Origin: Phycisphaerae bacterium
GTDB taxonomy: Bacteria > Planctomycetota > Phycisphaerae > Tepidisphaerales > Tepidisphaeraceae
DNA: 41,751 nucleotides
Reading direction: 5' to 3'
Assembly (NCBI GenBank): GCA_025924315.1
Contig: JAICIO010000045.1
Span: 1 to 41,751, forward strand
How positions within the stretch are numbered: the first letter of the stretch is position 1; each line of letters opens with the position of its first letter. The position numbers and the translations under genes are program-made. The notes beneath the pieces are model-generated. The model did no database searches. It was not told the DNA's origin and worked only from the letters and a program-made list of their open reading frames with translations. This document shows, piece by piece, positions 1 to 41,751 of the stretch.

Positions 1-24
1 ACAGCCGAGGGCGGCTGTGCCACA
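1..24. repeat. Family A palindromic repeat, one arm at window edge
   Basis: This matches an arm of the elements at 2476-2540 and 12509-12572 (core GCCGAGGGCGGC). The window edge cuts off the rest. It lies immediately after the stop codon of the GNAT/FG-GAP gene. Confidence 0.8.
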
Positions 25-26
25 CA

Positions 27-1607
27 TTACTTCTTCAGGCCGACTTGTTCCGGGCCGAGGTTTTTGAAGAGATACAAACCTTCTTTGCCCGGCGCGACGA
101 TGTCGAGCCGGCCGTCGCCGTCGATATCGACGATCGACATGAAAATCCCGGTGCCGCTCGCATGCGGTACCGGGCCGTGGTCGATCACCTGCTTGGTGAA
201 AAACTCGCCGTTCCATTTGAAGCAGTAGAGGCCGACGATATCCGTCTCGCCGGCTTCCGTGCCGCAATGGGCGCGGTAGCGATTGCCGGTGATCAGTTCC
301 TTCTGCCCGTCGTTATCGATGTCGAGCCACTGCAGCTCGTGGTACTGCGAGAAATACGGGTCGATCGCGTGCCGCGACCACGTGCGCGAGCCGTCGCTGT
401 TGCGCTGTCGCTTCCAGTAATGCAGGCCGTAGCCATGTGCCTGGCCGACGATCAGCTCGTTCACGCCATCGCCATCGACATCGACGCACAAAATCGGCAC
501 GCTCGCCATCCGACCGAAATCGAACTCGGCGTGAAACGTCCACGGATCTTTCAGCGGATCGCCCGTCGGTTCCCAGAATCCGTTATTCACGATGAAACAA
601 TTCTTGCCGTTCGAGAGAACATCGCCGAAGCCCAGGCCGTGCCCCTGCGGAACAGTCGTGATATCGAACCGTTGAAACTTGCCCGTGCCTTTGCCGCCGG
701 CGCCTTTGATCAGTTTGTAGATCTTGATGCCTTCGCCCGGCGTGTTGGGCACGATCTCAAGCTCGCCATCGCCATCGACGTCCCACGCGCGTGTGGTTTC
801 GATGTTGCCCATCTTTTCGATCACATGGGTCTTCCACTCGCATGTGTCGCCTTTCGGATTTTCGCGCCACACCAGCTGGTTTCCCCACCATCCGCCGGTG
901 ATGAAATCCAGATATCCGTCGCCGTTTACATCCAGCGCAATCGTAGAAAAATCATCGAAATACTCGCCGTGCTGGCTCACGTCGCACAGCTTGTGCTTCT
1001 TCCACGACGGGCCTTCGTACCAGTACCCGCCGCTGACGATGTCGAGCTGGCCGTCGTTGTTCACGTCGAACACGCCGGCCGACTCAAACGCCTCGTCGCT
1101 GATCTTGATCTTCTGCCACTCGGTCCGACGGCTCATATGTTTCCTCAAGTCTTTGCTCATGCGGACGCACGGGATTTCCACGCCGCGCATGCGATGGCTC
1201 GTCCGCTCGCCCTGCGCAAACCCCTGTGAGCTATAGAACGGCAGGGCGTTGAATGTTGATTCGAGCCGCAGATTTTCAAATCCGCCGACTCGTGCGATGC
1301 GCTCCAGCTCCACCAGCAGTTGTCGCCCGACGCCACGTCGCTGAAATTCGGGCGCGATATACATTCCGCGGATGCAGTTCGCCCGCATGGAACCGAAACC
1401 GACGACGTGGCCTTCCGCTTCCGCGACGACAATCGTCTCACCGACTTCGAGCCCCCTCGTGTAATCCGCCGGAACCTTCCGTCCCGCCCACGCCTCGATC
1501 TGCTCCGGCGTGTAATCCTTCGCACAACTTCGCCGGATCGAATCGATGTGCATCGCGCAGATCGCGGGCGCGTCGTCGGGCGTTGCTTTACGAATCCTGA
1601 TTTCCAT
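27..1607 (-). CDS. GNAT acetyltransferase fused to FG-GAP/VCBS repeat protein
   Basis: Residues 1-157 form a GNAT N-acetyltransferase domain, with the acetyl-CoA loop QRRGVG at 89-94 after the usual beta-4 strand GMYIAPEF. From residue 158 (MSRRTEWQKIK) the same frame runs into an FG-GAP/VCBS beta-propeller with about six calcium-type loops (DVNNDG, DVNGDG, DVDGDG, DVDGDG, DIDNDG, DIDGDG), each followed by a hydrophobic strand. GNAT enzymes are cytoplasmic, whereas these propellers are usually exported, and no signal peptide is visible at either start. The ATG at 1607 is preferred because it starts the GNAT fold directly; an upstream in-frame start at 1643 lies inside a palindromic repeat. 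An ATG at 1136 could start the propeller as its own protein. It is the last gene of the valS-GH76-pabB run and ends two bases from a repeat copy. Domain calls are firm; whether one fused protein is made is inference. Confidence 0.8.
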   Translation of the reverse strand: MEIRIRKATPDDAPAICAMHIDSIRRSCAKDYTPEQIEAWAGRKVPADYTRGLEVGETIVVAEAEGHVVGFGSMRANCIRGMYIAPEFQRRGVGRQLLVELERIARVGGFENLRLESTFNALPFYSSQGFAQGERTSHRMRGVEIPCVRMSKDLRKHMSRRTEWQKIKISDEAFESAGVFDVNNDGQLDIVSGGYWYEGPSWKKHKLCDVSQHGEYFDDFSTIALDVNGDGYLDFITGGWWGNQLVWRENPKGDTCEWKTHVIEKMGNIETTRAWDVDGDGELEIVPNTPGEGIKIYKLIKGAGGKGTGKFQRFDITTVPQGHGLGFGDVLSNGKNCFIVNNGFWEPTGDPLKDPWTFHAEFDFGRMASVPILCVDVDGDGVNELIVGQAHGYGLHYWKRQRNSDGSRTWSRHAIDPYFSQYHELQWLDIDNDGQKELITGNRYRAHCGTEAGETDIVGLYCFKWNGEFFTKQVIDHGPVPHASGTGIFMSIVDIDGDGRLDIVAPGKEGLYLFKNLGPEQVGLKK

Positions 1608-1611
1608 GTCC

Positions 1612-1668
1612 GTAGCACGGGCTACCCGCCCGCGCCCATTCAATGCTCGGGCTGGTAGCCCGTCCTAC
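1612..1668. repeat. Family B inverted repeat overlapping the pabB stop codon
   Basis: Arms 1612-1632 and 1648-1668 are complementary at 19 of 21 positions (core ACGGGCTACC). The right arm contains the TAG that ends pabB (1665-1667). The element fills the whole gap to the GNAT start, so it may act as a hairpin between the two genes. Confidence 0.8.
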
Positions 1669-2843
1669 GAAAAGTCGCGAATGCCTAACGCATCGAACAT
1701 CGCCTTCGCCTTTACGATCGTCTCCTCATATTCGGATGAGGGCACAGAATCCGCAACAATCCCGCCGCCGACGGGGATGTGAACCTTGCCGGCTTTTGCG
1801 ATCATGGTTCGGATGGCGATGTTGAACTGCATTGTGCCGTCCGAATCGAGGTAGCCGATCGCGCCGCAGTAGGGGCCTCGTCGAACGGGTTCGAACTCTT
1901 CGATGATTTCCATGGCGCGGATCTTCGGCGCGCCCGTAATGCTTCCGCCGGGGAAGGTGGCGCGCATGAGATCAACGAATGTGACGCCCTGGCGCAACTC
2001 TCCTTCGATTGTGGCGACGCCTTGATAGACGGTGGGGTGTGCTTCGATGACGCGCGCTTCGGTCACGCGAACGCTGCCGATCTCGCACACGCGGCCGAGG
2101 TCATTGCGCTCCATGTCGATGATCATGTTCAGCTCGGCGGTGTCTTTTGCGGATTGGCGGAGTTGCTCTTCCATTCCCGGCAGTCGCGGGCGTGTCCCCT
2201 TGATGGGACGGGTGATCACGCGGCGGTCGCGATCGACTTTCAGAAACAGCTCTGGCGAATTACTGATGAGCGCGAAGTCGCCGAAGTCGAGAAACGCGCC
2301 GTACTTCGCGGGCGCGAGACGTTGATAGAGATCGTGCGGTGCACACGTGAGCGCGGCGGTGAAGCGTTGTGAAAGATTCACCTGAAACACATCGCCAGCG
2401 CGGACGTAGTCGATCACGCGAGCGACGGCGCGCTCGTAGGCATCTCGCGAAAACGTCGATTGCAAATCAGCTTGGTGTGGCACAGCCGCCCTCGGCTGTG
2501 TGTGTGCGGAGGGAGCACAGCCGAGGGCGGCTGTGCCACATAGGCCAAACGCGAACAGCGGTAGCGATAAGTCATCACGCGCCTTCGTGGGAAGCTGTTC
2601 GAACCATCGCCCGAGGTCGTAGCTGACATAGCCGATCCATCGCGAATCTTGCGCAATCGACTTCGACATCCACGCGAGCGCTTCGAGGGGATCATTCCAC
2701 GATTGGATGACTTGGCCGTCGGGATCCACGCACTGTGCACGACCGGCCGCATCAGCAAACAGCACTCGCTCGGCGGTTGCGAGCGGTTGCCGCCAGCCGC
2801 GTTCATTCGTCGAGCTGTCGAGTTGAGCGAGCATGCGCCTCAT
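1665..2843 (-). CDS. pabB: Aminodeoxychorismate synthase component I (PabB)
   Basis: PabB aminates chorismate to 4-amino-4-deoxychorismate for p-aminobenzoate and folate synthesis. The 392-residue product has the chorismate-binding core: PIKGT at 213-217 (the lysine typical of PabB rather than TrpE), ELNMIIDMERNDLGR at 237-251, HPTVYQGV at 269-276 and GGSITGAPK at 299-307. No C-terminal aminotransferase or lyase domain follows. The frame stays open upstream to 3560, but that part is a shadow of the GH76 gene. The ATG at 2843 overlaps the GH76 stop (ATGA), so translational coupling is likely; an ATG at 2834 is the alternative. Residues 102-123 are encoded entirely by a 65-bp palindromic repeat lying before the catalytic core, and the stop codon lies in another repeat. 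Confidence 0.92.
   Translation of the reverse strand: MRRMLAQLDSSTNERGWRQPLATAERVLFADAAGRAQCVDPDGQVIQSWNDPLEALAWMSKSIAQDSRWIGYVSYDLGRWFEQLPTKARDDLSLPLFAFGLCGTAALGCAPSAHTQPRAAVPHQADLQSTFSRDAYERAVARVIDYVRAGDVFQVNLSQRFTAALTCAPHDLYQRLAPAKYGAFLDFGDFALISNSPELFLKVDRDRRVITRPIKGTRPRLPGMEEQLRQSAKDTAELNMIIDMERNDLGRVCEIGSVRVTEARVIEAHPTVYQGVATIEGELRQGVTFVDLMRATFPGGSITGAPKIRAMEIIEEFEPVRRGPYCGAIGYLDSDGTMQFNIAIRTMIAKAGKVHIPVGGGIVADSVPSSEYEETIVKAKAMFDALGIRDFS
2476..2540. repeat. Family A palindrome inserted in frame in pabB
   Basis: Two perfectly complementary 25-bp arms (2476-2500, 2516-2540) flank a 15-base spacer. Each arm has its own small dyad (CAGCCG/CGGCTG). Another full copy is intergenic at 12509-12572. 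The minus-strand reading gives a Cys/Ala/Pro-rich peptide in PabB without a stop. Confidence 0.95.
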
Positions 2844-3964
2844 TGGGGCCACGCGGCGCGAAGGAGGGCGCGGGCGGCGCTGGCTTCGGTCAGCAAGGTG
2901 ATGTGTTGCAGCGGCTCGGGGGGCGTTTCGTTCCAATGCTTCGGATGGAAACCGGCCGGATCGGCGTTCTTCGTCAGCAGAAACTGAAGCGCGTGATTCA
3001 CTGTTTCCCGCCACGCGGGGTCGTGGTCGCGCGCGCCGAGTTCGAGCAGCGATTCCGTCAGCAGATGTGCGAAACATCCGTCGTCGCGGATCGCGCCGTC
3101 GCTCGCGATCCACTGCTTGATGGCCGCGTGCGCGATCCGCTGGGCTTCGCTCATGTACTTTTGATCGTGCGACTGGTCGAAGAACAGGCAGTTCGCGCGG
3201 ATCATCTGGGCGCTGTTGTACGAAAACTTGGAGCGATTGATCTTGCCGGCGAGATCGATGTGATCGAAGTAGAGGCCGTCTTTGTCTTGGAGTGTGGCGT
3301 TTGTCCATTTGTAAAGATCGAGGGCGATCGTGAGATTCGCGGGATCGTGCGCGAGCTGTTCGAGGCGAAGGGCGCAGACGATGGCGGGGGCGTTGGAGCA
3401 GGTGTTCTTCGTCGCGCGATCGGATTCGCGCCAGTAAATCCCGCCGCCGAGTTTTTCGTCCTCGCCGCTCATGACGAAGCGGAAGGTTTCTTTTGCGCGA
3501 TCGAGGAGCGTGTCGTCGCGCAACACGTCGTACGCCTCGAGGAGCCCGAGCACGATCCATTCATTGTCGTCGTAGTAGCGTTCGGTCTTGCCGTGGAGCG
3601 TGCCGTTGTAGGCGCCGAGGCCATCTTTCACAATCCAGTAGCGGTTCAGGGCGGTGATGAATGTTTTCAATCGGGGCGTGTACGAGGGATCGAGTTTTAC
3701 CGCCGCGGTGAGGGCGGTGAGCTCGACGCCTTCCGCCCACATATTCGCGTAGGGCGGCTTCCCGGGATGCGGCCGATCGATCTGGCCGGCGAGCAGACTG
3801 GGCTCGGGCATCGCGAAGGCGCGATCGATCCGTGCGAGAATCCCGAAACCCGCGTCACGATATTCTTTGGTCGTTTGCGCCGGCGTGCTGATCGAGCAGA
3901 GAAGAAAGAGAATTGTCCACGAAGAACACGAAGGGACACGAAGCATTCTTTTTTTGGATTTCAT
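2840..3964 (-). CDS. Secreted glycoside hydrolase family 76 (alpha-1,6-mannanase-like)
   Basis: The 374-residue product resembles GH76 (alpha/alpha)6-barrel enzymes. The motif YYDDNEW at 130-136 holds the paired aspartates (132, 133) expected of the family, followed by LLEAYDVLRDD, GGGIYW at 173-178 and TKNTCSN. GH76 members cleave alpha-1,6-mannose linkages, so a role in mannan or glycan degradation outside the cytoplasm is inferred. The N terminus is a signal peptide (basic start, hydrophobic TILFLLCSI, cleavage near TPA-Q). The start codons at 3964 and 3946 and roughly the first 16 residues lie within an inverted repeat at 3916-3989, so the n-region of the signal peptide is repeat-derived. 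The stop overlaps the pabB start by four bases; valS lies 29 bases upstream. Confidence 0.82.
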   Translation of the reverse strand: MKSKKRMLRVPSCSSWTILFLLCSISTPAQTTKEYRDAGFGILARIDRAFAMPEPSLLAGQIDRPHPGKPPYANMWAEGVELTALTAAVKLDPSYTPRLKTFITALNRYWIVKDGLGAYNGTLHGKTERYYDDNEWIVLGLLEAYDVLRDDTLLDRAKETFRFVMSGEDEKLGGGIYWRESDRATKNTCSNAPAIVCALRLEQLAHDPANLTIALDLYKWTNATLQDKDGLYFDHIDLAGKINRSKFSYNSAQMIRANCLFFDQSHDQKYMSEAQRIAHAAIKQWIASDGAIRDDGCFAHLLTESLLELGARDHDPAWRETVNHALQFLLTKNADPAGFHPKHWNETPPEPLQHITLLTEASAARALLRAAWPQ

Positions 3965-3989
3965 TCGTGTCCTTCGTGCCCTTCGTGGA
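3916..3989. repeat. Family C inverted repeat carrying the GH76 start
   Basis: Arms 3916-3943 and 3962-3989 are built from an iterated ACGAAGG unit (CACGAAGGGCACGAAGGACA type) and are about 80% complementary. The element fills the valS-GH76 gap and extends into the GH76 reading frame. Confidence 0.85.
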
Positions 3990-3993
3990 TTTT

Positions 3994-6900
3994 TTATTCT
4001 TCGAGTTTGTTGAGCTCCGCTTCAAGCGCTGCGAGCTGATCCTGGGTTTGTTTCACCAGATGCGGCGGGGCTTTGGCGATGTAACCTGCATTCGCCAGTC
4101 GTCCCTTCATCGCGCCGATCTGTTTCACGATCTCTTCGCGACGCTTTGAGCTGCGTTCGGCTTCGGCCTTCTCATCTAGCGCGCCTTCGATGAACAATTC
4201 GCATCCCGCCGCTTGGGATTTCGCGGCGGTTGCTGCGATCGCGCTAAGCCGCGAAGCGGCTTCCTTTACCTCGCAAATCGCGAGATGCTCGATCAGCGCC
4301 TTGTTCGCTTCGACCTGGCGAATCGATTCTTCGGGGCCCTGGATCGAGACGGTCACCGGTTGCTTTGGGCTGACGTTGTGATCGTTCCGCACCTTGCGGA
4401 TCTCGGTGATGATCTCCTGCAATCGTGTGAAGACATGCTCGGCGCCTTCGCTCGTGAGGCCGTCCATGCGCTCGTCGTACTTCGGCCATCGCGCACGGAT
4501 GAGCTGTGCATTGTCGCCGGGTGTAATGCGGTTTGGGATGCCGCGCTGTGGGCGCACCTCGTTCAGCTTCCACCAGAGGATCTCCGTGATGAATGGGATC
4601 ATCGGGTGCATCAGGCGCAGCGACACGTCGAGCGCCGTTGCCAGAATGTTCGCCACGTGCGGGGCGCGTTGCTCATCCCGCATCTGCGGCTTGATCGCTT
4701 CGATGTACCAGTCGCACAGATCGCCCCAGAAGAAGTCGTAGCACGCTTTCGAATACACATCGAAGCGATAATTCTTCATCGCCTCTTCGGTCGTCTGCAC
4801 CGTGCGCGAAAGGCGCGAGAGGATCCAGCGATCGACGATCGACCATTGCGATTCATCGACCGCCGCCACGGGCACCGATTCGAGGTTCATGAAAAGGAAC
4901 CGCGTGGCGTTCCAGAGCTTGTTGCAGAAATTTCGGCCGATGTCGAACTTCGGGCTCGTGTTGCGGCCGGTCTTGGCGTCCTTCTCGACCGGCATGCGCA
5001 CGTCCTGCGTGTTGGTCGCCATCGTGGCGAGCGTGAAGCGCATCGCGTCGGCGCCGTGCGTGTGAATGATGTCCAGCGGATCGACGCCGTTGCCGAGCGA
5101 CTTGCTCATCTTCCGCCCTTCGCCGTCCTGCACCACCGGGTTGATGTAGACCTCGGTGAACGGCAGGCGATTGCGGAAGTACAGGTTGAACATCACCATC
5201 CGCGAGACCCAGAGCGTGATGATCTCGCGGGCGGTCACGAGCACGTTCGTCGGGTTCCACTTGTTCAGTGCCGGCGTGTCGTCCGGCCAGCCGAGGGTGG
5301 AGAGCGGCCAGAGGCCGGAACTGAACCATGTGTCGAGCACATCCGGATCTTGCACGGCGCCATACTTTTCGAGCGCGTCGATAATCTCGCGATCGTTCGG
5401 ATCGCGCACGCACACGAAGGTGAAGGGCAGCGAGCGATCGGCGATGTCCTCCGGACGCGCTTCGGCACGCTCAGCGCGGTGCGTCATCGCGATGCGGTTT
5501 TCCTGTCCCCATTTGGTCAGCTGCTCGATCACCGCTTCGAACTGCTGATCGTTCAGCTTGTCCGACAGGCGTCCCTCCGGGAGCCGCCAGACGGGGATGC
5601 GATGACCCCACCAAAGCTGGCGGCTGATGCACCAGTCGCGGATGTTTTCGTGCCAGGATTGGAAGGTCTTGGCGTAGCGGGCGGGGAAGAAGCGGAGCTG
5701 TTCCTCTGCTCCGCTCTCCCTGGAAGGGAGAGGGTTAGGGTGAGGGTCGAGCGTGGGAGTAGCCGACCCGTTGTTTTGCGAAGTTGCACTGCTCGACTCT
5801 GACGATGACGATCCACCCTCACCCTTACCCTCTCCCTCATAGGGAGAGGGGATCAGAGTGCGCTGATCCGCGGCCATCGCGCGTAACGCCGCGGCCGCCA
5901 AACGATCATCCGTCACTTTGCAGTACCACTGGTCGCTGAGGTACGGCTCGATCGGGACGTGGCTGCGGTAGCTGTGGCCCACGCTGTGGCGATAGGGCTT
6001 CACGTCTTCGAGCAGTTTTTTCTGGCGGAACCATTCGAGGATGGCTTTGCGCGCTTCGTAGCGGTCGAGGCCGAGGACGAACTCCGCGTCGCCGATGTCG
6101 GTCCAGCCGTGCTTGTCAGAGATGGAGCCGTCGGGCGCCATCACGTTGATCAGTGGCAGGCCGTGCTTGCGGCCGAGCTCGTAGTCGTTCGGATCGTGGG
6201 CGGGGGTGACTTTGAGGAAGCCGCTCGCGTAGCGCGCCTTGGCGTCGTCGCGGTTTGGATCGGCGAGGACCACGTACTCGTCTTCGATGATCGGAATGAT
6301 GCGGTTGACGATGGGAAGACGCACCTTCTTTCCACGAAGCGCCGGGGCGCGCGGGTCTTTTGGGTTGATCGCGACGGCGGTGTCGCCGAGCATCGTTTCG
6401 GGGCGGGTGGTTGCCACCGTCACGTGGGTGGGCCCGCCCGCTGAAGCGGGCTCCGCCAAAGGATATTGCAGGTAGTAAAAGTGGCCGTCGATTTCTTCCA
6501 TCTCCACTTCGTCGTCGGCGAGCGCGGTTTGTGTGGCGGGATCCCAGTTCACCAATCTTTTGCCGCGGTAGATCAGGCCGTCTTTGAAGAGTTGGAAGAA
6601 GGCTTCGCGCACGGCGCGGGCGCGCGGTTCGTCCATGGTGAAGGCCTGACGGTCCCAATCGCAGCTGCAGCCCATGGCTTTGAGCTGGCCCGTGATCGTC
6701 TTTTCGTACTCGTCCTTCCATGCCTGGATAAGCTTCACGAATTCGTCGCGCTGAAAGTCCGTGCGGCGCTTGCCTTGTTCTTTCAGCACGCGTTTCTCGA
6801 CCACGGTTTGCGTGGCGATGCCGGCATGATCCGTGCCGGGCAGCCAGCAGGTGTTGTCGCCGAGCATGCGGTGGTAACGGGTGAGGATGTCCTGCAGCGT

Positions 6901-7080
6901 GTTGTTCAGGGCATGACCTAAGTGCAACGCCGCGGTCACGTTCGGTGGCGGAATGACGATGCTGTAGGGCTGTCCGGGATCGGTCGGTTCGGCATGAAAG
7001 GCATGTGTGTCGTTCCAGGCTTTCAGCGCCTGGGCTTCGATGGTCGTCGGTTCGTAGGCTTTGGATAATTGTTCGCTCAT
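3994..7080 (-). CDS. valS: Valyl-tRNA synthetase
   Basis: This class I aminoacyl-tRNA synthetase charges tRNA-Val. The product is about 1028 residues. The HIGH-type motif is HLGH at 53-56 (after PPPNVTAAL), the KMSKS loop is at 657-661 (GRKMSKSLGN), and the signatures DWDRQ, DTWFSSGLWP and ENIRDWCISRQLWWGHRIPVW are present. A C-terminal coiled-coil arm follows. The ATG at 7080 (MSEQLSKAYEP) fits the family start better than the upstream in-frame start at 7131. Residues about 410-457 are an insert rich in Ser, Gly, Glu and Pro, encoded by a palindromic repeat; it lies between RAMAADQ and LRFFPARY, just before the conserved ENIRDW block. A short hairpin (7092-7098/7108-7114) lies just upstream of the start. 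Confidence 0.97.
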   Translation of the reverse strand: MSEQLSKAYEPTTIEAQALKAWNDTHAFHAEPTDPGQPYSIVIPPPNVTAALHLGHALNNTLQDILTRYHRMLGDNTCWLPGTDHAGIATQTVVEKRVLKEQGKRRTDFQRDEFVKLIQAWKDEYEKTITGQLKAMGCSCDWDRQAFTMDEPRARAVREAFFQLFKDGLIYRGKRLVNWDPATQTALADDEVEMEEIDGHFYYLQYPLAEPASAGGPTHVTVATTRPETMLGDTAVAINPKDPRAPALRGKKVRLPIVNRIIPIIEDEYVVLADPNRDDAKARYASGFLKVTPAHDPNDYELGRKHGLPLINVMAPDGSISDKHGWTDIGDAEFVLGLDRYEARKAILEWFRQKKLLEDVKPYRHSVGHSYRSHVPIEPYLSDQWYCKVTDDRLAAAALRAMAADQRTLIPSPYEGEGKGEGGSSSSESSSATSQNNGSATPTLDPHPNPLPSRESGAEEQLRFFPARYAKTFQSWHENIRDWCISRQLWWGHRIPVWRLPEGRLSDKLNDQQFEAVIEQLTKWGQENRIAMTHRAERAEARPEDIADRSLPFTFVCVRDPNDREIIDALEKYGAVQDPDVLDTWFSSGLWPLSTLGWPDDTPALNKWNPTNVLVTAREIITLWVSRMVMFNLYFRNRLPFTEVYINPVVQDGEGRKMSKSLGNGVDPLDIIHTHGADAMRFTLATMATNTQDVRMPVEKDAKTGRNTSPKFDIGRNFCNKLWNATRFLFMNLESVPVAAVDESQWSIVDRWILSRLSRTVQTTEEAMKNYRFDVYSKACYDFFWGDLCDWYIEAIKPQMRDEQRAPHVANILATALDVSLRLMHPMIPFITEILWWKLNEVRPQRGIPNRITPGDNAQLIRARWPKYDERMDGLTSEGAEHVFTRLQEIITEIRKVRNDHNVSPKQPVTVSIQGPEESIRQVEANKALIEHLAICEVKEAASRLSAIAATAAKSQAAGCELFIEGALDEKAEAERSSKRREEIVKQIGAMKGRLANAGYIAKAPPHLVKQTQDQLAALEAELNKLEE
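5711..5852. repeat. Family D inverted repeat inserted in frame in valS
   Basis: Arms 5711-5749 and 5813-5852 share the core CTCTCCCT..AGGGAGAGGG plus a GGGTGAGGGT tail, in opposite orientation. The same unit occurs twice, inverted, at 9244-9603. The central 60 bases are not repeated elsewhere in the window. The element reads through in the valS frame without a stop. Confidence 0.93.
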
Positions 7081-7193
7081 GGCTTTTATCACGTGGTCAC
7101 CAAATGCGACCACGCCGCTCATTTGGGTCAAAAATCGGTCGAAACGGGGATACTACGGGAGTGGGGTCGGGGGAACAATCTTCCCGCGCGACC

Positions 7194-8366
7194 CTATCGT
7201 ACGACGACCGGAACGGTCGGAGTCGGGGAGGCTTGCTTGATCGAAGTCGAGCCGAGTTTCACGCCGTCCGGACCCTTGGGCACGAGGCGTTCGCCGCGTG
7301 TGTTCTTGATCTTGAGCGCGCGGAGCAGGCGACGACGCAACACCTTGCGGATGCGCTCCACTTCCGCGGCCGAGCCATTTTCGAGCTCGATGAATCCGCC
7401 GGCCTTGGTGCGATGTCCCCCGCCCACGCCGATCTTGCGGACGAGCCGGCGCATGATCGCGCCGCCCGACAGCTGTTTGCTGCTCGTGCGCAGGCTGAGA
7501 ACCAGACGTTTTTCGTGAATGCCGGTCACCAAGACCCATTGTACCTGGTCGAATCGCAACAGGAAGTCGGCGAGCACCGCCGGCTGCTCGAGCGAATCGA
7601 CGCCGTCCACTTGCGCGATCAGCGCGTTTTCGAAGAACATCGCGCTCGAGAGCGCGTTGTAGTACGCGATGTAATAGCTCTGCGGAAGGTCGACGTAGCG
7701 CATCTGATACAAGATGTGCATGTCGGCCGTCAGCGTGAGGCTCGAGAGGGCGATGTTGTCGAGGCTGCCCGGCTGGCCGCTCGCGCCGGCAAGATCGGAT
7801 TCGATCGCGTAGAGCAGCGTCGCGCTCAAGTCCGCGGGGATCGCTTGCTCCAGCTCCATGAAATAGCTGAACACGATGGAACTGGTCGCGCCCACGTCCG
7901 TGCGCACGTCGCAGAAACCGCATTGCGGCTTGCGGCCGGGCGCGCGGTGATGGTCGATTACCGCGATCGGCGTCACGCCGGCGGGCAGGGGGCTGTAGGC
8001 GAAGCCGGGTTGCGTGTCGAGAAGGATGACCGCGTCAAATGTCTTGACCGCCTCATCGTCCCACGGCATCAGCTTGAGGTTCGCGTATCTCGTGAAGGCT
8101 TCGTTGATCCCGCCGCCGATCTGGCCCTTGATCGACATCTCGATCTGGACTTCCTTCGGCAGTTGCATGCGCAACAGCGTCGCCAGCGCATGGCTGGACG
8201 CGAGGGCATCGGGGTCCGGGTGCACGTGCGACGTCACCAGGATGCGCTTCTTGCCTTGCAACAGTTGCAGCAGTTTCCGTGCGCGCGGACGCCCGCGGGT
8301 GTGCCGTTCCACCTTGACGGCGGAGCCGGCCACTGTATCCACGCAGGTTTCCACGAACGCAGTCAT
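7194..8366 (-). CDS. DHH/DHHA1 family phosphoesterase (NrnA-like)
   Basis: The 390-residue product has the bipartite architecture of NrnA-type nanoRNase/pAp phosphatase proteins: DHH domain motifs SHVHPDPDA at 46-54, LLDTQPG and the signature IDHH at 137-140, then a C-terminal DHHA1 domain with GGGHRTKAGG. Such enzymes use manganese to hydrolyse short oligoribonucleotides, pAp or cyclic dinucleotide products; which substrate applies here cannot be read from sequence. The usual DAD-type motif is DPD here. The C-terminal tail of about 35 residues is basic and Pro/Thr-rich. The gene is on its own, upstream of valS on the same strand with a 113-base gap, and divergent from the methyltransferase gene. 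Confidence 0.88.
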   Translation of the reverse strand: MTAFVETCVDTVAGSAVKVERHTRGRPRARKLLQLLQGKKRILVTSHVHPDPDALASSHALATLLRMQLPKEVQIEMSIKGQIGGGINEAFTRYANLKLMPWDDEAVKTFDAVILLDTQPGFAYSPLPAGVTPIAVIDHHRAPGRKPQCGFCDVRTDVGATSSIVFSYFMELEQAIPADLSATLLYAIESDLAGASGQPGSLDNIALSSLTLTADMHILYQMRYVDLPQSYYIAYYNALSSAMFFENALIAQVDGVDSLEQPAVLADFLLRFDQVQWVLVTGIHEKRLVLSLRTSSKQLSGGAIMRRLVRKIGVGGGHRTKAGGFIELENGSAAEVERIRKVLRRRLLRALKIKNTRGERLVPKGPDGVKLGSTSIKQASPTPTVPVVVR

Positions 8367-8463
8367 AAGCTTCGATTATATGCGTCCCGCTCTGGCGAGC
8401 CGGAACAGCAATTCTCCAACTCTTCATCGACCCGTCAGACGCCCTGACCCAACGGTAAGGGGA

Positions 8464-8488
8464 ATCGGACGTATCATATCCGTCCGAT
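8464..8488. promoter_or_regulatory. Palindrome in the divergent DHH/methyltransferase promoter region
   Basis: Perfect 8-bp arms ATCGGACG and CGTCCGAT flank nine AT-rich bases containing TATGAT read on the minus strand. It lies between two divergent genes and 11 bases upstream of the -35 of the plus-strand promoter. It could be an operator; there is no independent evidence. Confidence 0.4.
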
Positions 8489-8498
8489 AAATCGCATC

Positions 8499-8527
8499 TT
8501 GGCAAAATTTGCCGTCCGCACTACATT
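8499..8527 (+). promoter_or_regulatory. Sigma70-type promoter for the PmtA-like gene
   Basis: TTGGCA at 8499-8504 and TACATT at 8522-8527 are separated by 17 bases. This predicts a transcript start near 8534 and a leader of about 40 bases with GGAAGG at 8561-8566. Confidence 0.6.
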
Positions 8528-8575
8528 TGCGGGTCTGTTACGAAGTCCTAAACGAGTCAGGGAAGGTTCGCAGCG

Positions 8576-9235
8576 ATGCAGGAATCGAGTACGAAGAAGA
8601 TCTATGACGTCCATTCGTTGTTTTATGATGCGACGTTCGGCCGGCTGGTGAAGCGCCGCATTGAGCGGGCGATCAACCATATGAATATTGGCGACAGCGA
8701 CTTAGTGCTCGATCTGGGCATCGGCACGGGCGCGTCGCTGGCCTTCTATCCGCCACGCGGGCACGTCATCGGTGTCGACCTGTCCGCCGGCATGCTTCGC
8801 GAAGCCCGCAAAAAGATCCGCGAACGTGGGCTGACTCACACGACCGTTTTCCAGGCGAATGCGCTTCAGCTTCCCTTCGGCGACAGTACATTCGACCACG
8901 TTTTCATCAGCCACGTGATCAGCGTCGTAAGTGACCCGATCCAGCTGGTCAAAGAAGCCCAGCGCGTCGCGAAGCCCGGCGCGCGGATCGTGATCGTGAA
9001 TCATTTCCAATCGACGAACCGATTTTTGGCCCTGGTCGAAAAATGGCTCTGCCCGCTGTGCACGAAGCTCGGGTGGCGGAGCGATCTGGCGCTAAACGAT
9101 CTGATCAAGCGCACCGGCGTGGAAGTGGACTACCGCTACAAGCTCGAGAGCATCGACTTGTGGGAGACGGTGGTGATCACGAACAACAAGAGCGCGCTGG
9201 CTTCGCACGAATCTCACCAAACGATCGCAGCGTAG
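8576..9235 (+). CDS. PmtA-like phosphatidylethanolamine N-methyltransferase
   Basis: The 219-residue class I SAM methyltransferase has motif I LDLGIGTG at 45-52, acidic motif GVDLSAGML at 66-74 and the post-motif region DSTFDHVFISHVISVVSDP. The stretch VNHFQS...EKWLCPLCTKLGWRSDL matches the Rhodobacter/Sinorhizobium PmtA lineage, which methylates phosphatidylethanolamine stepwise to phosphatidylcholine at the membrane surface. Generic UbiE/COQ5-type methyltransferases lack that block, so a lipid headgroup substrate is favoured, though not proven. A good promoter and GGAAGG nine bases before the ATG support this start. Transcribed alone, it ends just before a block of nested repeats. Confidence 0.8.
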   Translation: MQESSTKKIYDVHSLFYDATFGRLVKRRIERAINHMNIGDSDLVLDLGIGTGASLAFYPPRGHVIGVDLSAGMLREARKKIRERGLTHTTVFQANALQLPFGDSTFDHVFISHVISVVSDPIQLVKEAQRVAKPGARIVIVNHFQSTNRFLALVEKWLCPLCTKLGWRSDLALNDLIKRTGVEVDYRYKLESIDLWETVVITNNKSALASHESHQTIAA

Positions 9236-9355
9236 TTCTCCTCATCCCCTCTCCCTGGAAGGGAGAGGGTAAGGGTGAGGATCGACCGCGGTAGTCGATC
9301 CCGCACGTTTCACACGATACCGTTGAGTCGTCATCCTGAGAGTCTGTGATTTTTT

Positions 9356-9429
9356 GCGTGGCGAGGGCGTCTCGCCCTCGCATTTGCGGCTACAGCCGCG
9401 TTCGCGAGGGCAAGATGCCCTCGCCACGC
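9356..9429. repeat. Family E inverted repeat
   Basis: Arms 9356-9381 and 9404-9429 match at 24 of 26 positions (GCGTGGCGAGGGC core). Each arm is itself a dyad. The centre holds a third, perfect 6-bp hairpin (GCGGCT/AGCCGC, 9387-9400). Confidence 0.88.
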
Positions 9430-9446
9430 TGAAAAGATCACACGCT

Positions 9447-9517
9447 CTGAGCGATGCGACGGATCTCGAGTTCGCGCGCGACGTTCGATCCCGAGATCCT
9501 CCGCTTCGCTCAGGATG
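9447..9517. repeat. Family F inverted repeat
   Basis: The arms carry CATCCTGAGCGAAGCG and GAGGATCTCGGGATCG type sequence in opposite orientation. The same family is at 31332-31410. Confidence 0.82.
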
Positions 9518-9611
9518 TCCTTCGGCGTCCATTTCGGATGCGAACGAGCGTCAACCCTCCCGCGTCACCCTCACCCTGACCCTCTCCCTCAAGGGAGAGG
9601 GGAGAAGGCGC

Positions 9612-10706
9612 TCAACTCGCTTCAGTCGGTGTCTCGTCGCATTGACCTTCGAGTGAGGGGTAATCGATGTACCCTTCGGGACCCGAAGCGTAGAAGAGTT
9701 CCGGGCGCGGCGTGTTGAGCGCTGCCTTCTTCGCGAAGCGGTTGGGCAGATCCGGATTGGCGATGAAAAGTACGCCAAAGGCGACGGCGTCGGCTTCGCG
9801 TTTTTCGATGGCCTGCTCGGCGGTTTCGAGCGTGAACTTTTCGTTCGCGATGTAGACTCCACCGAACTTTTGCTTGAGCATCGGGCCGATGCGACCCTCG
9901 CCGAGTGATTCGCGCGCGACGATGAAGGCGATCTTTCGCTTGCCGAGTTGCTCGGCGACGTAGCCGAACGTGGCGGCGGGGTTGGAGTCGCCCATGTCGT
10001 GCGCATCGCCGCGGGGAGCGAGGTGCATGCCGACGCGATTGGCGCCCCACACGTCGATGCATGCGTCCGTCACTTCGAGCATCAGCCGTGCGCGGTTTTC
10101 GATCGATCCGCCATAACGATCGGTGCGCTGGTTGGTCTTATCCTGCAGGAATTGGTCGAGCAAATAGCCGTTGGCGCCGTGGATTTCCACGCCGTCGAAA
10201 CCGGCGTGTTTGGCGTTCTCGGCGCCTTTGCGATACGCAGCGATCACACCAGGGATTTCACTCGTTTCCAGCGCTCGAGGTGTCGGATACGGTCGCTTCG
10301 GACGAAGCAAACTGACGTGCCCATTCGCGGCGGTGGCACTCGGCGCGACCGGTAGTTTGCCGTCAAGGAACGACGGATCGGAAATCCGGCCGACGTGCCA
10401 AAGCTGCAGCAGAATCCGTCCGCCCGCGTCGTGAACCGCCGCCGTGATTTTCTTCCAACCTTCGACCTGCTCATCCGACCAGATGCCCGGCGTATTGGGA
10501 TAGCCGACACCCATCGGATCGACCGACGTGGCTTCACTGAGAATCATTCCGGCACAGGCGCGCTGCACGTAATAGTCGCGCATGAGATCGTTCGGGATCC
10601 GCCGGTCGATCGCGCGGCACCGCGTGAGCGGGGCCATGATCACGCGGTTGGGCAGATGCAAGGCACCGATTTGAATGGGATCAAGAAGCGTTGGCATAGA
10701 CGCCAT
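9612..10706 (-). CDS. Old yellow enzyme family alkene reductase (NemA-like)
   Basis: This is an FMN-dependent ene-reductase of about 364 residues that would reduce activated C=C bonds or nitro compounds with NAD(P)H. The TIM-barrel signatures are in order: LPNRVIMAPLTRCRA at 18-32, MILSEATSVDPMGVGYPNTPGIW at 54-76, QLWHVGR at 101-107 and HGANGYLLDQFLQD at 176-189, supplying the substrate-binding His176/Asn179 and the proton donor Tyr181. The FMN phosphate loop reads AFGVLFIANPDLP (309-321), where the family normally has FGR, so the usual arginine is replaced by valine. ATGs at 10706 and 10697 are both possible; neither has a clear ribosome-binding site. The gene lies 50 bases downstream of the PEGA lipoprotein gene on the same strand. 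Confidence 0.93.
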   Translation of the reverse strand: MASMPTLLDPIQIGALHLPNRVIMAPLTRCRAIDRRIPNDLMRDYYVQRACAGMILSEATSVDPMGVGYPNTPGIWSDEQVEGWKKITAAVHDAGGRILLQLWHVGRISDPSFLDGKLPVAPSATAANGHVSLLRPKRPYPTPRALETSEIPGVIAAYRKGAENAKHAGFDGVEIHGANGYLLDQFLQDKTNQRTDRYGGSIENRARLMLEVTDACIDVWGANRVGMHLAPRGDAHDMGDSNPAATFGYVAEQLGKRKIAFIVARESLGEGRIGPMLKQKFGGVYIANEKFTLETAEQAIEKREADAVAFGVLFIANPDLPNRFAKKAALNTPRPELFYASGPEGYIDYPSLEGQCDETPTEAS

Positions 10707-10756
10707 GATAGGCGCGCCCGTGCGCGTCGAGTGATGAGGAAAGCCGGATGCGGATT

Positions 10757-11251
10757 CTAGTGGGCGGAAGTCGCCGGCTTCGTCGTCGGCGCTGTGGACG
10801 GGTGCGCGTTCTTCTTCGAAGTCTTCGTCGTCGCCTCGCGTGTCGCCGGCGGACGCGTGTGAATGCTCGATTGAAGATCGGCTCGCATCTCTGTTGCGCG
10901 CGACAACATGACCTCAGGATCCGCCGGCTGAGTAGACGCAGGCGCGAGCGTGTAATTCAGGTGGTGCCGATCGGTCACCGGAAAGAGTTCCGCGAAGAGG
11001 TCGAACGGGATCCATTGCCACCACGGCGCGATCACCTTGCTTGTGGTCTTGAGCGTTTGATAGCCGTCCTTGCGCACCTGCACCTCGTACGTGCCGTACC
11101 AGGTGAAGTCGCGCTCGATCGGCGTGCGGCCGATTTCCTCGCCGTTCATGTACACCAGCGCGTTCGGCGGATCGCTGTGAATGACCATCGTTCGACGGAC
11201 GCAACCGGTCAGCAGCAGGGCAAGAATGAAACCGCAGAGTGTCGCGCGCAT
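10757..11251 (-). CDS. PEGA-domain lipoprotein
   Basis: The 164-residue product starts with a lipoprotein signal (LALLLTGC, lipidated Cys17). Residues about 22-65 form a PEGA domain (VIHSDPPNALVYMNGEEIGRTP...VQVRKDGYQ), a small beta module found on surface proteins of unknown precise function. The segment APWWQWIPFDLFAELFP is typical of the planctomycetal version of this lipoprotein. The C-terminal 60 residues are low complexity, rich in Thr, Lys, Pro and Ala (TTKPATSAH), like a cell-wall linker. It is divergent from the metallophosphoesterase gene with only 41 bases between starts, so their promoters must overlap. Confidence 0.82.
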   Translation of the reverse strand: MRATLCGFILALLLTGCVRRTMVIHSDPPNALVYMNGEEIGRTPIERDFTWYGTYEVQVRKDGYQTLKTTSKVIAPWWQWIPFDLFAELFPVTDRHHLNYTLAPASTQPADPEVMLSRATEMRADLQSSIHTRPPATREATTKTSKKNAHPSTAPTTKPATSAH

Positions 11252-11292
11252 GGCGGGAAGTATAGGATTTGTCGCGCGACCTACAATTATCC

Positions 11293-12495
11293 ATGATTTT
11301 CGTCGTCATCATCATCGCCTTGCTCGCCGCGGATGTACTGTGGTGGCGGTGGGCGTATCACGTTCTTGGTCGCGCGCCGCACGCGAGATACTGGCGCTTC
11401 GCGCTCGGGCTCTTCATGGGCGTGATGCTCGGCTACTTAGTCATCTTCATGATCGCGCCCGGATATGGGCGGCGCTCGTACACGATCATTCCGCAGTCGG
11501 TGCTGGCAATGATTTACCTGTGGCATCTGCTTGTGATGCCATTCACGGCGCTTGTGGCTCTGGTCGTCGCGATTTTGCGTGGGATAGCCCGCATTTCCGC
11601 GTGTAGCCGGCGAGCTTGCTCGCCGAGGTCGGACCGGAAAGAGACGGCGAGCAAGCTCGCCGGCTACACGCAGACCGAAGGTCCCACGCGACGCGAGATC
11701 CTCGCCGCGTCGATCGTCGGGGTGCCTCCGCTTATTGCGGGTGGCCTCACCGCCCGCGCAATGGCGCATCTGACCGATCTGCGTGTTCGCCGATTCGATC
11801 TGGCGCTTCCGAACCTTCCGCCGAATCTCGATGGCGTGACGATCGCTCAAGTGAGCGACACGCACATCGGCCGCTTCACGCGCAAGGGCTCGCTCGATCG
11901 CGTCGTCGAAATGACCAACCAGCTGCGTGCCGATCTCGTGCTTTTCACCGGCGATCTGATCGACATCTCGCTCGCGGATTTGCCTCGCGGCATCGAGATG
12001 CTGCATAAACTCGATCCGCGAGCAGGGCTTTATCTCATCGAAGGCAATCACGATTTGATCGACGACAAAACGGTTTTTGAGCGCACGATGAAGTCGACGA
12101 ACATCCCCACGCTGCTGAACGAAAGCACGCTGGTGAAAGTTCGAGGCGAAACCATTCAGCTTCTCGGCACGCGTTGGACGCATGGGAACGACAACATCCG
12201 CCGCATGACCGAATCCGTCCCCGCGGATCCGAATGCGTTCAGCATTCTGATGGCCCATCACCCGCATGCGTTCGATTACACGACCGCCGATCTCACGCTC
12301 TCCGGCCACACGCACGGCGGACAGATCATGCTCAACGAACGCCTCGGCTTCGGCCCCGCGATGTTCCGCTATTGGTCCGGGTTGTATGAGAAAGGAAATC
12401 GAAAGTTGATCGTGTCGAATGGGACAGGGAACTGGTTCCCGTTACGCATCAACGCGCCAGCCGAAATTGTGCATCTGACTCTCCACCGCGCGTAA
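11293..12495 (+). CDS. Membrane-anchored metallophosphoesterase (YkuE/YaeI-like)
   Basis: The 400-residue product begins with three hydrophobic segments (about 1-15, 36-54, 68-96), then a second TRREILAAS..GVPPLIAGGL segment that looks like a Tat-style signal anchor. The calcineurin-like phosphodiesterase domain follows with all five metal motifs: SDTHIG at 188-193, GDLID, EGNHDL, MAHHPHAFD and SGHTHGGQ. Related proteins are membrane phosphodiesterases, some acting on UDP-diacylglucosamine or phospholipid headgroups; the substrate here is unknown. The ATG at 11293 is preferred over a TTG at 11269, which would precede the first membrane segment by eight residues. Residues about 103-127 (rich in Arg, Cys, Ser and Lys) come from an in-frame palindromic repeat located in the loop between the membrane segments. 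Confidence 0.87.
   Translation: MIFVVIIIALLAADVLWWRWAYHVLGRAPHARYWRFALGLFMGVMLGYLVIFMIAPGYGRRSYTIIPQSVLAMIYLWHLLVMPFTALVALVVAILRGIARISACSRRACSPRSDRKETASKLAGYTQTEGPTRREILAASIVGVPPLIAGGLTARAMAHLTDLRVRRFDLALPNLPPNLDGVTIAQVSDTHIGRFTRKGSLDRVVEMTNQLRADLVLFTGDLIDISLADLPRGIEMLHKLDPRAGLYLIEGNHDLIDDKTVFERTMKSTNIPTLLNESTLVKVRGETIQLLGTRWTHGNDNIRRMTESVPADPNAFSILMAHHPHAFDYTTADLTLSGHTHGGQIMLNERLGFGPAMFRYWSGLYEKGNRKLIVSNGTGNWFPLRINAPAEIVHLTLHRA
11599..11671. repeat. Family G palindrome inserted in frame in the metallophosphoesterase gene
   Basis: Perfect 27-bp arms (11599-11625, 11645-11671; core CCGGCGAGCTTGCTCGCC) flank a 19-base spacer. An intergenic relative is at 22671-22742. Confidence 0.95.
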
Positions 12496-12508
12496 CGTTC
12501 AATCGACA

Positions 12509-12572
12509 TGTGGCACAGCCGCCCTCGGCTGTGCTTGCGGTGCGGAGCACAGCCGAGGGCGGCTGTGCCACA
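12509..12572. repeat. Family A palindrome between convergent genes
   Basis: Perfect 26-bp arms (12509-12534, 12547-12572) flank a 12-base spacer. It lies between the stops of the metallophosphoesterase gene and the minus-strand gene at 12584, where it could end transcription from both sides. Confidence 0.95.
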
Positions 12573-12583
12573 TTTTCTTGTCG

Positions 12584-12937
12584 TCACTTGCCCGCTCGTC
12601 CTTCCATCGCCTTCCACTCGATCATCTTCCCATCGATGTTCAGCTGCGCCACGTCGATCCACTGGTCGTCTTTCGGGAAATAAATTTTTGCCCGCAACGC
12701 GTCGATCTCGCGCTCCGCCCGGCGCAGCTCGTCGCTGGCTGCCTGGCTCATCTTTTCGTCGCCTTCCTCCGCGTGCATCAGCAAAGACCAGCTTCCAAAC
12801 AGCGTCGCGAACTCGACGAACTCGGCGTTCGGCTCGAAGTCGCCAAAACACCACGAATCCGCCTCCCCCCGCGAGCGCACTTCGCCCACGTCCTTGTTCC
12901 TCAAAAACAGCCGACCTGTCGCGGAGGTGGGATGCAT
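12584..12937 (-). CDS. Conserved-looking hypothetical protein, 117 residues
   Basis: I do not recognise this family. The product is an acidic cytoplasmic protein without signal peptide or membrane segment. Residues 1-55 (GRLFLRNKDVGEVRS..WCFGDFEPNAEFVEFATLFGSWSLL) look like a small alpha/beta domain; residues about 58-85 are a charged helix (SDELRRAEREIDALRAKI), and the end has a beta-rich DDQWIDVAQLNIDGKMIEW. Codon use resembles its neighbours and the sequence is well mixed, unlike the out-of-frame readings across it, so I judge it real. No clear ribosome-binding site; a palindromic repeat (12946-13026) lies nine bases upstream of the start. Confidence 0.65.
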   Translation of the reverse strand: MHPTSATGRLFLRNKDVGEVRSRGEADSWCFGDFEPNAEFVEFATLFGSWSLLMHAEEGDEKMSQAASDELRRAEREIDALRAKIYFPKDDQWIDVAQLNIDGKMIEWKAMEGRAGK

Positions 12938-12945
12938 GATAGAAA

Positions 12946-13026
12946 AGGAGCCAGAAGCCAGAAGTCAGTAGCCAGAAGAAGGAATCGCATTTCCTTCTGG
13001 CTCCTGGCTTCTGGCTCCTGGCTTCT
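12946..13026. repeat. Family H inverted repeat made of CCAGAAG units
   Basis: The left half iterates GCCAGAAG and the right half iterates CTTCTGGCTCCTGG, giving a long imperfect stem. It separates the divergent gene at 12584-12937 from the cyclophilin gene and leaves almost no room for other promoter sequence. Confidence 0.88.
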
Positions 13027-13054
13027 CCCAACTAATTCTTGGAGCGCTGCCAAC

Positions 13055-14005
13055 ATGATGCAAGTTTTGCCGGTGATGTTGACGCTTTATTCGGTGCTCA
13101 TTCCGACCCGCACGTGGTACACGCCGAACGAACCACTAATGATCCAGTTCAAAGGTGGGGGAGATGTCTCGCTGATCGCGATGGATTTCGGTGGGCAGAT
13201 CATCGACCCTAAGGGTCCCACCGACATCAGCGGCGATCGCGCGATCGATGTGAAGACGATTTATCCCGGCCTCGATAAGCCTGGCACGTACATGCTCTGG
13301 GCGGTCCCAAAGAAACAGTCGCTGCCGGATTTTGTCGGCACACCGGTGGTCATCGAAACACGCGTCGATCATCGGGTCGATGCGCCGCAGGACGCGATGG
13401 TCATCAAGGTCGAGCCGCTGTCGTTTGCGACCATCGAGACGAACCACGGGCCGATGACGGCGCTGTTCTATTACGACTCCGCGCCCAACACCGTCGACAA
13501 TTTCATCTCACTCGCCAACGGCGGGTTTTACGACGGCCTCAAATTCTTCCGCCTTCAGCCGGACGTCTGCATTCAGACGGGCGATCCGCGCAACGACGGC
13601 ACCGGCGGGCCGGGGTATCACATCGAGGCGGAGTTCAACGATCGCCAGCACCTCGAAGGCGTGCTTTCGATGGCGCGGCAGATGGATCCGATCGAAGGAC
13701 AAGGCGTGTTGCCCAGAACCGAGTTCGCAAACTCCGCGGGCAGCCAGTTCTTCATCTGTCTGCGCTATGACAAGACGAAAGAATTTGACCGCCGTTTCAC
13801 CGCGTTCGGAAAAGTTGTGGAAGGCTTCAAAGCCGTGCAAGCGATCGCGAACGTGAAGCTCAAGGACGACAAAACGGGCACGCCCGAACAGCCGCAGATC
13901 GTGAAGAGCATCACCATCCAAGCGGTGACGCCGCAGAAGAATCCGTACGTCGACATGCTCAACCTGAAACCACAGAGCGCGACGACGCTTCCGACGATTC
14001 CTTAA
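13055..14005 (+). CDS. Cyclophilin-type peptidyl-prolyl cis-trans isomerase with N-terminal beta domain
   Basis: The 316-residue product has a cyclophilin domain from about residue 125: FATIETNHGPMTALFYYDSAPNTVDNFISLANGGFYDGLKFFR, then IQTGDPRNDGTGGPGY, LSMAR and NSAGSQFFI, the order expected for prolyl isomerases assisting protein folding. Residues 20-115 (PNEPLMIQFKGGGDVSLIAMDFGGQ..) look like an extra beta-sandwich domain. The first 20 residues are hydrophobic without a strong basic start, so export is plausible but not clear. Adjacent ATGs at 13055 and 13058 follow GGAG at 13041-13044; the frame upstream to 12578 is antisense to another gene and repeat sequence. Confidence 0.88.
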   Translation: MMQVLPVMLTLYSVLIPTRTWYTPNEPLMIQFKGGGDVSLIAMDFGGQIIDPKGPTDISGDRAIDVKTIYPGLDKPGTYMLWAVPKKQSLPDFVGTPVVIETRVDHRVDAPQDAMVIKVEPLSFATIETNHGPMTALFYYDSAPNTVDNFISLANGGFYDGLKFFRLQPDVCIQTGDPRNDGTGGPGYHIEAEFNDRQHLEGVLSMARQMDPIEGQGVLPRTEFANSAGSQFFICLRYDKTKEFDRRFTAFGKVVEGFKAVQAIANVKLKDDKTGTPEQPQIVKSITIQAVTPQKNPYVDMLNLKPQSATTLPTIP

Positions 14006-14025
14006 GCGTTCAATTGCAAACGGGA

Positions 14026-14110
14026 GCAAACGGGAGCGCAGCGGCTCGGCCGCGGGGTTTGGATGCCCACGATGCACAACCCGCGGCAAAGCCGCTGGGC
14101 TCCCGTTTGC
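14026..14110. repeat. Family I inverted repeat
   Basis: Arms 14026-14060 and 14078-14110 (GCAAACGGGAGC ... AGCGGCT ... CCGCGGGTT) match at about 30 of 34 positions. It lies between the cyclophilin stop and the ffs promoter and may terminate the former. Confidence 0.87.
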
Positions 14111-14149
14111 CAATAGGCTCACTTACTGGCAGGTCGCTCAAATCTCGAC

Positions 14150-14155
14150 TACAAT
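14150..14155 (+). promoter_or_regulatory. -10 element of the SRP RNA promoter
   Basis: TACAAT lies 14 bases before the predicted 5' end of the RNA. The -35 region is poor (TGGCAG at 14127-14132 at 17-base spacing). Confidence 0.5.
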
Positions 14156-14169
14156 GCCTGTTCTGAATT

Positions 14170-14301
14170 GCCGTCGCCGCGAGAGACGGCCGGGTCCGAT
14201 GCAAGGGTCGGCTGTGAACCGGGTCAGGTCCGAGAGGAAGCAGCCCTAAACAGATCCTGCCTTGTGCCGTCGTGTCCCCGGTCGTCTTTCGTGGCGACGG
14301 C
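14170..14301 (+). ncRNA. ffs: Signal recognition particle RNA (4.5S-like, bacterial small type)
   Basis: The domain IV core GGTCAGGTCC GAGA GGAAGCAGCC at 14222-14245 is the Ffh-binding hairpin, here with a GAGA (GNRA) tetraloop. The flanks 14170-14191 and 14280-14301 pair along 22 positions with only G-U wobbles as exceptions, closing the molecule. TTTT follows at once (14303-14306), so the closing helix doubles as terminator. Predicted length is about 132 nucleotides, somewhat long for the small bacterial type. With Ffh the RNA targets nascent membrane and secreted proteins to SecYEG. Confidence 0.93.
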
Positions 14302-14307
14302 GTTTTA

Positions 14308-14386
14308 TTTGCGATTTTCGATTTGCAATTTGCGATTGCCGGTCGCGAAATTTGCAATTGCAAATCGCAAATTGAAAATCGCAAAT
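14308..14386. repeat. Family J inverted repeat abutting the nadK start
   Basis: Left half 14308-14337 and right half 14351-14385 are made of TTTGCGATTTTC and ATTTGCAATT units in opposite orientation. It fills the whole ffs-nadK gap and leaves no Shine-Dalgarno sequence before nadK. Confidence 0.87.
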
Positions 14387-14388
14387 CC

Positions 14389-15264
14389 ATGAAAGTCGTA
14401 GTTGTCGTCAATATCCGCAAGCCGAAGATGCTTCCCGCGCTCGACGAGCTGCTGCCCTGGGTGCAGGCTCGCGCGAATGTGGTGGCGGTGGATCGAGAAG
14501 CGAAGCTTGATCTGGCGACGGTCGACGCCGATGGCGTGCTCGTCCTCGGTGGCGATGGAACACTGCTTTCCGTTTCGCGGCGATTGAAAGGCCGGCAGTT
14601 GCCGCTGATGGGGGTGAACTTCGGGCGGCTTGGGTTTCTTGCCAGCTTTACGCCGGCGCAGTTGAAGGATCATTTCGAAAACTTCGTCGCGGGAAAGTTG
14701 CCCGTGTCATCGCGGATGATGATTGAAACATCCGTGTTGCCGGTGGGGTGCAAGTGCAATTCGCACGACTACGAATCGGTGAAAGCTCAGCGGCGGTTTG
14801 CGTCGATCGCGCTGAATGACGCGGTGATCACCGCCGGCCCTCCGTTTCGCATGATCGAATTGGAACTTGGCGCGAATGGCGACACCGGCGTGCGATACTT
14901 TGGCGACGGCGTGATCATTTCCACGCCGAGCGGTTCGACCGCATACAACGTCTCCGCGGGCGGGCCGATCATCTCGCCGGATGTGGATTCGATCTGCATC
15001 ACACCGCTCTGCCCGCACAGCCTTTCGTTCCGCCCCGTCGTGATCGGCGCGGCCGCCACCGTTCACATCCTCGCGAAGCGCGTGAACAGCGGGACGACGC
15101 TCTTCTGCGACGGTCAGGACAGCACGCCGATCCAGGCGGGCGAGCGACTCGTCGTTCGTCGCAGCGATCGCGACGTGCTGCTCGTCGAAAACCCGCAAGC
15201 GCAGGAGTGGCAGACGCTCGCGGAGAAATTGCACTGGGCGGTCAGTCCGCAGTATCAGAAGTAG
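14389..15264 (+). CDS. nadK: NAD kinase
   Basis: The 291-residue product phosphorylates NAD to NADP using ATP or polyphosphate. The diagnostic GGDGT is at 54-58 (LVLGGDGTLLSVSR), followed by GVNFGRLGFLASF, the ALNDAVI (NE/D) motif and the glycine-rich GDGVIISTPSGSTAYNVSAGGPI. The ATG at 14389 gives a proper beta-strand start (MKVVVVVNIRKP); the upstream open frame is repeat sequence and the end of ffs. There is no ribosome-binding site, since a repeat ends two bases before the ATG; transcription may read through from ffs. The DUF167 frame follows immediately, shifted by +1. Confidence 0.95.
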   Translation: MKVVVVVNIRKPKMLPALDELLPWVQARANVVAVDREAKLDLATVDADGVLVLGGDGTLLSVSRRLKGRQLPLMGVNFGRLGFLASFTPAQLKDHFENFVAGKLPVSSRMMIETSVLPVGCKCNSHDYESVKAQRRFASIALNDAVITAGPPFRMIELELGANGDTGVRYFGDGVIISTPSGSTAYNVSAGGPIISPDVDSICITPLCPHSLSFRPVVIGAAATVHILAKRVNSGTTLFCDGQDSTPIQAGERLVVRRSDRDVLLVENPQAQEWQTLAEKLHWAVSPQYQK

Positions 15265-15265
15265 C

Positions 15266-15544
15266 GGGTTCGCTGCCCATGCCGTCACACTCAAGATCAA
15301 AGTCGTTCCCGGCTCGTCGCGCGATCGTGTCGTCGGTCGTCTTGGGGATGCGATCAAGCTTCAAGTCTCCTCGCCACCGGAGGGTGGTAAGGCGAACGCG
15401 GCGGTAATTGCGGTACTGGCGGAATATCTGGACCTTCCCGCGCGGCAAATCTCGATCGCGTCCGGGCATTCGCGGCCGCGTAAAACCATTGTCATCGATG
15501 GTTTAGAGCAATCGGAACTCGATAAACGATTCGAGGCTTTGTGA
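15266..15544 (+). CDS. DUF167 (YggU-like) protein, start codon not identifiable
   Basis: Translating from 15281 gives AVTLKIKVVPGSSRDRVVGR..IKLQVSSPPEGGKANAAVIAVLAEYL..ISIASGHSRPRKTIVIDG, a complete DUF167 domain (conserved PGSSRD and PPEGGKANA) ending at the TGA at 15542-15544. The family is small, widespread and of unknown function. No ATG, GTG or TTG occurs in this frame upstream of the domain, back into the 3' end of nadK (checked to about 15182). The frame is +1 to nadK, whose stop is at 15262-15264. Either a rare start (for example ATC at 15254), a +1 frameshift from nadK, or a sequence error is involved. The given start is only the first whole codon after the nadK stop. Confidence 0.75.
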   Translation, partial: GFAAHAVTLKIKVVPGSSRDRVVGRLGDAIKLQVSSPPEGGKANAAVIAVLAEYLDLPARQISIASGHSRPRKTIVIDGLEQSELDKRFEAL

Positions 15545-15602
15545 TAGACCTCGCATTATCGGGCGTGTTAGGCTCCGGGCGGAGTTTTGAAAGGGAGCCA
15601 CT

Positions 15603-16187
15603 ATGCGTTTTGTCGCCGTCGCTTGTCTGCTTTGTGTCACGTCGTTCACGTCCGCCCAACTCGTCTTCGAGCCCGTGCAGTATCAGTACGGCGGACAGAA
15701 TCCGTTCTATTACGGCGGAAGCAATCCGCGGGTGATTGCCCGCGCGAATCAGCCCGCGTGTGGTGACTACGGCCGCGTGCACGGGTGGGCGTTTGTTTCC
15801 GGCAATGACATTACGCATCGCGAAGTCGGCACCGAGCCGCTGCGCGTGTACACCGACTGCGTCGGCCGCGGGTTCACGAACGCCGCGATCTACGGTTACA
15901 GTGTGGACGATGCCCGCAACGAAGCGTATCAAAGCGTCCCGCTCGTCTTCCGCATGCGCGATCTCCTCGCCCACGCGCAACCCGTTTCGGATGGCACATG
16001 GGTCGTCCCGCCCACGGCACCGTTGAACGACGGCGGGGGAACGATCGAGATCAAGCCGTACGTGCGCCCCGCGCACACGCCGCATCCGGTGCTGATCATC
16101 CCGAAGGAAATGCTCGATCAACCAACCCCGGCGCCGAAGAAAGTGGCGCTGTGGGACCGTCCCAGGACCGACAAGCAGGCCTCATGA
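15603..16187 (+). CDS. Secreted protein of unknown function
   Basis: The 194-residue product has a clear signal peptide (MRFVAVACLLCVTSFTSA, cleavage before Gln19). The mature part starts with a Tyr/Gly/Asn-rich stretch (QYQYGGQNPFYYGGSNPRV), then a globular region with two cysteines (PACGDYG, YTDCVGRG) that could form a disulphide, and ends in a Pro-rich tail (AHTPHPVLIIPKEMLDQPTPAPKK). No domain recognised. AAGGGAG at 15591-15597 before the ATG is a good ribosome-binding site. Confidence 0.82.
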   Translation: MRFVAVACLLCVTSFTSAQLVFEPVQYQYGGQNPFYYGGSNPRVIARANQPACGDYGRVHGWAFVSGNDITHREVGTEPLRVYTDCVGRGFTNAAIYGYSVDDARNEAYQSVPLVFRMRDLLAHAQPVSDGTWVVPPTAPLNDGGGTIEIKPYVRPAHTPHPVLIIPKEMLDQPTPAPKKVALWDRPRTDKQAS

Positions 16188-16207
16188 ATCCAAAAGCAAT
16201 CGAATTC

Positions 16208-16275
16208 GCTTGACTTCGACGAGCTCAGTCGAGTCGCGGTTTCGCACATCACACCCGCTCGATTTGCGAAACCGC
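16208..16275. repeat. Family K inverted repeat
   Basis: The core CTTGACTTCGACGAGCTCAG is itself near-palindromic. An 11-bp outer stem (GCGGTTTCGCA at 16235-16245 with its complement at 16265-16275) follows. Near-identical copy at 20687-20756 and a partial one at 41436-41470. Confidence 0.85.
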
Positions 16276-16342
16276 AAGCGTTGCGCTCATTGGTTCTCCC
16301 CGCTCGCGTCGATAAGATGGATCGCTGCACAGGAGCGATCCA

Positions 16343-16888
16343 ATGAGCCGAACGTTTTGCCTGATTCTCGCTTGCGCCGTCGCCGCGCCACTTACACTCA
16401 TTGCGCAGACGACCGAACCGGTTTTGCTTCCTCCAAAGCCGGCTTCCACGCAGCCTTCGGGGCCGCTCGCGCCGGATGAGATGCTCAATCAGATGCTTCG
16501 GCCGAACAATTCCGGCGCGAAACCGCTCCAGCCCGTCCTGAATCCCCCCGACATCGACAAGGCCACCACACAGCCCGTCGCCCCCATGGCGACGACGCAA
16601 CCGCTCCGCCGTGAAGGTGATTGGATCCGCGACAAGGTGGGGCGATTGACCAAGAGCGCCGATGGCCAGAACTGGGAATTCGATTTCGACTCCGACGCCC
16701 GCGCGATGCAGGATCCGCCGGTCGTCATCCTGCCGAACCTCAAGCTGATGCAGATGGAGACGGCCGTCACCGGAAGCAATCGCGACCTGAAATTCCGCAT
16801 CACCGGCATGCTGACGGAATACAAGGGGCGGAATTACATCCTGCTCGAAAAGGCGATGGTCGAGTCGGACACGGCGAGTGCATTTTAG
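16343..16888 (+). CDS. Secreted protein with Thr-Gln-Pro linker, unknown function
   Basis: The 181-residue product has a signal peptide (cleavage near LIA-Q), a low-complexity linker with STQP and ATTQP units (residues 30-90), and a compact C-terminal domain of about 85 residues (WIRDKVGRL..WEFDFDSDARAMQDPPVVILPNLKLMQME..FRITGMLTEYKGRNYILLEKAMV). That domain reads like an OB or beta-barrel fold and recurs in planctomycetes as far as I recall, without known function. AGGAG 13 bases before the ATG supports the start. It is followed on the same strand by the BatA-like gene. Confidence 0.82.
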   Translation: MSRTFCLILACAVAAPLTLIAQTTEPVLLPPKPASTQPSGPLAPDEMLNQMLRPNNSGAKPLQPVLNPPDIDKATTQPVAPMATTQPLRREGDWIRDKVGRLTKSADGQNWEFDFDSDARAMQDPPVVILPNLKLMQMETAVTGSNRDLKFRITGMLTEYKGRNYILLEKAMVESDTASAF

Positions 16889-16954
16889 AGGATCGAGAAT
16901 GGAGGATAGAGGATAGAAGGTGCTCGCCATCCTCCATCCTCTACCCTCTATCTT
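16886..16954. repeat. Family L inverted repeat carrying the BatA-like start
   Basis: GGAGGATAGAGGATAG on the left faces CATCCTCTACCCTCTATC on the right. The GTG start at 16920 and roughly the first 11 codons of the next gene lie in the right half. Confidence 0.8.
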
Positions 16955-18500
16955 CGCTGCTCCGGCTTGGCTTTTTTTGCTCCTGCCTTGGTGTGTGCTC
17001 GCCATCTGGCTCCTGATCGGCCAACGCGACCGCGTGGCCGTTCCGTTTCTTCCACTCTGGAACAACACGCTCGGTGCGCCGAAAACGAAACGCTCATTCC
17101 GCGCGCCGCCACTCGCGATTGTGTTGCTGCTCTTAGCGATTCTGTTTGGGATTTTCGGGGCCGCCGGGCCTCAGCGCCGTTCGACGATTGGCCCGGTTCC
17201 GGTTCTCGTCGATCGCGGGATCACGATGTCCGCGGACGATCGGCTTCGAGACGGATTGCGCATGGTTCGTTCGCATTTTCCATCGATCGAAACGATCCCA
17301 ATTCCCGCCGGTTCCGCGGATCGTCCCGTCGCGATGGACACGGGCGATTTGCTCAATGCCGCGATCGTTGAGCATTCGAAAGATTCCGCTCTCGCGGTCG
17401 TGTCGGATCAAGCGGTCGAGCGCCCGTGGATTACCGTCATGCCCGGACCCCGGCCGATCAACAACGTGGGCATCGTCTCGGTCAGCGCGCGGTCGTCTCC
17501 GCGGGCGCAAGCGATGGTCCGCGTACGAAATCAGTCCGATCTGAAGACGGCATCGGTAACGATCCGCTCCGGGGATGCAACACAAACGCAGCAGATCCAA
17601 CTACCGCCGCGCGATGGCGAGCAGAATTACTTCATCGATCTTCCGTCGCTCGCGGATGTCGTCGAAGTGAAGATGCAGGCGGGGGACGAATTGCCGATCG
17701 ACAACGTTGCGTGGCTCGTGCGGCGGCAGGCTTGGCCGAAGATCGAGGCGATCGATCCACTTCCGGCGGAAGTGGGGCGAATGGTCGACGTGTATCAGAA
17801 GAACCGACCTCCGGCGGGAAACTCGACTCGGGTGGTCGTCGCGAACGATGCCGCTCATCTGCCCGCCGGGGCGCCAGGTATCGCGATCATGAATGGTGGA
17901 TCAGCCGCGCCGGTCGCGCCGAAAGAGTTGGCGATCGTCCCGCACGAGTTGACGCGCGACATCGATTGGAACGCACTCGCACCGTCGGCGGTCACGACTC
18001 ACGTTCCCGTCGGCGATTGGACACCGCTGGTCCGCGCGGGCGACCGCGTGTTGCTGGCGATTCGGGAACAGCCGCACCAGGCGTTCGTGGCATTGGACAC
18101 GACCTCCGCGGCGCGATCGGCACAGTTTGTCGTGCTCTTCGGCAAGCTCTTCGATTGGGCCGGTCAGGGCGGCGATGTCTATGCGACCGATCCGGTCCAT
18201 AACCTCGGCGACGAATGGAAGTTGATCGCAACTGACCCGTCGGCCGAACGATACGATCCGCCGTTGCCTGGCGTTTACCGTCGCAGCGACGGCGCGCTTC
18301 TGGCGATGAGCGCGATTGATGTGAGGTTTCCACGCTTTCCCGGCAGCTCGCGACGCGATGTGATCATCCTCACGCCGGTGCATGTAACGAGCTTTCGCGC
18401 GCCGATCCTTGGCATTGCCATTCTCTTCACGCTCGGTGCACTCGCTCTTGTAAAACCCCGGAAGAGGGCGTCGCGGACGCCACAATTCCCGGACGTTTGA
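16920..18500 (+). CDS. BatA-domain membrane protein without von Willebrand domain
   Basis: The 526-residue product starts with a BatA-like N terminus: FAAPAWLFLLLPWCVLAIWLLI (membrane segment), VAVPFLPLW, then LAIVLLLLAILFGIFGAAGP (second segment). A long periplasmic or cytoplasmic region follows with no intact von Willebrand MIDAS motif (a DRGITMSADDR-like stretch sits where DxSxS would be). A last membrane segment (APILGIAILFTLGALALV) precedes a basic tail. This is the architecture of planctomycetal BatA-type proteins usually found near MoxR ATPases, which are absent here. The only good start is a GTG at 16920 inside a palindromic repeat; the next GTG would cut into the first membrane helix. 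Confidence 0.78.
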   Translation: MLAILHPLPSIFAAPAWLFLLLPWCVLAIWLLIGQRDRVAVPFLPLWNNTLGAPKTKRSFRAPPLAIVLLLLAILFGIFGAAGPQRRSTIGPVPVLVDRGITMSADDRLRDGLRMVRSHFPSIETIPIPAGSADRPVAMDTGDLLNAAIVEHSKDSALAVVSDQAVERPWITVMPGPRPINNVGIVSVSARSSPRAQAMVRVRNQSDLKTASVTIRSGDATQTQQIQLPPRDGEQNYFIDLPSLADVVEVKMQAGDELPIDNVAWLVRRQAWPKIEAIDPLPAEVGRMVDVYQKNRPPAGNSTRVVVANDAAHLPAGAPGIAIMNGGSAAPVAPKELAIVPHELTRDIDWNALAPSAVTTHVPVGDWTPLVRAGDRVLLAIREQPHQAFVALDTTSAARSAQFVVLFGKLFDWAGQGGDVYATDPVHNLGDEWKLIATDPSAERYDPPLPGVYRRSDGALLAMSAIDVRFPRFPGSSRRDVIILTPVHVTSFRAPILGIAILFTLGALALVKPRKRASRTPQFPDV

Positions 18501-18518
18501 CGGTTCGTAAGGTCATGC

Positions 18519-18547
18519 TTGACACTGATTTCCGCCGCACGTACTTT
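18519..18547 (+). promoter_or_regulatory. Promoter for the STAS gene, probably leaderless
   Basis: A consensus TTGACA at 18519-18524, 17-base spacer and a weak TACTTT at 18542-18547. The expected transcript start falls on or next to the ATG at 18554. Confidence 0.5.
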
Positions 18548-18553
18548 TTGTTT

Positions 18554-18916
18554 ATGTCATCCGAACCTATCCCGCCCGTTTCGGTGCAAACCGAAAAGGA
18601 CGTCCGCATTGTCGAGTTCACCAATAACAAGATTCTCGACGAGGGAAACATCGAGGAGATTCGGCTGACGCTCAATGCGCTGATCGATGAAGTCGATCAA
18701 CCGAAGATGCTGCTCGACTTTTCCAACGTCGATCATCTGTCGTCAGCGGCGCTGGGCATGCTCATCAACTGCAATAATCGAGTGAAACAGAAAAACGGCC
18801 AGCTGCGGCTCTCGAACATCAAAGACCAGATCCTGGAGGTGTTCAAGATTACCAAGCTGAACCGGTTGCTCCACATTCTTCCGACTCGACAGGAAGCGCT
18901 GGCGAGTTTTGTGTAG
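18554..18916 (+). CDS. STAS-domain anti-sigma factor antagonist (SpoIIAA/RsbV-like)
   Basis: A single STAS domain of 120 residues. The phospho-acceptor loop is DFSNVDHLSSAALGML at 55-70; Ser64 aligns with the serine phosphorylated in SpoIIAA and RsbV. In partner switching the unphosphorylated form captures the cognate anti-sigma kinase and so releases a sigma factor or other effector. The HATPase kinase gene follows 64 bases downstream and is the natural partner. The ATG at 18554 is chosen over a TTG at 18497 because the extension overlaps the upstream gene and contains the TTGACA promoter element. There is no ribosome-binding site, consistent with a leaderless message. Confidence 0.88.
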   Translation: MSSEPIPPVSVQTEKDVRIVEFTNNKILDEGNIEEIRLTLNALIDEVDQPKMLLDFSNVDHLSSAALGMLINCNNRVKQKNGQLRLSNIKDQILEVFKITKLNRLLHILPTRQEALASFV

Positions 18917-18980
18917 CCGTGTGTGCTGAGCGTCCCGGACACGGCCGGAGCGCCCGGACTGTGCCACATGCAGCCCATCG

Positions 18981-19406
18981 ATGAATTTCACCTTCCCTTC
19001 CAGCTATGCCGCGATGCGCGATGTCCAGAAGGCGATTCTGGACGAAGTGGATCGCAACGGTTACACGGGCGCCAGCGCCTATGCGATCAAGATCGCGCTG
19101 GATGAGGGATTGATTAACGCCGTCAAGCACGGCAATAAACAGGACCCTGGCAAAAAAGTTCGCGTCTGGGCGAACATCACGCCGGAAGTGGCGGAGATCA
19201 TCATTCACGACGAAGGGGTGGGATTTAAGCGCACCGACGTTCCCGATCCAACCGCCGAAGAAAACCTCGAAAAGTGTTCCGGCCGCGGGATATTATTGAT
19301 CGAAGCGTACATGACCGAGGTCGAGTGGGGCGACAGCGGCCGACGTATACGCATGGTCAAGAAGAACGAAGAACTCGCAGGCGTACGTAACGAGCCGCGA
19401 CCGTAA
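18981..19406 (+). CDS. HATPase-domain anti-sigma factor serine kinase (RsbW/SpoIIAB-like)
   Basis: The 141-residue GHKL ATPase has the N box DEGLINAVKHGN at 41-52, G1 box HDEGVGF at 76-82 and G2 box GRGILLIEAY at 101-110. Such kinases phosphorylate a STAS antagonist and bind a sigma factor; here the STAS gene is directly upstream, but no sigma factor gene or PP2C phosphatase is in the window, so the output is unknown. The last five residues (NEPRP) and the stop codon are encoded by the left arm of an inverted repeat (19389-19457). No clear ribosome-binding site before the ATG. Confidence 0.88.
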   Translation: MNFTFPSSYAAMRDVQKAILDEVDRNGYTGASAYAIKIALDEGLINAVKHGNKQDPGKKVRVWANITPEVAEIIIHDEGVGFKRTDVPDPTAEENLEKCSGRGILLIEAYMTEVEWGDSGRRIRMVKKNEELAGVRNEPRP

Positions 19407-19457
19407 GGGAGCGGTTTGGCAACTGCACAAACCGCTCCCCTACGGTCGCGGCTCGTT
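19389..19457. repeat. Family M palindrome spanning the HATPase stop
   Basis: The 29-bp arms (19389-19417, 19429-19457; GAGCCGCGACCGTA core) differ at one position and flank an 11-base loop. The HATPase TAA is in the left arm. The element ends 21 bases before the rhomboid ATG. Confidence 0.95.
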
Positions 19458-19478
19458 CGGCGCCCCATCCGGATCAAC

Positions 19479-20669
19479 ATGTTTTTCCCTCTTCGCACCG
19501 ATGTTCCGCTTCGCCGCACGCCGTGGATGAACTGGCTTCTCATCGCGTTGAACATTCTGGTCTACATCGCGCAGTCGCACGGCCCGCACCGCGGATGGGA
19601 TCGCGCGTATTACCTCAACCCAGCCGACCTCTCGATCGTTAATTACTTCACGTATCAATTCCTGCATGGCAGCTGGATGCACGTGCTGGGAAACATGCTG
19701 TTCCTCTACATCTTCGGGAACAACGTGAACGACAAGATGGGATCGTTCGGATACTTGGGGTTCTACCTCGCGGGTGGAATCGCCGCGGGGATCGGGCATG
19801 TGATGACCGCCACGGTGCCGATTCTCGGCGCCAGCGGCGCCGTCGCCGCCGTCACCGGCGCATATCTGGTTCTCTTTCCGCGATCGCACATCACGGTGTT
19901 CTACTTCTTCATGATCATCGGGGTGATCGAGATCCCGAGCATGTATTTCATCGCGTTTTTCTTCCTGAAAGACGTGATCCTGCACCTCTCGCCAATGCCG
20001 AGCGAAGTCGCGCACATGGCCCACATCTGCGGAACGCTGTTCGGATTCCTCATCTGTCTCGGGTTGCTCGCGCTGAAGCTATTGCCGCGCGATCTCTTCG
20101 ACGTGCTCGCGTTGATGGAGCGCTGGAACCGCCGGCGACAGCACCGTGAAATGGTCGCGAAGGGTTACGATCCGTTCAGTTACATCCCTCCCGCGCGAAA
20201 CGACGCCCGCCGGGCCGAACCCGATCCGCGGATGGAACAGATCCAGGATCTGCGGGCGCAAATCGCGGAGGCGATGAGCCACCACAAGCTCGACGAGGCG
20301 GTCGGCTTTTATTTCCAGCTTCACCAGATCGATCCCGAGCAGGTGCTTTCGAAGCAGAACCAGCTCGACATCGCCAATCAGCTCTTCGCGCAGCAGCAAT
20401 ATCGTCCCGCGGCCGAGGCATACGAACTGTTCATCCGCTTCTATCCGAAGTACGAGCAGATCGAGAACGTGATGCTGATGCTGGGGCTGATCTACGCGCG
20501 ATACGTTCCAAACCTCGAGCGTGCGAGAGAACTGCTGAGCGGCGCGGTCAAACGACTCCACGGCTCCCGCGAACTGGAGCTGGCGCGCTCCGAATTGCAC
20601 GAAGTTGAAATGGCGATCGCCCGCCATCCGCTCCCTCCATCGCCGCCCGGCGCGATCGAACCGGCCTAG
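19479..20669 (+). CDS. Rhomboid family intramembrane serine protease with helical-repeat tail
   Basis: The 396-residue product starts MFFPLRTDVPLRRTPWMNW, a beginning I associate with planctomycetal rhomboids. Six or so membrane segments follow. The catalytic serine is Ser119 in GASGAVAAV and the partner histidine His182 in AHMAHICGTLFGF; the L1-loop region HGSWMHVLGNMLFLYIFG is also present. Rhomboids cleave transmembrane helices of substrate proteins. From about residue 250 a soluble tail with TPR-like helix pairs (KLDEAVGFYFQLHQIDPEQ, QQYRPAAEAYELFIRFYP) suggests a protein-interaction module. The ATG at 19479 is preferred to a TTG at 19416, whose extension would be translated repeat sequence. 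Confidence 0.9.
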   Translation: MFFPLRTDVPLRRTPWMNWLLIALNILVYIAQSHGPHRGWDRAYYLNPADLSIVNYFTYQFLHGSWMHVLGNMLFLYIFGNNVNDKMGSFGYLGFYLAGGIAAGIGHVMTATVPILGASGAVAAVTGAYLVLFPRSHITVFYFFMIIGVIEIPSMYFIAFFFLKDVILHLSPMPSEVAHMAHICGTLFGFLICLGLLALKLLPRDLFDVLALMERWNRRRQHREMVAKGYDPFSYIPPARNDARRAEPDPRMEQIQDLRAQIAEAMSHHKLDEAVGFYFQLHQIDPEQVLSKQNQLDIANQLFAQQQYRPAAEAYELFIRFYPKYEQIENVMLMLGLIYARYVPNLERARELLSGAVKRLHGSRELELARSELHEVEMAIARHPLPPSPPGAIEPA

Positions 20670-20686
20670 ATCTTTCCGAAAAACAG

Positions 20687-20756
20687 ACGCGAAATCGCAA
20701 GCGACCCTCGATGCCCGCTTGACTTCGACGAGCTCAGTCGAGTCGCGATTTCGCGC
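20687..20756. repeat. Family K inverted repeat, second copy
   Basis: GCGAAATCGC (20689-20698) pairs with GCGATTTCGC (20745-20754) and encloses the TTCGACGAGCTCAGTCGA core. The core is identical to that of the copy at 16208-16275. Confidence 0.87.
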
Positions 20757-20805
20757 CCGTTTACCGGCACGCTCCTTGCATCTTCTGATCCTGAGGAGAT
20801 TCCCT

Positions 20806-22137
20806 ATGTCCGCGAAACAGCTTTGGGGGATGACGAAGCAGGCGGCCTCGGACTGGTCGGAGGACAATGCGACGCGCCTGTCCGCCGCGCTGGCGTTTTA
20901 CACCATGTTGTCGATCGCGCCGCTGCTGGTGATCTGCATCAAGATCTGCGGGCTCGTCTTTAAGGAGAAGACGGTCACGGGGCAGGTGCACACCTATGTT
21001 GCCAGCGTGGCCGGCGGAAAGGCCGCTCAGGCGGCTCAGGATATGCTCACCAATGCCAATCAGGGGCATAACGGATTGGTCGCCTCGATCGTCAGCCTGC
21101 TCATCCTGATCTTCTCCGCCAGCGGCGTGTTCGGCGAATTGCAGACCTCCCTTAACACGATTTGGGAAGTGAAACCCAAACCCGATCGCGGGTTTATGGA
21201 TGTCGTCAAAGAGCGGATTTTTTCGTTTGCGATGGTGATGGTCGTCGCATTTCTGCTGCTCGTGTCGATGGTTGTCAGCACCGCCATCGCCGGCATCTCA
21301 ACCAAGATCGCGGGCGACGTCGCGTGGCTGTGGGAACTGATCAACTTCCTGATTTCGATCGTGGTGATCACGGGGCTGATCGCACTGATGTTCAAATATA
21401 TTCCCGATGTGCGATTGCGATGGGGCGATGTGATTCATGGTGCGGTCTTTACGGCCGTGCTGTTTACGATCGGCAAATTGCTACTCGGGTGGTACCTCGG
21501 GCGTGGCACGACGACCTCCGTGTACGGTGCCGCCGGCTCGCTCGTAGCGCTGTTGCTGTGGGTTTACTACTCGTCGCTCATCATGTTTTTCGGAGCGGAG
21601 TTTACGCAGGCGTATGGGAAGACGACGCATCCGATCGTGCCAACCGAGAACGCACGCCCGCTGACGGATCACGAGCGGTTACAGCAGGGGATGGAACCGT
21701 CGAAGACTCCGCCGCCGGGCATGCCGATCAGCTGCCCGCCGCGGATGATTCAGCAGTTCGGCTGGACGACGCCGGGAACGACACTGCTCGCGCTTGCCGG
21801 CGTCGCGGCCGGCGCGGTGCTGACCGGGCTCGGCATGCGTTACACCGAAACGGGACAGCGCCGTCTTCAACGTCGCGCGGCGCTCCACAACCGCGTCGCG
21901 AAGATCGAAGAAGAAGTCGGCGACGTCGAAACATTCGAGCATCGCGCCCGCGCGTCGCGCATCAGCGAGCATCTGCATGCGATCGAACATCAGCTGCGTC
22001 GCAACGTATCGCTCGGCGAGCTCGCGATGGCGCGAAAGGATTCCGGCGTAGACGATGTCGCGCACGAGACGGGTTCGCTCACGCGAAAGCTCGCGCAATC
22101 TGCGGTCGAGTTCGTGAAGGGCGCTGTGAAGGGATAA
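20806..22137 (+). CDS. YihY/BrkB family inner-membrane protein with cytoplasmic tail
   Basis: The 443-residue product matches YihY/UPF0761: N-terminal DNATRLSAALAFYTMLSIAPLLVICI, then SGVFGELQTSLNTIW, and six membrane segments ending at VYGAAGSLVALLLWVYYSSLIMFFGAEFTQAYG. The family was once called ribonuclease BN in error; its role is not established. After residue 300 comes an unusual extension: a Pro-rich linker, one extra hydrophobic segment (TTLLALAGVAAGAVLTGLGM) and a charged, probably coiled-coil tail. GAGGAGA at 20793-20799 fixes the ATG; the longer upstream frame is not coding. Confidence 0.9.
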   Translation: MSAKQLWGMTKQAASDWSEDNATRLSAALAFYTMLSIAPLLVICIKICGLVFKEKTVTGQVHTYVASVAGGKAAQAAQDMLTNANQGHNGLVASIVSLLILIFSASGVFGELQTSLNTIWEVKPKPDRGFMDVVKERIFSFAMVMVVAFLLLVSMVVSTAIAGISTKIAGDVAWLWELINFLISIVVITGLIALMFKYIPDVRLRWGDVIHGAVFTAVLFTIGKLLLGWYLGRGTTTSVYGAAGSLVALLLWVYYSSLIMFFGAEFTQAYGKTTHPIVPTENARPLTDHERLQQGMEPSKTPPPGMPISCPPRMIQQFGWTTPGTTLLALAGVAAGAVLTGLGMRYTETGQRRLQRRAALHNRVAKIEEEVGDVETFEHRARASRISEHLHAIEHQLRRNVSLGELAMARKDSGVDDVAHETGSLTRKLAQSAVEFVKGAVKG

Positions 22138-22152
22138 GTGATTCGCGTGGTG

Positions 22153-22235
22153 CGTGTAGGGTCCGCTTCAGCGGACCGGTTATTCGCCTTTCGCGCGCAA
22201 AGAAATAAGCGGTCCGCTGAAGCGGACCCTACACG
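22153..22235. repeat. Family N inverted repeat
   Basis: The 32-bp arms (22153-22184, 22204-22235; GGGTCCGCTTCAGCGGACC core, itself a dyad) match at 31 of 32 positions. It lies between convergent genes; relative at 23766-23837. Confidence 0.95.
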
Positions 22236-22257
22236 TTTGGTTTCTTCATCGGATCAA

Positions 22258-22455
22258 TTAGCAATACACTTCGAGCGCGATCGGGTAGGGGATCAAATCG
22301 GGGCGGACCAGGTGAAGCTTGCGGAGGCGCACTTCCGGGGGAAGCTGCGAGGTGGGCTGCATGCCCTTCGCCGCGCCGGGGGAACTGGGCATCGGCGCAA
22401 TGAACGTGACTACGAGCAACAGAACCCACGCAAGATGGGAGATCCGCAACCGCAT
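22258..22455 (-). CDS. Small secreted protein, 65 residues
   Basis: A 65-residue protein with a signal peptide (MRLRISHLAWVLLLVVTFIA), a short low-complexity stretch and a striking C terminus, LRKLHLVRPDLIPYPIALEV, ending in Tyr-Cys. The C-terminal block is too ordered to be chance and I believe similar endings occur in other planctomycetes, but I cannot name a family. The terminal cysteine could be a thiol attachment or disulphide site. An AGAGAAG stretch lies upstream of the ATG at 22455. The frame is open further to 22614, but that extension lacks a signal-like start and would bury the signal peptide. Confidence 0.7.
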   Translation of the reverse strand: MRLRISHLAWVLLLVVTFIAPMPSSPGAAKGMQPTSQLPPEVRLRKLHLVRPDLIPYPIALEVYC

Positions 22456-22670
22456 TGTGACTTCTCTGGACAGAGGCGGGAACGCGAAGCCGTTGCAAGA
22501 CGCCCTTGCGCCGGATTCGAGGAGCTCAAACATCGCTCCGAGGCGAGAGTACCTCGCGGGGTGAAAGCCGCCAACGAAAATAATGTTGCGCGACAGTGAG
22601 ATTGCCCGGAACATTCCCGGACGGGGAACCTTGGACGGGTTATGCGGACTGTGCGTGGGAGGAGGCCGAT

Positions 22671-22742
22671 CGTTTAGCGGCGAGCTTGCTCGCGCAGTGT
22701 TTTAGGACGGAAAATGACGCGAGCAAGCTCGCCGGCTAAACG
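22671..22742. repeat. Family G inverted repeat, intergenic copy
   Basis: Arms 22671-22694 and 22718-22742 match except for one deleted base (GGCGAGCTTGCTCGC core). It is the intergenic relative of the element inside the metallophosphoesterase gene. The rest of 22456-22750 shows nothing recognisable. Confidence 0.92.
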
Positions 22743-22750
22743 TGGAGAGT

Positions 22751-23293
22751 CTAGATCGACGGGTCGTTGGGATCGATTCCCGGGTCGGCGTGACCGTTTC
22801 CGTTCCCGGGGTCGGTGACCGCCTGGGCGGTCATCCCAGCGGTCAGGGCGCTCGCCAGGGCCGGGCCGACGGCTTTGATCAGGTCACCGGTAATAGCGGC
22901 TAGGAAGCCCTTCTTTTCGACCTTCTTGCCGTCCGATTCCACCCGCTCATGCGTCGCCGCGTGCTGCTCGGGGTGAAGAGCCTTCTCGATGCGGGCGAGC
23001 CGCTTGAGGGCTTGCTGTTCCTTGGATGGGATCAGGGTCGAGGCAGTGACGAACCCCGCGACCGCGGCGGCTCCCAGCGAGACCCACGGATACTCCTGCG
23101 TCCAGGCGCGCGGATCGACCCCGTGACCGAGGCCTTTGCCGAAATCGCCCAGGGCCTGCTTGATGGCAGCCTTGGCGTTGGCAGCCTGCTCCTTCAGGAA
23201 CATCGCCTCACTCTGAGACTTGTCCTTCGGCAGCTGCACGGTCGGCAACGGACCGGCCGTAAGATTGGCGTTGTTGGCTTTGTCGGAGTTCAT
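22751..23293 (-). CDS. DUF883-like membrane-associated protein
   Basis: The 180-residue product has an amphipathic Ala/Lys-rich helix (MFLKEQAANAKAAIKQALGDFGKGL), then DPRAWTQEYPWVSLGAAAVAGFVTAS, the single membrane segment and PW motif reminiscent of ElaB/YqjD-DUF883 proteins, a basic helix (KEQQALKRLARIEKAL), a second hydrophobic stretch and a Gly/Asn/Asp tail. Function unknown; relatives tether to the inner membrane and bind ribosomes in E. coli. The start at 23293 overlaps the upstream holin-like gene by 86 bases. In the overlap this frame has high third-position GC (about 25 of 31 codons) and the holin frame does not, which favours 23293. A start at 23203, just after the holin stop, is the alternative. 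Confidence 0.72.
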   Translation of the reverse strand: MNSDKANNANLTAGPLPTVQLPKDKSQSEAMFLKEQAANAKAAIKQALGDFGKGLGHGVDPRAWTQEYPWVSLGAAAVAGFVTASTLIPSKEQQALKRLARIEKALHPEQHAATHERVESDGKKVEKKGFLAAITGDLIKAVGPALASALTAGMTAQAVTDPGNGNGHADPGIDPNDPSI

Positions 23294-23756
23294 ATTTCTG
23301 CATCGTCCGTTTGCGAGCGGCGCTGGCAAGCATCCGCGAGGCGAGAATCGCGCCACCGAAGAGAATCAGCAGCAACCCGCCGCCCACGATCAGGTTACCG
23401 GCCCATGTGGTCCCATGCATCGCCGCGGCGAGCCCTTGAGCAATACCGAGGCACAAGAGTACGGTAGCGGTCACGACCAGCGCGACCGCGACCGCGAGCG
23501 CCAGGACGCCGACCGCGGCCATAATGCCGAGATTTCGGATCGACGCCTTGAATGCATCGGACTTCGCGGACAAGTAATAGCTGAAGTATTCCTTCAGCTC
23601 GCCGAACGCGCCGACCGCATAGCGCACCGATTCGCTCGGCGGAAGCTCGCCGGGATCCTGCGAGGCGTTCCACTCGCTCGATTGTTGTTCTTCTTCCACC
23701 GGGGCTCTCATAGCGCCGCCAAAATGATCGGGCTCGAAGTGACCACGTTGTCCCAT
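23208..23756 (-). CDS. Holin-superfamily-like membrane protein (Phage_holin_3_6 type)
   Basis: The 182-residue product has an acidic N terminus, an amphipathic segment VRYAVGAFGELKEYFSYYLSAKSDAFKASIRNLG, then two long membrane helices (IMAAVGVLALAVAVALVVTATVLLCLG and LIVGGGLLLILFGGAILA). This is the layout of the putative actinobacterial holin-X/phage holin family, common in non-phage loci with DUF883 proteins, as here. No lysis role is implied. The last about 28 residues overlap the next gene and have low third-position GC, so the tail may have arisen by loss of an earlier stop. The ATG at 23711 is an alternative start; neither has a clear ribosome-binding site. Confidence 0.75.
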   Translation of the reverse strand: MGQRGHFEPDHFGGAMRAPVEEEQQSSEWNASQDPGELPPSESVRYAVGAFGELKEYFSYYLSAKSDAFKASIRNLGIMAAVGVLALAVAVALVVTATVLLCLGIAQGLAAAMHGTTWAGNLIVGGGLLLILFGGAILASRMLASAARKRTMQKYELRQSQQRQSYGRSVADRAAAEGQVSE

Positions 23757-23765
23757 GCTGCGTTC

Positions 23766-23837
23766 GTACGGTCCGCTTCAGACTGGTTATTTATTGGGAC
23801 CCAAGCAAAATAACCGGTCCGCTGAAGCGGACCTTAC
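23766..23837. repeat. Family N inverted repeat, second copy
   Basis: The right arm (23808-23837) matches family N; the left arm (23766-23791) lacks four bases of the central GGACC dyad. It lies just upstream of the holin-like gene. Confidence 0.87.
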
Positions 23838-23840
23838 GGG

Positions 23841-23873
23841 AGCTTCGCGCAATCAGCCGGATTGCGCGAAGCT
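23841..23873 (-). terminator. Strong hairpin downstream of the DUF883 gene
   Basis: A perfect 14-bp stem (AGCTTCGCGCAATC with its complement) with a 5-base loop starts 14 bases after the DUF883 stop. There is no U-tract, so termination or RNA end protection is inferred. Confidence 0.5.
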
Positions 23874-23886
23874 TCCACAAGAATCG

Positions 23887-24183
23887 TTAGCTGCGCTTCC
23901 AGAGCAGGCCGAGCAGCATCCCGACACCCGCTGCGATCAGCAGCGACTGGATCGGTTTCTCCTGGACGTACTGTTCAAGGCCTTGCTCCCATTCCTGGGC
24001 GCGCTGGCGGCCTTGTTCATAGTACTCGCTCGCCTGATTGCGCAGTTGATCGTACTTTTCCTGGGCTGCGTCGCGGACTTGGCCGCCCATGTCACGCAGG
24101 TTCTGCGTCACTTCCGCAGCGCTATCGCGCAGCTGGCTGCCGCCTTGGCCCGCATTCGAGCCGCCTTCGTTCATCCGAGACAT
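23887..24183 (-). CDS. DUF883 family protein (ElaB/YqjD-like)
   Basis: The 98-residue product has a hydrophilic Gln/Glu-rich helical region (LRDMGGQVRDAAQEKYDQLRNQASEYYEQGRQRAQEWEQGLEQYV) and a single C-terminal membrane anchor QSLLIAAGVGMLLGLLWKRS, the exact layout of ElaB/YqjD/YgaM. In E. coli these are stationary-phase, inner-membrane, ribosome-associated proteins; a stress-related role here is inferred. AAAGGAG (24190-24196, minus strand) before the ATG is a perfect ribosome-binding site. It heads a three-gene minus-strand group with the holin-like and DUF883-like genes, though a hairpin and a repeat separate it from them. Confidence 0.85.
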   Translation of the reverse strand: MSRMNEGGSNAGQGGSQLRDSAAEVTQNLRDMGGQVRDAAQEKYDQLRNQASEYYEQGRQRAQEWEQGLEQYVQEKPIQSLLIAAGVGMLLGLLWKRS

Positions 24184-24352
24184 AAAACGCTCCTTTCAGA
24201 AGTTGATAATGATAACACGTCTGGTGCTCAGTAGTCGTACTAGCATCTTACGTGCCGCGCGGGGCCGCCCGCAGCGCGGAAAATGGTTCAACCGGGGATT
24301 ACGCCAGTTTTTCGTTAAAGCGCGCCGTTGCGGTCGGCCGATCCCGGAAATC

Positions 24353-24381
24353 TTGTCACTGTTTGGTCATCCTGCTACGAT
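24353..24381 (+). promoter_or_regulatory. Promoter with extended -10 for the gene at 24464
   Basis: TTGTCA at 24353-24358, 17-base spacer, TACGAT at 24376-24381 preceded by TGC (extended -10). A tandem 12-bp direct repeat GATTTAGTCATT (24394-24405, 24407-24418) lies just downstream in the leader. Confidence 0.6.
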
Positions 24382-24463
24382 GAACTTTCCAGTGATTTAG
24401 TCATTCGATTTAGTCATTTCTGACTGGCGGATTCGTCGAGGACCTCAACCAAGGAGTTTGCTC

Positions 24464-24982
24464 GTGTCCCTACGCGAAACGATGAATAAGAACAAGAATA
24501 TCTCGGTGATTGCCACCGTGGTTGTCATTCTTGTTGCGCTTTGGTTCATTTGGTATCAGATCAAGGGCGAAAGCATTCCGACCGCGCCTCCGCAGATGGC
24601 GTATTACACCACCGATGAAGGCAAAACCTTCTTCGCGGAAGATCAGATGCACGAGACTCCGTTCAAGCAGAACGGCGCCGATGCAGTTCGCGCCTGGCGC
24701 TACACCTGCGGCGACGCGAAGGACCTGAAGCTGGGCTACCTCGAGCGCTACACGCCTGAATTCCTCAAGCAGGTCGCGCAGGCCAAGGCGGCGAATACGC
24801 CGATGGATCCAATGATTATCGTCGAGCAGGGCGATTCGATTTATGAAGTCAAGAAGCCCGGACAGGCGAGATGGGTGAAGAAGGACAGTGCCGCCGGCCA
24901 AGCCGTGATCAAGCCGAGCTGCAACAATGCCGTCTGGCAAACGCCGCCGTCTGGCACCAAGCCGGGCGATAAGTTGTCGTAG
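24464..24982 (+). CDS. Membrane-anchored hypothetical protein, 172 residues
   Basis: Near the N terminus is one membrane segment (NISVIATVVVILVALWFIWYQI), followed by a soluble extracytoplasmic domain of about 140 residues: PPQMAYYTTDEGKTFFAEDQMHETPFKQNGADAVRAWRYTC..., then YLERYTPEF and GDSIYEVKKPGQARWVKKDSAAGQAV. Two cysteines could pair. I do not recognise a named family, but the domain resembles unannotated planctomycetal membrane proteins. The GTG at 24464 sits seven bases after AAGGAG (24451-24456) and is the best start; an ATG at 24482 is the alternative. It has its own promoter and ends at a strong bidirectional terminator. Confidence 0.82.
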   Translation: MSLRETMNKNKNISVIATVVVILVALWFIWYQIKGESIPTAPPQMAYYTTDEGKTFFAEDQMHETPFKQNGADAVRAWRYTCGDAKDLKLGYLERYTPEFLKQVAQAKAANTPMDPMIIVEQGDSIYEVKKPGQARWVKKDSAAGQAVIKPSCNNAVWQTPPSGTKPGDKLS

Positions 24983-25005
24983 GAAGCATCCCAAAAGTGA
25001 TCGAC

Positions 25006-25037
25006 GAGAAAACCCGAGCCGCCGCTCGGGTTTTCTC
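25006..25037. terminator. Bidirectional intrinsic terminator
   Basis: A perfect 14-bp stem GAGAAAACCCGAGC/GCTCGGGTTTTCTC with CGCC loop; the T-rich edge serves the plus strand and the A-rich edge the minus strand. It separates convergent genes ending at 24982 and 25044. Confidence 0.9.
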
Positions 25038-25043
25038 ATTGCC

Positions 25044-25598
25044 TCACGTCGTGTGTGTGGAAGCGGTTTCCGCTCGCAGCGCGAGAATCAATTCGACTTC
25101 GCCACTGGGACGCCCAAGTTGCTGCGCGATTTCGATCGGCCGGCGCCCCTGGTCTGCCAGCGCATAAATCTCGGCATGGCGAGGGTCGATCGGTGCCTCC
25201 AGCGGCATCGACAGAGTCGAAGCGGTTTCAGCCGGTGACTCATCGTGCGATTGCCTCGGCACAATCCCACCCGCGGCTCGAAGTGCCGCGATCTTTTCGT
25301 CCGCCTCGCGGATGAGCAGCTCGAGCTTCGCGGTGCGCGTGTCGAGCTGGGCGCTGATCTGCCGCGCCATGTCCGAAAGCTCCACCAGCAGGTTCTGCAT
25401 CTGCCGCTCGACGGACCGCTCCTGAGCGAGCCGCGCCGACGACGGTGTACGACTCAGCGGATCTTTTTTCTTCTTGAGAAACGGACGGATCACGGCGACG
25501 TAGAGCGTCGCCACCGCCATCACGCCAATGAGCGTCCATTGGAATGAATCCGGCGGTTTTCCTTCCGCGAGAAGACGTGTGATTCCCCATCCGTCCAT
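25044..25598 (-). CDS. Membrane-anchored coiled-coil protein with C-terminal HTH-like domain
   Basis: The 184-residue product has one membrane segment (QWTLIGVMAVATLYVAVIRPFL), a basic stop-transfer KKKKD, a coiled coil (residues about 60-115, VERQMQNLLVELSDMARQISAQLDTRTAKLELLIREADEKIAAL), and a C-terminal helix-turn-helix-like segment HAEIYALADQGRRPIEIAQQLGRPSGEVELILAL, as in DUF2802/DUF6115 proteins. In Gram-positives such proteins sit near flagellar or chemotaxis genes (SwrB); no such neighbours are seen here. Function unknown. Confidence 0.8.
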   Translation of the reverse strand: MDGWGITRLLAEGKPPDSFQWTLIGVMAVATLYVAVIRPFLKKKKDPLSRTPSSARLAQERSVERQMQNLLVELSDMARQISAQLDTRTAKLELLIREADEKIAALRAAGGIVPRQSHDESPAETASTLSMPLEAPIDPRHAEIYALADQGRRPIEIAQQLGRPSGEVELILALRAETASTHTT

Positions 25599-25653
25599 GG
25601 ATGTTGCCTATGTTCGCCGTGACCAGCCTGTGATTCAAGCTTTTTGAGCTGGG

Positions 25654-25731
25654 TTGCCTGTTGCAGGTTACGCGTTGCGTGGGGTGAGCTGTGCCTCATC
25701 CGACACGCAGCCTGCAACAAGCAACATGCAA
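25654..25731. repeat. Family O imperfect inverted repeat (GTTGCAGGTTGC type)
   Basis: TTGCCTGTTGCAGG on the left and CCTGCAACAAGCAACATGCAA on the right form an imperfect stem around a 30-base centre. It lies between the divergent coiled-coil and LysM genes. Confidence 0.72.
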
Positions 25732-25833
25732 TTCATTAATGTTCCCGAAGCGATTCGTCCGATAACCCTCTTAGACAAGGTCATGGATGACCGGTCTTTA
25801 TTTCGAAACGTGAACTTCAGGAAGGAGCATGCC

Positions 25834-26232
25834 GTGAAACGGGCATTGGCTTCGATTGCGATCGTGGTGTTGGCGGCGGCGGGTTGTCAGAACAACAAGA
25901 AGAGCGCGACGAACCCGTCGGTGATGGACCTGAACCAGCCGACTGCGCCCGTGGCGTACGCGCCGCCGTCGCCGGTGCCCGCGGCCCAACCGGTGGTGTA
26001 TGACGCGCCGCCGCCCGCGCCGGCCCCCGTCGCGGCCGCCCAGGCTCCCGCAGCCCCCGAGGCTGCGACCGCGACCGGCGGAAAGAAGTACAAGGTCAAG
26101 AAGGGCGACACCCTTTATTCCCTCGCCAAGGCCAACTACGGCAGCGGGAAGGAATTCACCAAGATCGTCGCCGCCAATCCGGGCCTCAGCGCCTCGAGCC
26201 TCAAGGCTGGACAAACGATCACCATTCCCTAA
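25834..26232 (+). CDS. LysM-domain lipoprotein
   Basis: The 132-residue product has a lipoprotein signal (MKRALASIAIVVLAAAGC, lipidated Cys18), a low-complexity Pro/Ala linker (residues 30-80) and one C-terminal LysM domain (KKYKVKKGDTLYSLAKANYGSG..ANPGL..LKAGQTITIP) that binds peptidoglycan glycan chains. An envelope or peptidoglycan-anchoring role follows. The GTG at 25834 is six bases after AAGGAG (25822-25827) and gives a perfect signal peptide; the longer frame upstream has none. An intrinsic terminator follows at 26260. Confidence 0.92.
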   Translation: MKRALASIAIVVLAAAGCQNNKKSATNPSVMDLNQPTAPVAYAPPSPVPAAQPVVYDAPPPAPAPVAAAQAPAAPEAATATGGKKYKVKKGDTLYSLAKANYGSGKEFTKIVAANPGLSASSLKAGQTITIP

Positions 26233-26259
26233 GCTTGCGAATGTTGAGTGGGAGAGATG

Positions 26260-26289
26260 CAAAAGGCGGCTCGAAAGGGCCGCCTTTTG
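26260..26289 (+). terminator. Intrinsic terminator after the LysM gene
   Basis: Stem CAAAAGGCGGC/GCCGCCTTTTG with an 8-base loop, ending in TTTT then GTTTG. It lies 27 bases after the LysM stop and upstream of the next start, which argues for a separate promoter for the delta-60 gene or readthrough. Confidence 0.85.
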
Positions 26290-26318
26290 TTTGCGCGCAA
26301 TCCGAAAATGGGGCAACC

Positions 26319-28742
26319 GTGATTGAGACACTCGAACAGCGTCGGTACCTCGCGTTCGGTTCGGTTGATACGGCCTGGGCTACATCCGGCCGCTCGATCG
26401 CCGACGTCGGCCTGAACGGCCCGACCGTGACGAAGCTCATTCCTTCCGGCAGTCGCATCTACGCCGCTGGCCGGAGCGCGCAGGGCGACAGCGATGCGGT
26501 CATCGCGCGCTTCAAACTCGACGGCAGCCTCGACACCTCCTTCGGCGACCAGGGCAAAACGATCCTGCCGGATGTCCTCGTGCCCGACGCGATCGTCGGC
26601 GACGACGGAAATATCTACGCGGCGGTGGGGGGCCATGGCGACGTTCAAATCGTCAAGCTGACCGCGTCGGGGCGATTTGATCCGACGTTTGGCGACAGCG
26701 GCGTCTGTCACATTCCCGATTCGTTGAACTTTAGTCCGGCGGCCTTGGCGTACGCGGGTGGGAAAATACTGATTGCCGGCGGAAGTTACCCAGATGTTGG
26801 CTCGAAGGATGAATTTACGCGCATCATCCGTATTCGCGGCAACGGTCAGCTGGATTCCACATTTGGACGGCACGGAACGATCGACTACTTCGCCGGCCTC
26901 AAACGCGCCAGCACGCCATTTCGCATTGACGATGTGTCCGCCATTCGTGCGCTGTCGGACGGCACGATCGCTGTCACCGGAGGCTCCCTCGCATTTTTTC
27001 AAATCGCCGATCCCTTCGCCGATGTGATCCCCGGAAACATCTATCTCACGAGCGCGCGCTTCAGCTCGCACGGGATTTTCGACCCAGATTATGGCACGGG
27101 TGGGTTTGCGCGCGTCAAAGTTTCGGCCGGGCCACTACTGCCGGAGGACACCAAGCCCCCGTTTTCTTCTTTTGATGATGCAGAAAGGCATGGGGCGCGA
27201 CACGTCGGCGCGATTCGCGATGATGGTTCGGTCGTCATGGCCGGGCGCGGGTTGCGCATGGCGGTGACGGAGCTAAACCCGGATGGCTCCGTCAACTTCA
27301 CCTCTTCCGCTGACGGTGATTTCCCACTGGATCTTCCGACGGACATCGCCTTGCTGAACGACGGCCGGATCGTGCTGAGCGGCTTGCCCACCGGTTTCTA
27401 TCAGGGTCACGGGCCGGCGCTGGCGCAAGTCTCGCCGACCGGTTCGATCGGACCTTACCTGCTCACGGAGGATCAGGACTCCTCAACACCCGAGCTCGCC
27501 GAAAGCTCGAGAGATGAGATCGATGCGAACGGCCAGAATATCCTCGCCGACACTTACGACCTGGAGCATCCCATGGCCGTATTGCCGGATGGCAAGCTCG
27601 TCATGGGCGGAATGGCCACCGGCAGAAATGGGTTTGCAATCGAGAAGTTCGATCTCGGAAACATCTCTGATCCTCGAACGGATCTGTTCCCCGGCGCAAC
27701 AGTCAGCAGCCTCGCGCGTGACGACAACGGCGGGCTTCATTTCGCTTATTACGATTCCCGCACGCAGTCGCTGCGCTACGCGTATCGCGCCATCAACGGG
27801 CGTTGGAGCAACGCAACAACAATCGACAGCACCGCCGGCGCCGGTCAACAACTTTCGCTCGGCTTGGATGCCAGCGGCAATCCGTCGATCGCGTATTACG
27901 ACGCGTTCCACGGCGATCTGCGGTATGCACGCTCAACCAACGGCGGAAAGACCTGGACCACCGAGCTCGTTGACAGCAGTGGCAGCACGGGATTGTACCC
28001 GTCGCTCATGATCGACACGGTCAACCAGACGGGTCAGGTCTCCATTGCTTATTACCGCAAGACCAGCGGCGATCTTCGATATGCCGTCCGAAACAGCAAC
28101 GGCACGTGGACGACGCAGAACATCGATACAACCGGTGATGTCGGCCGGTACGCGCAACTTTACCGCGCCGAGTTCAACGGCGAGCCACTCACGGCGGTCG
28201 CATACGTCGACAACACCGATCACGCAATTAAGCTCGCTAAGCTCGGGTCGAACAATTTATGGACGACTGAAACTGTCACGACGCTAACCGCCGATCCGAC
28301 GGACCTGTCGATCGTGTTCGTCGGCAACGATCAGCCCGCAATTGGGTTTTACGATCCATCCTCGGCCGACTTCAAGATCGCCGTCCTCGAAGCCGGCCCG
28401 CACGCGCCGCCCTGGCGCGTCGTGACGACGCGATCGGAAGGCGCGGTCGGTTTCAACAGTGCATTGACGCTCTTCGAAGAGGGCGGCGCAGAAGCAACGA
28501 ACCTGCAAGCGTATGCCTACGACCGCACACACGATCGGGTGCTGCTGATGTTGCGCGCAGACAACGGATATGACGACGCTCTGGTCGGCGTGAACAATGG
28601 CGGGACGTATTTGTCGCTCGCCCGGAACAAACTTCATCAGGTTGAGACAGGCGACGCAGCATTCTTTGACTCGACACTGGGCGCCCTTCGGGTCGGCACC
28701 GTCTTCAACCCGATCAATGATTCGTTCACGGAAGGACCGTAA
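26319..28742 (+). CDS. Delta-60 repeat surface protein with planctomycetal N-terminal motif
   Basis: The 807-residue product begins with IETLEQRRYLA, the planctomycetal LEPR-type N-terminal motif found on exported giant and surface proteins. Residues about 15-420 contain delta-60 repeats (DTSFGDQGKTI, DPTFGDSGVCHI, DSTFGRHGTIDYF, with ARFKLDGSLD-type strands), which form a beta-propeller. The second half has BNR/sialidase-like repeats (SLGLDASGNPSIAYYDAFHGDLRYARSTNGGKTWTTELVDSS), seen three or more times. No catalytic motif is evident; adhesion or glycan binding is possible. The GTG at 26319 is chosen because the motif starts there; the upstream frame reads through a terminator. Confidence 0.83.
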   Translation: MIETLEQRRYLAFGSVDTAWATSGRSIADVGLNGPTVTKLIPSGSRIYAAGRSAQGDSDAVIARFKLDGSLDTSFGDQGKTILPDVLVPDAIVGDDGNIYAAVGGHGDVQIVKLTASGRFDPTFGDSGVCHIPDSLNFSPAALAYAGGKILIAGGSYPDVGSKDEFTRIIRIRGNGQLDSTFGRHGTIDYFAGLKRASTPFRIDDVSAIRALSDGTIAVTGGSLAFFQIADPFADVIPGNIYLTSARFSSHGIFDPDYGTGGFARVKVSAGPLLPEDTKPPFSSFDDAERHGARHVGAIRDDGSVVMAGRGLRMAVTELNPDGSVNFTSSADGDFPLDLPTDIALLNDGRIVLSGLPTGFYQGHGPALAQVSPTGSIGPYLLTEDQDSSTPELAESSRDEIDANGQNILADTYDLEHPMAVLPDGKLVMGGMATGRNGFAIEKFDLGNISDPRTDLFPGATVSSLARDDNGGLHFAYYDSRTQSLRYAYRAINGRWSNATTIDSTAGAGQQLSLGLDASGNPSIAYYDAFHGDLRYARSTNGGKTWTTELVDSSGSTGLYPSLMIDTVNQTGQVSIAYYRKTSGDLRYAVRNSNGTWTTQNIDTTGDVGRYAQLYRAEFNGEPLTAVAYVDNTDHAIKLAKLGSNNLWTTETVTTLTADPTDLSIVFVGNDQPAIGFYDPSSADFKIAVLEAGPHAPPWRVVTTRSEGAVGFNSALTLFEEGGAEATNLQAYAYDRTHDRVLLMLRADNGYDDALVGVNNGGTYLSLARNKLHQVETGDAAFFDSTLGALRVGTVFNPINDSFTEGP

Positions 28743-28768
28743 AACCATTACGATCGAACAATGAAAAG

Positions 28769-28797
28769 ACGGGGTCGCTCGCGCGACCCCGTTTTCT
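28769..28797 (+). terminator. Intrinsic terminator after the delta-60 gene
   Basis: Stem ACGGGGTCGC (28770-28779) and GCGACCCCGT (28784-28793) with TCGC loop, followed by TTTTC. It lies between convergent genes. Confidence 0.88.
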
Positions 28798-28801
28798 CCT
28801 T

Positions 28802-29650
28802 TTAAGGCGCCGTCGGCAACAACACCGAATCGCTTACGTCCTGTGGCGCGTCTGCAATCTTTCCGGACTGGCTCGTGTAAATGTTGTCCCCCTTGACCCC
28901 CACGAACGGATTCTGCTCGAAGGTCACATGACCATCGCCGTACAGCACATTCTGCCCATCGCGGTCGTGATTGGGTGAATTCGCTCCGCGAAGCTGGCTT
29001 GAGGTGGAACTGGTCTTCACTTGCAGAACGTTCTGCGCATCCGATGGCGCGTTCGTAACATTCGTTCCGGGATTCATGTCCGCGGCGACCGCGTAATCGG
29101 CGCTGATCGTGCCGGTGTTCAGCACCCATCCGCTCTTCACCGCCGCTTCCGTCGGGTATGGATTCTCGAAGCTATAGCTGAGGTTTTGCTGAATCCCCGC
29201 CGTGCCGTTCCAGTTAGACCAATCGAGTGCGGTCTTGTTCGATCCACCGAAGTCCCACTTCTCGGCATTCGATTCGGGACAAGTGAAAACTTCCGCAGTG
29301 ATGTCCTGTGTACGCAGAAGCAGAAAAAGCGCCGCCGTCACATCATTCGGCTGCGGACCGTCCGGCGCGAACGGCTGCGTCGTGCTCGCGCCGGTTCCCC
29401 ATTTGGGCGAAGAAACCGTCGCCGGATCGAATCGCGTTCGCGGGTACTCCCCATGATTCTCATTTGCGTATAGCTGAATCGCCTGTCCGATCTGACGGAG
29501 ATTGCTCGCGCATTTGATGCGAGTCGAATTCCCTCCGCATCGGGTTTGACATGCGAAAAAAGTCACGCCGAGCAGGGGGACCAGGACCACGACAACGAGC
29601 AGGTCGCAGAGGGCTTTGCCTCCGCACCTGCGAGTTACGAGACGCTTCAT
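28802..29650 (-). CDS. DUF1559-type prepilin-like protein with degenerate N-terminal motif
   Basis: The 282-residue product has the planctomycetal DUF1559/SBP_bac_10 layout: N-terminal hydrophobic helix, CASNLRQIGQAIQLYANENHGEYP, and the C-terminal signature NHDRDGQNVLYGDGHV (H-x10-DG). Usual members begin with a type IV prepilin site G-FTLIELLVV; here it reads GGKALCDLLVVVVLVPLLGVTFF, without the phenylalanine and the +5 glutamate, so processing by prepilin peptidase is doubtful. The family is massively expanded in planctomycetes with unclear role. AAAGGAG (minus strand, 29657-29663) supports the ATG. Confidence 0.88.
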   Translation of the reverse strand: MKRLVTRRCGGKALCDLLVVVVLVPLLGVTFFACQTRCGGNSTRIKCASNLRQIGQAIQLYANENHGEYPRTRFDPATVSSPKWGTGASTTQPFAPDGPQPNDVTAALFLLLRTQDITAEVFTCPESNAEKWDFGGSNKTALDWSNWNGTAGIQQNLSYSFENPYPTEAAVKSGWVLNTGTISADYAVAADMNPGTNVTNAPSDAQNVLQVKTSSTSSQLRGANSPNHDRDGQNVLYGDGHVTFEQNPFVGVKGDNIYTSQSGKIADAPQDVSDSVLLPTAP

Positions 29651-29800
29651 ACGAAGCTCCTTTCTTCGGAGTCATTTGAAATGACTCCCTGCGTCGTACG
29701 CGTCTCGCGGGGCGGGATTGATGAGGTATGAATAGGATAATTGCTTGGATCCACTGCAATCGCAGTAGAAGCGCAATCCCGAGCTGCAAGCGCCATACGA

Positions 29801-29843
29801 CATTCCCGTGCCGCCCGGTGACCGTCACCCGGCGGCTTGGGAT
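29801..29843. repeat. Hairpin-forming palindrome upstream of the porin gene
   Basis: The 13-bp arms 29810-29822 and 29824-29836 (GCCGCC..GGTGAC) meet around one base with one mismatch; shorter flanking pairs CCC/GGG extend it. No other element is seen in the 293-base divergent gap 29651-29943. Confidence 0.6.
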
Positions 29844-29943
29844 GTTGTGAACAGAGGGAAAGATTGCTTGTGCGTTACACGGCTGCACAGTAATACGTGG
29901 ACAACCAACCCCGGAATGTGACTGCGCGGCGAAAGAGAGATTC

Positions 29944-31296
29944 GTGAACTACTGGCGGACGAAAATAGCTGCCATCGCGCTCATTGCGATGGGATCAACG
30001 TTGCGGGCGGAAGAGCCGACGACCGCGGAGCTGATGCAGCAGATCAAGGCCTTGCAGGAGCGCGTGCAGCAGCTCGAACAGAAGCAGGACGCCGCCGCGC
30101 ACGCACGCGACATCGACGAGATCACGAAAGAGGTGCTCGCCGACGCGGAAAAGCGCGATCAGCTCCTCAACGCCGAAGGCTTCACCGCCGGATACACCGA
30201 CGGGAAATTCATCCTTCAATCCGCCGATGGAAACTTCCTCCTTCATCCCTTCCTGTGGATGCAGTTCCGCAATGTGACCAACTATCGGCAGGAGGTTGGC
30301 TCCAGCGGCGACAACGATCTGCAGAACGGCTTCGAAATCCGCCGCGCGAAGTTCGGCTTCGACGGCAACGTCTTCTCTCCGAACCTCGGCTATTACTTCA
30401 AGTGGGGAACGGACCGGAAATCCGGCAGCCTTTCGCTTGAAGAGGCCTGGGCGCGGTTCCGTTTTTCCGATCTCCTGGCGCTCAAGGCGGGGCAGATGAA
30501 AGGCCCGTTCGCGCACGATTCGTACATGACCGTGCGAAAATCGTTCGCCGTCGAGCGCACGCTGCTCGTCGATGATTTCGTCGGCGGGACCGACTTTTTG
30601 CAGGGCATCGACTTTCAGTTCAACGCCGACATCAAGCTCAGCCCGGTCCGCGCGTCGTTTGTCATCACCGATGGCTCGAAAAACAATTCCAACCAGAACT
30701 TCCAGGATTTCCCCGCGAACAACGCTGACTGGGGCGCGGAAGCGCGCGTGGAATACTTCGTGTCGGGGCATCCCAGGCAGTACGAAGACTACTCCGCGAT
30801 GGGGAACAACAACGATCTGCTCGTTTTCGGCGGAGGGCTGTCGTACACGGAAGCGGGGAACACGAATCACTTCCTGCAGACGATGGACGGGCAGTACGAG
30901 AATACGCACGGGCTTGGAATCTCCGGCGCGGTCTTCGGCCGCGCGTCGAGCAACGCGCCGCAGGGCGTTGCGCCGACCGTGACCACCGAACACGATCTCT
31001 TCGATTGGGGCTTCTTCGCGCAGGCGGGTTACATGGTCCTTCCGAAGTGGGAACCGTTCGTTCGCTACAGCTTCATCAATTACGGCAGCGACGGCATCCC
31101 CGCCGACGCGGAAAACCACGTGCACGAGATCACGGCAGGCGTGAACTATTACATGCATGGTTACGGTGCGAAGTTGTCGCTTGACGTCGACTGGCTGCCG
31201 AATGGCTCGCCCATCAACGACGACGGCGCCGGCATCCTCGCCAACAACGGCGGGTCCGAATTCATCGTCCGCGCGCAATTGCAATTGGCGATATGA
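29944..31296 (+). CDS. Outer-membrane porin (OprP/OprO-like) with periplasmic coiled coil
   Basis: The 450-residue product has a signal peptide (cleavage after LRA), a coiled coil at about 27-60 (AELMQQIKALQERVQQLEQKQ) that may trimerise in the periplasm, and a beta-barrel domain from about residue 80 with alternating amphipathic strands (FEIRRAKFGFDGNVFSPNLGYYFKWGTD, LSLEEAWARFRFSDLLALKAGQMKGPF). The pattern matches phosphate-selective porin O/P proteins; the terminal residue is Ile rather than Phe. The specific solute is unknown. The start is a GTG at 29944 with AAAGAGAG just upstream. Confidence 0.87.
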   Translation: MNYWRTKIAAIALIAMGSTLRAEEPTTAELMQQIKALQERVQQLEQKQDAAAHARDIDEITKEVLADAEKRDQLLNAEGFTAGYTDGKFILQSADGNFLLHPFLWMQFRNVTNYRQEVGSSGDNDLQNGFEIRRAKFGFDGNVFSPNLGYYFKWGTDRKSGSLSLEEAWARFRFSDLLALKAGQMKGPFAHDSYMTVRKSFAVERTLLVDDFVGGTDFLQGIDFQFNADIKLSPVRASFVITDGSKNNSNQNFQDFPANNADWGAEARVEYFVSGHPRQYEDYSAMGNNNDLLVFGGGLSYTEAGNTNHFLQTMDGQYENTHGLGISGAVFGRASSNAPQGVAPTVTTEHDLFDWGFFAQAGYMVLPKWEPFVRYSFINYGSDGIPADAENHVHEITAGVNYYMHGYGAKLSLDVDWLPNGSPINDDGAGILANNGGSEFIVRAQLQLAI

Positions 31297-31331
31297 CGAC
31301 AGCTATCGCAGCGGATTTGCACAAAACGGGT

Positions 31332-31410
31332 GTCATCCTGAGCGCAGCGAAGGATCTCGGGATCGGGCGACGCTCTTGGTATCGAGATCCTTCGCTTCGC
31401 TCAGGATGAC
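31332..31410. repeat. Family F inverted repeat, second copy
   Basis: The 28-bp arms (31332-31359, 31383-31410; CATCCTGAGCG..GGATCTCG) match at 27 of 28 positions. It separates the convergent porin and lipoprotein genes. Confidence 0.95.
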
Positions 31411-31440
31411 CGTGACGCGAGGTTCGAATGAGTCCCGCGC

Positions 31441-31830
31441 TTATCGTCCAACTTTCACCTGATGTGGCCCATCCGCGTCGTTCACCGTCACGGTTTTCAC
31501 CGGCCCGTCGAGCTTGAACGCCACGCACGAATCGAACGTGTGCTGCATCGGGCGATATGAGCCGTGCAGGCGGTGACGCATGAGCGTGAACTCCGGCGGA
31601 TATGCATCGGACGAACTGCGGACGAACACGCCGTCGTATGCCGTGGGCAATTCGCCTTTCGCGTGGATGATGACCTGGCCGTTGCTCTGGTATGCCGTGT
31701 ACTCCGCGCGCACGGCGTGATCCATGTGCGATGTGTCGACGTTCAATCCATCCGGGCAGGTGACATCCTGCCGGCTCGCGCATCCAATCACCATCGCGAG
31801 ACACAAGCAGGTCATCCATCGCAGTTGCAT
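31441..31830 (-). CDS. Small lipoprotein of unknown function
   Basis: The 129-residue product has a lipoprotein signal (MTCLCLAMVIGC, lipidated Cys17). The mature domain is beta-rich with three further cysteines (TCPDGLNV, FDSCVAF) and repeated Tyr/His; no family recognised. It starts immediately after the stop codon of the upstream gene at 31831, so the two are cotranscribed and probably coupled. Confidence 0.8.
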   Translation of the reverse strand: MQLRWMTCLCLAMVIGCASRQDVTCPDGLNVDTSHMDHAVRAEYTAYQSNGQVIIHAKGELPTAYDGVFVRSSSDAYPPEFTLMRHRLHGSYRPMQHTFDSCVAFKLDGPVKTVTVNDADGPHQVKVGR

Positions 31831-32229
31831 TCAATGTCTCCGTGAAACGTGAGTCGAGCGATATGCGAACCTCCGCAAACCCATGCACGCCGCCAGCGTG
31901 CAGAGCAACCCGAAGCCGCTCGCAACCGCGGGCGGAAGTCCAATCGCGGGGGATTGTGCCATCGGATCGGCGTGGTGGGTATCGGTGTTCGCATCCGATG
32001 CAGGATCGGTGAAACCGGTTGAAGCGTCGCTCGAGAGAAGCGATTCGGATTGTTCCTCGAAGAACGCCGGATGAACGACTACGGTGGGGGAGGAGGAGAC
32101 GGCGGACTGGCTGGACGAAGGTGCACCAGCGCTGGGGGCGGCGGCAGTCTGGCCGGGAGTTCCGAACAGCACCGCACAGCCGAGAAGCGCGGCCGAAACG
32201 ACTATCCGCGCGCGAGCCCGCACAAACAA
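31831..32229 (-). CDS. Secreted protein with C-terminal membrane anchor (sorting-signal-like)
   Basis: The 132-residue product has an N-terminal signal peptide (RIVVSAALLGCAVLFGTPGQTAAA), a Ser/Pro/Ala-rich low-complexity middle, and a C terminus IGLPPAVASGFGLLCTLAACMGLRRFAYRS: short Pro motif, hydrophobic helix, Arg cluster. That is the layout of PEP-CTERM-like or LPXTG-like sorting signals in planctomycetes, although no canonical PEP is present. A small surface protein processed at its C terminus is inferred. It is upstream of the lipoprotein gene with no gap. Confidence 0.7.
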   Translation of the reverse strand: MFVRARARIVVSAALLGCAVLFGTPGQTAAAPSAGAPSSSQSAVSSSPTVVVHPAFFEEQSESLLSSDASTGFTDPASDANTDTHHADPMAQSPAIGLPPAVASGFGLLCTLAACMGLRRFAYRSTHVSRRH

Positions 32230-32342
32230 CTCCTTTCCAGCGCGCGTGCATTTTACCTATTGTCTCATTCGCTCGGCCAACAAAATCGCCTTCACAACAA
32301 ATCGCCGCAAGAACGTGCATGGTGTCGACTGCATCTGTTGCA

Positions 32343-34214
32343 CTACGCTTCAATGCTCGTGAGAAAATCGGTTGCATCGGCAATGGCAGTGTCCAACCCC
32401 GGCCCGCCATTGAGGATATCGCTTCCTTTTCCGCCGTTCAGCGTGTCGTTGCCCGCTTCTCCATACAACTTGTCGTTCGAACTCCCGCCCGTGAGCACAT
32501 CGTTGCCGTCGCCGCCGAAGAGTCGATCGATGCCATCTCCGCCGTCGAGATGATCCGCATTGCCGTTGCCGTAAAGCCGATCGTTGCCCGCGCCGCCTTC
32601 GAGCGTGTCGAGGCTGTTCGATCCGTTGAGCCGATCGTCGCCATCATTCCCGAAGATCACGTTCTTCCCCGCGCCGCCGCTGAGCGTGTCGTTGCCTTCG
32701 CCTCCATTGATCGTGTCATTGCCCGCGCCCGCATTCGCATACACGCCCGGCACGCCGTCGCCGACGGTGATCGTGTCGTTGCCATCTCCACTATCGAACT
32801 GGATGCGCGAAACATCGCTCGTGTCGAAGCGCTCGGAGAAATCGCCGCGCGTCGCGAAGAAGTGATCCTCGTCCTCTTCCACAATCGTCATCACATCGGC
32901 GTCCGTCGTCCCCACGACCGTGAGCGTCCCACCTTTTGTCAGGCGCGTAAACTTCTGCTCTTCCGGCGCTGTCTCCAGTCGAATCCCTTTCCCCGCCTGC
33001 GCGTAGCGCACATTCCCCTGCGTGTCCGTGATCTTCGCGAAGACGAAATATTTCCCGCGCGGGAGGCCCGACGTGAATGCGGTCACGCGGTGCACATCCA
33101 CCGTGTCGCTTTCACCAAATGTTCGCGTGCCAAGCGAGCCGGCGTTGCCATTGAGCGGATTGCGATCCGGATCGATGAAGAACTCGACGGTGGAGGGGCT
33201 GTCATGGTCCTGCGTGGTGAACGACAACTTCAGATTGTGGCCGACCGGAATTGACGTATCGCCGAGGATTTTCAGATCGCCAACGTTCGCCCATTGCTGC
33301 CCGGTTTGATCGAGCGAAACGCGCGAGGCCGTTCCGCCGTGCTGGGCGGACAATCCATCTGCCGGCCGCGCTCCGCCGGCGATCTGCGTGAAGACGAAAC
33401 CGGTTTGGTCGCGCGCCGGCCGTGCGTCCGAATCGTCATACCAGCTGTCGAAAATCGGTTCTTCGCCGTTCGTTGTCGCATTGAAATCGATCGTGCCGTG
33501 ATAGTACGCCGGCACCGATTCGTGCGCCGACACGATGAAGTTCTGCTGCACCGATGCCAGCAGGTTCTGGTTGTGCGCGCCGGTCACCGGCTCGCCGTTG
33601 AAATCAAACGCCGTGACCTGTCCGTTCGATCGCCAGTAGTTGTCCGCGAAGATCACATTTTCGCCGACGCTCATCGGCACGTCGCCGAAATCCGCATTGA
33701 GAAAATCATTCACGCCGTCGACGGGATGCGGATCGAGAAATGTCTGCTGATCCACCCAGATTCCATGTGAACCCAACCGGTCCGCGATCTCAACATTCAC
33801 CGACGCGCCGCGACTATGCCCAATCAGGTGAATCGGAAAATCCGCCAGCGCCGGAATCCCCGCATGCGAATCAAGCATGAAATCCGCGACGACATCACCG
33901 ACCACGCGCGACGAAACCGAGCCATCACTGATCTGCGACCAGTCGAGCTTGATGATGATCTCCCCGCTTTTCGTCGCGGTCGGTGAGGGACTGCCCGCGT
34001 CGAGCGAAAGCGACAACACCTGCACCTTGTTATCGCTTCCCCCGTGATTGACGATCATGGTGTACTGCGAAACATCACTCGCCCCACCCGCCCGCTCCGC
34101 GATCGCGGACGACATCCCGGCCACCCATCCCGTGATCGATCCGTTGTACCCATGCGTCAAAATCGTCACGCCCGAGAGCAAGCACCGCGACTCCAAAGTT
34201 TCAATGCACGTCAT
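32343..34214 (-). CDS. Lipase-like alpha/beta hydrolase with C-terminal RTX repeats
   Basis: The 623-residue product begins MTCIETLESRCLLSG, the planctomycetal N-terminal export motif. An alpha/beta hydrolase domain follows: TILTHGYNG at 17-25 (oxyanion strand), nucleophile elbow HLIGHSRGASVN with Ser134, and a later Asp/His region (FLDPHPVDG). A central beta domain (about 290-440) leads into calcium-binding RTX nonapeptides GGxGNDxLxG from about residue 480 to 605 (GGEGNDTLSGGAGKN..GGDGNDVLTGGSSND..). In proteobacteria such lipases leave by type I secretion, but no ABC/MFP/TolC genes are in the window. A -10 six bases before the ATG suggests a leaderless message. Substrate unknown. Confidence 0.88.
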   Translation of the reverse strand: MTCIETLESRCLLSGVTILTHGYNGSITGWVAGMSSAIAERAGGASDVSQYTMIVNHGGSDNKVQVLSLSLDAGSPSPTATKSGEIIIKLDWSQISDGSVSSRVVGDVVADFMLDSHAGIPALADFPIHLIGHSRGASVNVEIADRLGSHGIWVDQQTFLDPHPVDGVNDFLNADFGDVPMSVGENVIFADNYWRSNGQVTAFDFNGEPVTGAHNQNLLASVQQNFIVSAHESVPAYYHGTIDFNATTNGEEPIFDSWYDDSDARPARDQTGFVFTQIAGGARPADGLSAQHGGTASRVSLDQTGQQWANVGDLKILGDTSIPVGHNLKLSFTTQDHDSPSTVEFFIDPDRNPLNGNAGSLGTRTFGESDTVDVHRVTAFTSGLPRGKYFVFAKITDTQGNVRYAQAGKGIRLETAPEEQKFTRLTKGGTLTVVGTTDADVMTIVEEDEDHFFATRGDFSERFDTSDVSRIQFDSGDGNDTITVGDGVPGVYANAGAGNDTINGGEGNDTLSGGAGKNVIFGNDGDDRLNGSNSLDTLEGGAGNDRLYGNGNADHLDGGDGIDRLFGGDGNDVLTGGSSNDKLYGEAGNDTLNGGKGSDILNGGPGLDTAIADATDFLTSIEA

Positions 34215-34220
34215 CCCTCA

Positions 34221-34226
34221 ATTGTA
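34221..34226 (-). promoter_or_regulatory. -10 element close to the lipase-like start
   Basis: TACAAT on the minus strand lies six bases before the ATG at 34214. Transcription would start at or within a base or two of the start codon. The -35 is weak. Confidence 0.4.
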
Positions 34227-34276
34227 AGTGCAGCGTATTAAACGTTCGATGTGGAATCTGAAAGGAGCAGACTGAT

Positions 34277-34347
34277 CCGCAGATTACGCAGATTTCGCAG
34301 GATTAAAATACTGCGTTCAAAATCTGCGAAATCTGCGAAATCTGCGG
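34277..34347. repeat. Family Q inverted repeat (GCAGATTTC units)
   Basis: CCGCAGATTACGCAGATTTC on the left faces iterated AATCTGCGAA on the right, arms about 27 bases. It lies between the two minus-strand genes 32343-34214 and 34358-38554. Confidence 0.9.
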
Positions 34348-34357
34348 GTGCTTTGCT

Positions 34358-37300
34358 TTACTTCTTCGGCATCGCGCCCAGCGCCTTCTCAATCGCCGCG
34401 CCGATCTCTTCCCCGCGCAAATCCTTCGCGATCACGTTCCCGTCCGGCCCGATCAGCCAGACCGATGGGATCGCGCTGATGCCGTACGCCTTGCACACTG
34501 GCACATCAAACCCGAAGTTTCCGATGGCGAGTTGTTTCCAGTCGATCTTGTGCTCTTTTATTGCCGTCTCGGCGGAATCCCGCTGCCAGTCCACATTTCC
34601 GCCGAGCATCACGAAGCGGTCGTCGAATTTGTACTGCTCATGCACCGCCTTCAGCGCCGGCATCTCAGCCAGGCACGGCCCGCACCAGCTCGCCCAGAAG
34701 TCGATCAGCACGAGTTTTCCGCGCTGCTCGCTGAGCTTGAACGAACCGCCGTCCCATGTCTTTTCGCTGATCTCCGGTGCGGGTTGACCAACACCCGGAT
34801 GCGGCTGCGGTTCAACGCTCAATGTTGGCAATTCGATTGCCGTCATATCCCCGCTCGCGGGGACGTCGAACTCCATCCGCCCGTGCCCGAGCAGCATTCC
34901 CCATCCGCAGACGTTCGGCGTCGGCGGGGCGTGCACGTTTGCATGCAGCACGTAATGCCCCGGCGCCAGATCGTTCATCGCGAACGATCCATCGGGCTGA
35001 ACATCCGCGCAACTGCCAAGCGCCTCCAGCGGCGATTCGAAGCCCGGCATGTCATTCTTCATCGCCGCGATCAGCTTCGACCATTCATCCGCATTCTTCC
35101 ATCCCGGCGGCGCCTCGATCGCGGGATCGATCCGGTACGCGCGAACGCGCGTCCCGCGCGGGTCGACTTTGTCGGCGATCGCGCTCAGGTCGATGTGACC
35201 GTTCGCGGCGCGACGATTCTCGCCGAAGTTGATCGTGATGGTCTGGCCCGGCTTCGGATTGATGACCACTCCGCCGCTGAAGCCGTTCTGCTTCGACTGC
35301 GTCAGCACGACCGGCATCGCCGGCACGTGCTCGATCGCGAACTTTCCATCCGGGCGGCTCGCGCTGTTCAGATCGAACCGAATCTCGCTCCGCGTCGTTA
35401 AGTCCCGCCGTGGATCGGGCGGCATCAGCATAAGCGGCACGCTCGCGGGCTTACCGTTCAGCATGACCGTTCCTTCGACGCGCGCCCATGCGGTCAGTTG
35501 AATCGGCGCATCGGTCTTCACCGCGCCGCTCTCAACGATTGCATAGCCGGATGAATGCAGCACGAGCACGCGGCCCGGTTTTTCCTGCGGCAGAAGCTCG
35601 AATTTCCCGCTTGAATCCGACTTGGTGCGCGCCTGCGGCGCCTCCATGAACTCATCGTTGACCTTCAGCGTCGGCAGGACCTGCGCATTGTCCTTGTCGT
35701 CGACATACACGACCTGAGCACCCCTCGCGGCCTTGCCATCGGGCTGATGCACGACGCCCGCAACGCCTTGTCCGCGTTTGAGCCGCACAATCACCGGCTC
35801 CGATTGCTTCCCCGCGACGACGATGGGTGAAACTTGCGGCAGATATCCCTTCGCGACAATCTTCGCCGCGAAGTCGAGCGACTTTTCGCCCATCGACACG
35901 CGCTCGATCTTCACCTCGAACTTTCCGTCCGCCGATTTCACGTGCTGCGTGTCGTCGAACGTCGATGGATAAAATGGCTTCCCCGCGTCCCAATACCAAC
36001 CCGGGATCGCATCAAATTGTGTGACGGGTTTTCCCGTTTCGTCGTCGAGCACCCGCCCCGCGACGATCGGCACTTTCCAGAGGATGATCTTCTCGCGATT
36101 GTCTTTCGCATTCGCCGACCACGGGAAACTCTTTGACATGAAATCTGCGCCGCGCTTGTTGGCGTAAAACTGCACCGTGCCGACCGAGGGCAATCCATCG
36201 AGCGTAAAGTGGCCTTGATCGTCGCAATACGTGAAGCGCGAAAGCCGGCGTCGCTCGCCGTCAGATGTGTACCATTCGTCGCAACCAACATGTGAGTTCG
36301 CCAAGCCCTGGCCGTCGGAATCGACGACCTGCCCGCTGTAGGTTTCCCCGCGTGCGAGCTTGATGTGGATCGGCGCAAGATCCGGCTTCACATCCACCTT
36401 CACGGTCTGCGGCGCATAACCATCCGCGTCGACAAACAGATCGTGCTCGCCTGCGGGCAGACCGTTGATTTTGAACGAGCCATCGGTCGGCGTGCGGTTG
36501 GTCGTCCCGTCTTCGATCAACTCGTTCTCCGGCCCGGCGGTGGAGGAATAGAGGCGCCCACCCGCGACGAGCGCGTTGGTGATGGCGCGGCCGGATTCGT
36601 CCGTCACTTTCCCGCTGACGCTCAGCCCGCGCTTCATGGTGATGACGGCGGTTCCGTCGCGCAGCGCGCTGATGGCGGGATCGGGCGTATCGGCGAAGTG
36701 AAAGCTCACAAAATCCGGATGCATCAGGCGCATGCTCACGCGCTCGGCGTCTGGCGGCAGGAGACGTGAGAACTTCCCGTCGTCATCAGTAACGACCGTG
36801 CCCGCGCCAGCGATCATGTGATACTTCGGAAACGATAGTTCGATCTGCACGCCGGGAATCGGCTTGCCATTTTCGTCAACGACGCGCCCGCTGTAGCGCA
36901 CGCGCTCTTTCCCCGGCTTGGGCGATGGGGCGGTGGTCGTATGAATCACGAGATCCGGGATCTCGATCTGGAATTGCCCATTCAGCTCGAGCGTTTCGCT
37001 GCGGTTCTGGTCCTTCGGATCGTCCGAGGTCGTGGCGAAGATCTTGTAGCCGCCGCCGCTCGGAATGTTGCTCGTGCCGTAATAGCCAGATGAGTCCGTC
37101 TTGCTCCAGGTGTGGAAGTGGTACATCTCGCCATCCGGCGCGATGACGAACAGCCGCACAAACGCCCCGCGGACGGGTGCGCCGGAAGCATTCACCACTC
37201 GGCCATCGGCGCCGGCTTCGTTCAGGTTCATCTCGATCGGGTTCGCAGCATCCTTGCTCGTGAAAATCGCCATCTTGCGCGACCGCTGCGACCACGCGAC

Positions 37301-38554
37301 GAACTGCTTTTGCTCCGGCTTGAGGTCCTTGAGGTTGAACTTCCCGGCGCGGTCGGATCGCGTGCCATACCAGAGATTTTCCGAATCGGGCGCGAGGTAA
37401 CAGTTGCTGATCGGCCGGCCCTGCGAATCGACGAGCGTGCCGCTGATCTGCTTTTTCGCAGCCTCGTTTACATCCGCCGCTCGCGCACGCCACATCGCGG
37501 TGGTGCAGACGATCGCGACAATCATCGCCAGCATCGTCCAGACGCGCTTCACGCGCACCTGCGGCGTGGATCGACCGTTCACCAGCCGCAACACGCGCTG
37601 CCGAAGCGACGAGCGATTCTCCACCGCCGAGAGCGACAGGATCGAGGGCGAATCCCCCAGACAAACCTCCGCCGCGCGCACGAGCGCCCGCGCGTAATCG
37701 ACTGCCGACCCCTGCGCCGCCGCGGCCATGTCATCGCAAGAGTTTTCGCGCTCGTCGTGAATCCGCTTCGAGATGATCCAAACCGCAGGATGGAAGAACA
37801 ACAACGACTCGATCAGGCGCTGCAAGAGTTGCACCACATGATCCCGCCGCCGCAGGTGCGCCAACTCATGCGCCAAGATCGCCTCAATCTGCTCCGGCGT
37901 CATGCTCGTGAGCAGCGACGCCGGCATCAGAATCATCGGCCACAAAATCCCCACAACGACGGGGCTCATAATCTCCCGGCACAATCCAATCCGCGGCGCG
38001 ACGCGCAGCCCGATCGCCTTGCATCGACGTTGCACCAGCTCCATCAGGTTCGGATCGTCGAGCAAAACCGAGTGGCGCCTCAATGCCCAACCCCCATGCA
38101 CCGCGAACAGTAACCGACAAAGCATCAACCCAACGCCCACGACATACGCAAGTGAGACATAAGGCACCAGCGAGCGCCATTCGAACGGCTTCTGTGAGAC
38201 GAGGACGCTCGGAACAGCTCGGGGAACAACTGGAGCCGACCGGCGCGCGACCCCACCTTCCAACGCCGCTTGCGGCTTAGCGGAAATTATCAAGGGCTGC
38301 TCGCTCGCATGAGCCACTACCGAAGTCGAAGCCACGACTTTGTGTTCCGGCGTCGCGCGCACCATCCACGTCGCGACCGGACACAGCGCCATCGCCAGAA
38401 GCGCACCAACCCATACCCAATACCGCACCGAAGCCGCCCGCACGACCGAAGCAAGGAGAAACGCCATCACCGCAACCACGCATCCCTGCCAAAGAAAATG
38501 CCCCATCAGCACAATCAGCTCGCGACTCAGAGAATCCCAGTTGATCGAGCTCAT
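34358..38554 (-). CDS. M56/BlaR1-type membrane metallopeptidase fused to Ig-like regulatory repeats and a TlpA thioredoxin domain
   Basis: The 1398-residue product has four membrane segments (about 12-34, 44-64, 128-150, 342-358). Between the third and fourth is the M56 zinc peptidase domain with HELAH at 229-233 and the downstream ERENSCDD ligand motif. After the last helix come about eight carboxypeptidase-regulatory-like beta-sandwich repeats (ISGTLVDSQGRPISN, YSGRVVDENGKPIPG, VSGKVTDESGRAITNA, YSGQVVDSDGQGLANS, VAGVVHQPDGKAARGA). The C terminus is a redoxin (VGQPAPEISEKTWDGGSFKLSEQRGKLVLIDFWASWCGPC, CxxC at 1291-1294, and the cis-Pro region AIPSVWL). BlaR1 homologues sense a ligand outside and cleave the BlaI repressor inside. 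Here the usual penicillin-binding sensor is replaced by Ig repeats and a thioredoxin. The gene overlaps the BlaI-type gene by ATGA. Confidence 0.9.
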   Translation of the reverse strand: MSSINWDSLSRELIVLMGHFLWQGCVVAVMAFLLASVVRAASVRYWVWVGALLAMALCPVATWMVRATPEHKVVASTSVVAHASEQPLIISAKPQAALEGGVARRSAPVVPRAVPSVLVSQKPFEWRSLVPYVSLAYVVGVGLMLCRLLFAVHGGWALRRHSVLLDDPNLMELVQRRCKAIGLRVAPRIGLCREIMSPVVVGILWPMILMPASLLTSMTPEQIEAILAHELAHLRRRDHVVQLLQRLIESLLFFHPAVWIISKRIHDERENSCDDMAAAAQGSAVDYARALVRAAEVCLGDSPSILSLSAVENRSSLRQRVLRLVNGRSTPQVRVKRVWTMLAMIVAIVCTTAMWRARAADVNEAAKKQISGTLVDSQGRPISNCYLAPDSENLWYGTRSDRAGKFNLKDLKPEQKQFVAWSQRSRKMAIFTSKDAANPIEMNLNEAGADGRVVNASGAPVRGAFVRLFVIAPDGEMYHFHTWSKTDSSGYYGTSNIPSGGGYKIFATTSDDPKDQNRSETLELNGQFQIEIPDLVIHTTTAPSPKPGKERVRYSGRVVDENGKPIPGVQIELSFPKYHMIAGAGTVVTDDDGKFSRLLPPDAERVSMRLMHPDFVSFHFADTPDPAISALRDGTAVITMKRGLSVSGKVTDESGRAITNALVAGGRLYSSTAGPENELIEDGTTNRTPTDGSFKINGLPAGEHDLFVDADGYAPQTVKVDVKPDLAPIHIKLARGETYSGQVVDSDGQGLANSHVGCDEWYTSDGERRRLSRFTYCDDQGHFTLDGLPSVGTVQFYANKRGADFMSKSFPWSANAKDNREKIILWKVPIVAGRVLDDETGKPVTQFDAIPGWYWDAGKPFYPSTFDDTQHVKSADGKFEVKIERVSMGEKSLDFAAKIVAKGYLPQVSPIVVAGKQSEPVIVRLKRGQGVAGVVHQPDGKAARGAQVVYVDDKDNAQVLPTLKVNDEFMEAPQARTKSDSSGKFELLPQEKPGRVLVLHSSGYAIVESGAVKTDAPIQLTAWARVEGTVMLNGKPASVPLMLMPPDPRRDLTTRSEIRFDLNSASRPDGKFAIEHVPAMPVVLTQSKQNGFSGGVVINPKPGQTITINFGENRRAANGHIDLSAIADKVDPRGTRVRAYRIDPAIEAPPGWKNADEWSKLIAAMKNDMPGFESPLEALGSCADVQPDGSFAMNDLAPGHYVLHANVHAPPTPNVCGWGMLLGHGRMEFDVPASGDMTAIELPTLSVEPQPHPGVGQPAPEISEKTWDGGSFKLSEQRGKLVLIDFWASWCGPCLAEMPALKAVHEQYKFDDRFVMLGGNVDWQRDSAETAIKEHKIDWKQLAIGNFGFDVPVCKAYGISAIPSVWLIGPDGNVIAKDLRGEEIGAAIEKALGAMPKK

Positions 38555-38961
38555 GACCGCCTCTCCTTCGAAGCCTCGCCGGCCCCGTCCACGATCTCGC
38601 GCAGCTTCGCCAGCTCATCCGGATCGAGATGTTTGTCCTCGAGCAGCTTGAGCAGCAGCGCGCTGGCCGATCCATGAAACACCCGATCGACGAGATCGCG
38701 CAGCATTCGCCCCGCGTTCGTCTTCTCATTCACAACAGCGGTGTAGATGAAGCTCCCGCCCTCGCCCTTGCGGCGCTTGAGATAACGCTTCCGCGTCATG
38801 ATGTTGAGGATGGTGACGACAGAGGTGTACGCGAGCTCGCGCGATTGCGACTTCGCGAGCTCCGTTTGCACCTGCCGTCCGTTCGCGGGGCCGATCGTCC
38901 ACAGGATGTGGAGGATCTGCAGTTCCAGTTCGGTGGGATGTTTCGCAGCCGGTCGAGCCAT
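38551..38961 (-). CDS. BlaI/MecI/CopY family transcriptional repressor
   Basis: The 136-residue winged-helix protein has the family signature: TELELQILHILWTIGPANGRQVQTEL, SRELAYTSVVTILNIMTRKRYLKRRKGEGGSFIYTAVV (helix-turn-helix and wing), then LVDRVFHGSASALLLKLL, the dimerisation region containing the site where BlaI is cut. It should repress its own operon with the downstream M56 fusion until that protease inactivates it. A GGAG precedes the ATG, and a palindrome with BlaI-box character lies at 38978-38993. Confidence 0.94.
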   Translation of the reverse strand: MARPAAKHPTELELQILHILWTIGPANGRQVQTELAKSQSRELAYTSVVTILNIMTRKRYLKRRKGEGGSFIYTAVVNEKTNAGRMLRDLVDRVFHGSASALLLKLLEDKHLDPDELAKLREIVDGAGEASKERRS

Positions 38962-38977
38962 GAGAGTCTCCAGCAGC

Positions 38978-38993
38978 TTCTAATTTATTAGAA
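38978..38993. promoter_or_regulatory. Candidate BlaI-type operator
   Basis: The dyad TTCTAA-TTTA-TTAGAA lies 16 bases upstream of the repressor ATG (38961) in an AT-rich promoter region that is otherwise unusual for this GC-rich window. Autoregulation is the norm for this family. Confidence 0.5.
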
Positions 38994-39060
38994 AGTAGCA
39001 ACCGCTTATCGAAGTGCAAGCGCATTTTTAATTCTTTAGTAACTGCTGGGGAGATCATTT

Positions 39061-39142
39061 GCCACAGAGCACACAGAGAGCACAAAGGAGAACAAGGAAG
39101 CGGCTCTGCTCACTTCTCTGTGCTCTCTGTGTGCTCTGTGGC
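39061..39142. repeat. Family R inverted repeat (CACAGAG units)
   Basis: GCCACAGAGCACACAGAGAG on the left is complementary to CTCTCTGTGTGCTCTGTGGC on the right, around 24 unpaired bases. It lies between the divergent blaI-like and DUF4139 genes. Confidence 0.93.
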
Positions 39143-39231
39143 TAACTCTTTCGCTTTTGTTGAACTTTGGATGAATTCCCGCGTCCAAAGTGCTCGCTTG
39201 TACAATGCGTCTCAACTCAACAGGAGATCCG

Positions 39232-41370
39232 ATGCGACGTGCGATGATCTTGGCATTGTGTGTGATGGGGTGGACGCAGGTGTCACTCGCGCAGGCGACG
39301 CAGCCGGCGAGTAAGCAGGCGGATGTGCCGGTGAAAGCCGTCGTGCTGTTTTCGAGCGGCGTGGGTTATTTCGAACATTTCGGCACGGTCAACGGCGACG
39401 GCAGCACGCAGCTGCAGTTCAAGACGCAGCAGATCAACGACATCCTCAAGAGCCTCATCCTGCAGGACATGGACGGCGGAAAGATCACGACGATCACCTA
39501 CCCCTCGCAGGATCCGATCGCCAAAACGCTCAAGAGCTTCCAGGTCGATATTACGTCCAACCCGAGCCTCGGCGATCTCTTGAACCAGCTGCGCGGCGCA
39601 AACGTGAAGATCACCGTGGACGCCTCGCCCGTCGCCGGAACAATTCTGGGCGTCGAGAAGAAGCAACGCCCCATCGGCGACAAGGATCATCCGCAGCTCG
39701 CGGAGGTTGCGGTGATCAACATCCTGACCGGTGGCACGATCCGGGCGGTGAAGCTTGACGACGTGGAGAACATTGAACTGGAGGACGCTCAGCTCCAGGC
39801 GGAGCTGCACAAGGCGCTCGCGGCCCTGGCGCAGTCGCGCGATCAGGACAAGAAGCCGGTTGCGATCAACTTTTCCGGCCAGGGCGAACGCCACGTGCGG
39901 ATCGGTTACGTCGTCGAAGCGCCGATCTGGAAGACGAGTTACCGGTTGATCCTGAGCGGCGCCGGCGCGGCGGCTTCGTCGCAACCGTCGAACGATGCCA
40001 CCACCCAACCCGCGATGCAGGATGGGAAATTGCAGGGGTGGGCGATCGTCGAAAATCAAACCGACAACGACTGGAACAACGTGCAGCTGTCGCTCGTGAG
40101 TGGGCGACCGATCTCGTTCATCCAGAATCTTTACCAGCCGCTCTACATGCCGCGGCCCGTGGTCCAGCCGCAACTGTATGCGAGCCTCACGCCGCAGACG
40201 TACGAGGGCGGGATGATGCCCGACCGAGCTAAGAAGGTGGCGACGTTCAACCTTCAAAGCGCGGCGCAGGTCTCCGGGAAAGGAGGCGGCAGCGGGGGAC
40301 AGCAATTGTTCGGCGGAGCCAACGCCCCCGCGGCGGCCGCGACGCCGGCTGCAGAGACTGCGGATGAGCCGATGGACGCCACGGCGTCCGTCGCGGCGCT
40401 CGCGTCTGCTTCGCAACTCGGCGAACTCTTCGAATACACCGTCGGCAACGTTTCTCTCCCGCGACAAAAATCCGCGATGATTCCGATCATCACCGACAAC
40501 GTCGAGATCGAGCGCCTCTCGATCTACAACCCGGGCGTGCTGCCGCGCAATCCGCTCAATGGTGCACGATTAAAAAACAGCACCGGCCATCACCTTCTGC
40601 AGGGGCCGATCACGGTGATCGACGGCAATGGATACGCCGGCGACGCACGCATCAACGATCTTCCGCCGGGGCAGGAGCGATTCATCAGCTATGGCGTCGA
40701 TCTGCAGATGCTCGTCGATTCGATTCACGCCAAAGAGGACAACGCCGTCGAAAGTGCGAAGATCGTCAAGGGCACGCTGCTCGTTCAGCGTAAGCACGTC
40801 CGATCTAACGATTATGTTGCCGAGAATAAATCCGAAAAGGAAAAGACGCTCGTGATCGAGCATCCGCGCGAAGCCGGGTGGACGCTGCTCGAGCCCGCCA
40901 AGCCGCTCGAAACGACCGATTCACTCTATCGCTTCAAAGGCAAAGTCCCCGCCGGCGAAAAGAGCAGCTTAACGGTGAAGGAGGAACTGATCGAGGGCGA
41001 ATCGCTCGCCATCCTTCCCGGCGATCTCAACGCGCTGGTCGTCTATCAGCAGGAAGGTCATATCCCGCAACCGGTGCGCGACGCGCTGCTGAAAGCGATT
41101 CAATATCGCCAGGGGCTGGCCGACTTCGAACGGCAGATCAACGAGCAGAACGAAAAACTCAAGCAGATCACCGACCAGCAGGCCCGCATCCGCGAGAACA
41201 TGAAGACGGTCGACAAGAGCAGCCAGTACTACAACCGCCTGCTCGGCAAACTGAACGACCAGGAAAGCCAGATCGAAAAGTCCCAAAGCGATCGCGACGA
41301 CCTGATGCAGAAACGCGACGAACAACGCAAGCAGCTGGAGGATTATCTCAAGGACCTGACGATCGGATAA
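39232..41370 (+). CDS. Secreted DUF4139 domain protein
   Basis: The 712-residue product has a signal peptide (MRRAMILALCVMGWTQVSLAQ) and the VPVKAVVLFSSGVGYFEHFGTV start typical of DUF4139-containing proteins. The DUF4139 beta-rich domain (APIWKTSYRLIL, GWAIVENQTDNDWNNVQLSLVSGRPISF) is interrupted by a Gly/Ala/Pro-rich loop around residues 340-385. The C terminus is a coiled coil (residues about 630-708: FERQINEQNEKLKQITDQQARIRENMKTV..). The family is of unknown function. AGGAGA (39222-39227) fixes the ATG at 39232; a hairpin terminator follows the stop. Confidence 0.88.
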   Translation: MRRAMILALCVMGWTQVSLAQATQPASKQADVPVKAVVLFSSGVGYFEHFGTVNGDGSTQLQFKTQQINDILKSLILQDMDGGKITTITYPSQDPIAKTLKSFQVDITSNPSLGDLLNQLRGANVKITVDASPVAGTILGVEKKQRPIGDKDHPQLAEVAVINILTGGTIRAVKLDDVENIELEDAQLQAELHKALAALAQSRDQDKKPVAINFSGQGERHVRIGYVVEAPIWKTSYRLILSGAGAAASSQPSNDATTQPAMQDGKLQGWAIVENQTDNDWNNVQLSLVSGRPISFIQNLYQPLYMPRPVVQPQLYASLTPQTYEGGMMPDRAKKVATFNLQSAAQVSGKGGGSGGQQLFGGANAPAAAATPAAETADEPMDATASVAALASASQLGELFEYTVGNVSLPRQKSAMIPIITDNVEIERLSIYNPGVLPRNPLNGARLKNSTGHHLLQGPITVIDGNGYAGDARINDLPPGQERFISYGVDLQMLVDSIHAKEDNAVESAKIVKGTLLVQRKHVRSNDYVAENKSEKEKTLVIEHPREAGWTLLEPAKPLETTDSLYRFKGKVPAGEKSSLTVKEELIEGESLAILPGDLNALVVYQQEGHIPQPVRDALLKAIQYRQGLADFERQINEQNEKLKQITDQQARIRENMKTVDKSSQYYNRLLGKLNDQESQIEKSQSDRDDLMQKRDEQRKQLEDYLKDLTIG

Positions 41371-41371
41371 T

Positions 41372-41404
41372 TCGCATTTTTCCGCGGAAATATGCGAGAT
41401 TTTC
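41372..41404 (+). terminator. Hairpin terminator after the DUF4139 gene
   Basis: The 26-base palindrome TCGCATTTTTCCGCGGAAATATGCGA has one mismatched pair and is followed by GATTTTC. It starts two bases after the stop codon. Confidence 0.7.
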
Positions 41405-41435
41405 TGGTACAGGAATGGCGACGTGGTCACCTCCG

Positions 41436-41470
41436 GACTTCGACGAGCTCAGCCGAGTCGTGAGCACGTG
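41436..41470. repeat. Family K repeat, partial and diverged copy
   Basis: ACTTCGACGAGCTCAG matches the core of the copies at 16208 and 20687; the flanks differ. It lies between the DUF4139 gene and the transposase fragment. Confidence 0.65.
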
Positions 41471-41514
41471 GAAAGGAGGCTCAAGTGGTTGACCTCGACT
41501 TCTGCACTTTTGTC

Positions 41515-41751
41515 TCACGCTGCCTCGGCCAGATACGTGATGAGCTTGCGTTTGGCGGAGGCGGTTAATCTGGTTCGGGGGGCTTGGCGGAGCACGGTTC
41601 GCAGCAGGCAACTGTCCCACAGGCTTCGACGCACGGCGTACAAGGCGTCGGCGAAGGTGGCTTCGCGTTTGTGATAGCACGGCGTGTGGTGCAGAGCCTG
41701 TTTTTTTCCTTGTTGCCAGAGTCGGCTGGCGATCAGGCACACGGCGCTGAA
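41515..41751 (-). mobile_element. C-terminal part of a probable transposase gene, cut by window end
   Basis: The open frame enters from the window edge and encodes 78 residues (FSAVCLIASRLWQQGKKQALHHTPCYHKREATFADALYAVRRSLW..LTASAKRKLITYLAEAA). The segment with HKREATFADALYAVRR resembles the end of planctomycetal DDE-type transposases (recalled, not searched). No terminal inverted repeat or target duplication can be identified with one end missing, and the catalytic residues lie outside. It could also be an unrelated hypothetical protein. Confidence 0.45.

Follow-up and report, generated by a model that had tools for sequence, protein, structure and literature searches.

The locus studied here raises the question of how a dispersed palindromic repeat can lie within the reading frame of a biosynthetic gene while the gene stays open. 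We analysed it within a stretch of 41,751 nucleotides from a Phycisphaerae bacterium (in the following called the window), which is contig C45 of an assembly of 6.57 Mb in 262 contigs. A preliminary description of this DNA had reported a palindrome placed in frame in pabB. Our analysis makes it very probable that the element is a REP doublet copied by a RAYT transposase, which entered the variable linker of pabB with the frame kept and persists as tolerated filler in an enzyme that is expected to work.

Anatomy and dispersal of the element

Comparison of the two arms reproduced the described 65-bp palindrome with perfect 25-bp arms exactly, the arms being 100% complementary over 25 nt (Table 1). 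Each arm forms a hairpin of its own that is preceded by GTGG, and the two are arranged head-to-head. For the whole element a fold of -57.9 kcal/mol was obtained (z = -9.7 versus shuffled sequences). Rfam found no known RNA or riboswitch at the element; its sole match in the window is an SRP RNA located elsewhere. The pabB element is a GTGG-tagged REP doublet of the GTAG superfamily, of the REPIN/BIME type.

Table 1. Positions of the repeat, its host gene and further features; coordinates refer to the window unless a contig is named.
Feature	Position	Strand	Details
REP doublet (REPIN/BIME) in pabB	2476..2540	.	25-bp inverted arms, 15-nt spacer
First REP arm	2476..2500	+	tag GTGG + hairpin CACAGCCG-CCCT-CGGCTGTG
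Second REP arm	2516..2540	-	opposite orientation
pabB (aminodeoxychorismate synthase component I)	1665..2834	-	Pfam Anth_synt_I_N residues 19-101, Chorismate_bind 130-375
Second doublet copy	12509..12572	.	intergenic; spacer cttgcggtgcggag identical to copy at C18:16460
Third doublet, one half only	1..25	-	contig end
Candidate RAYT (locus L095)	C20:4997-5485		162-aa protein
Repeat pair in valyl-tRNA synthetase	5700-5856	-	ORF 3994-7131; IPSPYEGEGKGEGG...TLDPHPNPLPSRESG
REP doublet in metallophosphoesterase	11596-11674	+	ORF 11269-12495; different GTAG type, GTAGCCGGCGAGCTTGCTCGCCG
Another REP family	22153-22235 and 23808-23837		GTAGGGTCCGCTTCAGCGGACC; same type as CarB insert of G003
Bacterial small SRP RNA	14188-14286	+	Rfam RF00169, 63.6 bits

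Genome-wide the arm was matched 168 times at up to 3 mismatches while a control with the reversed pattern gave 0 matches, such that the number of repeats is well above chance and the element is indeed a dispersed repeat, as had been proposed. The flanks were read for part of these 168 arms, at listed places. Among 41 full doublets read with their flanks the spacers varied between 10 and 27 nt, the ends were mostly RT...AY and no target-site duplication was visible. Identical or near-identical spacers were found at unrelated sites, for example at window position 12509 and at C18:16460, which indicates that the doublet moves as a unit. The tag is GTGG in nearly all copies. The copy at 12509, previously reported as intergenic, proved to be real, with a 62-bp core just past the stop codon of the metallophosphoesterase gene (12493-12495), and the half doublet at the contig end results from the assembly having broken within the repeat. 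Copies are mostly extragenic, since about 67 of about 76 sites lie outside any frame with coding sequence at both flanks. Across the family and the phylum the distribution is patchy: the element was matched in 4 of 26 genomes of the family and the arm in 7 of 294 sampled genomes of the phylum. Hybrid doublets in which an arm of the pabB-type REP is joined to one of a second type (CACAGTCCCGG...CCGGGACTGTG) were seen at L064 (1353-1398), L209, L217, L225 and L228.

The genome contains 10 matches to Y1_Tnp. One of them, the candidate RAYT on C20, has by eye an HxH motif in MPDHSHLLF and a Tyr in YICENP, and it passes the NCBIfam model NF047646 (REP_Tyr_transpos) narrowly with 80.6 bits at a cut-off of 80. 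Its homologues in the family have at most 41% identity. A GTAG-tagged variant of the REP lies just 5' of its start and REP arms are found within 150 bp past its stop; beside the other 9 loci no REP was found within the stretches read. For TnpAREP, cleavage is known to depend on the tetranucleotide (PMC8266576). A Y1/HUH-type RAYT of the same genome would copy the doublet, and by its linkage to the repeats the protein on C20 is most likely the one that mobilises them.

The PabB linker with and without the repeat

The pabB frame starts with an ATG at 2834 (or at 2843 with the upstream ATG), ends with a stop at 1665-1667 and has no stop across the element. Counted from the 2834 start the element encodes residues 99-120 (CGTAALGCAPSAHTQPRAAVPH), and the residues 102-123 given earlier follow when counting from 2843. 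The catalytic motifs are intact as well, with the Chorismate_bind domain, the PIKGT lysine and the catalytic motifs all being present. The best-scoring NCBIfam models for the host protein are those of PabB, yet the scores stay below their cut-offs. The genome holds one PabB; the other full match, with 44% identity on C217, is presumably TrpE.

The linker that holds the repeat peptide runs from the PLFAF strand to the first helix of the chorismate-binding domain. In repeat-free orthologues of the family this linker measures 24-40 aa, in most cases 26-28, while the linker of the window PabB has 31 aa, of which 22 are derived from the repeat and 9 remain without it. Orthologues therefore do not show the clean gap, of about 22 residues, that had been predicted for an insertion. 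A homologous segment of equal length in repeat-free orthologues had been named as evidence against insertion; such a segment exists with respect to its length, but it is not homologous. Given orthologue linkers of 24-40 aa versus 9 aa here, the repeat most likely replaced most of a variable native linker. Pure insertion into a linker of 9 aa is possible, but no relative has such a linker, and the about 18 missing native residues are not explained by a simple insertion. The named PabB relatives are Phycisphaerales/Phycisphaerae MAGs.

For the replacement we propose the following course. One doublet copy would have landed in the variable interdomain linker, about 18 native residues would have been lost, probably in this order, and the net change in length would have been a multiple of three. 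Since 65 bp cannot be divided evenly into codons, an open frame requires a slightly different inserted length or the loss of target bases. Inspection of the REP arm revealed no stop codon in any frame (translations CGTAALGC, VAQPPSAV and WHSRPRLC), which together with a net change by a multiple of three would have kept pabB open. With 31 aa against 24-40 in relatives, the linker would have stayed flexible and of normal length overall, and due to this length a working PabB enzyme is predicted. The repeat is probably translated.

In principle the pabB copy could have been created by a mis-join of short reads at the repeat, all the more as the contigs of this MAG, C45 included, often end in or near REPs. 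However, both flanks are the correct halves of one pabB, in frame and with a linker of normal length, and the same holds for CarB, PurL and RarA. In addition a repeat of 65 bp is shorter than the usual read length. We consider an assembly artefact to be very improbable.

Structure modelling, which had been suggested to see whether the peptide forms a surface loop, placed it in the sole internal loop of low confidence. The AlphaFold2 model has a pLDDT of 84 overall (Z 42 and rmsd 2.8 over 363 residues versus B. subtilis PabB) and of about 52 across residues 101-120. Its only internal segment below 50, residues 105-112, lies inside the repeat peptide.

In-frame repeats in other genes and at the same loops

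When codon usage was tested on both flanks of the about 76 sites, 9 in-frame REP inserts coding on both sides emerged, in 8 genes. These encode PabB, PurL, CarB, a U32 peptidase (with two inserts) and RarA and, according to Pfam, a HEAT-repeat protein, a GNAT acetyltransferase and a glucose/sorbosone-dehydrogenase-like protein. No frame-breaking REP insert was confirmed among the about 76 sites. Two candidates for this were rejected: at L051 the flanks share a strand and differ in frame, yet there is no evident gene, and L215 falls between two genes. Left out of the count were copies before MnmG (L057), a sulfatase (L047) and others, which seem to be in frame but precede plausible start codons.

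Compared to solved structures the gaps of CarB and RarA are near-clean. With respect to 1bxr, residues 666 and 690 of CarB align to E. coli residues 770 and 769, respectively, leaving a gap of 23 residues exactly at the repeat; relative to its own family CarB also lacks a few native residues of the turn. RarA has about 26 extra residues with respect to 3pvs. The 5' arm is read as VAQPPSAV in 7 of 9 inserts, as CGTAALGC in 2 and as WHSRPRLC in none (p ~0.025 under equal phases), and the 3' arm has a single phase in 7 of 7 doublets (p ~0.0014 under equal phases), both values being post hoc and obtained from small numbers. Selection would have purged copies that break frames or structured regions, such that the intragenic survivors in this genome are in frame and largely found in loops or linkers.

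With the pabB element included, the window contains three unrelated in-frame palindromes in three genes. In valyl-tRNA synthetase the stretch with the unrelated repeat pair comprises 70 residues, versus 13 in the solved structure 1gax, and the doublet in the metallophosphoesterase gene is in frame as well.

An in-frame peptide of about 22 aa in core enzymes, with nine such cases in one genome, resembles the Rickettsia palindromic elements (RPE), and one may ask whether the repeat belongs to such a separate selfish class that is specialised for spread within coding sequences. The copies here are, however, mostly intergenic, the tag-plus-hairpin anatomy, the doublets and the RAYT linkage are REP traits, and no RPE model was among the NCBIfam/Pfam matches listed for the host proteins. 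There is thus little to recommend this assignment, to which we give only a very small chance.

Unrelated repeats were found in the same loops elsewhere, among others in further genera of the family. The PabB linker of a genome from another genus (G003; L035) carries two other REP-type doublets in frame, one of them GTAG...CTAC, that of a Fimbriiglobus MAG a perfect GTAG palindrome with 24-bp arms, and that of a further planctomycete MAG a 29-bp palindrome. TrpE/PabB-type proteins of Dehalococcoidia (L114, L124, L126, L127, L133) have SVIASEAKQSRDRDCFVATAPRNDRQ-like peptides at this place, which in several cases we take to be, possibly, the translation of a dispersed repeat. In G003, G010 and G021 the CarB turn contains GTAG REP doublets of different kinds (L240/L241/L249), whereas most of the relatives that lack a palindrome have 11-18 residues over the same stretch. 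As to the RarA linker (L263/L264), G001 and G020 have palindromes there, and G005 has a weaker one.

One reading of the recurrence in PabB, seen also in G003 and the Fimbriiglobus MAG, is that the element was domesticated, i.e. that the REP peptide or the mRNA hairpin gained a function for PabB, such as regulation or partner docking, and persists for this reason. A hairpin of -58 kcal/mol inside the mRNA would be in line with this. However, the repeats in the PabB linker are unrelated in sequence, most relatives have no repeat there at all, similar inserts occur in unrelated proteins, and the loop is of low confidence and without secondary structure in the model. Domestication is thus improbable. 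The earlier proposal that the host tolerates or uses the peptide holds for its first part, while nothing was found that supports use; the peptide would be tolerated filler rather than a functional module.

The recurrence is explained by simple survivorship at permissive loops, and a target preference for these loops is possible. We tentatively put forward a wider view, with the balance of probability somewhat against it: loops of core enzymes (the PabB interdomain linker, the CarB ATP-grasp beta-turn and the RarA linker) may be filled repeatedly by the active REP family of each lineage, with native residues being replaced and with the reading phase under selection (VAQPPSAV/AQPRAAVPH over frames bearing Cys or Trp). 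If this were true, REP systems would steadily supply bacterial proteins with new linker peptides.

Relation to known repeat systems

Though called extragenic, REPs here form part of the coding sequence of key biosynthetic enzymes. The arrival of different families at the same loop in different genera provides a natural record of sites that tolerate random peptides, and the loop inserts are a testable source of linker evolution. For annotation caution is advisable: peptides in databases such as VAQPPSAV or AQPRAAVPH may be repeat-derived and not conserved domains.

The likeness to RPE that had been proposed holds as a functional analogy, in that both are in-frame palindromic insertions in functional proteins, but not as membership. 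Here we have a GTGG-tagged REP doublet whose copies are mostly intergenic and to which a RAYT is linked, and RPE-4/-6 were counted by Di Nocera et al. as CGTC REPs, i.e. as another superfamily (PMC3733652). With the REPINs (Bertels and Rainey 2011, PMC3116915) the element shares the inverted REP doublet, the single hairpin, the dispersal as a unit and the tie to a RAYT; REPINs were, however, defined from extragenic copies, and the present element has a short spacer (10-27 nt).

Closest are the intragenic GTAG-superfamily REPs and REP dimers, already described in 2013 by Di Nocera et al. (PMC3733652). There, as here, whole dimers lie within ORFs and encode 20-30 aa, some ORFs are hit twice, and the inserts are read as neutral and located in linkers or loops. 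In O. terrae GTAG-20 the tag GTAG is mutated to GTGG in most copies, similar to our genome, where the copy preceding the RAYT has GTAG. Two Xanthomonas species were also reported to carry different REPs at roughly one and the same site of recB (PMC3733652). In contrast to that work, the host here is a Phycisphaerales MAG, the genes are mainly biosynthetic (pabB, carB, purL) with rarA in addition, and in three genes different repeat families occupy the same loop in several genera. The phenomenon as such is known; new are the host and the sharper pattern of recurrence at the same loops.

Follow-up and report, generated by a model that had tools for sequence, protein, structure and literature searches.

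The nested block occupies the whole gap (9236-9611) between two convergent open reading frames (8576-9235 and 9612-10706) of the window, that is, the complete stretch of 41,751 nucleotides analysed here (contig C45). The source genome comprises 6.57 Mb in 262 contigs; its relatives include 25 other genomes of the same family and none of the same genus. The best named match of the right-hand gene is in a Phycisphaerales MAG (82% identical). The elements of the block and their counterparts elsewhere in the window are listed in Table 1.

Table 1. Positions of the repeat elements in the nested block and of related elements in the same window
Feature	Position	Strand	Remarks
Left D arm	9240-9281	+	hairpin CCCTCTCCCT/AGGGAGAGGG at 9247-9269, plus TAAGGGTGAGG
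Right D arm, inverted	9566-9608	-	hairpin 9580-9601
Palindrome C, interrupted	9330-9519		normally 79 bp; tips GTCATCCTGAG (9330-9340) and CTCAGGATGTC (9509-9519)
Mobile unit S-R1, 106 bp	9341-9446	+	family E of the initial annotation
Duplicated target CTGAG, left copy	9336-9340	+	unit L001
Duplicated target CTGAG, right copy	9447-9451	+	unit L001
Left shell end S	9341-9357	+	AGNNTGTGANNTTTT type
Right shell end S, inverted	9428-9446	-
Core palindrome R1	9358-9427		two inverted GTGGCGAGGGC hairpins; also unshelled elsewhere in the genome
Central hairpin	9386-9399		GCGGCTACAGCCGC; from sequence and fold
C body downstream of the insertion	9452-9508		probably family F of the initial annotation
Intact, uninterrupted C palindrome	31332-31410
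D pair, no C inside	5704-5858
Core palindrome R2, unshelled	19389-19457

The outermost layer is formed by two D arms (inverted copies at 9240-9280 and 9569-9608), in agreement with the initial annotation, which described inverted D units flanking the block. Between them lies the palindrome C; its left arm is split by the unit S-R1, and the C body comes after the insertion. The unit consists of a shell S, with inverted ends AGNNTGTGA..TTTT, surrounding a core palindrome. It had been annotated as family E with its own central hairpin, and both the long palindrome (9338-9447) and the inner hairpin were found. The CATCCTGAG pair reported to enclose E is also present (9332-9340 and 9509-9517); however, E is not located in the middle of this pair, since it splits the left arm of C. 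The unsplit C of the same window aligns with the block segment downstream of E. The family F copy described alongside was rejected as a separate insertion; this segment, for which no family sequence had been given, most likely represents the rest of C. Long inverted repeats of other families also occur in the window (11596-11674 and 22719-22746; 14026-14110; 14307-14386; 39058-39145; 34277-34347).

Insertion of the S units into the C arms

The search for the S ends gave 102 matches at ≤1 mismatch (0 in the control), and these terminal inverted repeats are common to the copies, as in MITEs. Paired ends in the own-genome loci define 54 distinct units, which were labelled and typed by regular expressions. 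Identical 5-bp copies, CTGAG or CTCAG, flank 38 of the 54 units, which is the target duplication of a MITE. Excision of the unit together with one of the CTNAG copies restored the C arm in 43/54 units, at the same point of the arm. At ≤0, 1 and 2 substitutions, 27, 36 and 40 of the 54 rejoined, respectively; the six control junctions (shifted, or with none or both of the copies) rejoined in 0-2 of 54 units, and in 0-1 without mismatch. This strict test replaced a looser one (≤5 substitutions), in whose control 36/54 rejoined even with both copies left.

The remaining arrangements are variable. Five of the 54 units (L004, L006, L008, L010 and L016) have a C tip on either side but no C body. Three others (L025, L169 and L150) have clean 5-bp copies at CTGAG sites and no recognisable C arm, with something tip-like retained in L169 and L150. 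By eye, L030 and L102 appear to lie in C arms with an indel or mismatch, and L168 is a decayed S unit. Shortened S-R1 units of 76 and 73 bp (L107/L173 and L152/L188) were also observed, which have one core hairpin instead of two, C arms and CTGAG copies.

The elements had been proposed to be mobile and to prefer existing palindromes as targets. Both proposals are borne out for S: near-identical copies with the 5-bp duplication occur at many sites, and the comparison of insertion points in the own-genome loci places 43 units at one C point and 5 more between C tips. No evidence was found for the 'templated growth' that was also suggested. The motif CTNAG alone does not account for this choice. 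An unaimed sample of the own genome (800 kb in 40 stretches) contains 839 CTGAG/CTCAG sites, just 52 of them in intact C arms, so that about 6% of the insertions would be expected there under even choice, against the 43/54 found; this excess is counted over all CTNAG sites and would be weaker with a restriction to intergenic gaps.

The IS1182 family is described as including members that target palindromes, and IS1272 as replacing stem-loops (PMC5678879). By this published mechanism, S would land on an inverted repeat and replace it, leaving no duplication. The five units between C tips without a C body might have arisen in this way; they are not given by plain duplication and count against our best explanation. 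However, the 38 units with identical 5-bp copies lie nearly all beside a C body, and the five tip-only cases could also be products of recombination between two S units of a single C, one per arm, a double arrangement that does occur. The IS1272 pattern, with no duplication and the target repeat removed, would apply to at most 5/54 units, and there the C tips are kept. Stem-loop replacement is therefore unlikely as the general route, and insertion with target duplication is preferred.

The predicted RNA fold of 9236-9612 is far more stable than shuffled sequences (z = -16.7; 0/100 shuffles equally stable). The palindromes might be kept as terminators or mRNA-stabilising hairpins between the convergent genes, with the nesting being incidental, and a block that spans such a gap and folds extremely well is what this would look like. 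However, the fixed insertion point, the duplications and the near-identity across sites would all stay unexplained, and the Rfam search of the block gave no family at gathering score; this reading is very improbable.

Separate occurrence and age of the layers

The C arm pattern has 300 matches in the own genome at ≤2 mismatches (control 0). The 800-kb sample contains 53 C arms and 21 intact C palindromes without S, 15 of which are exactly 79 bp. R1 pairs are both free and shelled in this sample, and three of them (L386, L387 and L394) have no shell. The layers thus do occur separately, with D, C, R1 and R2 each also found alone in the same genome. The cores of all 54 S units are R1 or R2, and exact short shells without a core were not found in the three genomes searched. 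As no shell without a core was seen, it is only the swapped cores that speak for the independence of the shell from its core.

Partial layers were not encountered at the corresponding place in relatives: in the 29 loci of relatives where the left-hand gene has a homologue, the stretches examined contain neither the right-hand gene nor any of the repeats. No orthologous empty site was found via the neighbouring genes in these loci, and the empty-site evidence is therefore paralogous, that is, from other copies in the own genome.

The median pairwise identity is 96.2% among the S-R1 units and 79.1% among their C hosts (n=25, the 116-bp R1 forms among the 54 units with a host excisable at full length); S is therefore younger than C. 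The nesting order had been taken to record successive insertions, which holds for S after C and is not supported for D and C. That E is an original part of C was rejected in view of the empty C copies and this identity gap.

Another explanation is that the whole C+S-R1 block (or D+C+S) is one composite spreading as a unit, with old and fixed nesting. Sequence matches often span C and S together, and C is at the same D point in 7/7 cases. However, the S units are far more alike than their C hosts, S is found in either orientation with respect to the C tip and also with the core R2, each arm of two C copies holds an S unit and the cores in the two arms differ (L181 and L165), and 21 intact C copies in the sample have no S. 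Given the identity gap, the two orientations, the swapped cores and the empty C copies, a composite is hard to keep for S in C, and we consider it improbable.

For C within D the evidence is of another kind. Among 30 D pairs, 7 hold a C and 23 do not; some of these pairs were collected by searches directed at C and D, and the unaimed 800-kb sample gave 8 D pairs, 2 with C (one being that of this window). In the seven pairs with a C, the distance from D arm to C tip is about 48 bp; where it was measurable, it ranged from 45 to 49 bp per side, apart from a single left-hand value of 54. The inner lengths of the C-less D pairs are 40-91. Such a fixed position in the centre is consistent with an insertion of C into the D loop, and we infer that C entered D. 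A D+C composite by common descent, in which the pair spread as a unit, is a possible alternative.

Candidate enzymes and comparison with known systems

The shell was found at C-like tips in 9 of the 397 genomes of the class, including the own genome (≤1 mismatch; reversed control 0 in all), and a few single shell matches among them resemble chance or coding sequence (e.g. L354, L360 and L362). In G013 and G016 the shell surrounds palindromes other than the own-genome cores. A related second shell was observed in G021 (L355, L363, L368, L373 and L383), with ends GAGAGGGTGTTAAAGAAC around a GTGGCATGGGC-type palindrome at GTCATCCTGAG-type C tips. A search of 400 kb of G013 revealed no stand-alone cores; the three hairpin matches there fall into two copies, of which one is shelled and the other has just one shell end.

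In G238, which belongs to a different family of the class, a C-like site, GTCATGCTGAG, holds an S-type end that adjoins IS1182-type transposase fragments. Two fragments match the IS1182 transposase model NF033551 of NCBIfam (E 6.9e-19 and 2.2e-15); their scores of 68.1 and 56.5 bits are far under the curated cut-off of 270, and each piece covers part of the model. The second fragment also matches Pfam PF13751 (E 2.1e-7), and the first matches no Pfam family. At L372, about 175 bp separate the S-type end from the stop of the NF033551-matching fragment. The element is frameshifted and broken across contigs. The other element end is found at C tips in the contig ends L361 and L382, whose sequences overlap with the beginning of the contig that bears the G238 element, as expected for a repeated element that breaks an assembly. 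G238 also contains gene-less units (L367) that have ends of this kind and CTGAG copies and are located in a C arm. These broken fragments in one relative suggest that the partner of S may be an IS1182-type transposase.

No IS1182 transposase was detected in the 1.52 Mb of own-genome loci (overlaps included), and the draft genome may miss one; nor was there a long pair among the listed S ends that would represent an autonomous partner. DDE_Tnp_1 (PF01609) has no match in the whole own genome, and this model hardly scores fragments of the G238 type. An IS4/IS5-type partner was also considered and rejected: PF01609 has 29 matches in G013, where the examined loci are without S-like ends. A tblastn search of plasmids gave one partial match only.

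It might also be that every layer is a REPIN mobilised by RAYTs, the HUH transposases associated with REPs. Ten Y1_Tnp matches occur in the genome, and inverted copies of a palindrome family that is also present in the window flank the best of them. However, the four repeats covered by the scan (C, D, S and R1) do not flank any of the 10 loci. Moreover, the 5-bp duplication at S argues against an HUH mover; HUH enzymes are not known to leave a target duplication. A RAYT was rejected as the mover of S because of this duplication and because no Y1_Tnp locus is flanked by S; for C, D, R1 and R2 a RAYT mover is possible. That RAYTs moved all of the layers has a low probability.

Some repeats of the window are found near such genes. 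The palindrome family GGTCCGCTTCAGCGGACC (22153-22235 and 23808-23837) has 112 matches on both strands of the 800-kb sample, and an inverted pair of it flanks the RAYT-like gene with the strongest Y1_Tnp match in the genome (L031), which looks like a classical REP/RAYT pair. The TGTGGCACAGCCG..CGGCTGTGCCACA palindromes occur at 1-25, 2475-2541 and 12508-12573, and the same motif is inverted beside the Y1_Tnp match L038. Three more Y1_Tnp genes (L032, L033 and L034) are each flanked by a different repeat, and the genome therefore seems to hold several RAYT-like systems.

The layers resemble several known elements. CGTC-tagged REPs are listed in PMC3733652 as being without associated transposase genes, and one paragraph there mentions some REP dimers within longer palindromes. 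C is similar to these in its head-to-head pair of hairpins, YGTC-AT outer ends, high copy number and lack of a linked transposase gene; of the 21 intact C pairs in the 800-kb sample, 18 have C or T before GTC. The likeness to the four families in that paper is one of tag and dimer form; by eye, the C arm ATCCTGAGCGNAGCGAAGGAT shows only partial pairing, compared with the 8-9 bp stem and 4-5 base loop of CGTC REPs. A difference is that empty copies of the host palindrome are present in this genome, which makes the order readable. REPs are reported as targets of the insertion sequences ISPpu9, ISPsy8 and ISRm19 (PMC1525189), which share with S the specific insertion into a repetitive palindrome; whereas those are whole insertion sequences, S is a gene-less unit with a REP-like palindrome as its core. 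IS1272 (PMC5678879) is similar in having inverted repeats as targets, and an S-type end lies beside IS1182-type fragments in a relative; it is described as replacing its target without duplication, whereas S mostly duplicates CTNAG, keeps the target and carries no gene. R1 and R2 are inverted hairpin pairs like the REPINs of PMC3116915 and PMC2817692; unlike those systems, no RAYT-like gene is flanked here by C, D, S or R1. No report of a three-layer arrangement with swappable cores was found in the open-licence literature, mostly at the level of titles and abstracts. The parts are of known kinds, and the combination is unusual.

Possible carriage of palindromes within palindromes

Taken together, the block is probably a stack of separable repeats, with an S-R1 MITE, most likely moved by an IS1182-type transposase, in a REP-like C that is central in D. 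In this reading, the innermost layer is a 106-bp non-autonomous MITE with short inverted S ends around the REP-like double hairpin R1. It is inserted at CTNAG with duplication of 5 bp, and the enzyme responsible would be a DDE-type transposase, most likely from the IS1182 family. The target is an arm of C, an older CGTC-tagged REP-like double palindrome, and C in turn occupies the middle of D, the third palindromic element.

The REP-like core would be a cargo taken up by the shell. R1 and R2 are unrelated, share one shell in one genome and are both also free there; at least two further genera have other cores, and the shells seen all have a palindromic core. It is tentatively conceivable that an IS1182-type shell repeatedly picks up resident REP-like palindromes and inserts them anew into a different palindrome family. 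Bringing the two S ends together may depend on the hairpin core.

The spread of REP-like palindromes without a linked dedicated transposase is an open question, as for the CGTC REPs of PMC3733652. This one genome contains the target both empty and filled and the core both free and shelled, which makes the sequence of events and the rule of target choice directly readable. The gene-less S units also gain a candidate enzyme of the IS1182 type. If the shell does act as such a platform, palindromes would spread by carriage inside palindromes.
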